DNA from: a virus
Reading direction: 5' to 3' (one strand)
IMG/VR virus record: IMGVR_UViG_3300046000_007074
Location: 1-41,768 of that record
DNA length: 41,768 nucleotides
The position numbers and the translations under genes were made by a program. Positions 1 through 41,768 of this stretch are shown here, one piece after another. The notes below the pieces were generated by a model, which was given only the letters and a program-made list of their open reading frames with translations, made no database searches and had not been told where the DNA came from. Every line of letters starts with the position of its first letter. Positions within the stretch are counted from its first letter, which is position 1.

Positions 1-851
1 GCCTTGAATGCGTGCGCCACAATCGGCGCCTCATGCGGGCACGTCAGCGTCGTCGCGCCGCCATCCTCGCGGATCTCGGCATTCGCCTGGCCGCTCGACA
101 TCACGATCAGAGACAGCACGCTATCGCCATCAGTGCCGGGCGGGCGATCGCCGCCGGTCTTGTTGCCGTTCGCCGTCAGCGTTGGCGCGACATCCGCCGC
201 GATCAGTCCTGCGTCGAGGTCGAAGTCGGTGCCGAGGCCGCCACCGCCTCGAGTGCGCGCGCTAAGGGTAGGGGCAACGTCTTTCCGCGCCGCCCTGCTC
301 GGCGCAGGATTCCAGAGCAGGCTTTCGCGCTCAAATAGTACCGCCGCAGGTGGTCGCCAGTCTCCAAGATATGCGACAACGAACACACGCTCGCGGCGCT
401 GTGCCAGGCCGAAGAATTGAGCGTCAAGAACCCGGTAGGCGAACCCATACCCGAGCTCTGCCAGCCCTCCGAGGAAGGCTCCAAACGTCCGTCCGCCATC
501 AATCGACAGGACACCGGGGACATTTTCCCAAACGATCCAGCGTGGCTTTTTTCTCTGAGCCAGGCGTAGAAACTCAAGTGTGAGGTTGCCGCGCTCGCCA
601 GCAACTCCCGCGCGAAGTCCCGCGATGGAAAAGTCCTGGCACGGGGTGCCTCCGACAAGAAGGTCAACTGGCCCATAGTCGTCAGCTCCGATCGTCGTGA
701 AGTCGCCGTGCAAAGGCACCTTCGGATAGTGGTGGGCCAGCGCGCGGCGAGCCGCCTTGTCGATCTCGCTGAAGGCCGCGGGCGTCCAGCCGAGCGGATG
801 CCAAGCGACCGTCGCGGCCTCGATGCCGGAGCAGACGGAGAGATACCTCAC
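1..851 (-). CDS. DNA (cytosine-5)-methyltransferase, 5' part (continues across the circular join to 40313)
   Basis: This is the N-terminal 283 codons of a C5 cytosine methyltransferase, which transfers a methyl group from SAM to cytosine and probably protects phage DNA. It starts at GTG 851, overlapping the RusA stop by GTGA; the first residues RYLSVCSGIEAATVAW are the family's usual N-terminus. Visible motifs are motif I (SVCSGIE, residues 5-11), motif IV with catalytic Cys71 (GGTPCQDFS), motif VI (ENVPG, 109-113) and motif VIII (QRRERVF, 151-157). The frame runs off the window at base 1 and resumes in phase at 41639, giving 725 codons in all including a 193-codon insertion near the C-terminus (see 40313-41768). 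Sequence specificity cannot be read from the sequence. Confidence 0.93.
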   Translation of the reverse strand, partial: MRYLSVCSGIEAATVAWHPLGWTPAAFSEIDKAARRALAHHYPKVPLHGDFTTIGADDYGPVDLLVGGTPCQDFSIAGLRAGVAGERGNLTLEFLRLAQRKKPRWIVWENVPGVLSIDGGRTFGAFLGGLAELGYGFAYRVLDAQFFGLAQRRERVFVVAYLGDWRPPAAVLFERESLLWNPAPSRAARKDVAPTLSARTRGGGGLGTDFDLDAGLIAADVAPTLTANGNKTGGDRPPGTDGDSVLSLIVMSSGQANAEIREDGGATTLTCPHEAPIVAHAFK

Positions 852-1309
852 GCCGCCCTCTCGATCTCGATCACGGTGCCTGCAACGGCGTCGTCGTGAA
901 TGGCGCGCACGTCGGCCACGTTGCGGTCGTCCTGGATGCGCCCGGCGGCCACCAGGGCATCGATCGGGGCTTTGCATAGGTTGTCGCAGTCGGCCCGGCT
1001 TCCGCCGACGCGGATCAGGATCTTGACCTTCCCGGCGACGTGCCACGGCGGTTGGTCCCGCAGCTCGCGATCGACGAAGGCCCGCCAGTTGCGATAGGCC
1101 AGCGTCTTGCGCCGGCCCTTCTTGGCGTTGGCGAACAGGGCATTGACCGAAGGAGGCGGCATGCTGAGGGTGAGCGTTCCATGTGAAACAGGAGCGCCAT
1201 CCAGAGGCGCCGGGATCGCCCGATGTGCCTTGCGTTTCGTGACTGCCGGCGCGGCGCCCCACGACACGACCGGGAACTGGCGCCCGTTGACGGTGACTGT
1301 GTCCCTCAC
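848..1309 (-). CDS. RusA-like Holliday junction resolvase
   Basis: The 153-residue protein matches the RusA family of Holliday-junction endonucleases that resolve branched DNA during phage replication and recombination. The pattern is typical: a strand-turn start (LTLSMPPPSVNALF), then a basic segment, then RADCDNLCKAPIDALV and RIQDDRNVADVRA, whose aspartates form the RusA metal-binding centre. I choose GTG 1309 because it overlaps the upstream stop by GTGA and gives the usual family length; a longer reading upstream is arginine-rich shadow sequence. It lies directly before the methyltransferase gene, again with a GTGA overlap, in the left early operon. Confidence 0.85.
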   Translation of the reverse strand: MRDTVTVNGRQFPVVSWGAAPAVTKRKAHRAIPAPLDGAPVSHGTLTLSMPPPSVNALFANAKKGRRKTLAYRNWRAFVDRELRDQPPWHVAGKVKILIRVGGSRADCDNLCKAPIDALVAAGRIQDDRNVADVRAIHDDAVAGTVIEIERAA

Positions 1310-1464
1310 CGCCCTGCCCTCCCCGCGCGCATGGCATCGGTGCGGGCCTGTTGCAGCGCGACCATCGCCCGCTGCGAGCGGGTGCGGCTGTAGCGCGCGA
1401 GAGCCCGGTCGACGGCCAGTTCTGCCTCGATGATCCGGGCGGCTGGGCATGAGCGGCGCTTCAT
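1306..1464 (-). CDS. Small hypothetical protein (52 aa)
   Basis: This short basic protein (MKRRSCPAARIIEAELAVDR...) is predicted to be helical, with alternating Arg and Ala through residues 10-50. Its ATG overlaps the upstream GapR-HTH stop by ATGA and its stop overlaps the RusA start by GTGA, so it is embedded in the left early operon with translational coupling on both sides. I recognise no family. The support for it being real is the exact coupling and the absence of any alternative frame, not similarity. Confidence 0.6.
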   Translation of the reverse strand: MKRRSCPAARIIEAELAVDRALARYSRTRSQRAMVALQQARTDAMRAGRAGR

Positions 1465-2102
1465 GCTGCGGCCTTTCCGCGAAGGAACGCCGGCTGGTCG
1501 GGCATGTCGGCGTCGGTGATGAGCGCCAGCTTGGCCGCGTGCGAGTTCTCCTGCTGGCGCTTCAGGCGGCGAGCCTCGCGTTCGGCCTCGAGGCGGGCGT
1601 GGTGATCCTCGCGGACGGCGGTGATCGTCTGCCACGCTGCAGGGCTGGGCAGGATGCTGGCCTGCTGTTCGGGTGTAACTTCCAGCAGCTCGCCCGTTGC
1701 CGGATCGTGCGGCGGCAGCCACTGGCCGAGGTCGTCGGCGACCATCTCGCGGGACACTTCTGGGACACTTAAAGCCCTGTGAATGCTGGACTTTGATACC
1801 CCGTGCGCCTTGGCTGCCTGTCTCAGGGACATGTCCCCGTTGCTGACGGCCTCGACCGCCATGCCAAGCGCGTGCCGATAGACTTCGTCCAGGGCCTCCC
1901 GCTCCGCTCGATCGGCCGCGTCCATCTTGCGATACGCCACCAGCCGGCGAATGGCGGGCACGTCGTACCCGACGCCCTTGGCTTCGCTGAGCACGTCCTT
2001 GATGTCGCCATTGATGGCGGTGCGCTCGTCGGCCAGCTTCTCCACACGCTCGACGAAGGACTTCAGGCGCTCGCCGTGAACCGGACCCGCTTGCGTCGCC
2101 AT
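1461..2102 (-). CDS. GapR-like (DUF2312) DNA-binding protein fused to a C-terminal HTH region
   Basis: The protein has 213 residues. Residues about 10-80 (ERLKSFVERVEKLADERTAI through VRRL-type helix and EREALDEVYRHAL) match the GapR/DUF2312 family of alphaproteobacterial nucleoid proteins that bind overtwisted AT-rich DNA. After it comes a helix-turn-helix (MSLRQAAKAHGVSKSSIHRAL, about 92-112) and then a long charged coiled region near 165-190. Known GapR proteins are only about 90 residues, so the C-terminal half is an addition. ATG 2102 is chosen over GTG 2105: it has a GGGAGG Shine-Dalgarno sequence and overlaps the upstream stop as TGATG. It may be a phage regulator or chromatin-like factor of the early operon. 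Confidence 0.75.
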   Translation of the reverse strand: MATQAGPVHGERLKSFVERVEKLADERTAINGDIKDVLSEAKGVGYDVPAIRRLVAYRKMDAADRAEREALDEVYRHALGMAVEAVSNGDMSLRQAAKAHGVSKSSIHRALSVPEVSREMVADDLGQWLPPHDPATGELLEVTPEQQASILPSPAAWQTITAVREDHHARLEAEREARRLKRQQENSHAAKLALITDADMPDQPAFLRGKAAA

Positions 2103-2308
2103 CACCGGCCTCCCTTATCGTGATCGAACAGTGGAAGTGGCGCCTGCACGTTCCGCCCCATCAGCCGGTTCGCCTCGGCGTAGAGCCTCTCGGCCTGGTC
2201 CTTGTGCCAGACGATCCGCGCGAGCTTCCGCATCGCCCGCCAGTACTGAAAGCGCCGCCAGAGAAGCGCGGGCGTCGCTGTAAGCCTGTTCGATCTGTAG
2301 GTATTCAT
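2102..2308 (-). CDS. Small hypothetical protein overlapping the upstream gene in another frame
   Basis: This frame ends at TGATG on the GapR-HTH start, the coupling used throughout this operon. Its 3' half (from MRKLARIVWHKDQAERLYAEANRLMG) has the strong GC third-position bias of real genes here, while the competing frame (2115-2522) loses that bias in the same stretch. The true start may be ATG 2233 (43 aa) rather than ATG 2308 (68 aa). Either two genes overlap by more than 100 bases, or a frameshift joins 2115-2522 to this frame. No family is recognised. Confidence 0.5.
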   Translation of the reverse strand: MNTYRSNRLTATPALLWRRFQYWRAMRKLARIVWHKDQAERLYAEANRLMGRNVQAPLPLFDHDKGGR

Positions 2309-2522
2309 CGGCGTCCAGTCTTATTGGTTCTTGGTAGAAGATCGCGCGAGCGCGACGGAGCGAGAGCCCCGCTTTCCTCGCGCCGCGTGCCAGCCAGCTC
2401 TCGCGGGTATCGTTCCACCCGCGCGGGCCGGACAGATCGCAAAGCATGTCGCGTGCTCTAACGGTCGCACTCACGGCAGACTTCTCCTGAAACTCGGGAC
2501 GCTTGTTCGGACGCTCGGGCAT
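2115..2522 (-). CDS. Hypothetical early protein (135 aa)
   Basis: The start at ATG 2522 has GGAGGGG a few bases upstream. The product begins MPERPNKRPEFQEKSA and contains a basic region (GPRGWNDTRESWLARGARKAGLSLRRARAIFY, about 35-66) that looks like a helix-turn-helix, followed by DADEYLQIEQAYSDARASLAAL. I have seen this type of small protein in rhizobial prophages near early genes but cannot name a family. The last 40 or so residues lose the codon bias of the genome, so the native C-terminus may lie in the frame of the overlapping small gene at 2102-2308. It is the first gene downstream (on the minus strand) of the hairpin array. Confidence 0.6.
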   Translation of the reverse strand: MPERPNKRPEFQEKSAVSATVRARDMLCDLSGPRGWNDTRESWLARGARKAGLSLRRARAIFYQEPIRLDADEYLQIEQAYSDARASLAALSVLAGDAEARADRLAQGPGREALRRGEPADGAERAGATSTVRSR

Positions 2523-2591
2523 GAACCCCTCCACATTGCTGGGCATGACGAAGCCCAACAGAGCGGAGACGTTCCAATCGATCGGCGAAGT

Positions 2592-3059
2592 CCTGCGCAG
2601 GGTCGCCGGCAAGCTCGCTGCGCAGAGAAATAAAAGGGTGGCGACGCCTCCTGAGACCGTCGCCGTCGCCACCAGTCTGCCCGGCCGGGAGAAGACAACC
2701 GGGGGTATCGAAAGGGGCGCGGCGACGCCGGGGGGAGATGGCGCCGCCGCGAGGCATCCAGCAGGGGGAGACTGCCGGCAGTCGGCCGGCGGGCTGGACG
2801 CGCATGGGGAAGGCCTCGCGCGACCCAATCATCAACGCGAGGCCTGCTGGCATGTTCGGAAAGCTACGCATGCCAGCGTCTTGCTGAATGAAGATGGCCC
2901 TGCAGCCTCTAAGTGGGGTGACTGCAGGGCCGGTGTCCTTTGCCTTCGGAGAGCTATTGGCAATGACACCCTCGGGAGAGACGTTGAAAGCGTGGCATCC
3001 CCGCCGCGCGCGGCCGAGACGGCGAAAGGCCCCAAGCCCCCGCATGCCGTCTCGGCCGC
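2592..3059. ncRNA. Array of perfect hairpins in a gene-free region; candidate structured RNA
   Basis: The 561 bases between 2523 and 3083 hold no convincing gene but a dense run of perfect inverted repeats: CTGCGCAG at 2593-2600/2618-2625; GTGGCGACG 2638-2646 with its complement 2664-2672; palindrome CCCGGCCGGG 2680-2689; 7-bp stem 2718-2724/2745-2751; palindrome GACTGCCGGCAGTC 2770-2783 inside an outer stem TCCAGC/GCTGGA; AGGCCTCGCG 2811-2820/2836-2845; GCTGGCATG 2846-2854/2869-2877; GGCCCTGCAG 2896-2905/2922-2931; an interrupted 11-bp stem 2932-2970; and a 14-bp stem 3010-3023/3046-3059. None has a T-tract, so simple terminators are unlikely. A few G-T wobbles (2855/2868, 3024/3045) extend stems only if the plus strand is transcribed. 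The function is unknown; RNA gene, leader or replication element are all possible. Confidence 0.5.
2811..2970. repeat. Duplicated two-hairpin module with a conserved loop
   Basis: Two back-to-back hairpin pairs lie in tandem. Pair one is 2811-2845 directly followed by 2846-2877; pair two is 2896-2931 directly followed by 2932-2970; an 18-base linker separates them. The second hairpin of each pair carries nearly the same loop, TTCGGAAAGCTACG (2855-2868) and TTCGGAGAGCTATT (2945-2958), although their stems (GCTGGCATG versus GGTGTC plus TTGCC) are unrelated in sequence. Different stems holding the same loop is what a structured RNA or protein-bound hairpin shows. This is seen directly; function is not known. 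Confidence 0.6.
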
Positions 3060-3083
3060 TCCCCTCGGCTGGTGATGCGAAGG

Positions 3084-3548
3084 TCACGACTGCGCCCGCA
3101 CGATCGCCGCATGGCAGCGGTCAAAGAGGGCGGCGTACTGCGGATAGAGCTTCCGGCGGTCCTCGTGGCGGGCCCGATACCAGGCGCAGCAGCCGCTTCC
3201 CCGCAGGAGACCATCGTCGATCGCCTGCTCGCTGTGGCGCGGTGCGAACTCGAGAGCCAGCACGGCGACGCAGGACCGGGCATCGACCAGCCGGCGCGTG
3301 CGTCCGTGGCCGGTGAGCCCATCGCGGTGGATGTCGGTCAGCAGGCAGACCGCGTCGATCAGATCCGACAGCGACCGCGGGATATACCGGCCCCGCGCGA
3401 AGAGCGGCTGCACCCGGATCGCGGGGAGCGGCGCGACGACCGCTTCCGCCCTGCCGGTGATCTTGGCGGCCAGATGCGGATTAGCGGCGACGACGGCGGC
3501 TGTCCGCGCGCGCAGCTCGTCGACCAGGCCCAGGCGCTCGGTGGACAT
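3084..3548 (-). CDS. DnaA domain-IV-like DNA-binding protein
   Basis: The 154-residue protein has a C-terminal half (about 68-150) resembling the helix-turn-helix domain of DnaA: a long helix LSDLIDAVCLLTDIHRDG, then RTRRLVDARSCVAVLALEFAP in place of the aRqiamyLar helix, then SEQAIDDGLLRGSGCCAWYRARHEDRRKLYPQYAALFD. No AAA+ ATPase is present, so it would bind DNA without being an initiator ATPase. Its ATG directly abuts the upstream TAG. It is the last gene before the hairpin array. The assignment rests on pattern only and could be another Trp-repressor-type HTH. Confidence 0.5.
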   Translation of the reverse strand: MSTERLGLVDELRARTAAVVAANPHLAAKITGRAEAVVAPLPAIRVQPLFARGRYIPRSLSDLIDAVCLLTDIHRDGLTGHGRTRRLVDARSCVAVLALEFAPRHSEQAIDDGLLRGSGCCAWYRARHEDRRKLYPQYAALFDRCHAAIVRAQS

Positions 3549-3917
3549 CTACGCCCTCCCCAGCACGATGGCGCGGAGCAGGCGGTCACGGTCGCCCTCG
3601 GTCTGCGGCGGCAGGCTGTCGCGCAGGATCAGGGCGAGGATGGCGCGCTGCGTCTCTTCATCGTCGAGCGCCGCGAGGTAGAACGCCTCGCGGGTCTTGA
3701 ACATTACGTAGACGTACTCCCGCGAGTAGCCGGCTTTATGCGCCACGGCTTCGACAGGCGGCCGAAACGCCCCGGCCTGCATGAATTCCCGACACATCGA
3801 CAGGATTGCCGCGCGGCTGCGCTGGCCCTTTATGCGCCGGCCGTCGGTCATGGGCGCCACGTCCGCCGGCGAGACGCCGTCGACCCAGGTGCAGTTCGCG
3901 GGGATCGTGTCGCTCAT
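3549..3917 (-). CDS. TetR-type HTH protein
   Basis: The protein has 122 residues. The middle part resembles the N-terminal domain of TetR regulators: KGQRSRAAILSMCREFMQAGAF followed by PPVEAVAHKAGYSREYVYVMFKTREAFYLAAL, equivalent to the first helices and the recognition helix. The ligand-binding domain of a full TetR (about 200 residues) is mostly absent. ATG 3917 overlaps the stop of the 24-residue membrane peptide by ATGA; a longer upstream reading would run through that gene in another frame. It probably acts as a regulator in the left early operon. Confidence 0.6.
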   Translation of the reverse strand: MSDTIPANCTWVDGVSPADVAPMTDGRRIKGQRSRAAILSMCREFMQAGAFRPPVEAVAHKAGYSREYVYVMFKTREAFYLAALDDEETQRAILALILRDSLPPQTEGDRDRLLRAIVLGRA

Positions 3918-3988
3918 CGGGTGACGACCCAGACCAGAGCCGCCAGCAGGACGGCGAACGCGACGATGACGAGAGCTTCGGCGATCAT
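3914..3988 (-). CDS. 24-residue single-pass membrane peptide
   Basis: The open frame is ATG 3988 to TGA 3914. Its residues 5-22 are almost entirely Ala, Val, Leu, Ile and Phe (ALVIVAFAVLLAALVWVV), ending Thr-Arg, which is a typical transmembrane helix. The start overlaps the Cro stop by ATGA and its stop overlaps the TetR-like start by ATGA, so it exactly fills the gap between two genes. The double coupling and the strongly hydrophobic composition argue that it is a real gene. The role is unknown; small early membrane peptides can affect superinfection or host physiology. Confidence 0.55.
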   Translation of the reverse strand: MIAEALVIVAFAVLLAALVWVVTR

Positions 3989-4221
3989 GCTGCCTCGTTC
4001 TGCTGGGGGGTGGTGGCCGCGGGCGGCGGGCCGAACACGTCAGGGCGCAGGTCGTAGCGTGTGACCTCGCCGCCGACGGCAGTCTCGATAGGAATGCAGG
4101 CAGCCGGATCGACGGTGCGGCGCTTGAGCCACATCGCAATCTGCGGCTGTGTCTTGCCGATCTTTTCGGCGAGAGCGGTCTGACCGCCGGCAATCTTCAC
4201 GGCGCGTTCGAGTGCTTGCAT
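3985..4221 (-). CDS. Cro/YdaS-type repressor
   Basis: The 78-residue protein is a helix-turn-helix repressor of the YdaS/Cro type: LERAVKIAGGQTALAEKIGKTQPQIAMWLKRR (about 4-35), then VDPAACIPIETAVGGEVTRYDLRPDVFG, the usual family tail. It is divergent from the CI-like gene and separated from it by 74 bp carrying two ATAAC-N4-GTTAT operators, the classical lambdoid switch arrangement. It leads the left early operon and probably turns off the repressor promoter after induction. Confidence 0.85.
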   Translation of the reverse strand: MQALERAVKIAGGQTALAEKIGKTQPQIAMWLKRRTVDPAACIPIETAVGGEVTRYDLRPDVFGPPPAATTPQQNEAA

Positions 4222-4228
4222 TTGGCTG

Positions 4229-4257
4229 GAATATCATAACTCCAGTTATTTCGTCAA
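4229..4257 (-). promoter_or_regulatory. Leftward early promoter for the cro operon
   Basis: On the minus strand a -35 TTGACG (4257-4252) is followed after 16 bp by GATATT, a moderate -10. Operator 1 (4236-4249) lies inside the spacer and operator 2 overlaps the -35. The rightward early promoter at 6246-6274 has the same architecture. The -10 is weak, so the exact hexamer is uncertain. Confidence 0.5.
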
Positions 4258-4270
4258 TAACCGCCGTTAT
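4236..4270. promoter_or_regulatory. Twin immunity operators O1 and O2
   Basis: Two copies of the palindrome ATAAC-N4-GTTAT lie between cro and the CI-like gene: ATAACTCCAGTTAT at 4236-4249 and ATAACCGCCGTTAT at 4257-4270. Their centres are 21 bp apart, two helical turns, so bound dimers would face the same side. The same half-sites recur twice at 6233-6269, which supports them being the repressor recognition sequence. Confidence 0.85.
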
Positions 4271-4295
4271 CAACAGGCGGGCTAGGCTCGCCAGC

Positions 4296-5006
4296 ATGGA
4301 AAGCAACATCGGCGAACGGGTGAAGGCTGAGCGCGAGGCTCGGGGATGGACGCAGGAAGAGCTTGCGCGCCGCGTCACCCGCGCCGGCTTCAAGATCGGT
4401 CAGGCCGGTATCGCCCAGATCGAGCGCCGCGGTGACTCGGAGCCGAAGTGCATCGTGCAGCTCGGCATCGCGCTCGGCCGCACGCCTCGATACCTGCAGA
4501 CGGGCAAAGGACCGAAAGGCCCGACGCTGCCCGACGCCGGTGAGTCACCGATGCGCAAAGTCGACACCGTCACGATCCACGAGCTTGACGTTCATGCCGC
4601 CGCCGGTCTGGGCACGGACATGGACGGCGACATCATGGCTGGCGAGGAGGCAGGAGCTGTGATCGGCAGCTTCACCTTCCCCTCGTCCGGTTTCCGGGAA
4701 GCCTACGGCGCCCAACCGGATGGCGTGAAGATGATCGCCGTCCGTGGCGACAGCATGATTCCGACCCTGTGGCCGGGGCAGCGCTGCATGGTCGACACGA
4801 ACGACCGCATCCCCTCTCCGCCTGGCGTTTTTGTCGTTTGGGACGGAATGGGCCTGGTGTTGAAGCGCCTCGAACTCATCCCCGGCAGCGGCGACCCGAT
4901 GCGCGTCCGGATCATGAGCGACAACCCGAAATACACCGCCTACGAGCGGACGCTCGACGAGGCGCATATCAACGGCCGCGTCGTCGGCGTCTGGGCGAGG
5001 ATGTGA
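4296..5006 (+). CDS. cI: CI/LexA-like phage repressor with S24 autoproteolysis domain
   Basis: The 236-residue repressor has an N-terminal HTH (about 5-65, IGERVKAEREARGWTQEELARRV through the recognition helix QAGIAQIERRG) and a C-terminal S24 peptidase domain. The likely cleavage pair is Ala103-Gly104 (HAAAGLG), the nucleophile is Ser153 in RGDSMIPTL and the general base is Lys190 in GLVLKRLE. This predicts RecA-stimulated self-cleavage and SOS induction. ATG 4296 is chosen because it begins the compact HTH; upstream codons run through the operators. It is divergent from cro, and the next gene starts on its stop codon (TGATG). Confidence 0.95.
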   Translation: MESNIGERVKAEREARGWTQEELARRVTRAGFKIGQAGIAQIERRGDSEPKCIVQLGIALGRTPRYLQTGKGPKGPTLPDAGESPMRKVDTVTIHELDVHAAAGLGTDMDGDIMAGEEAGAVIGSFTFPSSGFREAYGAQPDGVKMIAVRGDSMIPTLWPGQRCMVDTNDRIPSPPGVFVVWDGMGLVLKRLELIPGSGDPMRVRIMSDNPKYTAYERTLDEAHINGRVVGVWARM

Positions 5007-5401
5007 TGGCGGAGAGCAGACGGCCCGAGGAGTGGGCGCCAGATGGACAGGGCGAGCCGTTGCCGGACTTTGCCAAGCTCGATGGCGAATGGATCTGGCT
5101 CAACCACCTGTTCCTGTATCAGTCGGGCAGCCCGCTCCAGCCAGGCGCGGCGTTGACGATCAGGCTTGAGCGGACTGATGGCGGCAACGCGGTGGGCGTA
5201 GATGCCGACCGGCTGGCCGTGCAGTTAGGGCTTTCTGCGGCTGCGCTTCGGGCTCACAACCGGGCCAGAACGCTGTTCGTCTCCGGCCGGCGCGATGACC
5301 TTCCCGGAGGCGGCGGTAGCACTACCATCTACACTTTTCGCGTTGGCGACACCCAAGCCACAATGGCATTCGAAGAGGGGGTAGAAGGCGGCCGAGCCTA
5401 G
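5006..5401 (+). CDS. Hypothetical protein co-transcribed with the repressor
   Basis: The protein has 131 residues and starts at ATG 5006 sharing a base with the CI stop (TGATG), so it is translationally coupled to the repressor and should be expressed in lysogens. The C-terminal half (VDADRLAVQLGLSAAALRAHNRARTLF...TTIYTFRVGDTQATM) looks like a small domain seen in alphaproteobacterial proteins of the DUF6522 type, with a helix-loop then a beta-hairpin. It has no membrane segments or catalytic motifs. Expression with CI makes it a candidate for superinfection exclusion or modulation of the switch, but this is inference. Confidence 0.65.
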   Translation: MAESRRPEEWAPDGQGEPLPDFAKLDGEWIWLNHLFLYQSGSPLQPGAALTIRLERTDGGNAVGVDADRLAVQLGLSAAALRAHNRARTLFVSGRRDDLPGGGGSTTIYTFRVGDTQATMAFEEGVEGGRA

Positions 5402-5528
5402 GCTTGCCCTCTCGACGAAATAGTTTTTCGAGCCCGGCAACGGGCTGGCCGGGAGAGGCAGCAGCTCGGCAACTTTCGACATGGTTCAAAGGTAGTCCTT
5501 CGCCAACCGCTACACAATGCGTAGCAGT
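5402..5528. terminator. Convergent intergenic region with hairpins
   Basis: This 127-bp gap separates a plus-strand gene ending at 5401 from a minus-strand gene ending at 5529. It contains AGCCCG-gcaa-CGGGCT (5431-5446), GCTAC-N7-GTAGC (5509-5525) and an A/T-rich CTCGA...TCGAG fold near 5411-5432. The hairpins lack clean T-tracts, so a bidirectional terminator role is inferred from position. Confidence 0.4.
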
Positions 5529-5750
5529 TCACATCCCCCGCTCCAAGCTACCCACCGCGACCCGCAACGCCCGCTGCTGCCGCTCAGTGATGTAGCCCTT
5601 GCGCTCGCGGTAGGTCAGCACGGAGTCGACGAACCGGCTCGTGCAGCGGCAGAAGTAGGCCCGCTCGATCAGGTCAGACAGCTCGCGCTCCTCGCGCTCG
5701 AGGCGGGCGCGGCGGCGGCGCTTGAGCCAGGCGCGGAGGGTGGCGATCAT
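5529..5750 (-). CDS. Small hypothetical protein (73 aa)
   Basis: The product is highly basic at the N-terminus (LKRRRRARLEREERELSDLIERAY), predicted helical, with two cysteines close together (FCRCTS) and a basic C-terminal helix. ATG 5750 overlaps the stop of the secreted-protein gene by ATGA, forming a two-gene leftward operon beneath the operators at 6233-6269. No family recognised. The location, in the repressor region and away from lytic genes, suggests a lysogeny-expressed accessory gene. Confidence 0.6.
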   Translation of the reverse strand: MIATLRAWLKRRRRARLEREERELSDLIERAYFCRCTSRFVDSVLTYRERKGYITERQQRALRVAVGSLERGM

Positions 5751-6208
5751 TCGGCACACCTGACGAACGGCCCGTACACGTTCTGAGCGAACAGCGAGAG
5801 CAGCCCGCCCGACGATGGCCGGTCAATTCCCATGGTCAACTCTGTCCGCTTGCGTTCGTTGTCTGGGTATCGAAGCTCAAGGGTGCCTTGAATGTAGCCG
5901 CTTGGCGAGCCCCGCTCGGGTGGCTTCTCCGACGCCAGATCGCAGCGTGCCCGGAATGCCCACGTCGGGCCACGATGCCAGCGCGACGGGCTTTCCTCCG
6001 ACAGCTCCAGAAAGACGCATCCCCAGCCGAATTCCGCCGATGCGATCCTGTTGCCGTTGATGGTGACGCCGCCGGGCAGGCCGGCGGCGGAGCAACTGAG
6101 CTTCCATTCTCCAGCGATGAATCGCGATGCAACGACGGGCTTTGCCGAGCCCTGCGCGTGAGCGGATGCAACCGACAAGAACAGCAGGATGGGGAGCCAC
6201 CACCTCAT
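5747..6208 (-). CDS. Secreted hypothetical protein with signal peptide
   Basis: The 153-residue protein begins with a clear Sec signal peptide: MRWW, a hydrophobic core LPILLFLSVASA, and a cleavage site AHA|Q after residue 18. The mature part has four cysteines (KLSC, GWGC, ARC, VRC near the C-terminus), consistent with two disulfides in a small periplasmic protein, and begins with a GEWKLSCSA motif of beta-type proteins. It lies on the minus strand with its start about 25 bp from operators shared with the right early promoter. Phage-encoded periplasmic proteins of lysogens often act in superinfection exclusion or host conversion; no specific function can be assigned. Confidence 0.75.
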   Translation of the reverse strand: MRWWLPILLFLSVASAHAQGSAKPVVASRFIAGEWKLSCSAAGLPGGVTINGNRIASAEFGWGCVFLELSEESPSRWHRGPTWAFRARCDLASEKPPERGSPSGYIQGTLELRYPDNERKRTELTMGIDRPSSGGLLSLFAQNVYGPFVRCAE

Positions 6209-6232
6209 GCTGAAACGCTACGCGAGAAATTT

Positions 6233-6274
6233 ATAACGGCGGTTATTGACTGTTAATAACTTCGGTTATATAAC
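6233..6274 (+). promoter_or_regulatory. Rightward early promoter with twin immunity operators O3 and O4
   Basis: The -35 is TTGACT (6246-6251) and the -10 is TATAAC (6269-6274), with a 17-bp spacer, a strong sigma-70 promoter. Operator O3 (ATAACGGCGGTTAT, 6233-6246) touches the -35 and O4 (ATAACTTCGGTTAT, 6256-6269) fills the spacer. Both match the ATAAC-N4-GTTAT sites near cI. Repressor bound here would block the 6300-11976 operon. The same region could also drive the leftward gene at 6208. Confidence 0.85.
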
Positions 6275-6299
6275 TGGCTCCACCAACAGGGAGCCACCG

Positions 6300-6764
6300 A
6301 TGCCCGACGCACTCACCCTCACCCGCCGCGACACCGATCACCTTCCCACCGCCGAGCTGATCCGCCGCGAGCGCCTGCCGCTGCCGCGCCACGATCTCGA
6401 CGGGTGCAACTACAGGAGATGGGCCGCTGCCGTGTGCGGCGCCGAGGTTCGCCACCGCGAGGCCGACTATATGCGCGTCGAGGCGCTGCTCGGCATCCAC
6501 ACCGACCGCTGGGCCTTCCCGAACGATCCCGAGCGCGGCCAGTTCCCGCACGAGGCGCACGCCGCCGACGCCCTCAACTGGCTGTCGCACCTGCAGACGC
6601 ACGAGAGCGACCGCCGCGCCGCTTGGGACTGCCTGCCGTTCGATCTGTGGACGAAGAAGCGCCGGGCCGACTGGCTCGCCAAGCGCCGGGTCCTGTGGGC
6701 CGGGTTCGTGCGGCAGGTCGAGCGGTATCGGGCGGCTCGGGTCGCGCTCGATGCGCCGGCCTGA
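6300..6764 (+). CDS. Hypothetical protein, first gene of right early operon
   Basis: The 154-residue protein starts at ATG 6300 with GGGAG upstream; 26 bases separate the promoter -10 from this start. The sequence is charged and rich in Arg, Trp and His, with WTKKRRADWLAKRRVLWAGFVRQVERYR at the C-terminus predicted helical. It has no membrane segments or catalytic motifs I recognise. As the first product of the repressor-controlled operon it is an early protein; nucleic-acid binding is possible from its composition only. Confidence 0.7.
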   Translation: MPDALTLTRRDTDHLPTAELIRRERLPLPRHDLDGCNYRRWAAAVCGAEVRHREADYMRVEALLGIHTDRWAFPNDPERGQFPHEAHAADALNWLSHLQTHESDRRAAWDCLPFDLWTKKRRADWLAKRRVLWAGFVRQVERYRAARVALDAPA

Positions 6765-6784
6765 TTTCAACAAGGGAGAGAGAA

Positions 6785-7057
6785 ATGACCGTTTACACAC
6801 GCGACCCCAACCGCGCCTTTCTCAACACGAACATCGGCAACGTACAGGCGTGGCGCGCGGAGCCCACCCATGCCGCGGTCTGCGTCAACTTCTACGCGGG
6901 CGTCCAGCACGCACCGGGTGGGGCGTCCTACGTCAGCCAGACCCTTAACCTGACATCCGCCGATGCCCGCGATCTGGCGCGCGTGCTGACCGAGGCCGCC
7001 GACCACGCCGACAAGGTGCGGATCACCGAGGCCGGCAATATCGGGGAGGCCGCGTGA
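6785..7057 (+). CDS. Hypothetical early protein (90 aa)
   Basis: ATG 6785 is preceded by AAGGGAGAG, a good ribosome-binding site. The product (MTVYTRDPNRAFLNTNIG...) has a beta-rich N-terminal half and a C-terminal helix (ADARDLARVLTEAADHADKVRI). No family recognised. Its stop overlaps the next start as TGATG, so it belongs to a chain of small coupled early genes. Confidence 0.65.
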   Translation: MTVYTRDPNRAFLNTNIGNVQAWRAEPTHAAVCVNFYAGVQHAPGGASYVSQTLNLTSADARDLARVLTEAADHADKVRITEAGNIGEAA

Positions 7058-7401
7058 TGGCAACCAAGCACAAGATGGTCGCATACGCGCCGTTCGGGCT
7101 GGAGCCCGACGCAATTGAGGTGCTGATTACGTTTACCTTCATCGCCGGATCGCGCGCCACGCGGATCGACCCCGCCGACCCGGCAGAGGTCGAGTTCGTG
7201 TCGGCCACCGCCACGCTCCACACGCTCGACGTTGGCATGCAGGCGATGCTGGACGACTGGGCGCGCGAGTACCTGGGCGACGCTGGATACCAGGACGCCT
7301 GCGCCGCTGCCGAGGACGACAACGTCGGCGCCCGCGAGGATGCCGCCGACTACCGCCGCCGTGCCGCCCGCGATGACGCCATGATGGAGCGCAGCAAATG
7401 A
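7057..7401 (+). CDS. Hypothetical early protein (114 aa)
   Basis: ATG 7057 shares a base with the preceding stop (TGATG); the GTG one codon earlier is less likely. The sequence is acidic (several DPADPAEVE and AAAEDDN stretches), with an N-terminal beta segment (IEVLITFTFIAGSRATRI) and a helical C-terminus. No known domain. Its stop overlaps the next gene by ATGA. Confidence 0.65.
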   Translation: MATKHKMVAYAPFGLEPDAIEVLITFTFIAGSRATRIDPADPAEVEFVSATATLHTLDVGMQAMLDDWAREYLGDAGYQDACAAAEDDNVGAREDAADYRRRAARDDAMMERSK

Positions 7402-7595
7402 CCGACAAGCACAAGATGACCCGCGAACAGCGGATCGAGGCCGCGCTTGCGGTGTTTGCCGAGGCCTACGCCCGCGCCGCCGACGTGATTGGCGACAGCG
7501 ACCTCGACAACGAGCAGCCCCGGCACGTCACGGTCACGCTGGGCGACTGCCGCCGCGCCGCCAGCCTGCTTGGCATCTATCCGGTGAAGGTCTGA
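7398..7595 (+). CDS. Hypothetical early protein (65 aa)
   Basis: A small helical acidic protein (REQRIEAALAVFAEAYARAADVI...). Its N-terminus MTDKHKM resembles that of the preceding protein (MATKHKM), which may reflect a shared ribosome-binding context or partial duplication. It is coupled by ATGA to the gene before it. No family recognised. Confidence 0.6.
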   Translation: MTDKHKMTREQRIEAALAVFAEAYARAADVIGDSDLDNEQPRHVTVTLGDCRRAASLLGIYPVKV

Positions 7596-7596
7596 C

Positions 7597-7911
7597 ATGG
7601 ACGCTCATCAGATCGAGCGCGTTCGCGACCGGATTGGCCAATACATGGCCGACGAGGCGGGGTGTGTCATCGACAAACACCTGACGGCTGAGGACTTGAA
7701 CCTCGCCGCCCGCGTTCTCGCTGCCTACGCAGCCACTCTGCCGAGAGAGGTGGAGATTGAGCGGTGGGCGGTAATCGACGCGACTGGCGATATTCGCGGC
7801 CTTTGCCTGTCAGAAGACGCCGCGCGGTGCTTTATCAGCAGGGACGGGGACCAAGTCGTCCGCCTCGCCGGGAAGGCAACCCTCCCACCGCGCGAGAAGG
7901 TCGGGAAATGA
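7597..7911 (+). CDS. Hypothetical early protein (104 aa)
   Basis: ATG 7597 follows the previous stop by one base. The N-terminal half is helical (QIERVRDRIGQYMADEAG, LNLAARVLAAYA), and the C-terminal half is beta-like (WAVIDATGDIRGLCLSEDAARCFISRDG). It ends in an ATGA overlap with the next gene. No known domain; it is an ordinary small early phage protein. Confidence 0.6.
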   Translation: MDAHQIERVRDRIGQYMADEAGCVIDKHLTAEDLNLAARVLAAYAATLPREVEIERWAVIDATGDIRGLCLSEDAARCFISRDGDQVVRLAGKATLPPREKVGK

Positions 7912-8066
7912 ACGACCACCAAACCGACCTCCGCCGCGCGATGGAATGCAGCCTCACCTGGCGCGAGCCCGGCGCGACGGTCGTTCCGAGCATCCCGCCG
8001 CGCCGGAGGCTGAGCCGGCGCCTGTGGCGGTGGGTCCTGCGGTTCCTGCGCTGGGGGCGGGCGTGA
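7908..8066 (+). CDS. Small basic hypothetical protein (52 aa)
   Basis: This small protein ends in a strongly basic, Trp-rich helix (RRRLSRRLWRWVLRFLRWGRA), an amphipathic pattern that could contact membrane or nucleic acid. Its start overlaps the upstream stop by ATGA and its stop overlaps the exonuclease start by GTGA. Support comes from the tight coupling; no family is recognised. Confidence 0.55.
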   Translation: MNDHQTDLRRAMECSLTWREPGATVVPSIPPRRRLSRRLWRWVLRFLRWGRA

Positions 8067-8926
8067 GCGCGCTCGTCGAAATGCTGGGCGAGGGTTTGCA
8101 TCCGGACGTCCCGTTCGACGCCTACCTCGGCAACTGTTGCCCCGGCCCGTCCGTGTCCGGCTCGACGTTGTTCCGCCTGCACGACGAGTGCCCGGCGAAG
8201 GCGCTGGCCAGCCACTACCTGAGCCCGTGGCCGCGCGAAGATGACGACACCGAGGACAAGAGCTTCGGCACCGCGGCGCACTGCTACCTGATCGAGGGCA
8301 AGGAAGTCTTCGCTGAGCGCTACGCCGTCAAGCCCGAGGACATGACCTTCTCGACCAAGGAGGGCAAGGCGTGGAGGGCCGAGAACGCCGACAAGACCAT
8401 CGTTTCCTTCAGAGACGTCGAGCGCCTGGCTGGCATGGCGATCGGCCTCTCGACGAACGAGGGCACGGCGCACGCTTTCGAGGGCGGCGCGGCCGAAGTG
8501 ACAGGCATCGCCAAGGACGCCGAGACCGGCCTGTGGCTCAAGGTCCGGCCCGACTACCTGCGGCCGAAGCTGGCCATCAACTACAAGACGACCCGGAGCG
8601 CCGCCCGCGAGGCATGGACCCGGCAGGCGTGGAACCTCGGCTACTGCGTCAGCGCCGCGCTCTGCGTCGATGTCCTCGCCCAGCTCGGCCAGCCGCTGCA
8701 CTACGCCTTCATCACGCAGGAGAAGACGGTGCCCTACCTCGCCGTCGCCCGCGTGCTGTCCGACGACCACCTGCAGGCCGGCCGGATGATCTACCGCCGC
8801 GCGCTGCGCACGTTCGCCGACTGCGTCGCCTCGGGCAAATGGCCCGGATATTCCGAAGGCGTCGAGACGATCCCCTATCCCGCGTGGGCGGAACGGATCC
8901 TCGCCGACATCAACAGCCCGCTTTGA
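8063..8926 (+). CDS. PD-(D/E)XK exonuclease (RecE/DUF3799-like)
   Basis: The 287-residue protein starts at GTG 8063 overlapping the previous stop. It matches the phage RecE-type exonuclease family that resects double-strand ends for the RecT partner encoded next. Visible signatures: SGSTLFRLHDECPAKAL near the N-terminus, KSFGTAAHCYLIEG (about 66-79), the catalytic Asp164 in KVRPDYL and the motif position INYKTT (172-177), then the C-terminal QAWNLGYCVSAALCVDVL helix. The residue normally Asp or Glu two before Lys175 is Asn173 here, which could weaken or abolish cleavage. The pairing with RecT places it in homologous recombination. Confidence 0.85.
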   Translation: MSALVEMLGEGLHPDVPFDAYLGNCCPGPSVSGSTLFRLHDECPAKALASHYLSPWPREDDDTEDKSFGTAAHCYLIEGKEVFAERYAVKPEDMTFSTKEGKAWRAENADKTIVSFRDVERLAGMAIGLSTNEGTAHAFEGGAAEVTGIAKDAETGLWLKVRPDYLRPKLAINYKTTRSAAREAWTRQAWNLGYCVSAALCVDVLAQLGQPLHYAFITQEKTVPYLAVARVLSDDHLQAGRMIYRRALRTFADCVASGKWPGYSEGVETIPYPAWAERILADINSPL

Positions 8927-8937
8927 AGGAGAGCACC

Positions 8938-9885
8938 ATGACCGACATCGCCACCGTGACCCCGCTTCGCCCCGAAATGCCGACCACCGGCAGCGTCGAC
9001 ATCCTCGCCTCGCAGGCATCGTTCGAACACATGCAGCGCGTCGCCAAGGTGTTCTGCGCCTCCGACCTGATCCCGGCGCACCTGAAGAAGAACAACGGCG
9101 CCGACGCCCTGCTGGCCCTGCAGATCGCCAAGCGGATGAACGAAGACCCCGTCAGCGTGATGCAAAATATCTACTTCGTGTCGGGCAAGGCCGGCTGGTC
9201 CGCCTCCTACATGATCGCGCGCGCCAACCGCTCCGGCGTGTTCAAGGGCCCGATCCGGTGGAAGACGACCGGCGAGGGCGAGAACATGGTCGTCACCGCG
9301 CGGGGCCGCCTGGCAGAGATCGAGGGCGAGGACGTCGAGGTGTCCGTCTCGATGAAGATGGCGAAGGCCGAGGGATGGGTGAAGAACCCCAAGTACGGCA
9401 CCATGGCCGAGCATATGCTGCGGTGGCGTTCGGCCACCATGCTGATCCGCCTCTACTGCCCCGAGGTGATGATGGGCATGCCGACCGAGGACGAGCTGAC
9501 GGACTCGAGGTATGCCAGCAACTTCCGCGACGTGACCGGCGAGGGCAGCGCCACCACGGCCGACCAGGTCGGGGCGATCCTCGGGGCGCCGCATCCCGCC
9601 GAGCCCGAGCCCGCCGCGCACGCCGAAGCGCCCGCCGCCGATGGCGAGATCCTGCCGCCCGCCGAGCGCGACCTCGAGGACGCCCTGATGCCCGAGGGCG
9701 CCGGACAGGAGGAGATCACCGCGCGCATCGTCGACCTGATCAAGAAGGCCGGGACCGCCGAGCGCGTGAACGCCATCGTCGAGGCGAACAAGGCGCGCAC
9801 GAAGGCGTGGACGGCGGCGAACCGGGCCAAGATCACGATCGCGGCCGACGACCGGCTCGATGACCTGCAGCGGGAGGCGGCGTGA
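8938..9885 (+). CDS. recT: RecT-family single-strand annealing protein
   Basis: The 315-residue protein has the RecT core at about 20-200: ASQASFEHMQRVAKVFCASDLIPAHL, ALLALQIAKRMNEDPVSVMQNIYFVSGKAGWSASYMI, then KMAKAEGWVKNPKYGTMAEHMLRWRSATMLIRLYCPEVMMGM. It pairs complementary strands and cooperates with the exonuclease encoded immediately upstream. After the core comes an acidic Ala/Pro/Glu-rich linker (about 220-250) and a helical C-terminal domain. It begins at ATG 8938 with AAGGAGAG upstream. Confidence 0.9.
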   Translation: MTDIATVTPLRPEMPTTGSVDILASQASFEHMQRVAKVFCASDLIPAHLKKNNGADALLALQIAKRMNEDPVSVMQNIYFVSGKAGWSASYMIARANRSGVFKGPIRWKTTGEGENMVVTARGRLAEIEGEDVEVSVSMKMAKAEGWVKNPKYGTMAEHMLRWRSATMLIRLYCPEVMMGMPTEDELTDSRYASNFRDVTGEGSATTADQVGAILGAPHPAEPEPAAHAEAPAADGEILPPAERDLEDALMPEGAGQEEITARIVDLIKKAGTAERVNAIVEANKARTKAWTAANRAKITIAADDRLDDLQREAA

Positions 9886-10064
9886 TGAGGAACAAGCGCG
9901 CGGGCTGGACCGAAGCTGAACTGGCACGGATGAAGAAGCTGGTGGAGATGAGCGGCCTGTCGTGGGCCGTCATCGCAGAGAGGTTCGGGTGCGGGGCCGC
10001 CACGGTGCAGGACCTGGCCAAGAAGCACGGGTGGACGAAGAAGATCGCGGGAGCGCCGACATGA
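9885..10064 (+). CDS. Small HTH protein (59 aa)
   Basis: The product reads as a compact helix-turn-helix: GWTEAELARMKKLVEMSGLSWAVIAERFGCGAATVQDLAKKHGW, resembling the N-terminal HTH of GcrA-type and SANT-like phage proteins. ATG 9885 shares a base with the RecT stop; GTG 9882 would be an alternative. It lies between recombination and integration genes, so it may regulate this operon. Confidence 0.65.
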   Translation: MRNKRAGWTEAELARMKKLVEMSGLSWAVIAERFGCGAATVQDLAKKHGWTKKIAGAPT

Positions 10065-10189
10065 GCGAGAGAGAGGACCAGACCCTGCGCATCGCGGCCC
10101 GCGCGGTGCAGCTCTACGCCGAGACGCACCCCCGGCCGACGCAGGTCACGCAGAAGCAGGCGGCCGAAAGGATAAAGACCCATGAGTGA
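10061..10189 (+). CDS. Small hypothetical protein (42 aa)
   Basis: An open frame from ATG 10061 (ATGA overlap with the upstream gene) to 10189, overlapping the start of the excisionase-like gene by 8 bases. It reads SEREDQTLRIAARAVQLYAE then a Thr/Gln-rich part ending in RIKTHE. Coupling at both ends supports it. Function unknown. Confidence 0.45.
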   Translation: MSEREDQTLRIAARAVQLYAETHPRPTQVTQKQAAERIKTHE

Positions 10190-10496
10190 GCGTGACCCGT
10201 GGCTGACAGAGCATGAGGCAGCCAAAGAATTGCGGGTTTCGGCTTCGGTGGTTCGCGCCGAGCGCCGGGACGGCAAGCTTGGGTTTGCCCGAGTCCGTGG
10301 CCGCGTCTTCTACCCCCTGTCCCAGATCGCCGCCTACAAGGCCAGCATCACATGTCCGGCAAAGTCGACCTCTGGCAGCACCCAGGCAGCAAACGATGGT
10401 ACGTCACCTGGACTGAGCGAGGGCGCTCGCTCCGTGTCTCAACTCGCCAGACAAGCCGCGCAAAGGCAGAAGAGTTTAGGGCGACTTTCGTCCTAG
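10182..10496 (+). CDS. Excisionase-like MerR/HTH_17 DNA-binding protein
   Basis: Residues 5-50 (PWLTEHEAAKELRVSASVVRAERRDGKLGFARVRGRVFYPLSQIAAY) form a winged-helix of the excisionase/HTH_17 type. The remainder is Ser/Ala-rich. The gene overlaps the integrase start by 145 bases in another frame, an arrangement common for recombination directionality factors. It would direct excision by the adjacent integrase. The C-terminal half beyond residue 57 lies wholly in the overlap and may be poorly constrained. Confidence 0.7.
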   Translation: MSERDPWLTEHEAAKELRVSASVVRAERRDGKLGFARVRGRVFYPLSQIAAYKASITCPAKSTSGSTQAANDGTSPGLSEGARSVSQLARQAAQRQKSLGRLSS

Positions 10497-11446
10497 AGCG
10501 GAACGCGGGCGAGCCTGCCAAGGCGACCGAGGCCGAAGTCCGCGTCCTGCTCGATAGCTACTATGACCGCCACGCCGGAGTGCTGCCGAGCGCCGAGCGC
10601 ATCCGCTATTCCATCCGCTACCTGAAGGCGTTCTACGGGTCGGGATCGGTCAAGACCGTCACCGCCCGGAACCATGAACGCTACATCGCGCAGGCTCGAT
10701 CCGAGAGCCGGGCAGACGGCACCATCAATCGAGAGCTGGGAACCCTGCGCGCCGCGCTGCGCTTTGCCGTGAAGTCTGGCGACCTCGTGAGCGCGCCCTT
10801 CGTGCCGTCGCTCCGAGAGCCGCCGCCGCGCCCGCACGTCCTCACCGTCGCCCAAATGGCCACCCTGCTGGCCGCAGCGAAGGCGACCAAGGGCCATGAC
10901 CATGTCGAGACCTTCATCCGGATTGCCGCCGCGACCGGCGCGCGCAAGACGGCCATCCTGCAGCTCACGTGGGACCGCGTCGACCTGAAGGCCGGGACGA
11001 TCGACTTCCGCCTGCCGGGCGTCACTCACAGCCGCAAGCGTCGCGCCATCACCGGGATCTCGTCCGACCTCGCCGCCTACCTGGCAGCGCTCCAGAAGCG
11101 GACCGATGGCGCGTGCGTCGTCCAGTTCAACGGCAAGGCAGTCAAGAACATCAAGCGGGCCTTCGCCACCGTCGCAGAGGCCGCCAACATGCCGCACGTC
11201 ACGCCGCACGTCCTGAAGCATACCTTCGTTTCGCAGGCCCTTCAGGTGGCCTCGCCGTGGGTCGTCTCGGGCATGACGGCCACCAGCCTGCGGACGTTGC
11301 AGGCGGTTTACGGCAAGCACATGGTCGAGGATCAGCGGCGGGCTGCCGAAGCGATGGCCGCGCTTACGCGCAAACCACGCGCAAAAGCGACCAAGAAGGA
11401 GACGACAGCGAAGGCCGCCCGGAGTAAGATAAAGGCCCGGAATTAA
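10352..11446 (+). CDS. int: Tyrosine-recombinase integrase
   Basis: The 364-residue integrase has an N-terminal arm-binding segment (WYVTWTERGRSLRVSTRQTS), a core-binding domain (about 60-150) and a catalytic domain with Arg198 (ATGARKTAIL), the His286-x-x-Lys289-His290 box (TPHVLKHTF) and nucleophile Tyr320 (LQAVYGKH). Lysine at 289 replaces the usual Arg; related phage integrases with VKH/LKH are familiar, so it is likely active. A Lys/Ala/Thr-rich tail follows (about 340-364). The attP site lies 14 bases downstream of the stop, the normal place. Confidence 0.93.
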   Translation: MSGKVDLWQHPGSKRWYVTWTERGRSLRVSTRQTSRAKAEEFRATFVLERNAGEPAKATEAEVRVLLDSYYDRHAGVLPSAERIRYSIRYLKAFYGSGSVKTVTARNHERYIAQARSESRADGTINRELGTLRAALRFAVKSGDLVSAPFVPSLREPPPRPHVLTVAQMATLLAAAKATKGHDHVETFIRIAAATGARKTAILQLTWDRVDLKAGTIDFRLPGVTHSRKRRAITGISSDLAAYLAALQKRTDGACVVQFNGKAVKNIKRAFATVAEAANMPHVTPHVLKHTFVSQALQVASPWVVSGMTATSLRTLQAVYGKHMVEDQRRAAEAMAALTRKPRAKATKKETTAKAARSKIKARN

Positions 11447-11459
11447 AGGGCTAAGGCGA

Positions 11460-11504
11460 TGGTGGGCGCGACAGGGATCGAACCTGTGGCCACTGCCATG
11501 TCAA
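11460..11504 (-). other. attP: attP core identical to the 3' half of a tRNA-Val(GAC) gene
   Basis: Read on the minus strand, this stretch gives an anticodon loop TTGACAT (anticodon GAC), the 3' anticodon stem GGCAG, variable TGGCC, T-arm ACAGG-TTCGATC-CCTGT, acceptor strand CGCGCCC, A and CCA. The 5' side breaks off right before the loop: GCGTC stands where CTGCC should pair. So it is not a full tRNA gene but the segment a phage carries to restore the 3' end of the host tRNA after integration. Position directly after the integrase gene supports attP. Confidence 0.88.
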
Positions 11505-11550
11505 GACGCACGGCTTATGCTAACCTTTTGATAAATATAGAGACTGCCCT

Positions 11551-11976
11551 GTGGGAACATTCCAAGAATCACCTGAACAAATCGAGAAATGCGCGCAAAT
11601 TGCGCGTGAGGCCGACGCCAGGCGTGGGCGCAATGAACTGGTTTACTTCATCGAGGCGGTCGGGCTGGATGTGGTCAAGATCGGATACGCCCGCGATATC
11701 GACGAACGGCTCCGAAAACTTGCCCCAGGTTGCCCTGCGCCGTTGCGGCTGCTTGGCGTCATGCCAGGTGGGCCCAGCACCGAGCATCACCTGCACGCGG
11801 CGCTCTACAGACTGCGCGCCCATGGTGAGTGGTTCCGTCGCGGACGAGAACTTGAAACCATCCTGGCCACGCTCCCGCCACCTCCGGCCCCGCTCAAGCG
11901 CCCTCTGTACGGGTCCGCCCGTCGGCTAAGCGAGAGCGCCGAGACGGCAGAGCAGATCGCGGCGCGGCTTACCTGA
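11551..11976 (+). CDS. GIY-YIG (Mug113/T5orf172-like) nuclease-family protein
   Basis: The 141-residue protein contains the small GIY-YIG variant domain: LVYFIEAVGLDVVKIGYARDIDERLRKL (about 29-56) with the VYFI and KIGYA strands, then PLRLLGVMPGGPSTEHHLHAALYRLRAHGEWFR, where the Glu-His and Trp-Phe residues are family marks. The only start in frame is GTG 11551, and its ribosome-binding site is weak. It sits just beyond attP, so in a prophage it would lie at the far end of the integrated element, a usual spot for accessory or moron genes. It could be a DNA nuclease or a non-catalytic relative. It overlaps the convergent structural gene by 8 bases. Confidence 0.75.
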   Translation: MGTFQESPEQIEKCAQIAREADARRGRNELVYFIEAVGLDVVKIGYARDIDERLRKLAPGCPAPLRLLGVMPGGPSTEHHLHAALYRLRAHGEWFRRGRELETILATLPPPPAPLKRPLYGSARRLSESAETAEQIAARLT

Positions 11977-14470
11977 CGGCGCTTCCCATGTCCGGCGCCC
12001 TGGGATTCGATCCGCCCGGCCGCCAGTAATAGGCCGTCCCCTGCTCCTTCCGCGCTCGCTCTTCCATCCGCGCGAAGGTGCCGGCGGCGTCGGGGTCGAC
12101 CGCCTTCTGCAGCGTGTCCCAGACCAGCCGGTCGGTCGCCAGCCGGGTATAGAACACCTCCGGCAGATACTTCCGCAACAGGTTGACCGCCTCGCGCCCG
12201 GTGTTGCTCCGCTCGCCGGCCAGCGCCTGGCTCACGTTGCCGCCGAGGAAGGCCGCGAGATCGAGCCCGAGCGCGCCGGTCGGCGACAGCAGCCGGGCGG
12301 CATCGCCCGTGCTCTTGGTCGAGAACATGGCCTTGATCTGGTCGCCGATGATGCCGCCAGCGCCGCCCTGTGCCGCGGCCTTTGCCCAGAAAAGCGGGTT
12401 TTTGTCGCTGAACATCGGCTCAGGGTCCCGGCCGCCGGCAATGTTCTTGAGCTGCAGCGCGACGGCGCCCATGACCGTGGCCTGGATCACCAGCGCCGCG
12501 ATGTACTGCCCGCGAAACATCTGGCCCTCGCGGTTCATCAGGCTCTCGACCATGCGCCAGCCGTGCATGAGCCCGGCCGACATCGCGAAGCCCTTGTATT
12601 GCAGCGCCGCCCGCATGAACTCGCCCGTCACGGTGCCCGGCTGGGTTTGCCCCATCCAGAACGCCCGCGTGACGACGTTCGCCTCTGGCACCGCGATTCG
12701 CTGCTCGATGGCGATGGCGCCCAGCATCTTCAGGGCCGCCTCGCGCTCGGCCGCGGTGCCGTCGGTCGCGAGCCGGGCCGGATCGATGAAGCCGCGGGCA
12801 TCCTTCGCGCCGGTGCGCAGCAGGTCCCATTCATCGGCCGTGATCCCGTAGCGGCTCAGCGTGCGGCGATCGAGGCCAGACAGCTCGGCCATGCTCTTGC
12901 CCGCCAGGTCGAACCAGTGCCCCTGAAACTCCATGCCGACGGCGTCGCGCAGGATCTGCGTGTGGTGCGCCAGCCCTTGCGCCCGCATGACGACCTCGGC
13001 CGCCCGCCCGGCGATTCGGGCCGCCCCCGACAGGCCGGTTTCGAGGGAGGCCCCGGTGCCCTTGCGGGACATCGTGTCGGAGATCGCGTCGCGCGAGGCG
13101 TCGTGCAGCCCCCGCAGGCCGTTCTCCAGGATCAGCCCGCGCCGCATCGCCGTCAGCCGGTCGGCCTTGTTGGCCGGGTTCAGGCCCTCGACGTAGCGCG
13201 ACATGATGCGGGTCATGTCGAGCCCGTTCCATGCCGCCGTGGCCTGGGTGAAGGCAAAGTCCGTCGGGGCCGACAGCACCGCACCGCCGAGCTGGGCCGA
13301 TACCAGCGCCGAGCGGATGCCCTGCCCGGCCAGCGCCAGCGCGTTGCTGACGGGCGTCGCGGCCTTGCCGGAGCTGTGGAAGTAGATGTCCTGCAGGTTG
13401 CCGAGCCGGCGGTCCGACAGGCCGGCCTTCCGCGCCATCTGCATCAGCACCCGCGCCGCGGCGTCGGGATCGGGCCCGAGCGTCTGGGCAAGCGCCAGGT
13501 CGCGCGCCATGCTGTCGAGGTGCCGGACCATCAGCTCGCCGATCGCGTCATCGCCCACGCCGAGATCGCGATTGAACTCGAGCCAGGCCTCATCCGAGGT
13601 CCACTCGAAGGCGCGGCGCCGGCCGTAGCGGTCCGCCATGGTCGACGACCGCACCGCCCCGGGCTCCATGCTGGCGGCACCGTTCGTGGTGATGTTGCGA
13701 TAGGCCCCGGTCAGGATGTCGCGCACCTTGTCGTCGTCGACGCCAGGCCGCAGCATGGCCTCGCCGTCCTGGCTCCAGTCGCGCAGCGCCAGCTTGCCGT
13801 CGCGCCACCATCCCTCCATGCGCTCGACGAATCCGCCCTCGTCCAGCGCCCTGACCGCCAGCGCGTCGAAGTGCTGCGGCAACCGCCAGTCCTCCAGCTT
13901 GCCCACGGGCACCCCGGCCTCGCGCATCCGTGAAACCCACCAGTCGATGCTCTTCGTCCAGGCGGCAGCGGCATCCTTCGCGGCCTTGTCGGCGACGTCG
14001 CGGCCATAGAGCGCGCTGACCGTGTGGCGGGGCAGGATCGTGTTCTGCTCCAGCCCGAACTTCGTCGAGCGGACGCCCTCCAGGAAGTCCGATAGCTGGC
14101 TCTGCATCGTGGCGAGCAGCGCCATGCGCCGGCCCTCGATCGAGGCCCCGGTGCCACCGCCCCGGATGTTCTGGCCGAACACGGTTTCGAGGCCGCGGAA
14201 GAGCCCGTTGCCGTGGCTGTTGGCATCGGCCCACGCGCGATCGATCGCGAGGATGGTCTGCTGCACCTGGGCGCGGGTCGAGGTCGCCCGCTTCTCCATG
14301 GCCTTCGCGGCTTCCGTCACGGCAAAGCTGTAGGCCGACGGGCCCGCCATGCCGCGCTCGGCCGCCAATGCCTCGGCGTCTCGCATCCGGTCGCTGTATT
14401 CCTTCGCGCCCTTCTCGGAGAGCGTGCCGGCCTTCACCGCGGCGGCGAGGCAGTCGTCGATCATCGCCAT
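11969..14470 (-). CDS. Large internal virion/ejection protein (833 aa)
   Basis: This is the last gene of the late operon. It starts at ATG 14470 (TGATG overlap). The long, mostly helical protein (MAMIDDCLAAAVKAGTLSEKGAKEYSDRM..., EAAKAMEKRATSTRAQVQQTILAIDRA) has Ala/Gly-rich hydrophobic stretches in the C-terminal third (YIAALVIQATVMGAVALQLKNIAGG and GALGLDLAAFLGGNVSQAL). Length, position after the tail genes and membrane-active segments match the DNA-ejection proteins of T7-like and BPP-1-like phages, equivalent in role to T7 gp16. Enzyme motifs are not seen. Confidence 0.7.
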   Translation of the reverse strand: MAMIDDCLAAAVKAGTLSEKGAKEYSDRMRDAEALAAERGMAGPSAYSFAVTEAAKAMEKRATSTRAQVQQTILAIDRAWADANSHGNGLFRGLETVFGQNIRGGGTGASIEGRRMALLATMQSQLSDFLEGVRSTKFGLEQNTILPRHTVSALYGRDVADKAAKDAAAAWTKSIDWWVSRMREAGVPVGKLEDWRLPQHFDALAVRALDEGGFVERMEGWWRDGKLALRDWSQDGEAMLRPGVDDDKVRDILTGAYRNITTNGAASMEPGAVRSSTMADRYGRRRAFEWTSDEAWLEFNRDLGVGDDAIGELMVRHLDSMARDLALAQTLGPDPDAAARVLMQMARKAGLSDRRLGNLQDIYFHSSGKAATPVSNALALAGQGIRSALVSAQLGGAVLSAPTDFAFTQATAAWNGLDMTRIMSRYVEGLNPANKADRLTAMRRGLILENGLRGLHDASRDAISDTMSRKGTGASLETGLSGAARIAGRAAEVVMRAQGLAHHTQILRDAVGMEFQGHWFDLAGKSMAELSGLDRRTLSRYGITADEWDLLRTGAKDARGFIDPARLATDGTAAEREAALKMLGAIAIEQRIAVPEANVVTRAFWMGQTQPGTVTGEFMRAALQYKGFAMSAGLMHGWRMVESLMNREGQMFRGQYIAALVIQATVMGAVALQLKNIAGGRDPEPMFSDKNPLFWAKAAAQGGAGGIIGDQIKAMFSTKSTGDAARLLSPTGALGLDLAAFLGGNVSQALAGERSNTGREAVNLLRKYLPEVFYTRLATDRLVWDTLQKAVDPDAAGTFARMEERARKEQGTAYYWRPGGSNPRAPDMGSAVR

Positions 14471-16335
14471 CAGATGGGCGCTCCCATTGCGCAGCGTATT
14501 GCGGCCTGTGCGTCCTTCGCCATACGGTCGGAATCGGCCAGCGCGTCGGCGGCCGACATCGTCCGGCCGTTGATCTCCACCCGGAGATCGGGGCTGGCCT
14601 CGACGAGGCGCGCAACCTCCGTGTCGAGGGCCTTCTGCATTTCCGGGGTGACGGGCTGCGGCGCGGCCATCTGCTCCGCTGGCGGCGTGCGGGGTGCCTC
14701 CGGCGCGACCTCGCGGAGCATGCGGACCTGCCGCGCGAACTCGGCCCGCTGAATCGCCGTGTCCAGATCGGCCGGGGCGGCAAAGCCGAGATCCTTGGCG
14801 ATGCTCGGCCCGGTCCATGGCTGATCCGGCCTGCCCGCCCATTCGAAGCCTGGCGCGAAGGCGTAGCGGTCGAGCTTGCGGCGCAGGTCCGTGACGGCCT
14901 TCTCGGCCTTCGGCGCCAGTTCGTCGCGCTTCGCCTCCAGCTTGGCGATCTGCTTCTCGAGGGCGGCGGCCTCCGCGCGCTGGGCCTTCTCGGCCTGCTT
15001 CGGCAGCCGGTCCTTCGGGTCGACCGACGCCATGATCATCTCGCGCTCGCTTTCCAGCGCCTGACGGTCTCGCCTGCTCAGTGCCGGCGCCTGTAGGTCG
15101 GTCTCGATCTCGCGCAGCCGCATGGCCGTGTCGGGGTCGAGCAGGTCGCCAGGGTTCGGCGTGCGGCTGTTGAGCTGGTCGAGCTGCGCGCGGACCTGGG
15201 CGATCTCGGCCTGCACGCCATCGAGACGCTCGAACGGGCGCGGGGCAATCTCGCGCGCGAAGGTCTCCAGTTCCCGGTCAGGAAGCGCGCGGACGCGGTC
15301 CATGGCCCTGCCCAGCCCTTCCAGGCCGCGGACGTTCACATCGTCCGGCACCGTGCGCAGGATCGTCCCCAGCGCCGTGAAAGGCGTGTCGGCCGATCGG
15401 GCAAGCCCCGAGAAGTCCGGCGCCCGGCCGCGCAGGATCGGGTCCATCGACTGCTCGACGAACCGCTCATGCAACAGCGCGTCGATGCCGAGCCGGTTCT
15501 TGCCGCTGTAGAGAACGTCGCCCTCGATCGCGCGGAAGGCGTCCTTCACCTCGAGCGGGGCCTCTGCCCTCACCTTCTCCGGCAGGCCCAGCCACTTCAG
15601 GTGCAGCGCGCGCAGGCCGGCCCCGAGCCCGCCACCGATCACCGCGGCGCCCGCGATGTTGCCCGCGATCTCGCCCGCCGTCTGAGCCGAGCCGGTATCG
15701 CTGCGGGCGAGAAAGTCGAGCCCTTCGGCGCCGGCCTGCAGCGCAGCATTGGCGCCGGCCTGGAATGCACCCTCGCGCGCCACGTTGCCGAGGAAGGTCC
15801 GCGCGACCCCGGCCGCCCCGGGAAGGCGCGTCACCGGCACGAACACGCCGACCAGGCCGTGCGGCGTCGCCGTCTCCAGCCCGGCCGCCGCCAGGAAGTT
15901 CAGGAAGCCGTTGCCGGTGCCTTCGAGGTCGCGCGCACGGCCCCGGCGCCGGTTGGCTTCCTCGCCGATGTAGCGGTCGATGTTCTCGGGATCGAACAGG
16001 TCTTCGTTGCCCTGTGCCCGCGCGAGTCGGCTGGCCTCGATGATCCTGTTGCGCCGTTCGGCCTGCACCGCCGGCTCGTTCCCGAGGCGCTGTATCTCCT
16101 CCGTCGTGACCGGCATGTACGGATTCGGCAGGGCCTCGCCCGTCACCTTCTGCAGCTCGTCGGTGGCGCGCTGCCACATGTCGCGGCGGCTGCCCTGGAT
16201 CATGAAGTAGCGGTCGGGCGCGAAGGTCTCGTCCGCCGTGGCCGCCACGCGCTCGCCGAGGGTGCTGGGCAGGGCCTGCAGCGGGGCGTCGGTCGTGCCG
16301 GCGGTCTTGGAGTAGAGGTCGAGCAAGCCACCCAT
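14470..16335 (-). CDS. Internal virion/ejection protein with coiled coil (621 aa)
   Basis: ATG 16335 overlaps the upstream TAA (TAATG). Residues about 160-245 hold Gly/Ala-rich hydrophobic stretches (GVFVPVTRLPGAAGVARTFLG and EIAGNIAGAAVIGGGLGAGL) suitable for membrane insertion. Residues about 360-480 are a charged coiled coil (LDGVQAEIAQVRAQLDQLN, ALEKQIAKLEAKRDELAPKAEKA). It sits between two other large ejection proteins, so it is probably part of the internal core that forms a channel through the cell envelope. No enzymatic motif was seen. Confidence 0.7.
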   Translation of the reverse strand: MGGLLDLYSKTAGTTDAPLQALPSTLGERVAATADETFAPDRYFMIQGSRRDMWQRATDELQKVTGEALPNPYMPVTTEEIQRLGNEPAVQAERRNRIIEASRLARAQGNEDLFDPENIDRYIGEEANRRRGRARDLEGTGNGFLNFLAAAGLETATPHGLVGVFVPVTRLPGAAGVARTFLGNVAREGAFQAGANAALQAGAEGLDFLARSDTGSAQTAGEIAGNIAGAAVIGGGLGAGLRALHLKWLGLPEKVRAEAPLEVKDAFRAIEGDVLYSGKNRLGIDALLHERFVEQSMDPILRGRAPDFSGLARSADTPFTALGTILRTVPDDVNVRGLEGLGRAMDRVRALPDRELETFAREIAPRPFERLDGVQAEIAQVRAQLDQLNSRTPNPGDLLDPDTAMRLREIETDLQAPALSRRDRQALESEREMIMASVDPKDRLPKQAEKAQRAEAAALEKQIAKLEAKRDELAPKAEKAVTDLRRKLDRYAFAPGFEWAGRPDQPWTGPSIAKDLGFAAPADLDTAIQRAEFARQVRMLREVAPEAPRTPPAEQMAAPQPVTPEMQKALDTEVARLVEASPDLRVEINGRTMSAADALADSDRMAKDAQAAIRCAMGAPI

Positions 16336-19300
16336 TACGGCGCGACTCCTTCGGTCGGGTTGGCCGGCGCGCGCTGGCGGGCACGCAACGCCGCATCGGG
16401 CAGCGGCGCCAGGCCCTCGGGGAGACGTGCGGCACGTTCCATCAAGGGGCGGAGGTCGAGCTGGTAGAGGGAGCCGTCGGCGTTCATGACGGGGCGCGGA
16501 TCGCCTCCGGCGCGAGGATCAGGGATGCGGACGAAGTACCAGCCCTCGCCGTTGCGGCCGTTCGTCAGGGTGGCCCGGTTCTGGATCACGCTCGCCGTAA
16601 TCGGCGTGCCCTCCTGCGTCCGCAGCCCGTCGAGGTCGCCGTCGCTCAGCGAGCGCAGGGCCTTATCGACATCGTAGGAGGTCATGCCACGAACCGGCGG
16701 CAGGAAGGCCTGGCCGCGCAGTTCCACCGGCTCGCCGACCACGGCCTTGATCGCGCCTCTCAGGACGTCGATATCGAGCCTGTCGCCCTGCTTCCCGGCG
16801 CGGTGCATCCGAGAGAGGTAGACCAAGGCAGCGCCATCCTCGACGGCGGCGCGAAGCTCCGGCGTGTCGCGGAACAGGTTGGACATCGTGTCCTTGAGGG
16901 TCGTCGACCATGCATCGCTCTTCGATTCCGGCTTCCGGGTGCTGTCGGCGTCGGCCTTCAGAATGCGGATGCCGTCGAGGATCTCATTGCCCACGGCGCG
17001 GGAGTTGGGGTTGTTCTCCGCGAAGAACGACAGCGCCGCCGCATAGCCGCGCGTCGTCCTGTTGGCCGAATCCTTGCCCGCGAGCGCAGCGGCGACACCC
17101 GGGATCGCGTCCTTCGGCAGCGCCGATAGCGCCTGCAGCAACTTCGCCTGCTGCTCCGGCGGGCCGCTATCCAGGCTGGTTTTCATCTGGGCAATCTCGG
17201 GCTGCGTGAAGGCCAACACTTCCAGGCCGCCCTGTCGCTGGCTCACCTGCTCGGCATAGGCCACGCGGGCCGCGAGGTCCGAAGCGGCCGGCAAGGGCCC
17301 GAGGTCGCGGCTGTAGACGCCGGCCCCATACGCGAGGGCATCCTTCGCGAAGCCGGCGGCCTGCTCGCGCTTCACCCTTTCCAGGGCGTCGAGCTGCAGG
17401 ATCGCGGCGTTGGTCTGCTCGCCGCTCTCGATCCGGGTTTTCATATCTGCTGCCGCTTGCGAGAGCTGGGCGGCCGGTGCCTGCCCTGCCGCCTGTGCTG
17501 CGACCTGTGCGTTGAACCAGTCCTGAACCTCGCGTGCCTTCGCGAAGTCGCCGCCCTTCATGAAGCCATCGACGACGCCGCGCGCCTTCTTCTCCATCGT
17601 GTCCATGCGAACGCCGTTGGTGGCGGCTGTCCTGAGCGCGGCGAAGTCCTCGCCGGCAGCCTTGGCGGCATCGGCGGCATCCTTCTTGTTGGCCGTGTTC
17701 AGTGCCGACATCAGCGCGCCGCCCTTGCCCGGCGCAAGCGATGCCGCGACCGTGCGCATCAGCTCCTCCTGGGCAGACTTCGGCGCCTGCGCGAAGCTGA
17801 GCAACTGGTCTTCCATCGACGCCAGCAGCCGGTAGGTGACGGCCTCCGACTTCTCGCCGGCCGCGTCGAGGCCGTCGGCAATGTCCCCCAGCGTGTTCTT
17901 CTTGTACGAGCCCGGCGCCGCGACCATCGTCTGCAACGTCGCCTCGCCGAGGTCCCGAAGCCCCTTGATCTGGGCCGTCCGCGTCGCCTCCAGCGTGGCG
18001 CTTTCCCGGTTCAGCCGGGTCGCGATCGACGCTTTCACCGCGGGCGTGAGGCTGGGATCGTTCATCGCCGCCAGGACGAGCCCGCCGGTATTGGCCTTGT
18101 CGAAGCCGACGCCCTGTGCGGCGGCGTAGCCCTGCACCTTCTGCAGGTAGTCCCTCGTTTCCTGTGGCACCTTCGAGGGGTCGGAGCCGGCTTTGACCCA
18201 CCTGTCGACGTTGCCCGGGCCCCAGTTGTAGGCCATCAGCGCCAGCCGCTGGTCGCCGTTGTATTTCGTGAGTTGCTGCCCGAGATAGCGGACGCCGCCC
18301 GCGATATTCTGGTCGGCATCATGCGGGTCCTTCACGCCGAGATCGCCCGCGGTGCCCGGCATGAGCTGCATCAAGCCGCGTGCACCGGCCTTGGAGACCG
18401 CGCCCTTGTCGCCGCCGCTCTCCTGCGCCAGCACCGCCGTCGCCAGTACCGGGTCGACGCCATGCTCGGCCGCCGCCCTCTGGACCTGCGGGATGTACTG
18501 CCTCACCGCCTGCGGCAGGCCGGGCGCGCCCTTCTGGAGCAGCCAGTCCTCGCCCTCCACCTCTGTCCGCGTCGACTTGATGGCCGAGGCGAGCCGGATG
18601 CTGTCCTTCTCGTCGAGCCTGTCCTTGACCCTGTCGTACAGGGCGAGCGCGGACCGCTTCTGGTCGTTCTGAAGGCGCTGGGCGATGACGGTCGAGTAGA
18701 CATCCGATCGCGCCTTGGCCGTCATCGCTGTCTCGGCTTCAGTGCCCTCCAGGCCGGCGAGCTTCGCCTGTGCCTTGGCGGTATCCTCGGCCGCCAGCGC
18801 CAGCCCGTCGATCTTGTCGACGTCGTTCCAGTCCAGCGCCGCCTGATTGCGGATCAGCGCCTGCTTGCCCTCCGCAACACCCTTCTGCCACTCGACGGCC
18901 TGGGTCGAGACGTGGCGCGAAATCCCGCCGTTCGCTTCCACGATCTGCGCGCCGAGGATCTTTTCGAGCCGCCGGCGCTGCGTGGCGTTGGCGGCGTTGC
19001 CGATGGCTTCCTTCTTCAGCTCGAGCAGCTTGTCGGTTGCCGCCTGCGCGCCGTCGATCGCGTTCTGCCCGCGCTTGCGATAGAAGGCGTCCTTGTCGGT
19101 GTAGAGGGTGAACTGAGAGCCCGACATGAAGCCGTTGGCCAGCTCCTGCACGCGCGCCTCGTTGGCCTCCTCCATCATCGACAGGGCCATGTTGCCGGTT
19201 GTTTCGGCAGCCCTTTCGACGTAGGCGCCGGCCACCTGCATGGCGCGGGCGTTGCCCTCGGTCTGGGCGGCGTTGCCGAAGGCGCCCACCGGGGCATTCA

Positions 19301-19370
19301 TCGGCACGCCGGCATTCGGCGCCGGGCGGCCCTCGATGGTCGGCAGGTTGTAGGAGCGAATGACGGACAT
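16335..19370 (-). CDS. Internal virion protein with lytic transglycosylase domain (1011 aa)
   Basis: The start is ATG 19370 (TGATG overlap); the open frame further upstream is shadow. A soluble lytic transglycosylase (SLT) domain lies at about 295-395: HGVDPVLATAVLAQESGG with catalytic Glu317, then SKAGARGLMQLMPGTAGDLG and LALMAYNWGPGNVDRW, all family signatures. It should open peptidoglycan locally during DNA ejection. The rest is long and helical, with Ala/Gln-rich coiled regions before and after the domain. In T7 the equivalent activity is in gp16; here it resides in the first of three large ejection proteins. Confidence 0.88.
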   Translation of the reverse strand: MSVIRSYNLPTIEGRPAPNAGVPMNAPVGAFGNAAQTEGNARAMQVAGAYVERAAETTGNMALSMMEEANEARVQELANGFMSGSQFTLYTDKDAFYRKRGQNAIDGAQAATDKLLELKKEAIGNAANATQRRRLEKILGAQIVEANGGISRHVSTQAVEWQKGVAEGKQALIRNQAALDWNDVDKIDGLALAAEDTAKAQAKLAGLEGTEAETAMTAKARSDVYSTVIAQRLQNDQKRSALALYDRVKDRLDEKDSIRLASAIKSTRTEVEGEDWLLQKGAPGLPQAVRQYIPQVQRAAAEHGVDPVLATAVLAQESGGDKGAVSKAGARGLMQLMPGTAGDLGVKDPHDADQNIAGGVRYLGQQLTKYNGDQRLALMAYNWGPGNVDRWVKAGSDPSKVPQETRDYLQKVQGYAAAQGVGFDKANTGGLVLAAMNDPSLTPAVKASIATRLNRESATLEATRTAQIKGLRDLGEATLQTMVAAPGSYKKNTLGDIADGLDAAGEKSEAVTYRLLASMEDQLLSFAQAPKSAQEELMRTVAASLAPGKGGALMSALNTANKKDAADAAKAAGEDFAALRTAATNGVRMDTMEKKARGVVDGFMKGGDFAKAREVQDWFNAQVAAQAAGQAPAAQLSQAAADMKTRIESGEQTNAAILQLDALERVKREQAAGFAKDALAYGAGVYSRDLGPLPAASDLAARVAYAEQVSQRQGGLEVLAFTQPEIAQMKTSLDSGPPEQQAKLLQALSALPKDAIPGVAAALAGKDSANRTTRGYAAALSFFAENNPNSRAVGNEILDGIRILKADADSTRKPESKSDAWSTTLKDTMSNLFRDTPELRAAVEDGAALVYLSRMHRAGKQGDRLDIDVLRGAIKAVVGEPVELRGQAFLPPVRGMTSYDVDKALRSLSDGDLDGLRTQEGTPITASVIQNRATLTNGRNGEGWYFVRIPDPRAGGDPRPVMNADGSLYQLDLRPLMERAARLPEGLAPLPDAALRARQRAPANPTEGVAP

Positions 19371-19969
19371 CAGTAGGTCATCCCTGTTCCGGATCCCACA
19401 CCATCGCCCGAGGCCGCTGGATTGTTCATCTGGAAGCGCCTCCACTTGTCGCTGAGCGTCGAAGCGCCCGACAGCAGCGAAGCCCCCGCCCCGAGATAGT
19501 TCGGCGTATAGGTCGAGTTCGCGGCGCGGGTGGTTTCCAGCGCCGCCGTGTTCCCGTAGCCCAGCGCCTGCACCTGGTAGCCGTAGGCCTCGCGCGCGGC
19601 GTTGGCGCGGATGGTGCGGGCGTCGAGTTCGCCGGTCGCCGCGGTGTCGCCCAGAATGTCCGTCGGGCTGCCGTCGAGGTCGGTGCCCTGCCCGGCAAGC
19701 GCGGCCGTCTGCTGGCCGATCTGCTGGGCCGTGACGCGGCGGCGGTTGTCCTCGGCGACCTGCCCGCGCTGGAGGGCGTCCGCCTGCTGCCGGCGGGCCA
19801 GCTCCTGGTTCTGCTGGGCAACCTGCGCCTGGTAGCGGGCCTGTGCGGCGTTCGCACTCGCGGCCTGCGCCTGGGCCTGCTGCTGGCCCACCATGCCGAC
19901 GACGCCTAGGCCGGTGCTGAGAGCCGTGGCGCTCAGCGAGATGATGGCGGCCGTGCTGAGACCTGACAT
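19370..19969 (-). CDS. Internal virion protein, gp14-like (199 aa)
   Basis: The N-terminus is a hydrophobic helix (STAAIISLSATALSTGLGVVGMVG, residues 4-27), followed by an Ala/Gln-rich coiled coil (QQQAQAQAASANAAQARYQAQVAQQ onward to about 80), a pattern typical of the short membrane-spanning ejection proteins of podoviruses such as T7 gp14. GGAG lies 8 bases before the ATG, within the end of the upstream gene. It precedes the three large ejection proteins. Confidence 0.75.
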   Translation of the reverse strand: MSGLSTAAIISLSATALSTGLGVVGMVGQQQAQAQAASANAAQARYQAQVAQQNQELARRQQADALQRGQVAEDNRRRVTAQQIGQQTAALAGQGTDLDGSPTDILGDTAATGELDARTIRANAAREAYGYQVQALGYGNTAALETTRAANSTYTPNYLGAGASLLSGASTLSDKWRRFQMNNPAASGDGVGSGTGMTY

Positions 19970-19971
19970 CG

Positions 19972-20403
19972 TTACGTCTCCTTGCGCGACATGAGGTTGT
20001 CGATCTCGTCGGTGAACTCCCGCTCGGCCGCGTCGGGATCGCGGGCATCGCTGGCGAAGATCATGGTGAGGTGGGTATCCGTCAGGGCGACCAGCGCCTG
20101 CTTGCGCCCGGCTGCGGCCTGCAGGACGTGGTAGCCGTGCAGCTCGATGGGGCCGCCTTCGGTGTGGACGATGGCGGCGCCGTTGACGATCAGGATGGTG
20201 GGGATCTTGATCAGCACGCCCGTGATCACCGCCCCGGCCGGGATGAGGACGGTTCTCGCGTAGACGCCCGCATGGAAGACGTGGTCCGTCCTGATCTCGA
20301 TCTGGGGCATGGCGCCGACCATTGTTTCGAGTTGCCGCACCTTGTCGATCGTCGCGGGGCTCATGGCCGCGATGTGAGGGCGGGCAATGGCGATGTCGTT
20401 CAT
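19972..20403 (-). CDS. Hypothetical virion-associated protein (143 aa)
   Basis: ATG 20403 overlaps the acetyltransferase-like gene stop by ATGA. The central region (about 30-110) is beta-rich and reads like a cupin or beta-roll: IEIRTDHVFHAGVYARTVLIPAGAVITGVLIKIPTILIVNGAAIVHT then ELHGYHVLQAAAGRKQALVALTDTHLTMIFA. The several histidines spaced in strands would fit a cupin metal site, but this is only a pattern. Its place among internal virion genes suggests a structural or assembly role. Confidence 0.6.
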   Translation of the reverse strand: MNDIAIARPHIAAMSPATIDKVRQLETMVGAMPQIEIRTDHVFHAGVYARTVLIPAGAVITGVLIKIPTILIVNGAAIVHTEGGPIELHGYHVLQAAAGRKQALVALTDTHLTMIFASDARDPDAAEREFTDEIDNLMSRKET

Positions 20404-20849
20404 TGGCCCACCGCCTTGAAGAAAACCCGGTTCGTCTCGGCGTAGCCGACGCGCGGCAGCACCTTGAACAGGTCGCCCTCGAACGGTGCGCTGACCAGCA
20501 GGCCGGGCGAGCCCAGCTTCGCTGCCAGTTCCTCGGCCGCCTTCAGCAGCTTCAGGCCGGCGCCGGTCGAGCGGTGCGCCCTGGCTACGAAGAAGCTCTC
20601 GCTGACGGCGACGGAAATGCCGTAGTGCGGCAGCGGCGCGGCCAGCACGGTAATGAAGCCGATCAGGGCCTCGTCCTTCCACGCGGCCAGGACGTGCAGA
20701 AGGCCCACGACGGCAAGGTGCCGGTATGTCTCCATCTTGGCCGACGGCGGCGGCATGCCCTCGATCGCGGACTCAGCGGCGTATTCCTGCAGCAGCGCCT
20801 CGAACGTCGGCGCCGCCTCGAGTTCGGCCACGGTGCTGGGGCGGATCAT
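20400..20849 (-). CDS. GNAT-fold acetyltransferase-like protein (149 aa)
   Basis: The fold pattern of the GNAT family is visible: HVLAAWKDEALIGFITVLAAP strand pair, VAVSESFFVARAHRSTGAGLKLLKAAEELAAKLG with the R-x-x-G-A/G-A acetyl-CoA loop (ARAHRSTGAG), then a C-terminal strand. In T7-like and BPP-1-like phages GNAT-fold proteins occur beside internal virion genes and can be structural rather than enzymatic. It overlaps both neighbours by ATGA-type junctions. Substrate unknown. Confidence 0.7.
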   Translation of the reverse strand: MIRPSTVAELEAAPTFEALLQEYAAESAIEGMPPPSAKMETYRHLAVVGLLHVLAAWKDEALIGFITVLAAPLPHYGISVAVSESFFVARAHRSTGAGLKLLKAAEELAAKLGSPGLLVSAPFEGDLFKVLPRVGYAETNRVFFKAVGQ

Positions 20850-21295
20850 GCGGCCTCCTTCAGGGCGAGCCGGAACCAGCCATTGCCCAGCACGAACGGC
20901 TCACCGATGGCGAAGCCCAGCCAGCGCAGCCAGCGGATCGCGGCGTCATAGCGAGCGTCGACCACGTTGCGCAGCAGCGGGAAGATGGTGAGCCAGTGCG
21001 CCACCATGCGGCGGGTCTCGACCATGAAGGCCCGGCGGTTCGTGGCGACCAGCGGCGAGCCGAGCAGCCAGGGAACGCCCGTCGAGCCGATGAGGCTCAA
21101 GGGCGCCACACCGGCCATGCAGATGATCCGGCCCTCTTCGCGGTAGGTCCATGCCTCCTGAGCAGCGGCGAGGCTCTGCAGCAGGCCGTCGACCGGCTCG
21201 ACGCCCAGCGCCAGCACCTCTGCCCGATCCTCGGCACGCAGCAGCGGCGCCAGCTCGCGGGCGTCGTCCTCGGTGGCGGGGAGCATGGTGATCAT
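20846..21295 (-). CDS. T7 gp13-like internal virion protein (GNAT-related fold)
   Basis: The 149-residue protein starts at ATG 21295 (TGATG with the tail-fibre stop). Its pattern, PATEDDARELAPLLRAEDRAEVLALG, then WTYREEGRIICMAGVAPLSLIG, PWLLGSPLVATNRRAFMVETRRMVAHWL and NVVDARYDAAIRWLRWLGF, is the one seen in internal virion protein B of T7-like phages. The IRWLRWLGF ending is diagnostic for the family. Directly downstream lies a second GNAT-type protein, suggesting an old duplication followed by divergence. Confidence 0.75.
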   Translation of the reverse strand: MITMLPATEDDARELAPLLRAEDRAEVLALGVEPVDGLLQSLAAAQEAWTYREEGRIICMAGVAPLSLIGSTGVPWLLGSPLVATNRRAFMVETRRMVAHWLTIFPLLRNVVDARYDAAIRWLRWLGFAIGEPFVLGNGWFRLALKEAA

Positions 21296-22383
21296 CAGAG
21301 CTTCATGAACACGTTGACGAAGGACGACGGCTGCATCGACGAACCGGCATCGGTCGTGAAGGCGTGCCCGTGTGGGTTGTTGGCGACATTGATGCCCGAC
21401 GCAGATGCGCTGAACGTGCCGCCATTGGAATCGCCGGTCGTGCCCGTGTGGGTGTGGGTTTCCGTGCCGGCCTTGTCGCCCAGAGTGCGCGACGTGAGGC
21501 CGCTGCCAGCACCCGCGACGACCAGCGCCCGGCCGAGCATCGCCGACAGGGTGATCGTCTTGTTGGCGGCGAAGTCGGCCGCAGCACTCGCGCCGCGCCC
21601 CGTAGAGACCGGACAGATGCTGTTGCTGAAGGTGTTCCACAGATGGGTGAACAGGTCGGCGGTGTCGGCGTTCGCGCGGGTCGTCCCGCCGCTGGAGGCA
21701 TTGCCGATCGTGCCGTCGTCGACCTTCACCCACCCGGAAAGAGCGGTCGTGGCGCGCGAGCTGATGCGATAGTCGCCGGTTTCCCAGACCGCGCTGGCCG
21801 GCGAGAGCCACGCCGCGGCACTGCCGCTGATCCCGAGGAACTGCCCGCCGGTGCCGCGCGCGAGCCGGATATAGGCCGAGCCGTTGTGGGTGAGGATGTC
21901 CCCCGCCGTGGTCAGCTTGTCGAGCCCGCCGAGGCTGGCCTGCAGCGCCTGGATCAGGGCGTAATTGCTCTGCTCCGTCGCCGGGTCGCTGATGCTGCTC
22001 ACGGTGTAGCGCCCGACGATCTCGGCGAGCTGCTGCATCTGCATCGTGATCAGATCGAGCCGGGTTTCGACCACCTCGGGGTAATAGCCGCCCTGGTTGG
22101 CGAGCACGGTCGTCTGCGTGTAGGGCACCGTCCGCACGATGGTCAGCTTCGTCCCCGTCGCGATCGGCGAGCCGGTCAGCGGATAGGTGACGCTGCCGCC
22201 GGAGCGGCCACCGATGCCGGTCACGCTGAACTGGCTGGCCGACAGGGTCGTCTCGACGTCGTCGGCGTCGGTGTAGATCACCGTGAGGTGCGAGGCGTCG
22301 AGGATCGGGAAGGTGTAGGCGAACGACGTCGCGCTGGCATTGCCGTTGTGGATGACTTTGTTGGTCGTGGTCGTGAGGGCCAT
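21295..22383 (-). CDS. Tail fibre/spike protein with T7-type N-terminal domain
   Basis: The 362-residue protein begins with the T7 tail-fibre attachment domain: LTTTTNKVIHNGNASATSFAYTFPI, then LTVIYTDADDVETTLSASQFSVTGIG and KLTIVRTVPYTQTTVLANQGGYYPEVVETRLDLITMQMQQL (to about 120). The rest is a Ser/Gly/Ala/Thr-rich receptor-binding shaft and tip. The tip holds His-x-His motifs (ETHTHTG, NPHGHAF) near residues 310-345, known in fibre tips to coordinate iron. It follows the tail nozzle gene. Confidence 0.82.
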   Translation of the reverse strand: MALTTTTNKVIHNGNASATSFAYTFPILDASHLTVIYTDADDVETTLSASQFSVTGIGGRSGGSVTYPLTGSPIATGTKLTIVRTVPYTQTTVLANQGGYYPEVVETRLDLITMQMQQLAEIVGRYTVSSISDPATEQSNYALIQALQASLGGLDKLTTAGDILTHNGSAYIRLARGTGGQFLGISGSAAAWLSPASAVWETGDYRISSRATTALSGWVKVDDGTIGNASSGGTTRANADTADLFTHLWNTFSNSICPVSTGRGASAAADFAANKTITLSAMLGRALVVAGAGSGLTSRTLGDKAGTETHTHTGTTGDSNGGTFSASASGINVANNPHGHAFTTDAGSSMQPSSFVNVFMKL

Positions 22384-22386
22384 GGA

Positions 22387-24873
22387 TCAGGCTCCGGCTT
22401 CGATTCGGGGGATGATGGCGACGACGGTCGCGGGGAGCGGGTTGGCCTGGCGCACGAAGACCCGGCCCTGCGCGTTCCATGACGGGTCTATCAGCACCCG
22501 CTCGTCGCCGGTCGCCAGCATCGTCGGATAGCCGAACGTCTCGCCCTGCCGCTCCTTGATGTCGACGAGGCGGTCCGAGGTCGGCCCGGCGCTGAGGCCT
22601 CGGGTATCCTTCACCCGCAGCACCACCTCGCCGATGACCTTCTGGCGGCCCTGCAGGGTCGGTTGCCCGGCCTCGATGTTCAGCGTCTCCAGATCGCAGG
22701 TGTAGGCCAGCCCCGCCACCACCCGCCCGCAGGCGCGGGGCAGCGTGATCGTGCCGTTCGTGACCGTGGCCGCCGGCTGCACGGACCCGTCGCCGAGGAT
22801 CGCCAGCTCGCGGCCCTCCAGATGCCACAGGCCGCCCAGGGTCAGGGTGGCCAGCGCCCAGTCGGAAACCGCCGTGGCCTGCAGGGAGGTGTGCGGCGCC
22901 GTGTCCAGCGTGGCGCTGACATGGGTCGTATCGGTGTAGGCCGTCACCGTGACCGTGACCTGGTTCTGCCCGCTGCGCAGGATGTACTTCGCGCCGACCG
23001 AGGCCGCGGTGAAGGGCGTGTGCCCGGCCGCCGTGACGGTGACGGTCGCGCCCGCCGTCCACGTCGCGCCGCTGAGCGCCAGCGTGTCGCCGGTATCGGT
23101 GTTCCAGCCGTTGTAGCCGACGCCCGAATCGACGCACCACGCCGAATAGACGTCGGGGAAGTAGCGGCTCGCCATGCGCTCGATGTAGCGCACCGTCTGG
23201 CCGCCCACCGTCCGCTTGACCGCGAGATAGAGGATCGTCTCGCTGCCCTCCTGCACCGTCGCCACGCTCTCGACGATGCCATCGGTCACATGCCGCGACC
23301 AGGCGTAGACGTCGTGCTCCTTCAGGTAGGTGAAGCCCAGCAGGACGCCGTCGGAGCGCACGCACCAGATGATGCCGTCGGGATCGCGGGCATAGGCCCA
23401 TTCCTCGATGGTCTTGCCCTCGAACAGGTGGCCGGCGAGGATCGAGAGGTTGCGCCCCTGGAAGCTGTCGGACGCGAACTCATAGGCGACATCGCGGACC
23501 TTCTTGCCCGAGGCCGTGACATAGACCGCGCTGCTCTCGGTGCCGATCGGCGGCACGTCGGAGACGCCCTCGTAGCTCTGCGGCTTCACGGAACAATTGG
23601 CCGGGGTCATCACATCGGCCTGCGCGCCGGCCCAGGCCTTCCACACCGCGCCCGAGGTCCAGACGAGCAGGACGTTGAGGCTCAGCAGGTGGCGAATCTC
23701 GTTCACTTCGCGCGAGGCGATGGTGCGGGTGATGGCGTCGCTGTCCTTGGACGGCGTGCTGGTGTTCATGTTGTTGAAGGCGGCCGAGGCCGACGAATAG
23801 AGCGTCTGCGGCTTCTGGTTGGTGCGGGCGTACCACTGCCGGCCCTCGTGGTAGGTCGAGCAGCCGGGATATTTGTCGGCGGCGTCGAAGGGGTTGCGGT
23901 CCTCCGGCGGCGTGTCGGAGGTGTCCGGCGCCACGGTGGTATCGGTGAAGCCCGTCGCGCCGTCGCCGGACCGGCCGATGAAGCCATAGATCCCGTTCTT
24001 GCCCTTGTAGACGTTGTAGGAGTTGGCGCCGGCGGCGTTCGTCCAGGTGATGGTCGAGGTCTGGATGCCGGACGAGACCGAGGCCGAGGCAACCGATTCC
24101 TCGCCGGTTTCCTCGCTGACGGCCGTGACGACATAGTCGAAGCTTGAGCCGGCCGAAGTGGTGGCCAGCGCCGTCGGCGGCTGCTGCGTCGGGGCATAGG
24201 TGATGGCGGTCAGGGACCATGAGGCATGGCCGCTGCGGGTCAGGTTGCGCGGGGCGTAGGACGGGTGGGTGAGCGTCATCGTGTCGGCGCTCTGCACGAA
24301 CTTCAGGCGCGGCAGATCGGCCGTCACGTAGGGCGTCGCCAGGGTATAGAGCCGGGCCACCGTGCCGCCCGAGGTCCAGGTGCCGTAGCCCGAGGTGTCG
24401 ATGCCCACGGCAAAGGTGGTGGCGCTGAGGGCCGTGATGGCGAGCTGGCGGCGGTTGATCTCCGTCATGCCCGCGACGTCCTGGATGAACACGGTATCGC
24501 CGGTCGAATAGCCGTGCGCGCCCGAAGTGCTGACCACCCCGGGATTGTTCCGGGTGATGCCGGTGATCGTCACGGCGCTTTCGAGGACGTGGCCGCCGTC
24601 CTTGATCACGCGCATCTGCTGGTCCCCGAACTCCAGCACGTAGGTCTGCTCGGTGTTGAAGGCGAAGGGCACCAGCCGCGGGCGCTTGGCGGCGTTCAGC
24701 ACCTGCCCGACAAAGCCCGTCCCTGCCCGGGTCGAGGCGCCGCCGAACGGGTGGATGAAAAAATTTAGACACGTGGCCAAGCCAACTTGATATTTTGCCA
24801 AGTCAACTCTGCCGTGCAGAGCGGGTGATAATTCCCCAGCGGCAAAACTTGGAAGAACTAGCGGCATCGGCAT
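22387..24873 (-). CDS. Tail nozzle/tubular protein (T7 gp12-like) with a recoded 5' end
   Basis: The 828-residue beta-rich protein matches the tail nozzle proteins of podoviruses: LVLPSFAAGELSPALHGRVDLAKYQVGL at the N-terminus, QTYVLEFGDQQMRVIKDGG, an FCCH-type insert (ITRNNPGVVSTSGAHGYSTGDTVFI), a fibronectin-like region (TSAGSSFDYVVTAVSEETGEES) and the C-terminal VIGEVVLRVKDTRGL plus GYPTMLATGDERVLIDPSWN. Codons 1 to about 41 (24873 to about 24752) are much more AT-rich than the rest of the gene, with codons rarely used here (TTA, AAA, ATA, AAT, TTT). Its start lies next to the HNH gene at 24972, and a stub of the old start remains at 25464-25476. Confidence 0.85.
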   Translation of the reverse strand: MPMPLVLPSFAAGELSPALHGRVDLAKYQVGLATCLNFFIHPFGGASTRAGTGFVGQVLNAAKRPRLVPFAFNTEQTYVLEFGDQQMRVIKDGGHVLESAVTITGITRNNPGVVSTSGAHGYSTGDTVFIQDVAGMTEINRRQLAITALSATTFAVGIDTSGYGTWTSGGTVARLYTLATPYVTADLPRLKFVQSADTMTLTHPSYAPRNLTRSGHASWSLTAITYAPTQQPPTALATTSAGSSFDYVVTAVSEETGEESVASASVSSGIQTSTITWTNAAGANSYNVYKGKNGIYGFIGRSGDGATGFTDTTVAPDTSDTPPEDRNPFDAADKYPGCSTYHEGRQWYARTNQKPQTLYSSASAAFNNMNTSTPSKDSDAITRTIASREVNEIRHLLSLNVLLVWTSGAVWKAWAGAQADVMTPANCSVKPQSYEGVSDVPPIGTESSAVYVTASGKKVRDVAYEFASDSFQGRNLSILAGHLFEGKTIEEWAYARDPDGIIWCVRSDGVLLGFTYLKEHDVYAWSRHVTDGIVESVATVQEGSETILYLAVKRTVGGQTVRYIERMASRYFPDVYSAWCVDSGVGYNGWNTDTGDTLALSGATWTAGATVTVTAAGHTPFTAASVGAKYILRSGQNQVTVTVTAYTDTTHVSATLDTAPHTSLQATAVSDWALATLTLGGLWHLEGRELAILGDGSVQPAATVTNGTITLPRACGRVVAGLAYTCDLETLNIEAGQPTLQGRQKVIGEVVLRVKDTRGLSAGPTSDRLVDIKERQGETFGYPTMLATGDERVLIDPSWNAQGRVFVRQANPLPATVVAIIPRIEAGA

Positions 24874-24971
24874 GGAAGCCTCTCATGCAATCCGCTAAAG
24901 TGCGGAGCCGAGCGGCGCGCCAACGCCAACCCGGCCCCTGACCTAAATCGCTGAAAGGAGCGACCCCGGCT
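24874..24971 (+). promoter_or_regulatory. Leader of the first HNH cassette
   Basis: This 98-bp stretch separates the divergent starts of the nozzle gene (minus) and the HNH gene (plus). Toward the HNH gene it reads GCCCCTGACCTAAATCGCTG, AAAGGAGC, with the GGAG 14 bases from the ATG. The second cassette's leader (26680-26783) has the related GCCCTAACCACCACCGCTG, AAACGGAGC, so the two leaders are homologous. On the minus strand GAGAGG serves the nozzle start. Confidence 0.55.
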
Positions 24972-25466
24972 ATGTCCAAGTCTCACAACATTTACGCGAA
25001 ACGCAATAGCCCTCTGACTGAGCGGCTTTCCCTTTATGCCAAACCAGACCCCAGCGGCTGCACGATCTGGACGAAGAGTCGAGACCGTTTCGGGTATGGC
25101 TACGCCAGCGTTAAGGGCCGTCGCATCTACATGCATCGATTTGCTTGGGAGACGGTTAATGGCCCGATTCCCGCCGGCCTTTGCGCCCTGCACAAGTGCG
25201 ACAACCCGCCTTGCTGCAATCCAGACCACCTGTTTATCGGAACGCGGCGCGACAACAATGCTGACAAGATGGCCAAGGGGAGACAGTCGCACGGGGAACC
25301 CCATGCGCATCGCGGCTCCAGTCATGGCCACGCCAAACTGACGGAGCAGGATGTGATTGCGATCCGACGCGACTGGATTTCTCACGAATCCGTTGCCGCG
25401 CGCTATGGCGTGAGCGCGTCTCTGATCTCGATGATCAGGGCTAGAAAGATTTGGACGCATATCTAG
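24972..25466 (+). CDS. HNH homing endonuclease (cassette 1)
   Basis: The 164-residue protein is on the plus strand inside a minus-strand operon. The HNH_3 core reads GRRIYMHRFAWETVNGPIPAG, LCALHKCDNPPCCNPDHLFIGTRRDNNADKMAKGRQSHGE (about 48-110), with the paired His and Asn-Pro-x-His-Leu motif of phage homing nucleases. A C-terminal HTH (LTEQDVIAIRRDWISHESVAARYGVSASLISMIRARKIW) would recognise DNA. It is clearly related to the HNH protein at 26784-27266. The stop sits in CTAGGCGA, shared by both cassettes, and the displaced 5' end of the nozzle gene lies immediately beyond. It probably cuts phages lacking the insertion. Confidence 0.93.
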   Translation: MSKSHNIYAKRNSPLTERLSLYAKPDPSGCTIWTKSRDRFGYGYASVKGRRIYMHRFAWETVNGPIPAGLCALHKCDNPPCCNPDHLFIGTRRDNNADKMAKGRQSHGEPHAHRGSSHGHAKLTEQDVIAIRRDWISHESVAARYGVSASLISMIRARKIWTHI

Positions 25467-25476
25467 GCGAACCATC
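25464..25476 (-). pseudogene. Stub of the original nozzle-gene start
   Basis: On the minus strand ATG GTT CGC CTA G starts at 25476, sharing a base with the stop of the tail adaptor gene (TGATG), the coupling used all along this operon. It runs four codons (M-V-R-L), then enters HNH sequence. The working nozzle gene now starts about 600 bp further on. I infer this is the original start codon, cut off by the HNH insertion. Confidence 0.65.
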
Positions 25477-26119
25477 AGCGATACCCGCCGAGCCAGCCGA
25501 AGGGGGCGTCTTCGTAGCCGCGCACGGCCAGCGATTCGGAGACCTGAAAGCGATCCGTCGACGACTGTTCGTTGGCGCTGTCGGCCATGGCTTTCTCGAC
25601 GCGGTCCTGTGCGTGGCGCGCGAGGCGCTCGGCAAGGTCGGCCTTCTGGGTGATGGCGTGCGCAGTGGCGGCGGCGAGGCAGTCCACGAATGCCAGGATG
25701 AAGGCCGAACTGAATTGCGCCGGATCCGTGACCCGCTGGCCGAAGACCGCCGTCGTGATCGAATCGTTGCAGAGCAGGAACTGATTGACGCCGTCCGACG
25801 CGATCTCGAACGGGATCGCCAGGCCGTTCCAGCGGTGCCAGTACCAGCCGCCCGCGAAGTCGAGCCGCCACATCTTCAGGCAGTCCGCCGGGTAGGCGTA
25901 GCTGTAGGCCCAGCGCGCCGGCGGCGTCCCCGAGGACGACAGGGCGCGCGTCACGCGGTTGAAGTTGAAGTCGAGCATGCCCTGCAGGTCATCGCGGATC
26001 GTCGCGTACCAGAGGTTGATCTGGCGGGCCTCGGTGCTGTTCTCGGTCAGGTCGGCGATCGTGGCGCGCGTGCCGAGCCGCGAGAGCGCCATGTTGGCGA
26101 TGTCGACGTCGGTGGCCAT
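25475..26119 (-). CDS. Tail adaptor protein (T7 gp11-like)
   Basis: The 214-residue protein matches the head-tail adaptor/tubular protein A family: VDIANMALSRLGTRATIADLTENSTEARQINLWYATIRDDLQGMLDFNF, then RWAYSYAYPADCLKMWRLDF and FSSAFILAFVDCLAAATAHAITQ, ending in a helical tail. It joins the portal to the nozzle. ATG 26119 overlaps the holin stop by TGATG, so tail and lysis genes share one transcript. Its neighbour, the nozzle gene, is now separated from it by the HNH cassette. Confidence 0.85.
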   Translation of the reverse strand: MATDVDIANMALSRLGTRATIADLTENSTEARQINLWYATIRDDLQGMLDFNFNRVTRALSSSGTPPARWAYSYAYPADCLKMWRLDFAGGWYWHRWNGLAIPFEIASDGVNQFLLCNDSITTAVFGQRVTDPAQFSSAFILAFVDCLAAATAHAITQKADLAERLARHAQDRVEKAMADSANEQSSTDRFQVSESLAVRGYEDAPFGWLGGYR

Positions 26120-26679
26120 CAGGAATCCCTCTTGGCAACGGCCGCGCGCAGGGTGACATCCTTCGCCGCCGAGCCGCTTGAGCTGCCCAGCCAGTAGGAC
26201 AGGACCATGCCGTAGCCGGTGGCCGCCGAGCCGCCGAGCAGCAACAGCGCCTCCTTCATGCCCTCCGGCACGTTCTTCGCGAACAGCATGTAGACGAAGC
26301 CGGCGAACACGACGATCGCCAGCACGGACACGATGGGCGAGCCCCAGGCGATGGCGCTGCCGGCCTTGGCAAGCTCGACGGTCTGCGAACGGGCGGACGC
26401 CACATCGGCGATGCGGGCGTTCAGTTCCTCAAGCGCCTGCCGGTTCATCTGAGCTTCATGGTTCCGGGCGTCGGCCTCGGCTTGAAGAACGGCCATCTTG
26501 AATTGAAGCGCAAGGTTCGGATCGGCGGCAACCGCCCGCTCGATGCCGTCGGCGTCCGTGGTGCCGAGAATGTCCTGCGCGATGCCGGTGATCTTCGATA
26601 CGGCGTTGCCGGTCTTGTCGCCCATCAGCCAACTAGCGACTGTTGGAGCAATCCCCAATAACAGCGGAATCAGTGGCAT
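26119..26679 (-). CDS. Holin of the 3TM gene-transfer-agent type, 5' end recoded
   Basis: The 186-residue protein matches the GTA 3TM holin family: MPLIPLLLGIAPTVASWLMG first segment, DADGIERAVAADPNLALQFKMAVLQAEADARNHEAQMNR middle, then membrane helices at about 115-134 (PIVSVLAIVVFAGFVYMLFA) and 144-165 (ALLLLGGSAATGYGMVLSYWLG). It releases the endolysin by permeabilising the inner membrane. Codons 1-15 encode nearly the same peptide as the stub at 27263-27310 but with different synonymous codons, the mark left by the HNH insertion between 26680 and 27266. Confidence 0.85.
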   Translation of the reverse strand: MPLIPLLLGIAPTVASWLMGDKTGNAVSKITGIAQDILGTTDADGIERAVAADPNLALQFKMAVLQAEADARNHEAQMNRQALEELNARIADVASARSQTVELAKAGSAIAWGSPIVSVLAIVVFAGFVYMLFAKNVPEGMKEALLLLGGSAATGYGMVLSYWLGSSSGSAAKDVTLRAAVAKRDS

Positions 26680-26783
26680 CGCTGGCCTCCATATTCAATT
26701 TTCAGTAGAATAAAGGCGGGCTCAAGGAGCGTCGGAAGCGCCCCATTGAGCCCTAACCACCACCGCTGAAACGGAGCAGGTAG
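26680..26783 (+). promoter_or_regulatory. Leader of the second HNH cassette with an 8-bp hairpin
   Basis: The 104-bp gap between the divergent holin and HNH starts contains the perfect inverted repeat GGGCTCAA (26718-26725) / TTGAGCCC (26746-26753). It could stop read-through or control the HNH gene. Downstream, GCTGAAACGGAGC places GGAG about 8 bases before the ATG. This 3' part is related to the leader of cassette 1. The AT-rich part next to the holin start (26690-26714) supplies its new upstream region. Confidence 0.55.
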
Positions 26784-27266
26784 ATGGCTGATACGACTCC
26801 TAGCAAATGGCACGTCACGCGCAATTGGCCCGCAGTAGAAAAACTGGCGCACTACTCCGCGCCCGGACGAAACGGGTGCGTTCTGTTCACTGGAACACTC
26901 GACAGGGATGGCTACGGACAACTCACGATCCTTGGGAGAATCCGTAAAGCCCACCGCCTTGCATGGGAGGTGGCGAACGGACCCATCCCGGCCGGCCTTG
27001 TTGTGTGCCACGCCTGCGATGTCCCGAGGTGTATCAACCCCAACCATCTCTTTTTGGGGACACAGGCAGCCAACATGGCGGACAAGGGCGCGAAGAAGCG
27101 GCAGCCACATGGCGAGGCCCAATACATGGCGCGGCTGGACGCTGCACAAGTGCGCGCGATCCGCGAGGCCGCAGGCACGATGCGCTCCATTGGAGAGGCG
27201 CATGGCATCGCGCCCCAGACCGTCTGGAAAATCCGCAAGAGGATGATTTGGCGCCATCTTGACTAG
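26784..27266 (+). CDS. HNH homing endonuclease (cassette 2)
   Basis: The 160-residue plus-strand protein is a homologue of the HNH gene at 24972: KAHRLAWEVANGPIPAGLVVCHACDVPRCINPNHLFLGTQAANMADKGAKKRQPHGE (about 55-112) matches position by position, with the same NGPIPAG and NP-x-HLF-x-GT signatures. A C-terminal HTH follows (LDAAQVRAIREAAGTMRSIGEAHGIAPQTVWKIRKRMIW). It lies between the endolysin and holin genes, and its stop forms the CTAGGCGA junction with the old holin 5' end. It probably spreads by cutting cassette-free holin genes. Confidence 0.93.
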   Translation: MADTTPSKWHVTRNWPAVEKLAHYSAPGRNGCVLFTGTLDRDGYGQLTILGRIRKAHRLAWEVANGPIPAGLVVCHACDVPRCINPNHLFLGTQAANMADKGAKKRQPHGEAQYMARLDAAQVRAIREAAGTMRSIGEAHGIAPQTVWKIRKRMIWRHLD

Positions 27267-27310
27267 GCGACGGTCGGCGCCAGGCCGAGCAGCAGGGGGA
27301 TGAGCGGCAT
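27263..27310 (-). pseudogene. 15-codon stub of the original holin start
   Basis: From ATG 27310, sharing a base with the endolysin stop (TGATG), the minus strand encodes MPLIPLLLGLAPTVA and then TAG made at the HNH junction. The functional holin at 26679 begins MPLIPLLLGIAPTVA, the same peptide but for Leu10/Ile. Most of the codons differ at synonymous positions (for example CTC/CTG, CCC/CCG, CTG/TTA, GCC/GCT). So this is the severed original 5' end, still carrying the operon's coupling signal. Confidence 0.9.
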
Positions 27311-27852
27311 CAGAGGTTCCTTTCGTAGGCCGCCGCCATCAGGCCGGCATAGCGATCGACCTGCCCCAGCCCGTTGTAGCGAGCGGCGAAGGCGTGCCAG
27401 TCCTTGCGGCGCAGCGCGTCGACCAGCACCGCGTCGGCGTTGATGAAGCGCACGAAGGCGTCGAGCTGGCCCGCGTCCGTGCCCATCGCCTCGCGCATGG
27501 CCTGCGGGCTCTCGTAGCCCAGCGTCCGCCAGTGAAAGCCCATGATCTGATAGGCGCCCCAGCTCGTCGACTGGATGGCCGCGCCCTCGTCCAGTGCCGC
27601 GGCTTCGTCGAACTGCACCCACGCCTCGCCCTGGTTGCGCGCGGCCAGCGACGGCGTCCACGCACGGCACGAGATATGCGGGTGGCTCTCATTGAACTGG
27701 TAGCCGGTGAGCTTGCCGAACCAGTGGGCCTCGAGCCGGATGATCGGCAGCCCGTCGCGAAAGCCGCGCCCGCTGCTCTCGACCTCGGCGATGGCCTTCA
27801 CGGCGGCAATCTCGACGCCGATCCGGTCGGCCGCTGACTGATAGTCGATCAT
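27310..27852 (-). CDS. Endolysin, N-acetylmuramidase family (PF11860)
   Basis: The 180-residue enzyme cleaves peptidoglycan at the end of infection. Family marks: AAVKAIAEVESSGRGF with catalytic Glu25, GLPIIRLEAHWFGKLTGYQF, TSWGAYQIMGFHWRTLGYESPQAM (about 95-118), and ALRRKDWHAFAARYNGLGQ near the C-terminus. It has no signal peptide, so export depends on the holin. Its stop couples to the holin stub, while the intact holin is now 630 bp downstream. It overlaps the upstream lysis-associated gene by 4 bases. Confidence 0.9.
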   Translation of the reverse strand: MIDYQSAADRIGVEIAAVKAIAEVESSGRGFRDGLPIIRLEAHWFGKLTGYQFNESHPHISCRAWTPSLAARNQGEAWVQFDEAAALDEGAAIQSTSWGAYQIMGFHWRTLGYESPQAMREAMGTDAGQLDAFVRFINADAVLVDALRRKDWHAFAARYNGLGQVDRYAGLMAAAYERNL

Positions 27853-28166
27853 GGATTGCCCCTCACTGGCGGCGGCGGGTTGCGGTTCTCCACCATTCGA
27901 TCAAGCTGCCGCCCTACGCGCTCGACCTCTGCCTTGGTGGCCTTGCTGTCGGCGCGCAGCTCGATCAGCGCGGTTTTCATGGTGTCGAGCGTCTCGGTGG
28001 CCTTTTCGTCGCGCATCTCGCCCTTGTCGACACGCTGAGCGAGCGCCTTGATGTCGGACTGCAGCGCCCCCCAGGTCGTGGCGAGCGCGATCACACCGAT
28101 AGCGATGGTGATGTAATTGCCGGTTGAAACCCGGTTCTCGAACTTCGGCGATTCCATCTCGCTCAT
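27849..28166 (-). CDS. Membrane-anchored coiled-coil protein of the lysis cassette
   Basis: The 105-residue protein has one transmembrane segment near residues 17-36 (GNYITIAIGVIALATTWGAL) followed by a long coiled coil (SDIKALAQRVDKGEMRDEKATETLDTMKTALIELRADSKATKAEVERVGRQLDRMV). This N-in, periplasmic coiled-coil layout is that of an inner-membrane spanin (Rz-like) or accessory holin. ATG 28166 is preferred over GTG 28172 for spacing to GAGGG. Its stop overlaps the endolysin start, so the lysis genes form one block. Confidence 0.7.
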   Translation of the reverse strand: MSEMESPKFENRVSTGNYITIAIGVIALATTWGALQSDIKALAQRVDKGEMRDEKATETLDTMKTALIELRADSKATKAEVERVGRQLDRMVENRNPPPPVRGNP

Positions 28167-28178
28167 AGACACCCGCCC

Positions 28179-28256
28179 TCAGTCTTGTAGTGGTTGGTCA
28201 TGCGCCGATGTCCACGGTGTCGGGTCGAAGATCAGGCGCTTTGCAGGTTCGTTCAC
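28179..28256 (-). CDS. Possible 25-residue protein
   Basis: GTG 28256 has GGAG nine bases upstream and opens a 25-codon frame (VNEPAKRLIFDPTPWTSAHD...) ending at 28179, filling most of the gap between the lectin-like gene and the spanin-like gene. Its codon choice is consistent with coding but the frame is too short to be sure. No function assigned. Confidence 0.4.
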   Translation of the reverse strand: MNEPAKRLIFDPTPWTSAHDQPLQD

Positions 28257-28274
28257 GGCCCGATTCTCCTTTGG

Positions 28275-29099
28275 TTACGGCCCGTAGACCGGGACGCGGC
28301 GGCGAGCCATAGCGCGCACAATCGACGGGCTCATAGCCGTCAGTTCCGCCGCCGTCGCCGCCACGTCCATATAGAAGCACGCCGCGATTTCGAGTGATTT
28401 GGCTGTCCCGTTCCCCCACCCCGTATCGTAGCCGTTACCAAGGATGATCGGGCGTCCGGACGGATTGATCGTCTGCCCGGTATCGGTGATGTTACCGGCT
28501 CCCGCAGGGGTCATGCCGTAGATGGACGCCACGCGGGTTGTCGCTGTCTGCGACAGGCCCATGAGCAGATATTTCTCACTGGAGATGGTCGTGTTGTTGT
28601 AGCGCGTGGTCAAGGTCGTTCCGCCCAGCGCGCCTGTGCGCGTGCGGAATTGCACGCCCGTCACAGCGGTTTCCTTGATTATGTTGAAGCCACGATCCGT
28701 GGTGGTCGGGGTCGCGCAATGAGCGAGCATCGTGTTGCCTTGGCCCGCCGTATACTTATTGCGGACGACGAGGATCAAGGTCATGGGATTACTGTCCAAA
28801 ACCGGAAGCTCGATGCCTTGAAACAGAGACGTCCGGGGCGAGGTAATCATCTGGTTCGCTTCGTACGTCGGCTCAAAGCCCAGCCGCGTTCCGACACCGT
28901 GGCTGGACTGATACACCTCAGTCAGAGAGTAACCACCCTCAAAGCTATTCCCCTGGAAATACCAGCCCCACAAGGTCGCGCCGCTTGGCAGCGGGGCGAT
29001 GGTCGGCGGCGTCTTGGGCCATGCAGACGAGCCGATCAGCCCGTTGGCGAGTGCGTCGCGGCTGAGCGTGCGGCGAAGCTTGAAGGTTTCGAGGGCCAT
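28275..29099 (-). CDS. Concanavalin/LamG-like tail-associated protein (274 aa)
   Basis: ATG 29099 shares a base with the esterase stop (TGATG). The region 70-260 reads as a jelly-roll lectin/LamG fold: NPMTLILVVRNKYTAGQGNTMLAHC, GFNIIKETAVTGVQFRTRTGAL, YLLMGLSQTATTRVASIYG, then GNGTAKSLEIAACFYMDVAATAAELTAM, the usual last strand and helix of LamG modules. It probably binds host surface polysaccharide. It follows a predicted sugar esterase, so the two may form one receptor-processing apparatus. Confidence 0.6.
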   Translation of the reverse strand: MALETFKLRRTLSRDALANGLIGSSAWPKTPPTIAPLPSGATLWGWYFQGNSFEGGYSLTEVYQSSHGVGTRLGFEPTYEANQMITSPRTSLFQGIELPVLDSNPMTLILVVRNKYTAGQGNTMLAHCATPTTTDRGFNIIKETAVTGVQFRTRTGALGGTTLTTRYNNTTISSEKYLLMGLSQTATTRVASIYGMTPAGAGNITDTGQTINPSGRPIILGNGYDTGWGNGTAKSLEIAACFYMDVAATAAELTAMSPSIVRAMARRRVPVYGP

Positions 29100-30433
29100 C
29101 AGACGTACACCCCAGGCATCTCGAATGCAGGCGCCCAATGCCAAGTCGGTTTGGCAACGCTATCGACCGTGATGGTCGTCGCTGTGCTCTCGCGGAAGTT
29201 ATGGGTGCAGGACTGGAACAGCTCGGGGCGGCCGGTGTATCGCAGGCCCATGCCAGCCCAGAAATTCCCTACGGGTGCGCGAGCGGGGACACAGACAAAC
29301 TCGCTGCCGTCAACCGACCAAGTAGATAGGGCAATATCCCCGCTGTCGTCGCGTAGATGAGCGCCATATTGCGTCGCCTCTCCTATGTTCGTCGTGTCGA
29401 TCACCAGAGGCAACGTCGGAGCCGTGAAGGGGAACCTAAGCTCGCCGTTCACGTAGCGCGGAGAGCTTGGCTTCAGCGAGTCCGGCTCGCGGCCCTCAAT
29501 GAGAAGCTGCTTCGTGGCCCGCCCAAAGTAATAGGCAGCGACCGCCACGCCGACGCCGCTCCAGTGACGCTCGTCGGTGTAGTCCAGCGCCTGCGAATTG
29601 AAGACGTAGCGCATCAGCGGGTGTTGCTGACACATATCCCAGATGGCCCGCTGCGGACCATCACTGATGGACGTGCCGCGTGGATACTGCCCCATCAGCG
29701 TGAAGGCTGGATAACGGCGCCCGTCGATGACGCGAGTGCGCTCATCGAACGCCTGCGCAATGTTTACGGTGTTACGAGACACAAACTCGTCGTAGGGCAT
29801 ACTGGCCGCGCTTTCGGGGCCGCCAACCATCCAGAAAAGCACGCGCGCCTGATACGCTTTGGTGGCGGCTGCGCTGAAATCAAAGCCAGCCTGCACATGC
29901 GGGATGAGTACCAGCCCGAACTGATCGGAGCCGTTTTCAAGCTGGGATAGATCAAACCCCGGCATGGCCGGCACCGAGCCGAAGCACTGGTTGTCAGCGA
30001 TGGCAATGGCGTCTTCCGCCAACGCGAGGTCGACAAAGTGCTTCATGGCAAGCGTTGCCATGCTCTCGCCAAGCTCGGGATTACTGTCAAACGACGTATC
30101 CGTCTCGAACGATGCGACTTCCGACGTGGCCGCCCCGGTGCCTCCCGCGACCATGCGGGGGCCGGTGTCGCCTGTGAAGTTGGTCGCAACCGGCGCAACC
30201 GCCGTCTGCACCGCCAGCCGCCCCGCCGCCTGCGAATTACCGTAGATGACGAATCCGGTGCGTTCCGCGCGAGGGAAACGCTTCAGAACATTCGGGATCG
30301 GCACGCTGTAGGTCAGGTCTTCGCCCTGCATGATGCGGCCCGACAGGTCGCAGATCCTCACGCTGAAGTCCGTCTGGACATCCCGTTGGTACAACTCGGC
30401 CTTCTTCCGCCGAGAGAAGAGAGCCGGGTGCAT
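29099..30433 (-). CDS. SGNH/GDSL-type carbohydrate esterase, tail-associated
   Basis: The 444-residue protein starts at ATG 30433 (TAATG overlap). It has SGNH-hydrolase signatures: block I VIYGNSQAAGR with Ser67, GQYPRGTSISDG in the middle, and block V with Asp287-x-x-His290 (YTDERHWSGVG). This resembles the sialate O-acetylesterase/SASA type, which removes acetyl groups from polysaccharides. A beta-rich C-terminal region (about 335-444) could bind carbohydrate. Tail-borne deacetylases of this kind are known in phages such as G7C. It has no signal peptide, consistent with a virion enzyme that modifies O-antigen or capsule. Confidence 0.75.
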   Translation of the reverse strand: MHPALFSRRKKAELYQRDVQTDFSVRICDLSGRIMQGEDLTYSVPIPNVLKRFPRAERTGFVIYGNSQAAGRLAVQTAVAPVATNFTGDTGPRMVAGGTGAATSEVASFETDTSFDSNPELGESMATLAMKHFVDLALAEDAIAIADNQCFGSVPAMPGFDLSQLENGSDQFGLVLIPHVQAGFDFSAAATKAYQARVLFWMVGGPESAASMPYDEFVSRNTVNIAQAFDERTRVIDGRRYPAFTLMGQYPRGTSISDGPQRAIWDMCQQHPLMRYVFNSQALDYTDERHWSGVGVAVAAYYFGRATKQLLIEGREPDSLKPSSPRYVNGELRFPFTAPTLPLVIDTTNIGEATQYGAHLRDDSGDIALSTWSVDGSEFVCVPARAPVGNFWAGMGLRYTGRPELFQSCTHNFRESTATTITVDSVAKPTWHWAPAFEMPGVYV

Positions 30434-30870
30434 TACAGCAGTACGATCGTGATGACGCGGTCGGCGGCCACTGTGGACGGCGAGGCCGCCGTGCCACCCC
30501 GGACCTTCATATACTTGACGCTCTGCCAATAGTCGTAAGCCAGGGGGATGCTGTTGCGCGCGAGAGACGAATCGGTGGCGGCGATCTCCAACCCCTCTAC
30601 GTCCTTGGCAATCTTGTAGTTGGTCCCGTCAGTCGAGACTTCAAACGTGACAGTGGTTGGATCGAACGTGTCGGGAAGCTCTATGCGACACGCGATACGC
30701 CCGCCCAAATTGACCGCGGCGGAAAGGCTCTGTCCGCTCGTGATGGTCGCGGTGGTCGTGCTGTGAGACGCGGTGCCATAGGTCACCGGCAGCGGCTGAT
30801 CGTCAGCTACTGGAACGGCGCCGCCGGAAGATCCCTGCTGCGCACGCTTGACGAAAGAGATGCCGTTCAT
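30433..30870 (-). CDS. Hypothetical structural protein (145 aa)
   Basis: A beta-rich protein with a basic-Gly-Ser N-terminus (MNGISFVKRAQQGSSGG) then a domain with TVTFEVSTDGTNYKIAKDVEG (about 75-95) and DYWQSVKYMKVRGGTAASPST, a pattern often seen in small virion proteins that report mean and variance-like jelly rolls. It starts one base after the capsid staple-like stop and couples to the esterase by TAATG. Function not identified. Confidence 0.6.
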   Translation of the reverse strand: MNGISFVKRAQQGSSGGAVPVADDQPLPVTYGTASHSTTTATITSGQSLSAAVNLGGRIACRIELPDTFDPTTVTFEVSTDGTNYKIAKDVEGLEIAATDSSLARNSIPLAYDYWQSVKYMKVRGGTAASPSTVAADRVITIVLL

Positions 30871-30871
30871 G

Positions 30872-31210
30872 TCACGACGCCTTCATGCTGGGGTAGAGCT
30901 TGGCCGGATCGGCCTGCGTCCTGGCCTGCGTGAGGTCCATGTCGGTGATCTGGACCGACATGCACTCGTCCTTTTCGGCGGCGCCGTCCTTGCCTTCCCG
31001 CTCGTACTGGGAGCCGGACACGACGCGCGCGAGGGCCCTGATCTCGACGGCGGTGCCGATCTCCATGCTCTCGACGCCTAGCAACTGCATGGTCTCGTCC
31101 TCGATCTGAAGCGTGAGGCCCCAGGGATAGACCGGCGGCTTGGGGTCCTTCATGTCGACGACCTCTTCGGAACGCTGTTCCGCGGTCAACTTCATGCTCT
31201 TGAGCGCCAT
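30872..31210 (-). CDS. Capsid staple-like small structural protein (112 aa)
   Basis: ATG 31210 follows GGAGG. The sequence ALKSMKLTAEQRSEE, then PVYPWGLTLQIEDETMQLLG, TAVEIRALARVVSGSQYERE and a C-terminal MSVQITDMDL matches the small staple proteins reported in epsilon15-like and related phages, which clamp capsid subunits. The YPWG-x-L and Q-I-T-D-M-D motifs are characteristic. It sits downstream of the major capsid and cement-type genes. Confidence 0.6.
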   Translation of the reverse strand: MALKSMKLTAEQRSEEVVDMKDPKPPVYPWGLTLQIEDETMQLLGVESMEIGTAVEIRALARVVSGSQYEREGKDGAAEKDECMSVQITDMDLTQARTQADPAKLYPSMKAS

Positions 31211-31258
31211 GGTGCCTCCGGATGGAAGTCGGGGCCGGTCTTGCCGGCCCCGAGGGGA

Positions 31259-31531
31259 TCACTGCACCAGGACGGCCGGTGCGCTGGGATCGGCGGCCTT
31301 GACCGGCGCACCATCGCCGCGGCCACCCAGCGGATCGCCGAAGATTGGCGCCTCGGTGGTGCTGGTTCGGCTGTTGCGCTCCTCCCACGGGACCAGCGAG
31401 TTGCCGGGCTCTCCTGCCCAGAGAACGCGCGAGCCCACGGGATGAAGCTGCACGCCGTCGTAAAAGGGATTGTCGACGACGACGTACTGGCGAGGCGCGC
31501 GCGCCCCGGCGTTGGTGTCGGCCTTGGCCAT
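31259..31531 (-). CDS. Hypothetical capsid-region protein (90 aa)
   Basis: The small protein has a short beta domain (RQYVVVDNPFYDGVQLHPVGSRVLWAGEPGNSLVPWEER, 14-52) and an Ala/Pro-rich C-terminus. GGAG lies 8 bases before ATG 31531. Proteins of this size and position in BPP-1-like phages are minor capsid or assembly factors, but I recognise no named family. Confidence 0.6.
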   Translation of the reverse strand: MAKADTNAGARAPRQYVVVDNPFYDGVQLHPVGSRVLWAGEPGNSLVPWEERNSRTSTTEAPIFGDPLGGRGDGAPVKAADPSAPAVLVQ

Positions 31532-31545
31532 TGATCAGTCTCCGG

Positions 31546-31974
31546 TTAGCTGACGGTGAAGCCCGACGCGTAGGCCGTGTTGGCCTGCCGGTCGTCGGCC
31601 AGGAACGCGGTGAACTTGCCGGCCGTCAGCGGGCCGGTGGCCACCGTGTAGTAGACGCGCAGGTAGCGCTCGACGCCGAACGGAACCTTGACGCGCAGGA
31701 CCTCCGTGCCGACGGTCAGGGACGCCTTGCCGATCGCCGCCGTGCCGGCGAGCGTTGCGGCCGAGCTGAAGCCCGAGTTGTCGTCGGTTTCCAGCGAGAA
31801 CGTCACAGTTGCGGAACCGGAAGCGGTCGCCGCCTCCGTGCAGAGGATCACCAGTTCCAGCGCCTCGCCGTTGCCGATGTCTCGGGTGGCGCCGAGGTCG
31901 ATGATGTCGGTGGACGCAGCGCTGGCGGTGACCGCCTGCTCCGTGCCGAAGGTGTTGAGCTTGTCGTACATCAT
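31546..31974 (-). CDS. Bbp16-like capsid decoration protein (142 aa)
   Basis: The start chosen is ATG 31974 (MMYDKLNTFG), with GGAAAGGA upstream; a longer reading starts inside shadow sequence. The body reads TASAASTDIIDLGATRDIGNGEALELVILCTEAATASGSATVTFSLETDDN..., a beta-rich pattern seen in the cement protein next to the major capsid of BPP-1-type phages. Residues 3-30 and 85-142 look like a jelly-roll. It lies directly downstream of the capsid gene. Confidence 0.7.
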   Translation of the reverse strand: MMYDKLNTFGTEQAVTASAASTDIIDLGATRDIGNGEALELVILCTEAATASGSATVTFSLETDDNSGFSSAATLAGTAAIGKASLTVGTEVLRVKVPFGVERYLRVYYTVATGPLTAGKFTAFLADDRQANTAYASGFTVS

Positions 31975-32002
31975 GATGTGGATTCCTTTCCTGGGCTGCC
32001 GC

Positions 32003-33022
32003 TTACGACACGGTCGCTTCGGCGAGGGTGATCTGGTCGACCTTGCGGATGGGGATGCCACCGAAGCTGTCGAAGAAGCGGCCGTCGCTCTCGTCGAGCG
32101 TGCGGCGGATGTTGGTGTTGTTGGTCGTGGCCGCGACCGAGGCGCCGAGGTTGCGCTGGATGTCGAGCCACTGCTTCGTCGTCCGGTTCATGTAGAACGC
32201 CGGGCGGCACATCTTGATGTTCGGGATCTTGTTGATTGCCCGCATCATCAGCTTGACGAGGTCGGCCGGGGTCGAGCCCGCGAGGTCCGACACGTCGATG
32301 TTGCCGATGCGCACGACATAGCGCCAGTCGCGCACCGTCAGGCCGCAGTCCCACTTGTAGTGGGTGCGGTAGCCCTGGTAGCGGGTGCCGATCGCATCGA
32401 GGATCGTCTGCTCGCCGAGGTCGCGCATCGACAGGCCAGCCTTGCTGCCTTTCGGGAAGATGCCGTGCACGGTGAGATCGCCCCAGCCGACCAGCCAGAT
32501 CGACGTGTTGTCGGAGCCCGAGCCGCCGCCGCTGATGAAGTTGTTGGCGGTCTGCGAAGTCGAGGCCGACGTCGTGTTGTAGCGCGGCGCGAACCCCATG
32601 ATGCGCTCGGGGTTGGTGCTGGTGTTGCCGTACATCAGCATGCCGGCGAACTGCTGCGTCAGGCCTTCCATGAAGGCGCGGTCCTCGGAGAGGCGATAGG
32701 CGGCGGTGTTGCCGTTCAGGTCGGCCAGCGCCTTGTCGATCTCGGAGTAGGTCTCCAGCATGCCGCAGGTGTCGGTGATCTGGACGGCCGTGCTCTTGGT
32801 CGGCGCGACGCCTTCGTTGAACCGGCGCCAGGTGCCGGTCGGGAGGGTCGTGCGGACGCTGGTGCGGTGGCCGGTGGGCAGATTGCCCTCGACCCACACC
32901 ATGTCGTCGGTGATCTCGTTCATCTGCGACAGAAGCTCGATCACCTGCGCGGTGCTGCCGTCGGGGTCGACGACCTTGGACCAATCGGCCAGGGTCGGGT
33001 TGGTCACTGCAAGCGTTGCCAT
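32003..33022 (-). CDS. Major capsid protein (BPP-1/GP7-like)
   Basis: The 339-residue protein is the shell subunit. It matches the BPP-1-like capsid family: ATLAVTNPTLADWSKVVDPDGSTAQVIELLSQMNEI at the N-terminus, PTGHRTSVRTTLPTGTWRRFNEGV, LETYSEIDKALADLNGN, AGMLMYGNTSTNPERIMGFAPRYN, and GIPIRKVDQITLAEA at the end. AGGAA lies about 8 bases before ATG 33022. It is preceded by the scaffold-like gene and followed by decoration proteins, the normal podovirus order. Confidence 0.92.
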   Translation of the reverse strand: MATLAVTNPTLADWSKVVDPDGSTAQVIELLSQMNEITDDMVWVEGNLPTGHRTSVRTTLPTGTWRRFNEGVAPTKSTAVQITDTCGMLETYSEIDKALADLNGNTAAYRLSEDRAFMEGLTQQFAGMLMYGNTSTNPERIMGFAPRYNTTSASTSQTANNFISGGGSGSDNTSIWLVGWGDLTVHGIFPKGSKAGLSMRDLGEQTILDAIGTRYQGYRTHYKWDCGLTVRDWRYVVRIGNIDVSDLAGSTPADLVKLMMRAINKIPNIKMCRPAFYMNRTTKQWLDIQRNLGASVAATTNNTNIRRTLDESDGRFFDSFGGIPIRKVDQITLAEATVS

Positions 33023-33034
33023 GATTCAGGGTTC

Positions 33035-33673
33035 CTAGTTGTGCTGGGTGTTCGGATAGAAGGATTTGGGATCCAGCGCGCCGTTCCCCCGCCCGGCATT
33101 GCCGGAGACGAACGTGTCGTCCTTGATCGCCTGCGAGACCTTCACCATTCCGCGAATGAGGCCGGGGTGGTTCGTGAACCCCATGCTCTCGAGGTAGGTG
33201 ACGGTGTCCTTGTCGAAGACCTGGGCCAGCGCCGTCTTGGCGTCGCCCAGAGCCTCGGCGGTGAACTCCTTCTCGGAGGTCGCCTTCCACTCGCCGGTCT
33301 GCTTGGACCAGTTGGCCGCGGCGCTGTCGTTGACAGCCTTCGCGATGGCCTTGTCCCGCTCGACGGTGAAATCGATGAGCTTCTGCGCCTGGTCGGGGCT
33401 GATCTTCTCGCCCTCGAACAGCTTGATGGCGTCGGCAAAGACCGGGTCGTCGGGCTTGTATCCCTCGGGCAGCTTCAGGGCGGTGTAGTCGGCCGGCGCG
33501 TCGGCCTTGGTCTCGGTCTCGCCCTTGGTTTCCGTGGTCTCGGTCGCCTTCGTCTCGGACGTGGCTTCCGCGCCCTTCGTCTCGGTCGTCGCGGTCGTCT
33601 CGGCCGCCTTGGTCTCGGGCGCCGTGGTTTCCGTGGTCGTGGTCTCGGTGGTCGTCGTGGTCTCGTCAGCCAT
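33035..33673 (-). CDS. Scaffold-like protein with a Thr/Glu/Lys-rich N-terminus
   Basis: The 212-residue protein begins with a low-complexity stretch of Thr, Glu, Lys and Ala repeats (residues 5-60, TTTTTETTTT, ETKGAEATSETKATETTETK). The C-terminal 150 residues are helical: DPVFADAIKLFEGEKISPDQAQKLIDFTVERDKAIAK, AEALGDAKTALAQVF and SMGFTNHPGLIRGMVKVSQAI. This composition and its place before the major capsid gene match the scaffold or assembly proteins of BPP-1-like phages. It overlaps the upstream gene by 8 bases. Confidence 0.72.
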   Translation of the reverse strand: MADETTTTTETTTTETTAPETKAAETTATTETKGAEATSETKATETTETKGETETKADAPADYTALKLPEGYKPDDPVFADAIKLFEGEKISPDQAQKLIDFTVERDKAIAKAVNDSAAANWSKQTGEWKATSEKEFTAEALGDAKTALAQVFDKDTVTYLESMGFTNHPGLIRGMVKVSQAIKDDTFVSGNAGRGNGALDPKSFYPNTQHN

Positions 33674-34025
33674 CGTCCTGCTCCTGCGCGGCCAGCTCGT
33701 CGGCCAGTTGCTTCTCGGCCGCGGCGGCGCGCGCCTCGGTCGTCATGAGTTCGGTCATCAGCGGGCAGTGCTGCTCGATCTGGCCCAGCAGCTCGATCCC
33801 GATGGAGCGGCGGCCGGCCATGTAGTCCTGATGGCGCTGCGCCTCGGGCCCGCCCGGGATGTAGCCGTCGCCCCGGAGGTCACAGAGGCCCAGCAGGCCG
33901 TTGACGAAGCGTCGGCCCGGTGCTGTTTCCATCACGGCGCGGACATCGTCGGCCGTGCGCATGGTGTCGAGCTTCTCGCGCTTCTCGGCGTCGCGGACCT
34001 GCTTGACGTCGTTCGGATCATGCAT
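33666..34025 (-). CDS. Bbp19-like structural protein (119 aa)
   Basis: The 119-residue protein reads DPNDVKQVRDAEKREKLDTMRTADDVRAVMETAPGRRFVNGLLGLC, then GRRSIGIELLGQIEQHCPLMTELMTTEARAAAAEKQLADELA. This matches the Bbp19 family found between portal and scaffold in BPP-1-like phages, whose role in head assembly is not defined. The ATG lies 3 bases after the portal stop. It has no catalytic features; mostly helical. Confidence 0.7.
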   Translation of the reverse strand: MHDPNDVKQVRDAEKREKLDTMRTADDVRAVMETAPGRRFVNGLLGLCDLRGDGYIPGGPEAQRHQDYMAGRRSIGIELLGQIEQHCPLMTELMTTEARAAAAEKQLADELAAQEQDDG

Positions 34026-34028
34026 GGG

Positions 34029-35702
34029 CTACAGCCCCAGGACCGTCTGGAGGGCATTCCTGCCGCCCCCGACGTCCGTCTCGCTGAGCGTCTTGGCGCC
34101 ATCGGCCGCGGTCGTGGCCGTCGCCATCGCCTGAGCCGCCTGCTCCTGCTGCGCGCGGGCTTGCCGCATCTTCGCCACCTGGTCGTCGCTGACCACGATC
34201 GCCGATGGGGCGCCGAGCTTGTCGGCGTAGACGTCCATGGTTTCGTCGGCGTTGAGCTTGTCCAGCACCTCGGGCTTGCTCGCCGCGATGCTGCCCGCCA
34301 TCGCCCACAGACGCTCCACGGACCCGAGATCGGCCGCCTTCTGGGCCTGGGCGAGGATCGAGATCAGCTCCACGTCGAGCGGGTAGCCCTGCAGCTCCTC
34401 CGGCGGTTCGGCCAGCAGCCGGTTCTCGAACATGATGTCGAAGGTCTGTTGCACCAGCGGCTGCAGGAGATCGTCGTGCAGGTTCTCCAGCACCGGCCCG
34501 AGCATCTGCATCTTCTCTTCGCGCCGGGTGCTGATCTCGAGCTGGTTGCGCGGCTGCACGCCCTCCATCTGATCGAACATCAGGAACAGGTCGGCAAAGA
34601 AGGCGGATTTCACATGCTCGCGGGTCCGCATCACCAGCCGGGATACCTGCTCGATCGCGCCGGGCTGCGTTTGGTAGAGCGGCCACATGCCGGCGCCCTT
34701 TTCCTGCGTCGTGAAATAGTTGATGGCGCCCGGCAGCACGGACGAGGCCGAGCCGCGCAGGCTGATGTGCGCGCCCATCGGCGGGTTGACGTGCTTGTCG
34801 ACGGCGTTGTGTTCGCGCTTGGCAAGGATCTGCAGCGACTTCACGTCCGGCAGGGAGTCGTGCCCCGGGCCCTGGGAATAGGCCTCGTTCTCGATCGGCT
34901 TCCATCGCGGCACCAGGACCGGGAAGCGGCTGTAGCCCGAGCGGTGGATGATCTCGCCCTCGGCCTGGCCGGAGCCCTCGCGCCAGTAGACCGAACGGAA
35001 CGCCTTGCCGGCGTAATCGAGGCGCCCCTTCTCGACCTTCGGGTTCGGCTCGATCATGTGCATGATCGCGATCTCGTTGTCGGCCTCGGCGCCCTTCGCC
35101 TTGTCCGAGATCTCCGCGATGCCGTGGTCCGGCCAGCGCTGGTCGACCTGCCGATAGGTGTACATGAACCGGCGGGCCAGCGTGTCGACCCGGCCGCGCC
35201 AGTCCAGCCCGAGGTAGTATTCGCCCGTCGTGAGCGTGTAGAGCCGGATCACGTCCTCGCGGTCGAATTCCAGCAGCGCGCAGCCGGTGCCGAACTGGCC
35301 CAACTCCTCGTAGATCAGGGGGAGCGCCGAGTAGAGATTGCCGGCGCTGAACACCATGCGCATGCGCTCGGCGCAGTCATCGAACCACACCTTGACCGGG
35401 GCGAGCTGGGCGACCTGCTTGTCCGGCACGGTGAGCCGGAACCACGGGCGGGCCGGCGAAGTGACGCCCGACATCAGGCCGGCGACGAGGGTGCGGAGCG
35501 CAAAGAGAGCCGTCGGGTCGAGGATGGCGCCGTTCTTCTGGGTGCCGCCCTGGGTCGAGTTGGGCGAGGAGAAGAACCGGCCGCGGCGCGGGTTCACGTA
35601 GCGCGACAGGTCACGCCAGCCCGGCTCCCACGACGAACGCTGCCGCTTCAGCACGTTGATGCGGTCGTCGAGGTGCTTGCGGAGGGAGGCGTCACGGGCC
35701 AC
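34029..35702 (-). CDS. Portal (head-to-tail connector) protein
   Basis: The 557-residue protein matches the podovirus head-tail connector family (PF12236): ARDASLRKHLDDRINVLKRQRSSWEPGWRDLSRYVNPRRGRF, LRTLVAGLMSGVTSPARPWFRL, ALLEFDREDVIRLYTLTTGEYYLG, RWKPIENEAYSQGPGHDSLPDVKSLQILAKREHNAVDKHVNPP and REEKMQMLGPVLENLHDDLLQPLVQQTFDIMF. It begins at GTG 35702, with a weak ribosome-binding site, three bases after the small Gly-rich gene. It forms the dodecameric channel for packaging and ejection. Confidence 0.95.
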   Translation of the reverse strand: MARDASLRKHLDDRINVLKRQRSSWEPGWRDLSRYVNPRRGRFFSSPNSTQGGTQKNGAILDPTALFALRTLVAGLMSGVTSPARPWFRLTVPDKQVAQLAPVKVWFDDCAERMRMVFSAGNLYSALPLIYEELGQFGTGCALLEFDREDVIRLYTLTTGEYYLGLDWRGRVDTLARRFMYTYRQVDQRWPDHGIAEISDKAKGAEADNEIAIMHMIEPNPKVEKGRLDYAGKAFRSVYWREGSGQAEGEIIHRSGYSRFPVLVPRWKPIENEAYSQGPGHDSLPDVKSLQILAKREHNAVDKHVNPPMGAHISLRGSASSVLPGAINYFTTQEKGAGMWPLYQTQPGAIEQVSRLVMRTREHVKSAFFADLFLMFDQMEGVQPRNQLEISTRREEKMQMLGPVLENLHDDLLQPLVQQTFDIMFENRLLAEPPEELQGYPLDVELISILAQAQKAADLGSVERLWAMAGSIAASKPEVLDKLNADETMDVYADKLGAPSAIVVSDDQVAKMRQARAQQEQAAQAMATATTAADGAKTLSETDVGGGRNALQTVLGL

Positions 35703-35704
35703 GG

Positions 35705-35941
35705 CTACTGCCCGAGCATCGTTTTTGCGCCGGCGGTGGTGTTGGCCGGCGTGGTGAGGCCCATGCCTCCGGTCGTGATCGTGCTCGCATAGCCGGACAT
35801 CGCAGCCGCGCGCTTCTTCTGCTCATCGCGCGCGCGCTTGACCGACTCGTCCGCCATCTGCGGAATGGGCTCGGGCGCCGGGGGGAGCGGCGCGGGAGCT
35901 GGAAGTGCGGCACCGCCGCCGCCGCCGCCGAAGATCCCGAT
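35705..35941 (-). CDS. Small Gly/Ala/Pro-rich virion protein, apparent ATC start codon
   Basis: The reading frame ends at 35705 just before the portal. It encodes GIFGGGGGGAALPAPAPLPPAPEP, then ADESVKRARDEQKKRAAAMSG and TTGGMGLTTPANTTAGAKTMLGQ, the pattern of a short protein that precedes the portal gene in related phages, where it usually starts M-G-I-F. Here the codon in that place is ATC (35941-35939), placed five bases after a perfect AGGAGG. No ATG, GTG or TTG exists between the upstream in-frame TGA and this point. A real ATC start, a sequencing error or a recent mutation are all possible. The product is 78 residues if ATC starts. Confidence 0.65.
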   Translation of the reverse strand: MGIFGGGGGGAALPAPAPLPPAPEPIPQMADESVKRARDEQKKRAAAMSGYASTITTGGMGLTTPANTTAGAKTMLGQ

Positions 35942-36007
35942 GCTAGCCTCCTGAGAGTGACTAGCGCCTCAAGTTCCTGAGGGGGCCTTTGAAATGCAAG
36001 GGGATTT

Positions 36008-36036
36008 CCAACTTGTGCAATTATTGCACGAGTTGG
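36008..36036. promoter_or_regulatory. Near-perfect 29-bp palindrome after the terminase gene
   Basis: The palindrome pairs CCAACT (36008-36013) with AGTTGG (36031-36036) and GTGCAAT (36015-36021) with ATTGCAC (36023-36029), one base in the centre and one mismatch pair. It sits right behind the terL stop. No T-tract follows on the minus strand. It may be an operator, attenuator or packaging signal. Confidence 0.45.
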
Positions 36037-36037
36037 C

Positions 36038-37564
36038 CTACAGATCGGCGTGGGGATCGTAGTCGGACTGCACCGAGTTGCCGCCGAACGGGTTGAACGC
36101 GGGTGCCGGCTGGTCGGCGGGCACGTCGGCGACCGGATAGGCGAAGGTGAGCGCCAGACCGTCGGCCACGTCCGGCGAGGACAGTCCGCGCTTTTTCATG
36201 TCCTCCTTGCGCTCCAGCCGTATGGCGTTGTGCAGGTTGAAGCCATACTGCCGCCCGGTCAGTTCGGCCTTCAGCTCGGGGTCGTTCTCGATCGCACCGG
36301 TCTTCAGCCACAGGCGCATCGCCGCCCACATCTCGGCCGCCTTGTCCGCGACCAGAGGCAGGTCGCCGCCCATCATGTAGCGATCGGCCTTGCCGCCGAA
36401 GTTGACGCCCGCCACCAGCCGGCCCGGCAGCATCATGCGCAGCATGTCGACGACGCCCGCGCCCATGCCGCCCTCATCGACGTAGATGGCCCGCGCGCCG
36501 TGCTGCATGGCCTGCTCGGCCACCTTGCCGGAGAGCGTCACGAGGTCGAGGCCGCGGGTCTTCACGGTGGGGATCGTGCGAGCGTCGAGGCCGCGCCGGA
36601 ACGTCATCACCGACTGATCCTCGCCGAACCGCGCCACGTCGACGCCCATCACCAGGGGCTGCCGGAGGTGACTGACGGCCTCCCGCGTCATGGCCTCGTC
36701 AACCGTCTCGCCGTCGATGAACTGCATGCTGCCTCCTCGGGGGAACTGGCCTTTGACGCGGACGCGCACGAAGTCGCTGTCTTCGCCCCAGTCCGCGATC
36801 CATTTCTCGATCTCGCGCTTGTTCGTGCCTGGCACGTCGCGGCTGTCGATCTGCCGGGGCCGCCAGCGGTGAGCGAACCGGCCGCCGGCAAAGCACTCGC
36901 GGAAGCGCCCCGTGTTCTCGGTCGGGTTCCCAAACACCAGCCACAGGATCTCGGTGTCCTCGTCGGTCAGCGCGCCCTCGGCGACTTCCCACACGTTATC
37001 GGCGATCTGCGATGCCTCATCGAACAGCAGGACGATCCGCCGGCCCTTGTTGTGCAGGCCCGCGAATGCCGCCGTGTTGTTTTCGGACCAGGTCGCCGCA
37101 TCGCAGCGCCACTCCTTCGATCCGCTGCTGTTGCGCCGCGCAATCGACGTCGCCTCGAACTTGAACCAGTGCCGGCAGATCAGCAGGTTGAACCACTTCG
37201 ACACCTCGGGCCATGTCTTCGTGCGGAGCTGGTCGCCGGTGTTCGCCGTGATCACGACCTTCGTCAGCGGCGCCGTCGCCAGGCCCCACAGGATCACCCA
37301 GGACACCAGCGCGGACTTGCCGATGCCGTGGCCGGATGCCGTGGCGATGCGCAGCGCGCCCTCGATGTCGTCGGCCGTCAGGGCCTCGGCGATGATGTTC
37401 AGCGTCTCGATCTGCCATGGCCGCGGCCCCGTCTCGCTCGCCAGTTCGGTGCCCGGCTCGCCCCATGGGAAGGCGTAGCGCACGAAGCCGAGCGGGTCGT
37501 GGCGGAAGCCGGCGATGACCTCGATCAGGTCGCCTTCAGGGTCGCGCCGCTCAGCCGCCGCCAT
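36038..37564 (-). CDS. terL: Terminase large subunit
   Basis: The 508-residue motor packages DNA into the prohead. Walker A is ASGHGIGKS (76-84), Walker B is VLLFDEAS (178-185), the coupling region VFGNPTEN (210-217) follows, and the RNase H-like nuclease starts at MGVDVARFGEDQ with Asp309, followed by IYVDEGGMG and the C-terminal DVADGLALTF. Its ATG lies inside the last codons of the small subunit gene (14-base overlap). It resembles the terminases of BPP-1-like and rhizobial podophages. Confidence 0.95.
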   Translation of the reverse strand: MAAAERRDPEGDLIEVIAGFRHDPLGFVRYAFPWGEPGTELASETGPRPWQIETLNIIAEALTADDIEGALRIATASGHGIGKSALVSWVILWGLATAPLTKVVITANTGDQLRTKTWPEVSKWFNLLICRHWFKFEATSIARRNSSGSKEWRCDAATWSENNTAAFAGLHNKGRRIVLLFDEASQIADNVWEVAEGALTDEDTEILWLVFGNPTENTGRFRECFAGGRFAHRWRPRQIDSRDVPGTNKREIEKWIADWGEDSDFVRVRVKGQFPRGGSMQFIDGETVDEAMTREAVSHLRQPLVMGVDVARFGEDQSVMTFRRGLDARTIPTVKTRGLDLVTLSGKVAEQAMQHGARAIYVDEGGMGAGVVDMLRMMLPGRLVAGVNFGGKADRYMMGGDLPLVADKAAEMWAAMRLWLKTGAIENDPELKAELTGRQYGFNLHNAIRLERKEDMKKRGLSSPDVADGLALTFAYPVADVPADQPAPAFNPFGGNSVQSDYDPHADL

Positions 37565-37868
37565 CCTTCAGCCTCTTGGCGGCTTCTGACATGCGCCGGA
37601 CCAGCTCGTCGCCCGCGTCCAGCTCGTGGTGCTGGGTGGGCTTGCCGTAGCCGCGGTCGAGGATCGCCTCCGCTGCGGCAACGCGCGTCCGTCCGTTCTC
37701 GTCCGTGAGCGCTCCCACGAGGGCGTTGATGGCCGCCTCGGTGTGCATCTTCGCCAGCTCCTTGATCGGCCCAACGTCCTTTGGCCGGCCGCCTGGGTTG
37801 CCGCTCTGGCCCTTCTGGAACGTGCCCGGCTTGCGTCCTGCAACGCTCCTGCTCTCAGGATTGCCCAT
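37551..37868 (-). CDS. Small terminase subunit candidate (DUF5681 type)
   Basis: The 105-residue protein begins MGNPESRSVAGRKPGTFQKGQSGNPGGRPK, the DUF5681 signature, then a helical part (IKELAKMHTEAAINALVGAL, TRVAAAEAILDRGYGKPTQ). Proteins of this type precede terL in many alphaproteobacterial phages, and the tight coupling here (14-base overlap with terL, TGATG with the upstream HTH gene) supports a role in DNA recognition for packaging. The biochemical role is inferred from place. Confidence 0.75.
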   Translation of the reverse strand: MGNPESRSVAGRKPGTFQKGQSGNPGGRPKDVGPIKELAKMHTEAAINALVGALTDENGRTRVAAAEAILDRGYGKPTQHHELDAGDELVRRMSEAAKRLKDGGG

Positions 37869-38086
37869 CACACCCTCACCAGTCTGCGCTTGCGCCCGCT
37901 CATCCGGGCCAGCATTGCCGCGAGCGCCGGACTGACGCCGCGCTCGATGCCGAGGTCGCGCCGCTTCCGGCCGATCAGCTTGACGCCCCTCCCCATGTGG
38001 CCCGCGATCTCGCGATCGGAAGCCCCGGAGCCGGCCATGCGCGTGAGCGTGGCGGTGTCGGCGAGGGACCATGGGCGGCCGTTCAT
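37868..38086 (-). CDS. SANT/homeodomain-like HTH protein (72 aa)
   Basis: The start at ATG 38086 overlaps the preceding stop by ATGA. Sequence: PWSLADTATLTRMAGSGASDREIAGHMGRGVKLIGRKRRDLG, a three-helix Myb/SANT-like DNA-binding unit, followed by a basic tail (RMSGRKRRLVRV). It stands between replication and packaging genes and could be a small DNA-binding factor for either. Confidence 0.65.
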   Translation of the reverse strand: MNGRPWSLADTATLTRMAGSGASDREIAGHMGRGVKLIGRKRRDLGIERGVSPALAAMLARMSGRKRRLVRV

Positions 38087-38547
38087 TGCGACGGCTCCGC
38101 AAGGTGATGCTCCAGGCAGCGGACAAGCCTGCGACGGCCATCCATGCGCTTTTCGCAAATCTCCTTGAGTTCCGGCCACGAGGGCGTGAACTTCGCATCA
38201 GCGCCGCCGTCTACCCAGTATTCGCAGGCAAACCGGACGACATCGATGGGGTACGCGCTCAGGTCCTGCACCAGCGTTTCAGCCATCAACCGGGCCTCGC
38301 CGTCGCCGTGAGCGCGTGACTTCGTGCGGACCATCAGCTTCGCCACCTCGTGCGCGATTTCGGCTCGCTTGCCGCCCCGGCACATGCCTCGCAGCAGCGC
38401 CAGATCCTGCAGCAGATCGGCGCGGTTCCACCCCTTGCGCAGCCCGAACGGACCCAACTTCGTGCCAGTGAATTGCCCATCACCACCCCAAACGCTGCTA
38501 GTCGTCGGCGCGACGTGCGATGTCAGCGAGCTGCTGATAGAACGCAT
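38083..38547 (-). CDS. Replication-associated hypothetical protein (154 aa)
   Basis: ATG 38547, with GAGG six bases upstream, lies inside the end of the DUF1376 gene (50-base overlap). Residues 60-150 (RAEIAHEVAKLMVRTKSRAHGDGEARLMAETLVQDLSAYPIDVVRFACEYWVDGG, then TPSWPELKEICEKRM) resemble small proteins following DUF1376/helicase-loader genes in rhizobial phages, with a winged pattern that ends in W-P-x-x-x-E. I cannot name a family. A role in primosome assembly is inferred from its place. Confidence 0.65.
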   Translation of the reverse strand: MRSISSSLTSHVAPTTSSVWGGDGQFTGTKLGPFGLRKGWNRADLLQDLALLRGMCRGGKRAEIAHEVAKLMVRTKSRAHGDGEARLMAETLVQDLSAYPIDVVRFACEYWVDGGADAKFTPSWPELKEICEKRMDGRRRLVRCLEHHLAEPSQ

Positions 38548-39577
38548 CGTTGCCTCGGGTAGGTTGAAGCCGCCCAGTTGCTCCTTTACCCACCGGCCGA
38601 GCGGTCTCACGGCGGCACCATCCTCGCCACGTTGCAGGCCAGTCGAGCTTTCGCCCCTTGGCGCCTGGGACTGCGACCCAGTAGTCGCGGAAGGCGTCGG
38701 CTGTAGCGTCGGGGTCAATCCCGAGATCGGCCGCAAACCCTCGCTCGTCGGAGGACGGCTGCCAGTCCGCTGAAAGCCGTGTGCCACGTCGTCCATCGTT
38801 CGCTCCTTCCTTGGCGCAGGGCGCGAAAGCGCCTCTCTCCACTTGATCGGTAGTAGTTACAGGTAATTGTATTTGTAAGTGTGCAGGCGTCTGCTGCGCG
38901 TCTGCCGCGCGTTCTGCTAGGCGTTCTGCTAGGCGTTTTGCCCAGTCTTGGTAGACATCAAATCGATAGTCGCGCGCTTCCGGGCCCTTTGAAGAGTTGC
39001 AGTTGCGACACATCGGTTGAATGTTCTGGATGCTGTCGTCGCCGCCTTGGTAAATCGGCTTGATGTGATCCTTGCAGAGGACGCCACCTGACAGTTCAGT
39101 CGCGGGCATCCTGCAACGCACGCAAGCGCAATTCATGACCTGAACTAGCGCGTTCCATTCTTCCTTAGTGTGAGCCCCCATCGCCCTTGCGTTGGCCAGT
39201 CTTTCCGACCTTGTCATTGAGGCAGTGGGAGAGCCTTCGTTTGAGCCCCAGCGAGCCTCACCGCCGCCCTTCCCGGCTCTCTTCTTTGTGTCGGTGCGGC
39301 GCTGCGCTTCGTTCCATTCGAGAGCAACGCGGTTGTGCCGCAGCCGGTCGCCATCCTTCACAAAGAACGGCAGCAAGGCAGGCGCATCCTGCTGCCATTC
39401 CTTGTGCGATAGCCTTGTTATCGCCATCAGCGCAGCGTCAGATCCCGCGATCCACCCGCCGCCTTTCCACGCAGCAATGATGAGAAGCAGATACGCGCCG
39501 TGCTGCCTTGTTGTGAGGTGCATTGTGTCGGTCACGTAGTCGCCGACGTAGAACGCCATCCAGGTATCGGCTTTCAT
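38498..39577 (-). CDS. DUF1376 (YdaU-like) replication protein with an inserted HNH domain
   Basis: Residues 1-115 form the DUF1376 domain (TWMAFYVGDYVTDTMHLTTRQHGAYLLLIIAAWKGGGW, LPFFVKDGDRLRHNRVALEWNEAQRR). Residues about 235-359 give the normal C-terminal part, with RGTRLSADWQPSSDERGFAADLG and GRKLDWPATWRGWCRRE, related to DnaT-like replication proteins. Between them, residues about 121-213 form an HNH nuclease: CACVRCRMPATEL, LCKDHIKPIYQGGDDSIQNIQPMCRNCNSSKG, with two CxxC pairs and the Asp-His of the active site. Related proteins have a short low-complexity linker there. ATG 39577 with GGGGGAAGAG upstream is the start. Confidence 0.85.
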   Translation of the reverse strand: MKADTWMAFYVGDYVTDTMHLTTRQHGAYLLLIIAAWKGGGWIAGSDAALMAITRLSHKEWQQDAPALLPFFVKDGDRLRHNRVALEWNEAQRRTDTKKRAGKGGGEARWGSNEGSPTASMTRSERLANARAMGAHTKEEWNALVQVMNCACVRCRMPATELSGGVLCKDHIKPIYQGGDDSIQNIQPMCRNCNSSKGPEARDYRFDVYQDWAKRLAERLAERAADAQQTPAHLQIQLPVTTTDQVERGAFAPCAKEGANDGRRGTRLSADWQPSSDERGFAADLGIDPDATADAFRDYWVAVPGAKGRKLDWPATWRGWCRRETARPVGKGATGRLQPTRGNDAFYQQLADIARRADD

Positions 39578-39714
39578 CTCTTCCCCCTCATCAGCGCGCA
39601 GGCCAGTACGAGGTCGAACTCGTCGGCCTCCTGCGGCCACCATTCGGCCCTGAGCAGCCCGATGAGCCGCCGAGCCCGGATCGCCACGAAGTAGGAGGCG
39701 GCGGCGTCGTTCAT
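39574..39714 (-). CDS. Small hypothetical protein, first gene of the late operon (46 aa)
   Basis: ATG 39714 is preceded by GGGAGATCAGC; the frame ends at 39574 in an ATGA overlap with the DUF1376 gene. Sequence: MNDAAASYFVAIRARRLIGLL, RAEWWPQEADEFDLVLACAL, MRGKR, a helical protein. It looks like an ordinary small replication-operon leader gene. Its start faces a 107-bp divergent control region. Confidence 0.55.
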   Translation of the reverse strand: MNDAAASYFVAIRARRLIGLLRAEWWPQEADEFDLVLACALMRGKR

Positions 39715-39754
39715 GCTGATCTCCCGGGATTCGGCGCTTGCGTTCGGTCGGGTT

Positions 39755-39774
39755 GTGTCCTAGTTTCCGGACAC
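39755..39774. promoter_or_regulatory. Inverted repeat in the divergent control region
   Basis: GTGTCC-N8-GGACAC (39755-39774) lies midway between the divergent starts at 39714 (minus) and 39822 (plus). Position between two transcripts suggests an operator for one or both; the plus-strand gene product encoded at 40100 is an HTH protein that could bind it. The -35 and -10 elements are not obvious, so the late promoter is not placed. Confidence 0.5.
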
Positions 39775-39821
39775 GGCAGGGCAATCAGGCCCGCCTGATC
39801 TGGGCAGGAGGCCCGACCGAC

Positions 39822-40103
39822 ATGACCACGATTTACGGCCCACCGGCCCTGCTCCACGTCTTCCGCGACCGCCAGCACGGCGAGGGCGAAAGCCGCGCCC
39901 ATCTTGCCCAGCATCCCGGCGATGACTTTGCCGTCGTAACCAACGATGACGGGTTGGGCTGGAAGGCGCGCGTGATCCGCTGCAGCGCAGGAGGCACGCT
40001 GCTGGCCGACCGCGCATGGGGCAATCCGTGGCGGCGCCGCAAGGATGCCATCGCGGAAGTCGTCGCGAGCGGCATCGCCTTCATGCCGGGTTTCCGCCCA
40101 TGA
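39822..40103 (+). CDS. Hypothetical protein (93 aa), divergent from the late operon
   Basis: ATG 39822 has GGAGG ten bases upstream. The sequence (TTIYGPPALLHVFRDRQHGEGESRAHLAQHPGDDFAVVTNDDGLGWKARV) has no named family. Its stop overlaps the next gene by ATGA, so the two plus-strand genes form a small operon opposite in direction to all surrounding genes. Possibly a regulator or accessory gene; function unknown. Confidence 0.6.
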   Translation: MTTIYGPPALLHVFRDRQHGEGESRAHLAQHPGDDFAVVTNDDGLGWKARVIRCSAGGTLLADRAWGNPWRRRKDAIAEVVASGIAFMPGFRP

Positions 40104-40312
40104 TCGCCATTCTCCGCGAGGCTGGCGCGGCGCTGTACGGCCCGCGCTGGCAATCCGACCTTGCCCGCGACCTGAAGGTGTCCGACCGGACGGTGCGCCG
40201 CTGGGATGCAGGATCGAACGAGATTCCGGCAGGCGTGTGGGCCGAGCTGCGGGCGCTCCTGAGAGCGCGCGGGCTGGCGCTGGCATCGGTGAGGCGAAAG
40301 CTGCCGACGTGA
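40100..40312 (+). CDS. HTH regulator (70 aa)
   Basis: Residues 17-50 (WQSDLARDLKVSDRTVRRWDAGSNEIP) form a clear helix-turn-helix with Asp-Arg-Thr-Val-Arg-Arg-Trp as the recognition helix, of the type found in small Cro-like and transposase-HTH proteins. The remainder is helical. Translation is coupled to the preceding gene (ATGA). It may control the divergent region at 39715-39821. It converges on the methyltransferase end at 40313. Confidence 0.7.
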   Translation: MIAILREAGAALYGPRWQSDLARDLKVSDRTVRRWDAGSNEIPAGVWAELRALLRARGLALASVRRKLPT

Positions 40313-41768
40313 TCATGCTGCGGCCCTCTCCATAAGGCTCTCGACCATCGCGATCCGCTCGCCCAGCCATCGCATGCAGGGCACCGCCATCGAGTTCCCA
40401 AGCTGCTTGTAGCGAGGGCCGTCAGCCGTTGGCTTGTTGCCAACGGGGACCTGCGTGTAGCCGGCGCGCGTCTCGACGCTAACGCTGAATGAATTGCCCG
40501 GCTGTATTTTCTCGCGAATGCACGAAGCGATGGCAGCCACGACACAGCAAGATAAGATTTCCAAGGTCGAGCCGCTTTGCTGGGAATGCCGTCCAGGTTG
40601 CGACGTGGTGGACGTGGTGACTGCGGCGGCTAACCTCGCCACATCGCTTGCAAGATCCCCTGTCGCGCGCCCAGACACGGGCACAAGTGCGCTTCCAGTC
40701 CACTGAGGCAAAGAATCGTTGATGCTCGGTGGTGATGCCGCCTTTCCAGCTTGGATTTGCGGGACCGCTGTTGTGGTCATAAGCACAGCGAGGCGAACAA
40801 AATCTGCGAGCGGCATAGACAGGGGACACGCGCTTGACGGTTCCGCACCATTGGCAGACCAGATCAACTTTCCGGCTTTGCGTATCTGAACTGCCGATCG
40901 CTCGCAGTCGATCAGCACATGCGCGGCTGCAGGCTCGCTTAGTGCGCGCTTTTGGGCTGCTGAATGAGGATCCGCAGACGACGCAAGCGCGTGTTTCTCT
41001 TCCTCGCTGCTGCATACCCTCACCGTAACAACGCGATGAATTTCAGGAAAGCCCTGCAGGCGCTCGCACTCGGTTGGCGTCAGCCGGCGCACGACAGACG
41101 TCAGCGCTAACGCCGGCGCATGCCCGGCCGCCGTAAGAGGATGGCAAGGATCGCCCGGCTGCGGATTGCTGTAGTTCAACGGGCTGGTGATCTGCGTCGT
41201 GTCGAAGGGCAGCGGCTGAACGATGAAGTCGCCGCCTTGGTTTCCGCCGACAGGGCCGCCGGCCATGAGCGGCTGCGCCACGTCTGTCTCGCGCGCCTTG
41301 TAATCCTTGCCGCTGTTCATCGGCATGATCGAGAAGGCGATGGCAGGAGCGACACCCCCGTTCGCGTGGCTCTTGTGGTGGCCGCCCGCGCGCAACGTCG
41401 GCGACAGATCGAGCATCGCATCGGCGCCGTGATCCTTGCCGGAAAACGCCAGCACGCCGATCGTATGCCCATCGGTGTCGAGGGGCCCGGTCATGTCGCC
41501 GTACTGGATGACATCGCTCTGGCGGGCGTCGAAGGCGTGGGCCAGCACCAGCGTGTCCTGGTCGCCCTTGTCCGCATCGGCCGACAGCGGCGGCACGATC
41601 TCCGACGGCGCACCATCCTTGCCGCGCGTGAAGTGGCTCGCCTTGAATGCGTGCGCCACAATCGGCGCCTCATGCGGGCACGTCAGCGTCGTCGCGCCGC
41701 CATCCTCGCGGATCTCGGCATTCGCCTGGCCGCTCGACATCACGATCAGAGACAGCACGCTATCGTCT
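40313..41768 (-). CDS. DNA (cytosine-5)-methyltransferase, 3' part with a 193-codon insertion
   Basis: This continues the gene at 1-851 after the circular join: position 41639 follows base 1, and bases 41640-41765 are the second copy of 1-126. The target-recognition region is followed by motif IX (RRLTPTECERLQGFP, about 467-482) and motif X (GPRYKQLGNSMAVP). Between CERLQGFPE (ending at 41042) and GYTQVP (from 40462), related enzymes are nearly continuous; here 579 bp (41041-40463) intervene, without stop codon, and hold an HNH gene in another frame. Whether the enzyme tolerates 193 extra residues or the insertion is removed from RNA cannot be told from DNA alone. Confidence 0.9.
   Translation of the reverse strand, partial: DDSVLSLIVMSSGQANAEIREDGGATTLTCPHEAPIVAHAFKASHFTRGKDGAPSEIVPPLSADADKGDQDTLVLAHAFDARQSDVIQYGDMTGPLDTDGHTIGVLAFSGKDHGADAMLDLSPTLRAGGHHKSHANGGVAPAIAFSIMPMNSGKDYKARETDVAQPLMAGGPVGGNQGGDFIVQPLPFDTTQITSPLNYSNPQPGDPCHPLTAAGHAPALALTSVVRRLTPTECERLQGFPEIHRVVTVRVCSSEEEKHALASSADPHSAAQKRALSEPAAAHVLIDCERSAVQIRKAGKLIWSANGAEPSSACPLSMPLADFVRLAVLMTTTAVPQIQAGKAASPPSINDSLPQWTGSALVPVSGRATGDLASDVARLAAAVTTSTTSQPGRHSQQSGSTLEILSCCVVAAIASCIREKIQPGNSFSVSVETRAGYTQVPVGNKPTADGPRYKQLGNSMAVPCMRWLGERIAMVESLMERAAA
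40479..41015 (-). CDS. HNH endonuclease nested in the methyltransferase gene
   Basis: The 178-residue protein is read in a different frame from the methyltransferase on the same strand. It has two Cys4-type zinc modules: CVVCGSS...CSRAC (about 10-33) and CQWCGTVKRVSPVYAARRFCSPRC (54-77), then NPSWKGG and an HNH core (CKRCGEVSRRSHHVHHVATWTAFPAKRLDLGNLILLCRGCHRFVH, about 126-170). This type is common in phage self-splicing introns and free-standing homing nucleases. The gene fills nearly all of the 579-bp insertion, leaving 26 bp before and 16 bp after, too little for a classical group I intron. It probably homes into methyltransferase genes lacking it. Confidence 0.9.
   Translation of the reverse strand: MQQRGRETRACVVCGSSFSSPKARTKRACSRACADRLRAIGSSDTQSRKVDLVCQWCGTVKRVSPVYAARRFCSPRCAYDHNSGPANPSWKGGITTEHQRFFASVDWKRTCARVWARDRGSCKRCGEVSRRSHHVHHVATWTAFPAKRLDLGNLILLCRGCHRFVHSRENTAGQFIQR
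41640..41768. repeat. Terminal copy of bases 1-126 (circular overlap)
   Basis: Bases 41640-41765 equal bases 1-126 without mismatch; only the last three bases (41766-41768) diverge. The repeat lies in the middle of the methyltransferase gene, which stays in frame when one copy is removed. An assembly overlap of a circular or permuted genome explains this best. A true terminal repeat of 126 bp inside a gene is less likely. Confidence 0.85.

Follow-up and report, generated by a model that had tools for sequence, protein, structure and literature searches.

Two genes in the window, by which we mean the whole stretch of 41,768 nucleotides of IMG/VR virus record IMGVR_UViG_3300046000_007074, are each separated from their native start by a gene for an HNH nuclease, and in both the body of the gene is headed by a substitute 5' end that encodes almost the same protein in other codons. 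We think it likely that each such unit is an end-replacement homing element, made of a nuclease and a respelled copy of the gene end that this nuclease cuts off. The idea gains weight because the arrangement recurs: in a second gene of the window, in a 3' version at two other loci, and at several further HNH loci. Loci are designated below by numbers preceded by L.

In the first case, the nuclease gene HNH1 (26784..27266, plus strand; 160 aa, an HNH_3 domain followed by C-terminal helices) lies between an endolysin gene and a holin-like gene, both on the minus strand. The endolysin, an N-acetylmuramidase (27310..27852; Pfam PF11860, E = 1e-48; endolysin in PHROG), is the putative left homology arm. 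Its stop codon TGA (27312-27310) overlaps the old start codon ATG of the holin-like gene (27310-27308), a TGATG coupling that is also present, uninterrupted, in L002-L005, L012 and L013. From this start runs the stub, the displaced native 5' end of the holin-like gene (27263..27310, minus strand), whose 15 codons (27310-27266) encode MPLIPLLLGLAPTVA; the junction TAG comes next and shares a CTAG overlap with the stop codon of HNH1, which abuts the stub. The working holin-like gene (26679-26119, minus strand, 186 aa) begins with MPLIPLLLGIAPTVA. Its codons 1-16 (26632..26679) form the recoded replacement 5' end, recognised by an excess of synonymous changes and by a spelling shared only with the contig of L056, and the remainder (26119..26631), with 88-93% amino acid identity to L002-L005, is the native body and the putative right homology arm. 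A GGAGG ribosome-binding site, identified by its sequence at 26686..26690 on the minus strand, precedes the re-started gene, and we read it as the substitute for the lost TGATG coupling.

The initial annotation had described an HNH gene between the old start and the body of a holin gene, a stub that keeps the coupling to the endolysin and ends in a junction TAG, and a working copy that opens with the same 15-residue peptide in other codons. The coordinates are correct and both features of the stub can be read in the sequence; between stub and working copy there is one Leu/Ile change, 11 of the 14 same-residue codons differ, and 30 of 45 bases are identical. The gene is where that annotation placed it, but its identity as a holin does not stand: the protein belongs to PHROG 1544, of unknown function, a comparison with Pfam matched no family, and the name is a guess from gene position.

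The two spellings can be compared with those of relatives that lack the insertion. Searched with the holin-like protein, IMG/VR yielded 54 loci; the uninterrupted relatives comprise the six with the endolysin TGATG junction and about 20 with other upstream sequence, and all of them have a stub-like spelling. Over the same 45 bases, the stub has a mean identity of 86% to 27 uninterrupted relatives (34-42 bases), the working 5' end has a mean identity of 66% (27-32 bases), and the relatives are 84% identical among themselves. With L005, the nearest uninterrupted relative, as reference, synonymous differences affect 10 of the 15 codons that can be compared among codons 1-16 of the working gene, versus 33 of 148 in the remainder of the gene (Fisher p = 7e-4). 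The third codon positions of the stub are all G or C (GC3 = 1.00). Full randomisation of the codons by local usage yields about 6 differences between stub and working copy (95% 3-10), and 11 are seen: the difference in spelling is not due to chance. When IMG/VR was scanned for the recoded spelling, a single other contig appeared, that of L056, with a related HNH gene at the same site, and the scan found no HNH-free phage with that spelling; a DNA search of INPHARED with the locus returned endolysin similarity only. Uninterrupted relatives with the recoded spelling, which would have spoken against the polarity proposed in the initial annotation, were looked for, and all were stub-like. That polarity, with the stub as the native end, is thus right, because the uninterrupted relatives are spelled like the stub and the recoded spelling occurs elsewhere only in the contig of L056; for the same reason, the element does bring its own substitute 5' end, as had been suggested.

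A second case, which the initial annotation of the first did not mention, lies at 24760-25475, 1.8 kb away. Upstream is the gene of a 214-aa tail protein (25475..26119, minus strand; PHROG 394, tail). The stub that follows, ATGGTTCGCCTA (25464..25475, minus strand), holds the start codon region only and runs into the stop codon of HNH2 (24972..25466, plus strand, 164 aa; PF13392, E = 8e-14), a nuclease 43% identical to HNH1 in alignment. Beyond it are the recoded replacement 5' end of an 828-aa tail gene, codons 1-38 (24760..24873, minus strand), and the native body of that gene (22387..24759, minus strand; PHROG 376, tail, E = 1e-201). Since all that is left of the native stub is its start codon with a few more bases, the displacement rests on the uninterrupted locus L005, in which the 214-aa and 828-aa tail genes abut without an HNH gene and the sequence at the position of the stub reads TGATGGCGATGCCG. 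The 828-aa protein is 97% identical to that of L005 over its first 300 amino acids, and 27 of 36 comparable codons among the first 38 differ synonymously, against 43 of 302 in the following 312 codons (p = 8e-14). In the 38-codon tract, any two of thirteen relatives are 0-17 synonymous codons apart; the window is 20-27 apart from them, and the protein differences are similar in the two comparisons. Trp38, the same in 13 of 13 relatives, is Phe in the window, exactly at the end of the recoded tract. The sequence TCGCCTAG, present at both stub junctions, was considered as a terminus of the element and dropped: in the first case its GTCGCC is native and its TAG is the stop codon of the HNH gene.

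The respelling may be selected or imported. With the 38 tail-gene codons randomised by the phage's own usage, about 16 differences from L005 are expected (95% 11-21) and 27 are seen; the GC3 of the tract is 0.42, against 0.41 predicted by the forced choice of a different synonymous codon. Both the excess over codon saturation and the GC3 are consistent with selection for difference. Import from an unseen donor phage with AT-rich codon usage would give the same picture.

Both nucleases are well above the Pfam cut-off of 24.8 bits for PF13392 (HNH_3), with 56.4 bits for HNH1 (E = 2e-15) and 51.4 for HNH2. The structure model of HNH1 has a pLDDT of 83 and three C-terminal helices; its best match in the PDB is I-HmuI (1u3e; probability 0.98, E = 5e-3), at a low TM-score of 0.34, and a PDB sequence search with the HNH profile gave no match. 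We regard HNH1 as a sound HNH_3 protein; I-HmuI is the structure nearest to its model, at that low TM-score.

Other phages carry related elements. At L056, the same holin site, next to a different endolysin, holds an HNH gene 46% identical to HNH1, a decayed stub and a working copy whose 5' end is identical to that of the window at 38 of 45 positions, versus at most 32 of 45 for the uninterrupted relatives. The leaders, from the HNH start to the gene start, are similar in the first case of the window, L056 and L057, each with a hairpin (26715..26758 on the plus strand of the window, z = -3.1; L056:2915-3000, z = -1.9; L057:810-892, z = -2.9); the leader hairpin of the second case is weak (z = -0.9). 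These three hairpins adjoin a TAGAAT or TATAAA motif. The motif might be a promoter, and the hairpin a possible regulator of the nuclease. Given the likeness of L056 to the window in all three, nuclease, leader and recoded end seem to be transmitted together.

The mirror case is found in L039 and L045, where the HNH gene (L039:4378-4836, L045:1428-1886) lies near the 3' end of an endolysin gene. The last codons of the working endolysin are respelled and AT-rich, and beyond the HNH gene lies the displaced native 3' end, which agrees with L026, L038 and other relatives that are uninterrupted. The start of the displaced fragment coincides, in L039, with that of the recoded tract, and identical junctions are repeated in L045. 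At the same site, L040 and L041 are HNH-free: their uninterrupted endolysin gene is native except for 20 nt of the recoded tract of L039, CGGAAAATAATAAATGGGAC (L040:4867-4886, L041:4867-4886). The two contigs are identical in this region, and the patch may be a single event; located at the inferred cut site, it is likely to be a resistance allele left by partial conversion.

We surveyed 230 loci with this HNH family and sufficient flank, the input including five loci from a search of bacterial genomes with HNH2, for translated duplicates in both flanks of at least 11 residues and 60% identity. Such duplicates were found at 12 of the 230 HNH loci. When flank pairs were shuffled, 1 of 1143 had one, and among 489 control ORFs of these loci there were 4, including three ordinary repeats in which the DNA identity exceeds that of the protein. 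The matches of L175 and L098, which are of low complexity and may be false, and the short N-terminal match of L113 were set aside, and the first case of the window, L056, L039, L210, L257, L232, L185, L244 and L239 were kept; L106 and L083 come from the first version of the survey. Ten cases, six of them 5' and four 3', form a composition set; in every one GC3 is lower in the working end than in the stub (means of 0.49 for the working end, 0.73 for the stub and 0.77 for the gene body), and the distance from stub to working copy is 434-824 bp. Near uninterrupted relatives prove the polarity only in the two cases of the window and in L039; at the other loci, it is deduced from GC3 and from which copy joins the gene body. 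The only uninterrupted relative found for L232 was L302, at 57%, too distant to settle the spelling, and none of the 65 relatives of L244 is near enough in DNA for a comparison of spelling.

Some loci of this collection have features of their own. The duplicates that flank L257:3682-4140 are identical at 17 of 17 residues and different at 12 of 17 codons, and the downstream one hits a stop after 19 codons. In L106 (gene-oriented 1416-2263), the recoded start of a lysozyme is preceded, on the right side of the HNH element, by the coding end of a further frame (SDWPRAFTPEPGKASD...); this element may hold parts of two genes. The HNH genes of L066, L082 and L145 adjoin genes with like motifs at their 3' ends (WGVATGFFASASD, WGCVTGFFASVDDA, NGIVTGWFASAADS), which may mark a site of repeated insertion.

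The initial annotation held that homing nucleases with recoded target ends are rare. That description has to be qualified: in this HNH family they recur at about 5% of the sampled loci, and the principle is known from other systems (PMC7282813, PMC3630166). For the sampled loci, 5% is probably a floor, since stubs decay, as the second case illustrates. With such a rate, it is unsurprising that the 16 HNH loci of cultured phages yielded no convincing stub; the cases are IMG/VR contigs, none of them isolates in hand. INPHARED contains 811 records with this HNH. A wider test for AT-rich gene ends beside HNH genes, with uncurated ORF starts, gave a weak result (p = 0.06 for 5' ends, p = 0.003 for 3' ends).

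The sequences establish how the units are built, which end is native, that the arrangement recurs and that synonymous change is in excess; a mechanism can be proposed. The HNH nuclease would cut a naive gene near one end, around codon 15-17 in the holin-like gene, and repair would copy the element from a donor, with native sequence on both sides as homology arms: for elements like the first case, the upstream gene and the stub on one side and the gene body on the other. The insert would consist of the HNH gene, the leader, the ribosome-binding site and the synonymous respelling of the severed gene end, and thus the protein would be restored without splicing. The respelling would take the restored gene out of the target range of the nuclease, and would also remove the homology needed for recombination between stub and working copy; without shared homology, repair could not copy the rescue end minus the nuclease. 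That the HNH protein cuts the native site, and that the element moves by homing, we infer from sequence. The respelling at the insertion point suggests that the recoded end resists its own nuclease; the restored gene probably works and the target is probably gone, as the initial annotation had proposed. In the first case, the recoded tract spans the part of the gene between its start and the insertion point, to within about one codon, with native sequence on both sides of the insert, and the geometry of this case and of L039 is as would be expected if the insertion point were the cut site.

A tract that continues beyond the stub, as in L210 (about 84 codons) and L244 (about 75 codons), leaves room for co-conversion, and the most serious rival explanation is indeed that of a free-standing, intergenic HNH gene that homed and dragged along the gene start of a diverged donor, the spelling being plain divergence. 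Phage T4 endonucleases as a rule co-convert their flanks (PMC2988022), and the rescue ends are AT-rich as a group. However, two-sided homology would also replace the stub, and instead of donor-like spelling on both flanks we see a stub that is native up to the insertion point. In the tail gene, the synonymous distance of 20-27, against 0-17 in the natural family at equal protein distance, argues against this explanation too, as do synonymous change above codon saturation and the failure of the IMG/VR scan to reveal an HNH-free phage with the spelling of the first case. We consider it unlikely.

We give far less credit to a group I intron, with the stub and the body as exons and the HNH gene inside. 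HNH_3 nucleases can reside in phage introns (PMC10448857), and joining the stub to the body would restore the native gene; yet no Rfam intron match lies within 24000-28000 at E <= 1, the HNH gene is antisense to its host gene, and the second case is almost without a 5' exon. Moreover, the recoded start comes with its own GGAGG and has changed almost only synonymously, 14 of 15 residues being kept, and it is thus selected as protein. An assembly chimera of two related phages, conceivable for a metagenomic IMG/VR record with no known isolate, is just as improbable: two like structures occur in one contig, further cases come from separate contigs of separate samples, the HNH gene lies between the copies every time, and L039 and L045 have the same junctions. 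Coming back to end-replacement homing, we lean slightly towards its broadest form, that phage HNH_3 nucleases are widespread natural recoded-rescue drives at 5' or 3' ends, with recoding selected against self-cutting and partial homing rather than being mere imported divergence, and with the HNH-free recoded fragments of L040 and L041 as natural resistance alleles.

Among the closest known systems are two from outside phages. The WHO elements of the yeasts Torulaspora and Lachancea (Coughlan et al. 2020) home into FBA1 and supply it with a 3' end that resists cutting. What remains of the old end decays on the far side of the nuclease gene, and the restored gene is chimeric, without splicing (PMC7282813). 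The likeness lies in the position of the nuclease gene, between the working replacement end and the displaced native end, as in the first case of the window, L056, L039/L045 and the survey loci. However, WHO nucleases are intein-like LAGLIDADG proteins with a zinc finger and the phage elements have an HNH_3 domain; in yeast nuclei, WHO elements replace the 3' end of their target, a length of about 400 bp in FBA1, whereas those of phages replace 5' or 3' ends of about 12-84 codons in several genes. The phage elements work like WHO elements without being members of that family. In fungal mitochondria, the mORF hybrids of Allomyces atp6 and of Glomus atp6, atp9, cox2 and nad3 also combine an inserted C-terminus, a near-identical protein with DNA identity of 64-81%, an endonuclease ORF and a native remnant, but they concern 3' ends in mitochondria, were read as foreign C-termini, and have a LAGLIDADG endonuclease in the atp6 example (PMC3630166).

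Within phages, PMC2988022 and PMC10448857 describe free-standing endonucleases and HEG islands, with HNH or GIY-YIG genes beside essential genes as here; the donor alleles resist by sequence difference, and in T4 SegF, SegG and MobE co-convert flanks (PMC2988022). Recipients of free-standing endonuclease genes are taken to be resistant, the cut site being replaced by donor sequence (PMC12724721). A term search of PMC2988022 and PMC10448857 brought up no case in which a gene end is displaced as a stub and paired with a synonymous replacement; the literature covered was open-access, and an earlier phage report may exist outside it. Synthetic recoded-rescue drives are also alike, with a nuclease in the target gene and a synonymous remainder that restores function (PMC8996256; TARE, PMC7046741), and their recoding avoids cutting and limits partial homing (PMC8996256, PMC7046741); they are engineered CRISPR constructs, whereas the phage elements are natural.

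The principle was thus already known in yeast and fungal mitochondria; what is new is the HNH nuclease, the phage hosts and the use of 5' as well as 3' ends. It lets a coding region accommodate a nuclease gene with neither intron nor intein, the severed end being duplicated and respelled. The known examples that we found concern 3' ends only, and phages, by adding both gene ends and many related nucleases, point to a general strategy. The finding accounts for some of the gene ends beside HNH genes that are rich in AT and unusual in their codons, and for some spurious short ORFs at such places. As short pieces of DNA, the phage elements are easy to test, and the parallel with synthetic recoded-rescue drives includes their weakness, since partial conversion leads to resistance alleles; the phage elements could therefore be a natural experiment on drive and resistance.
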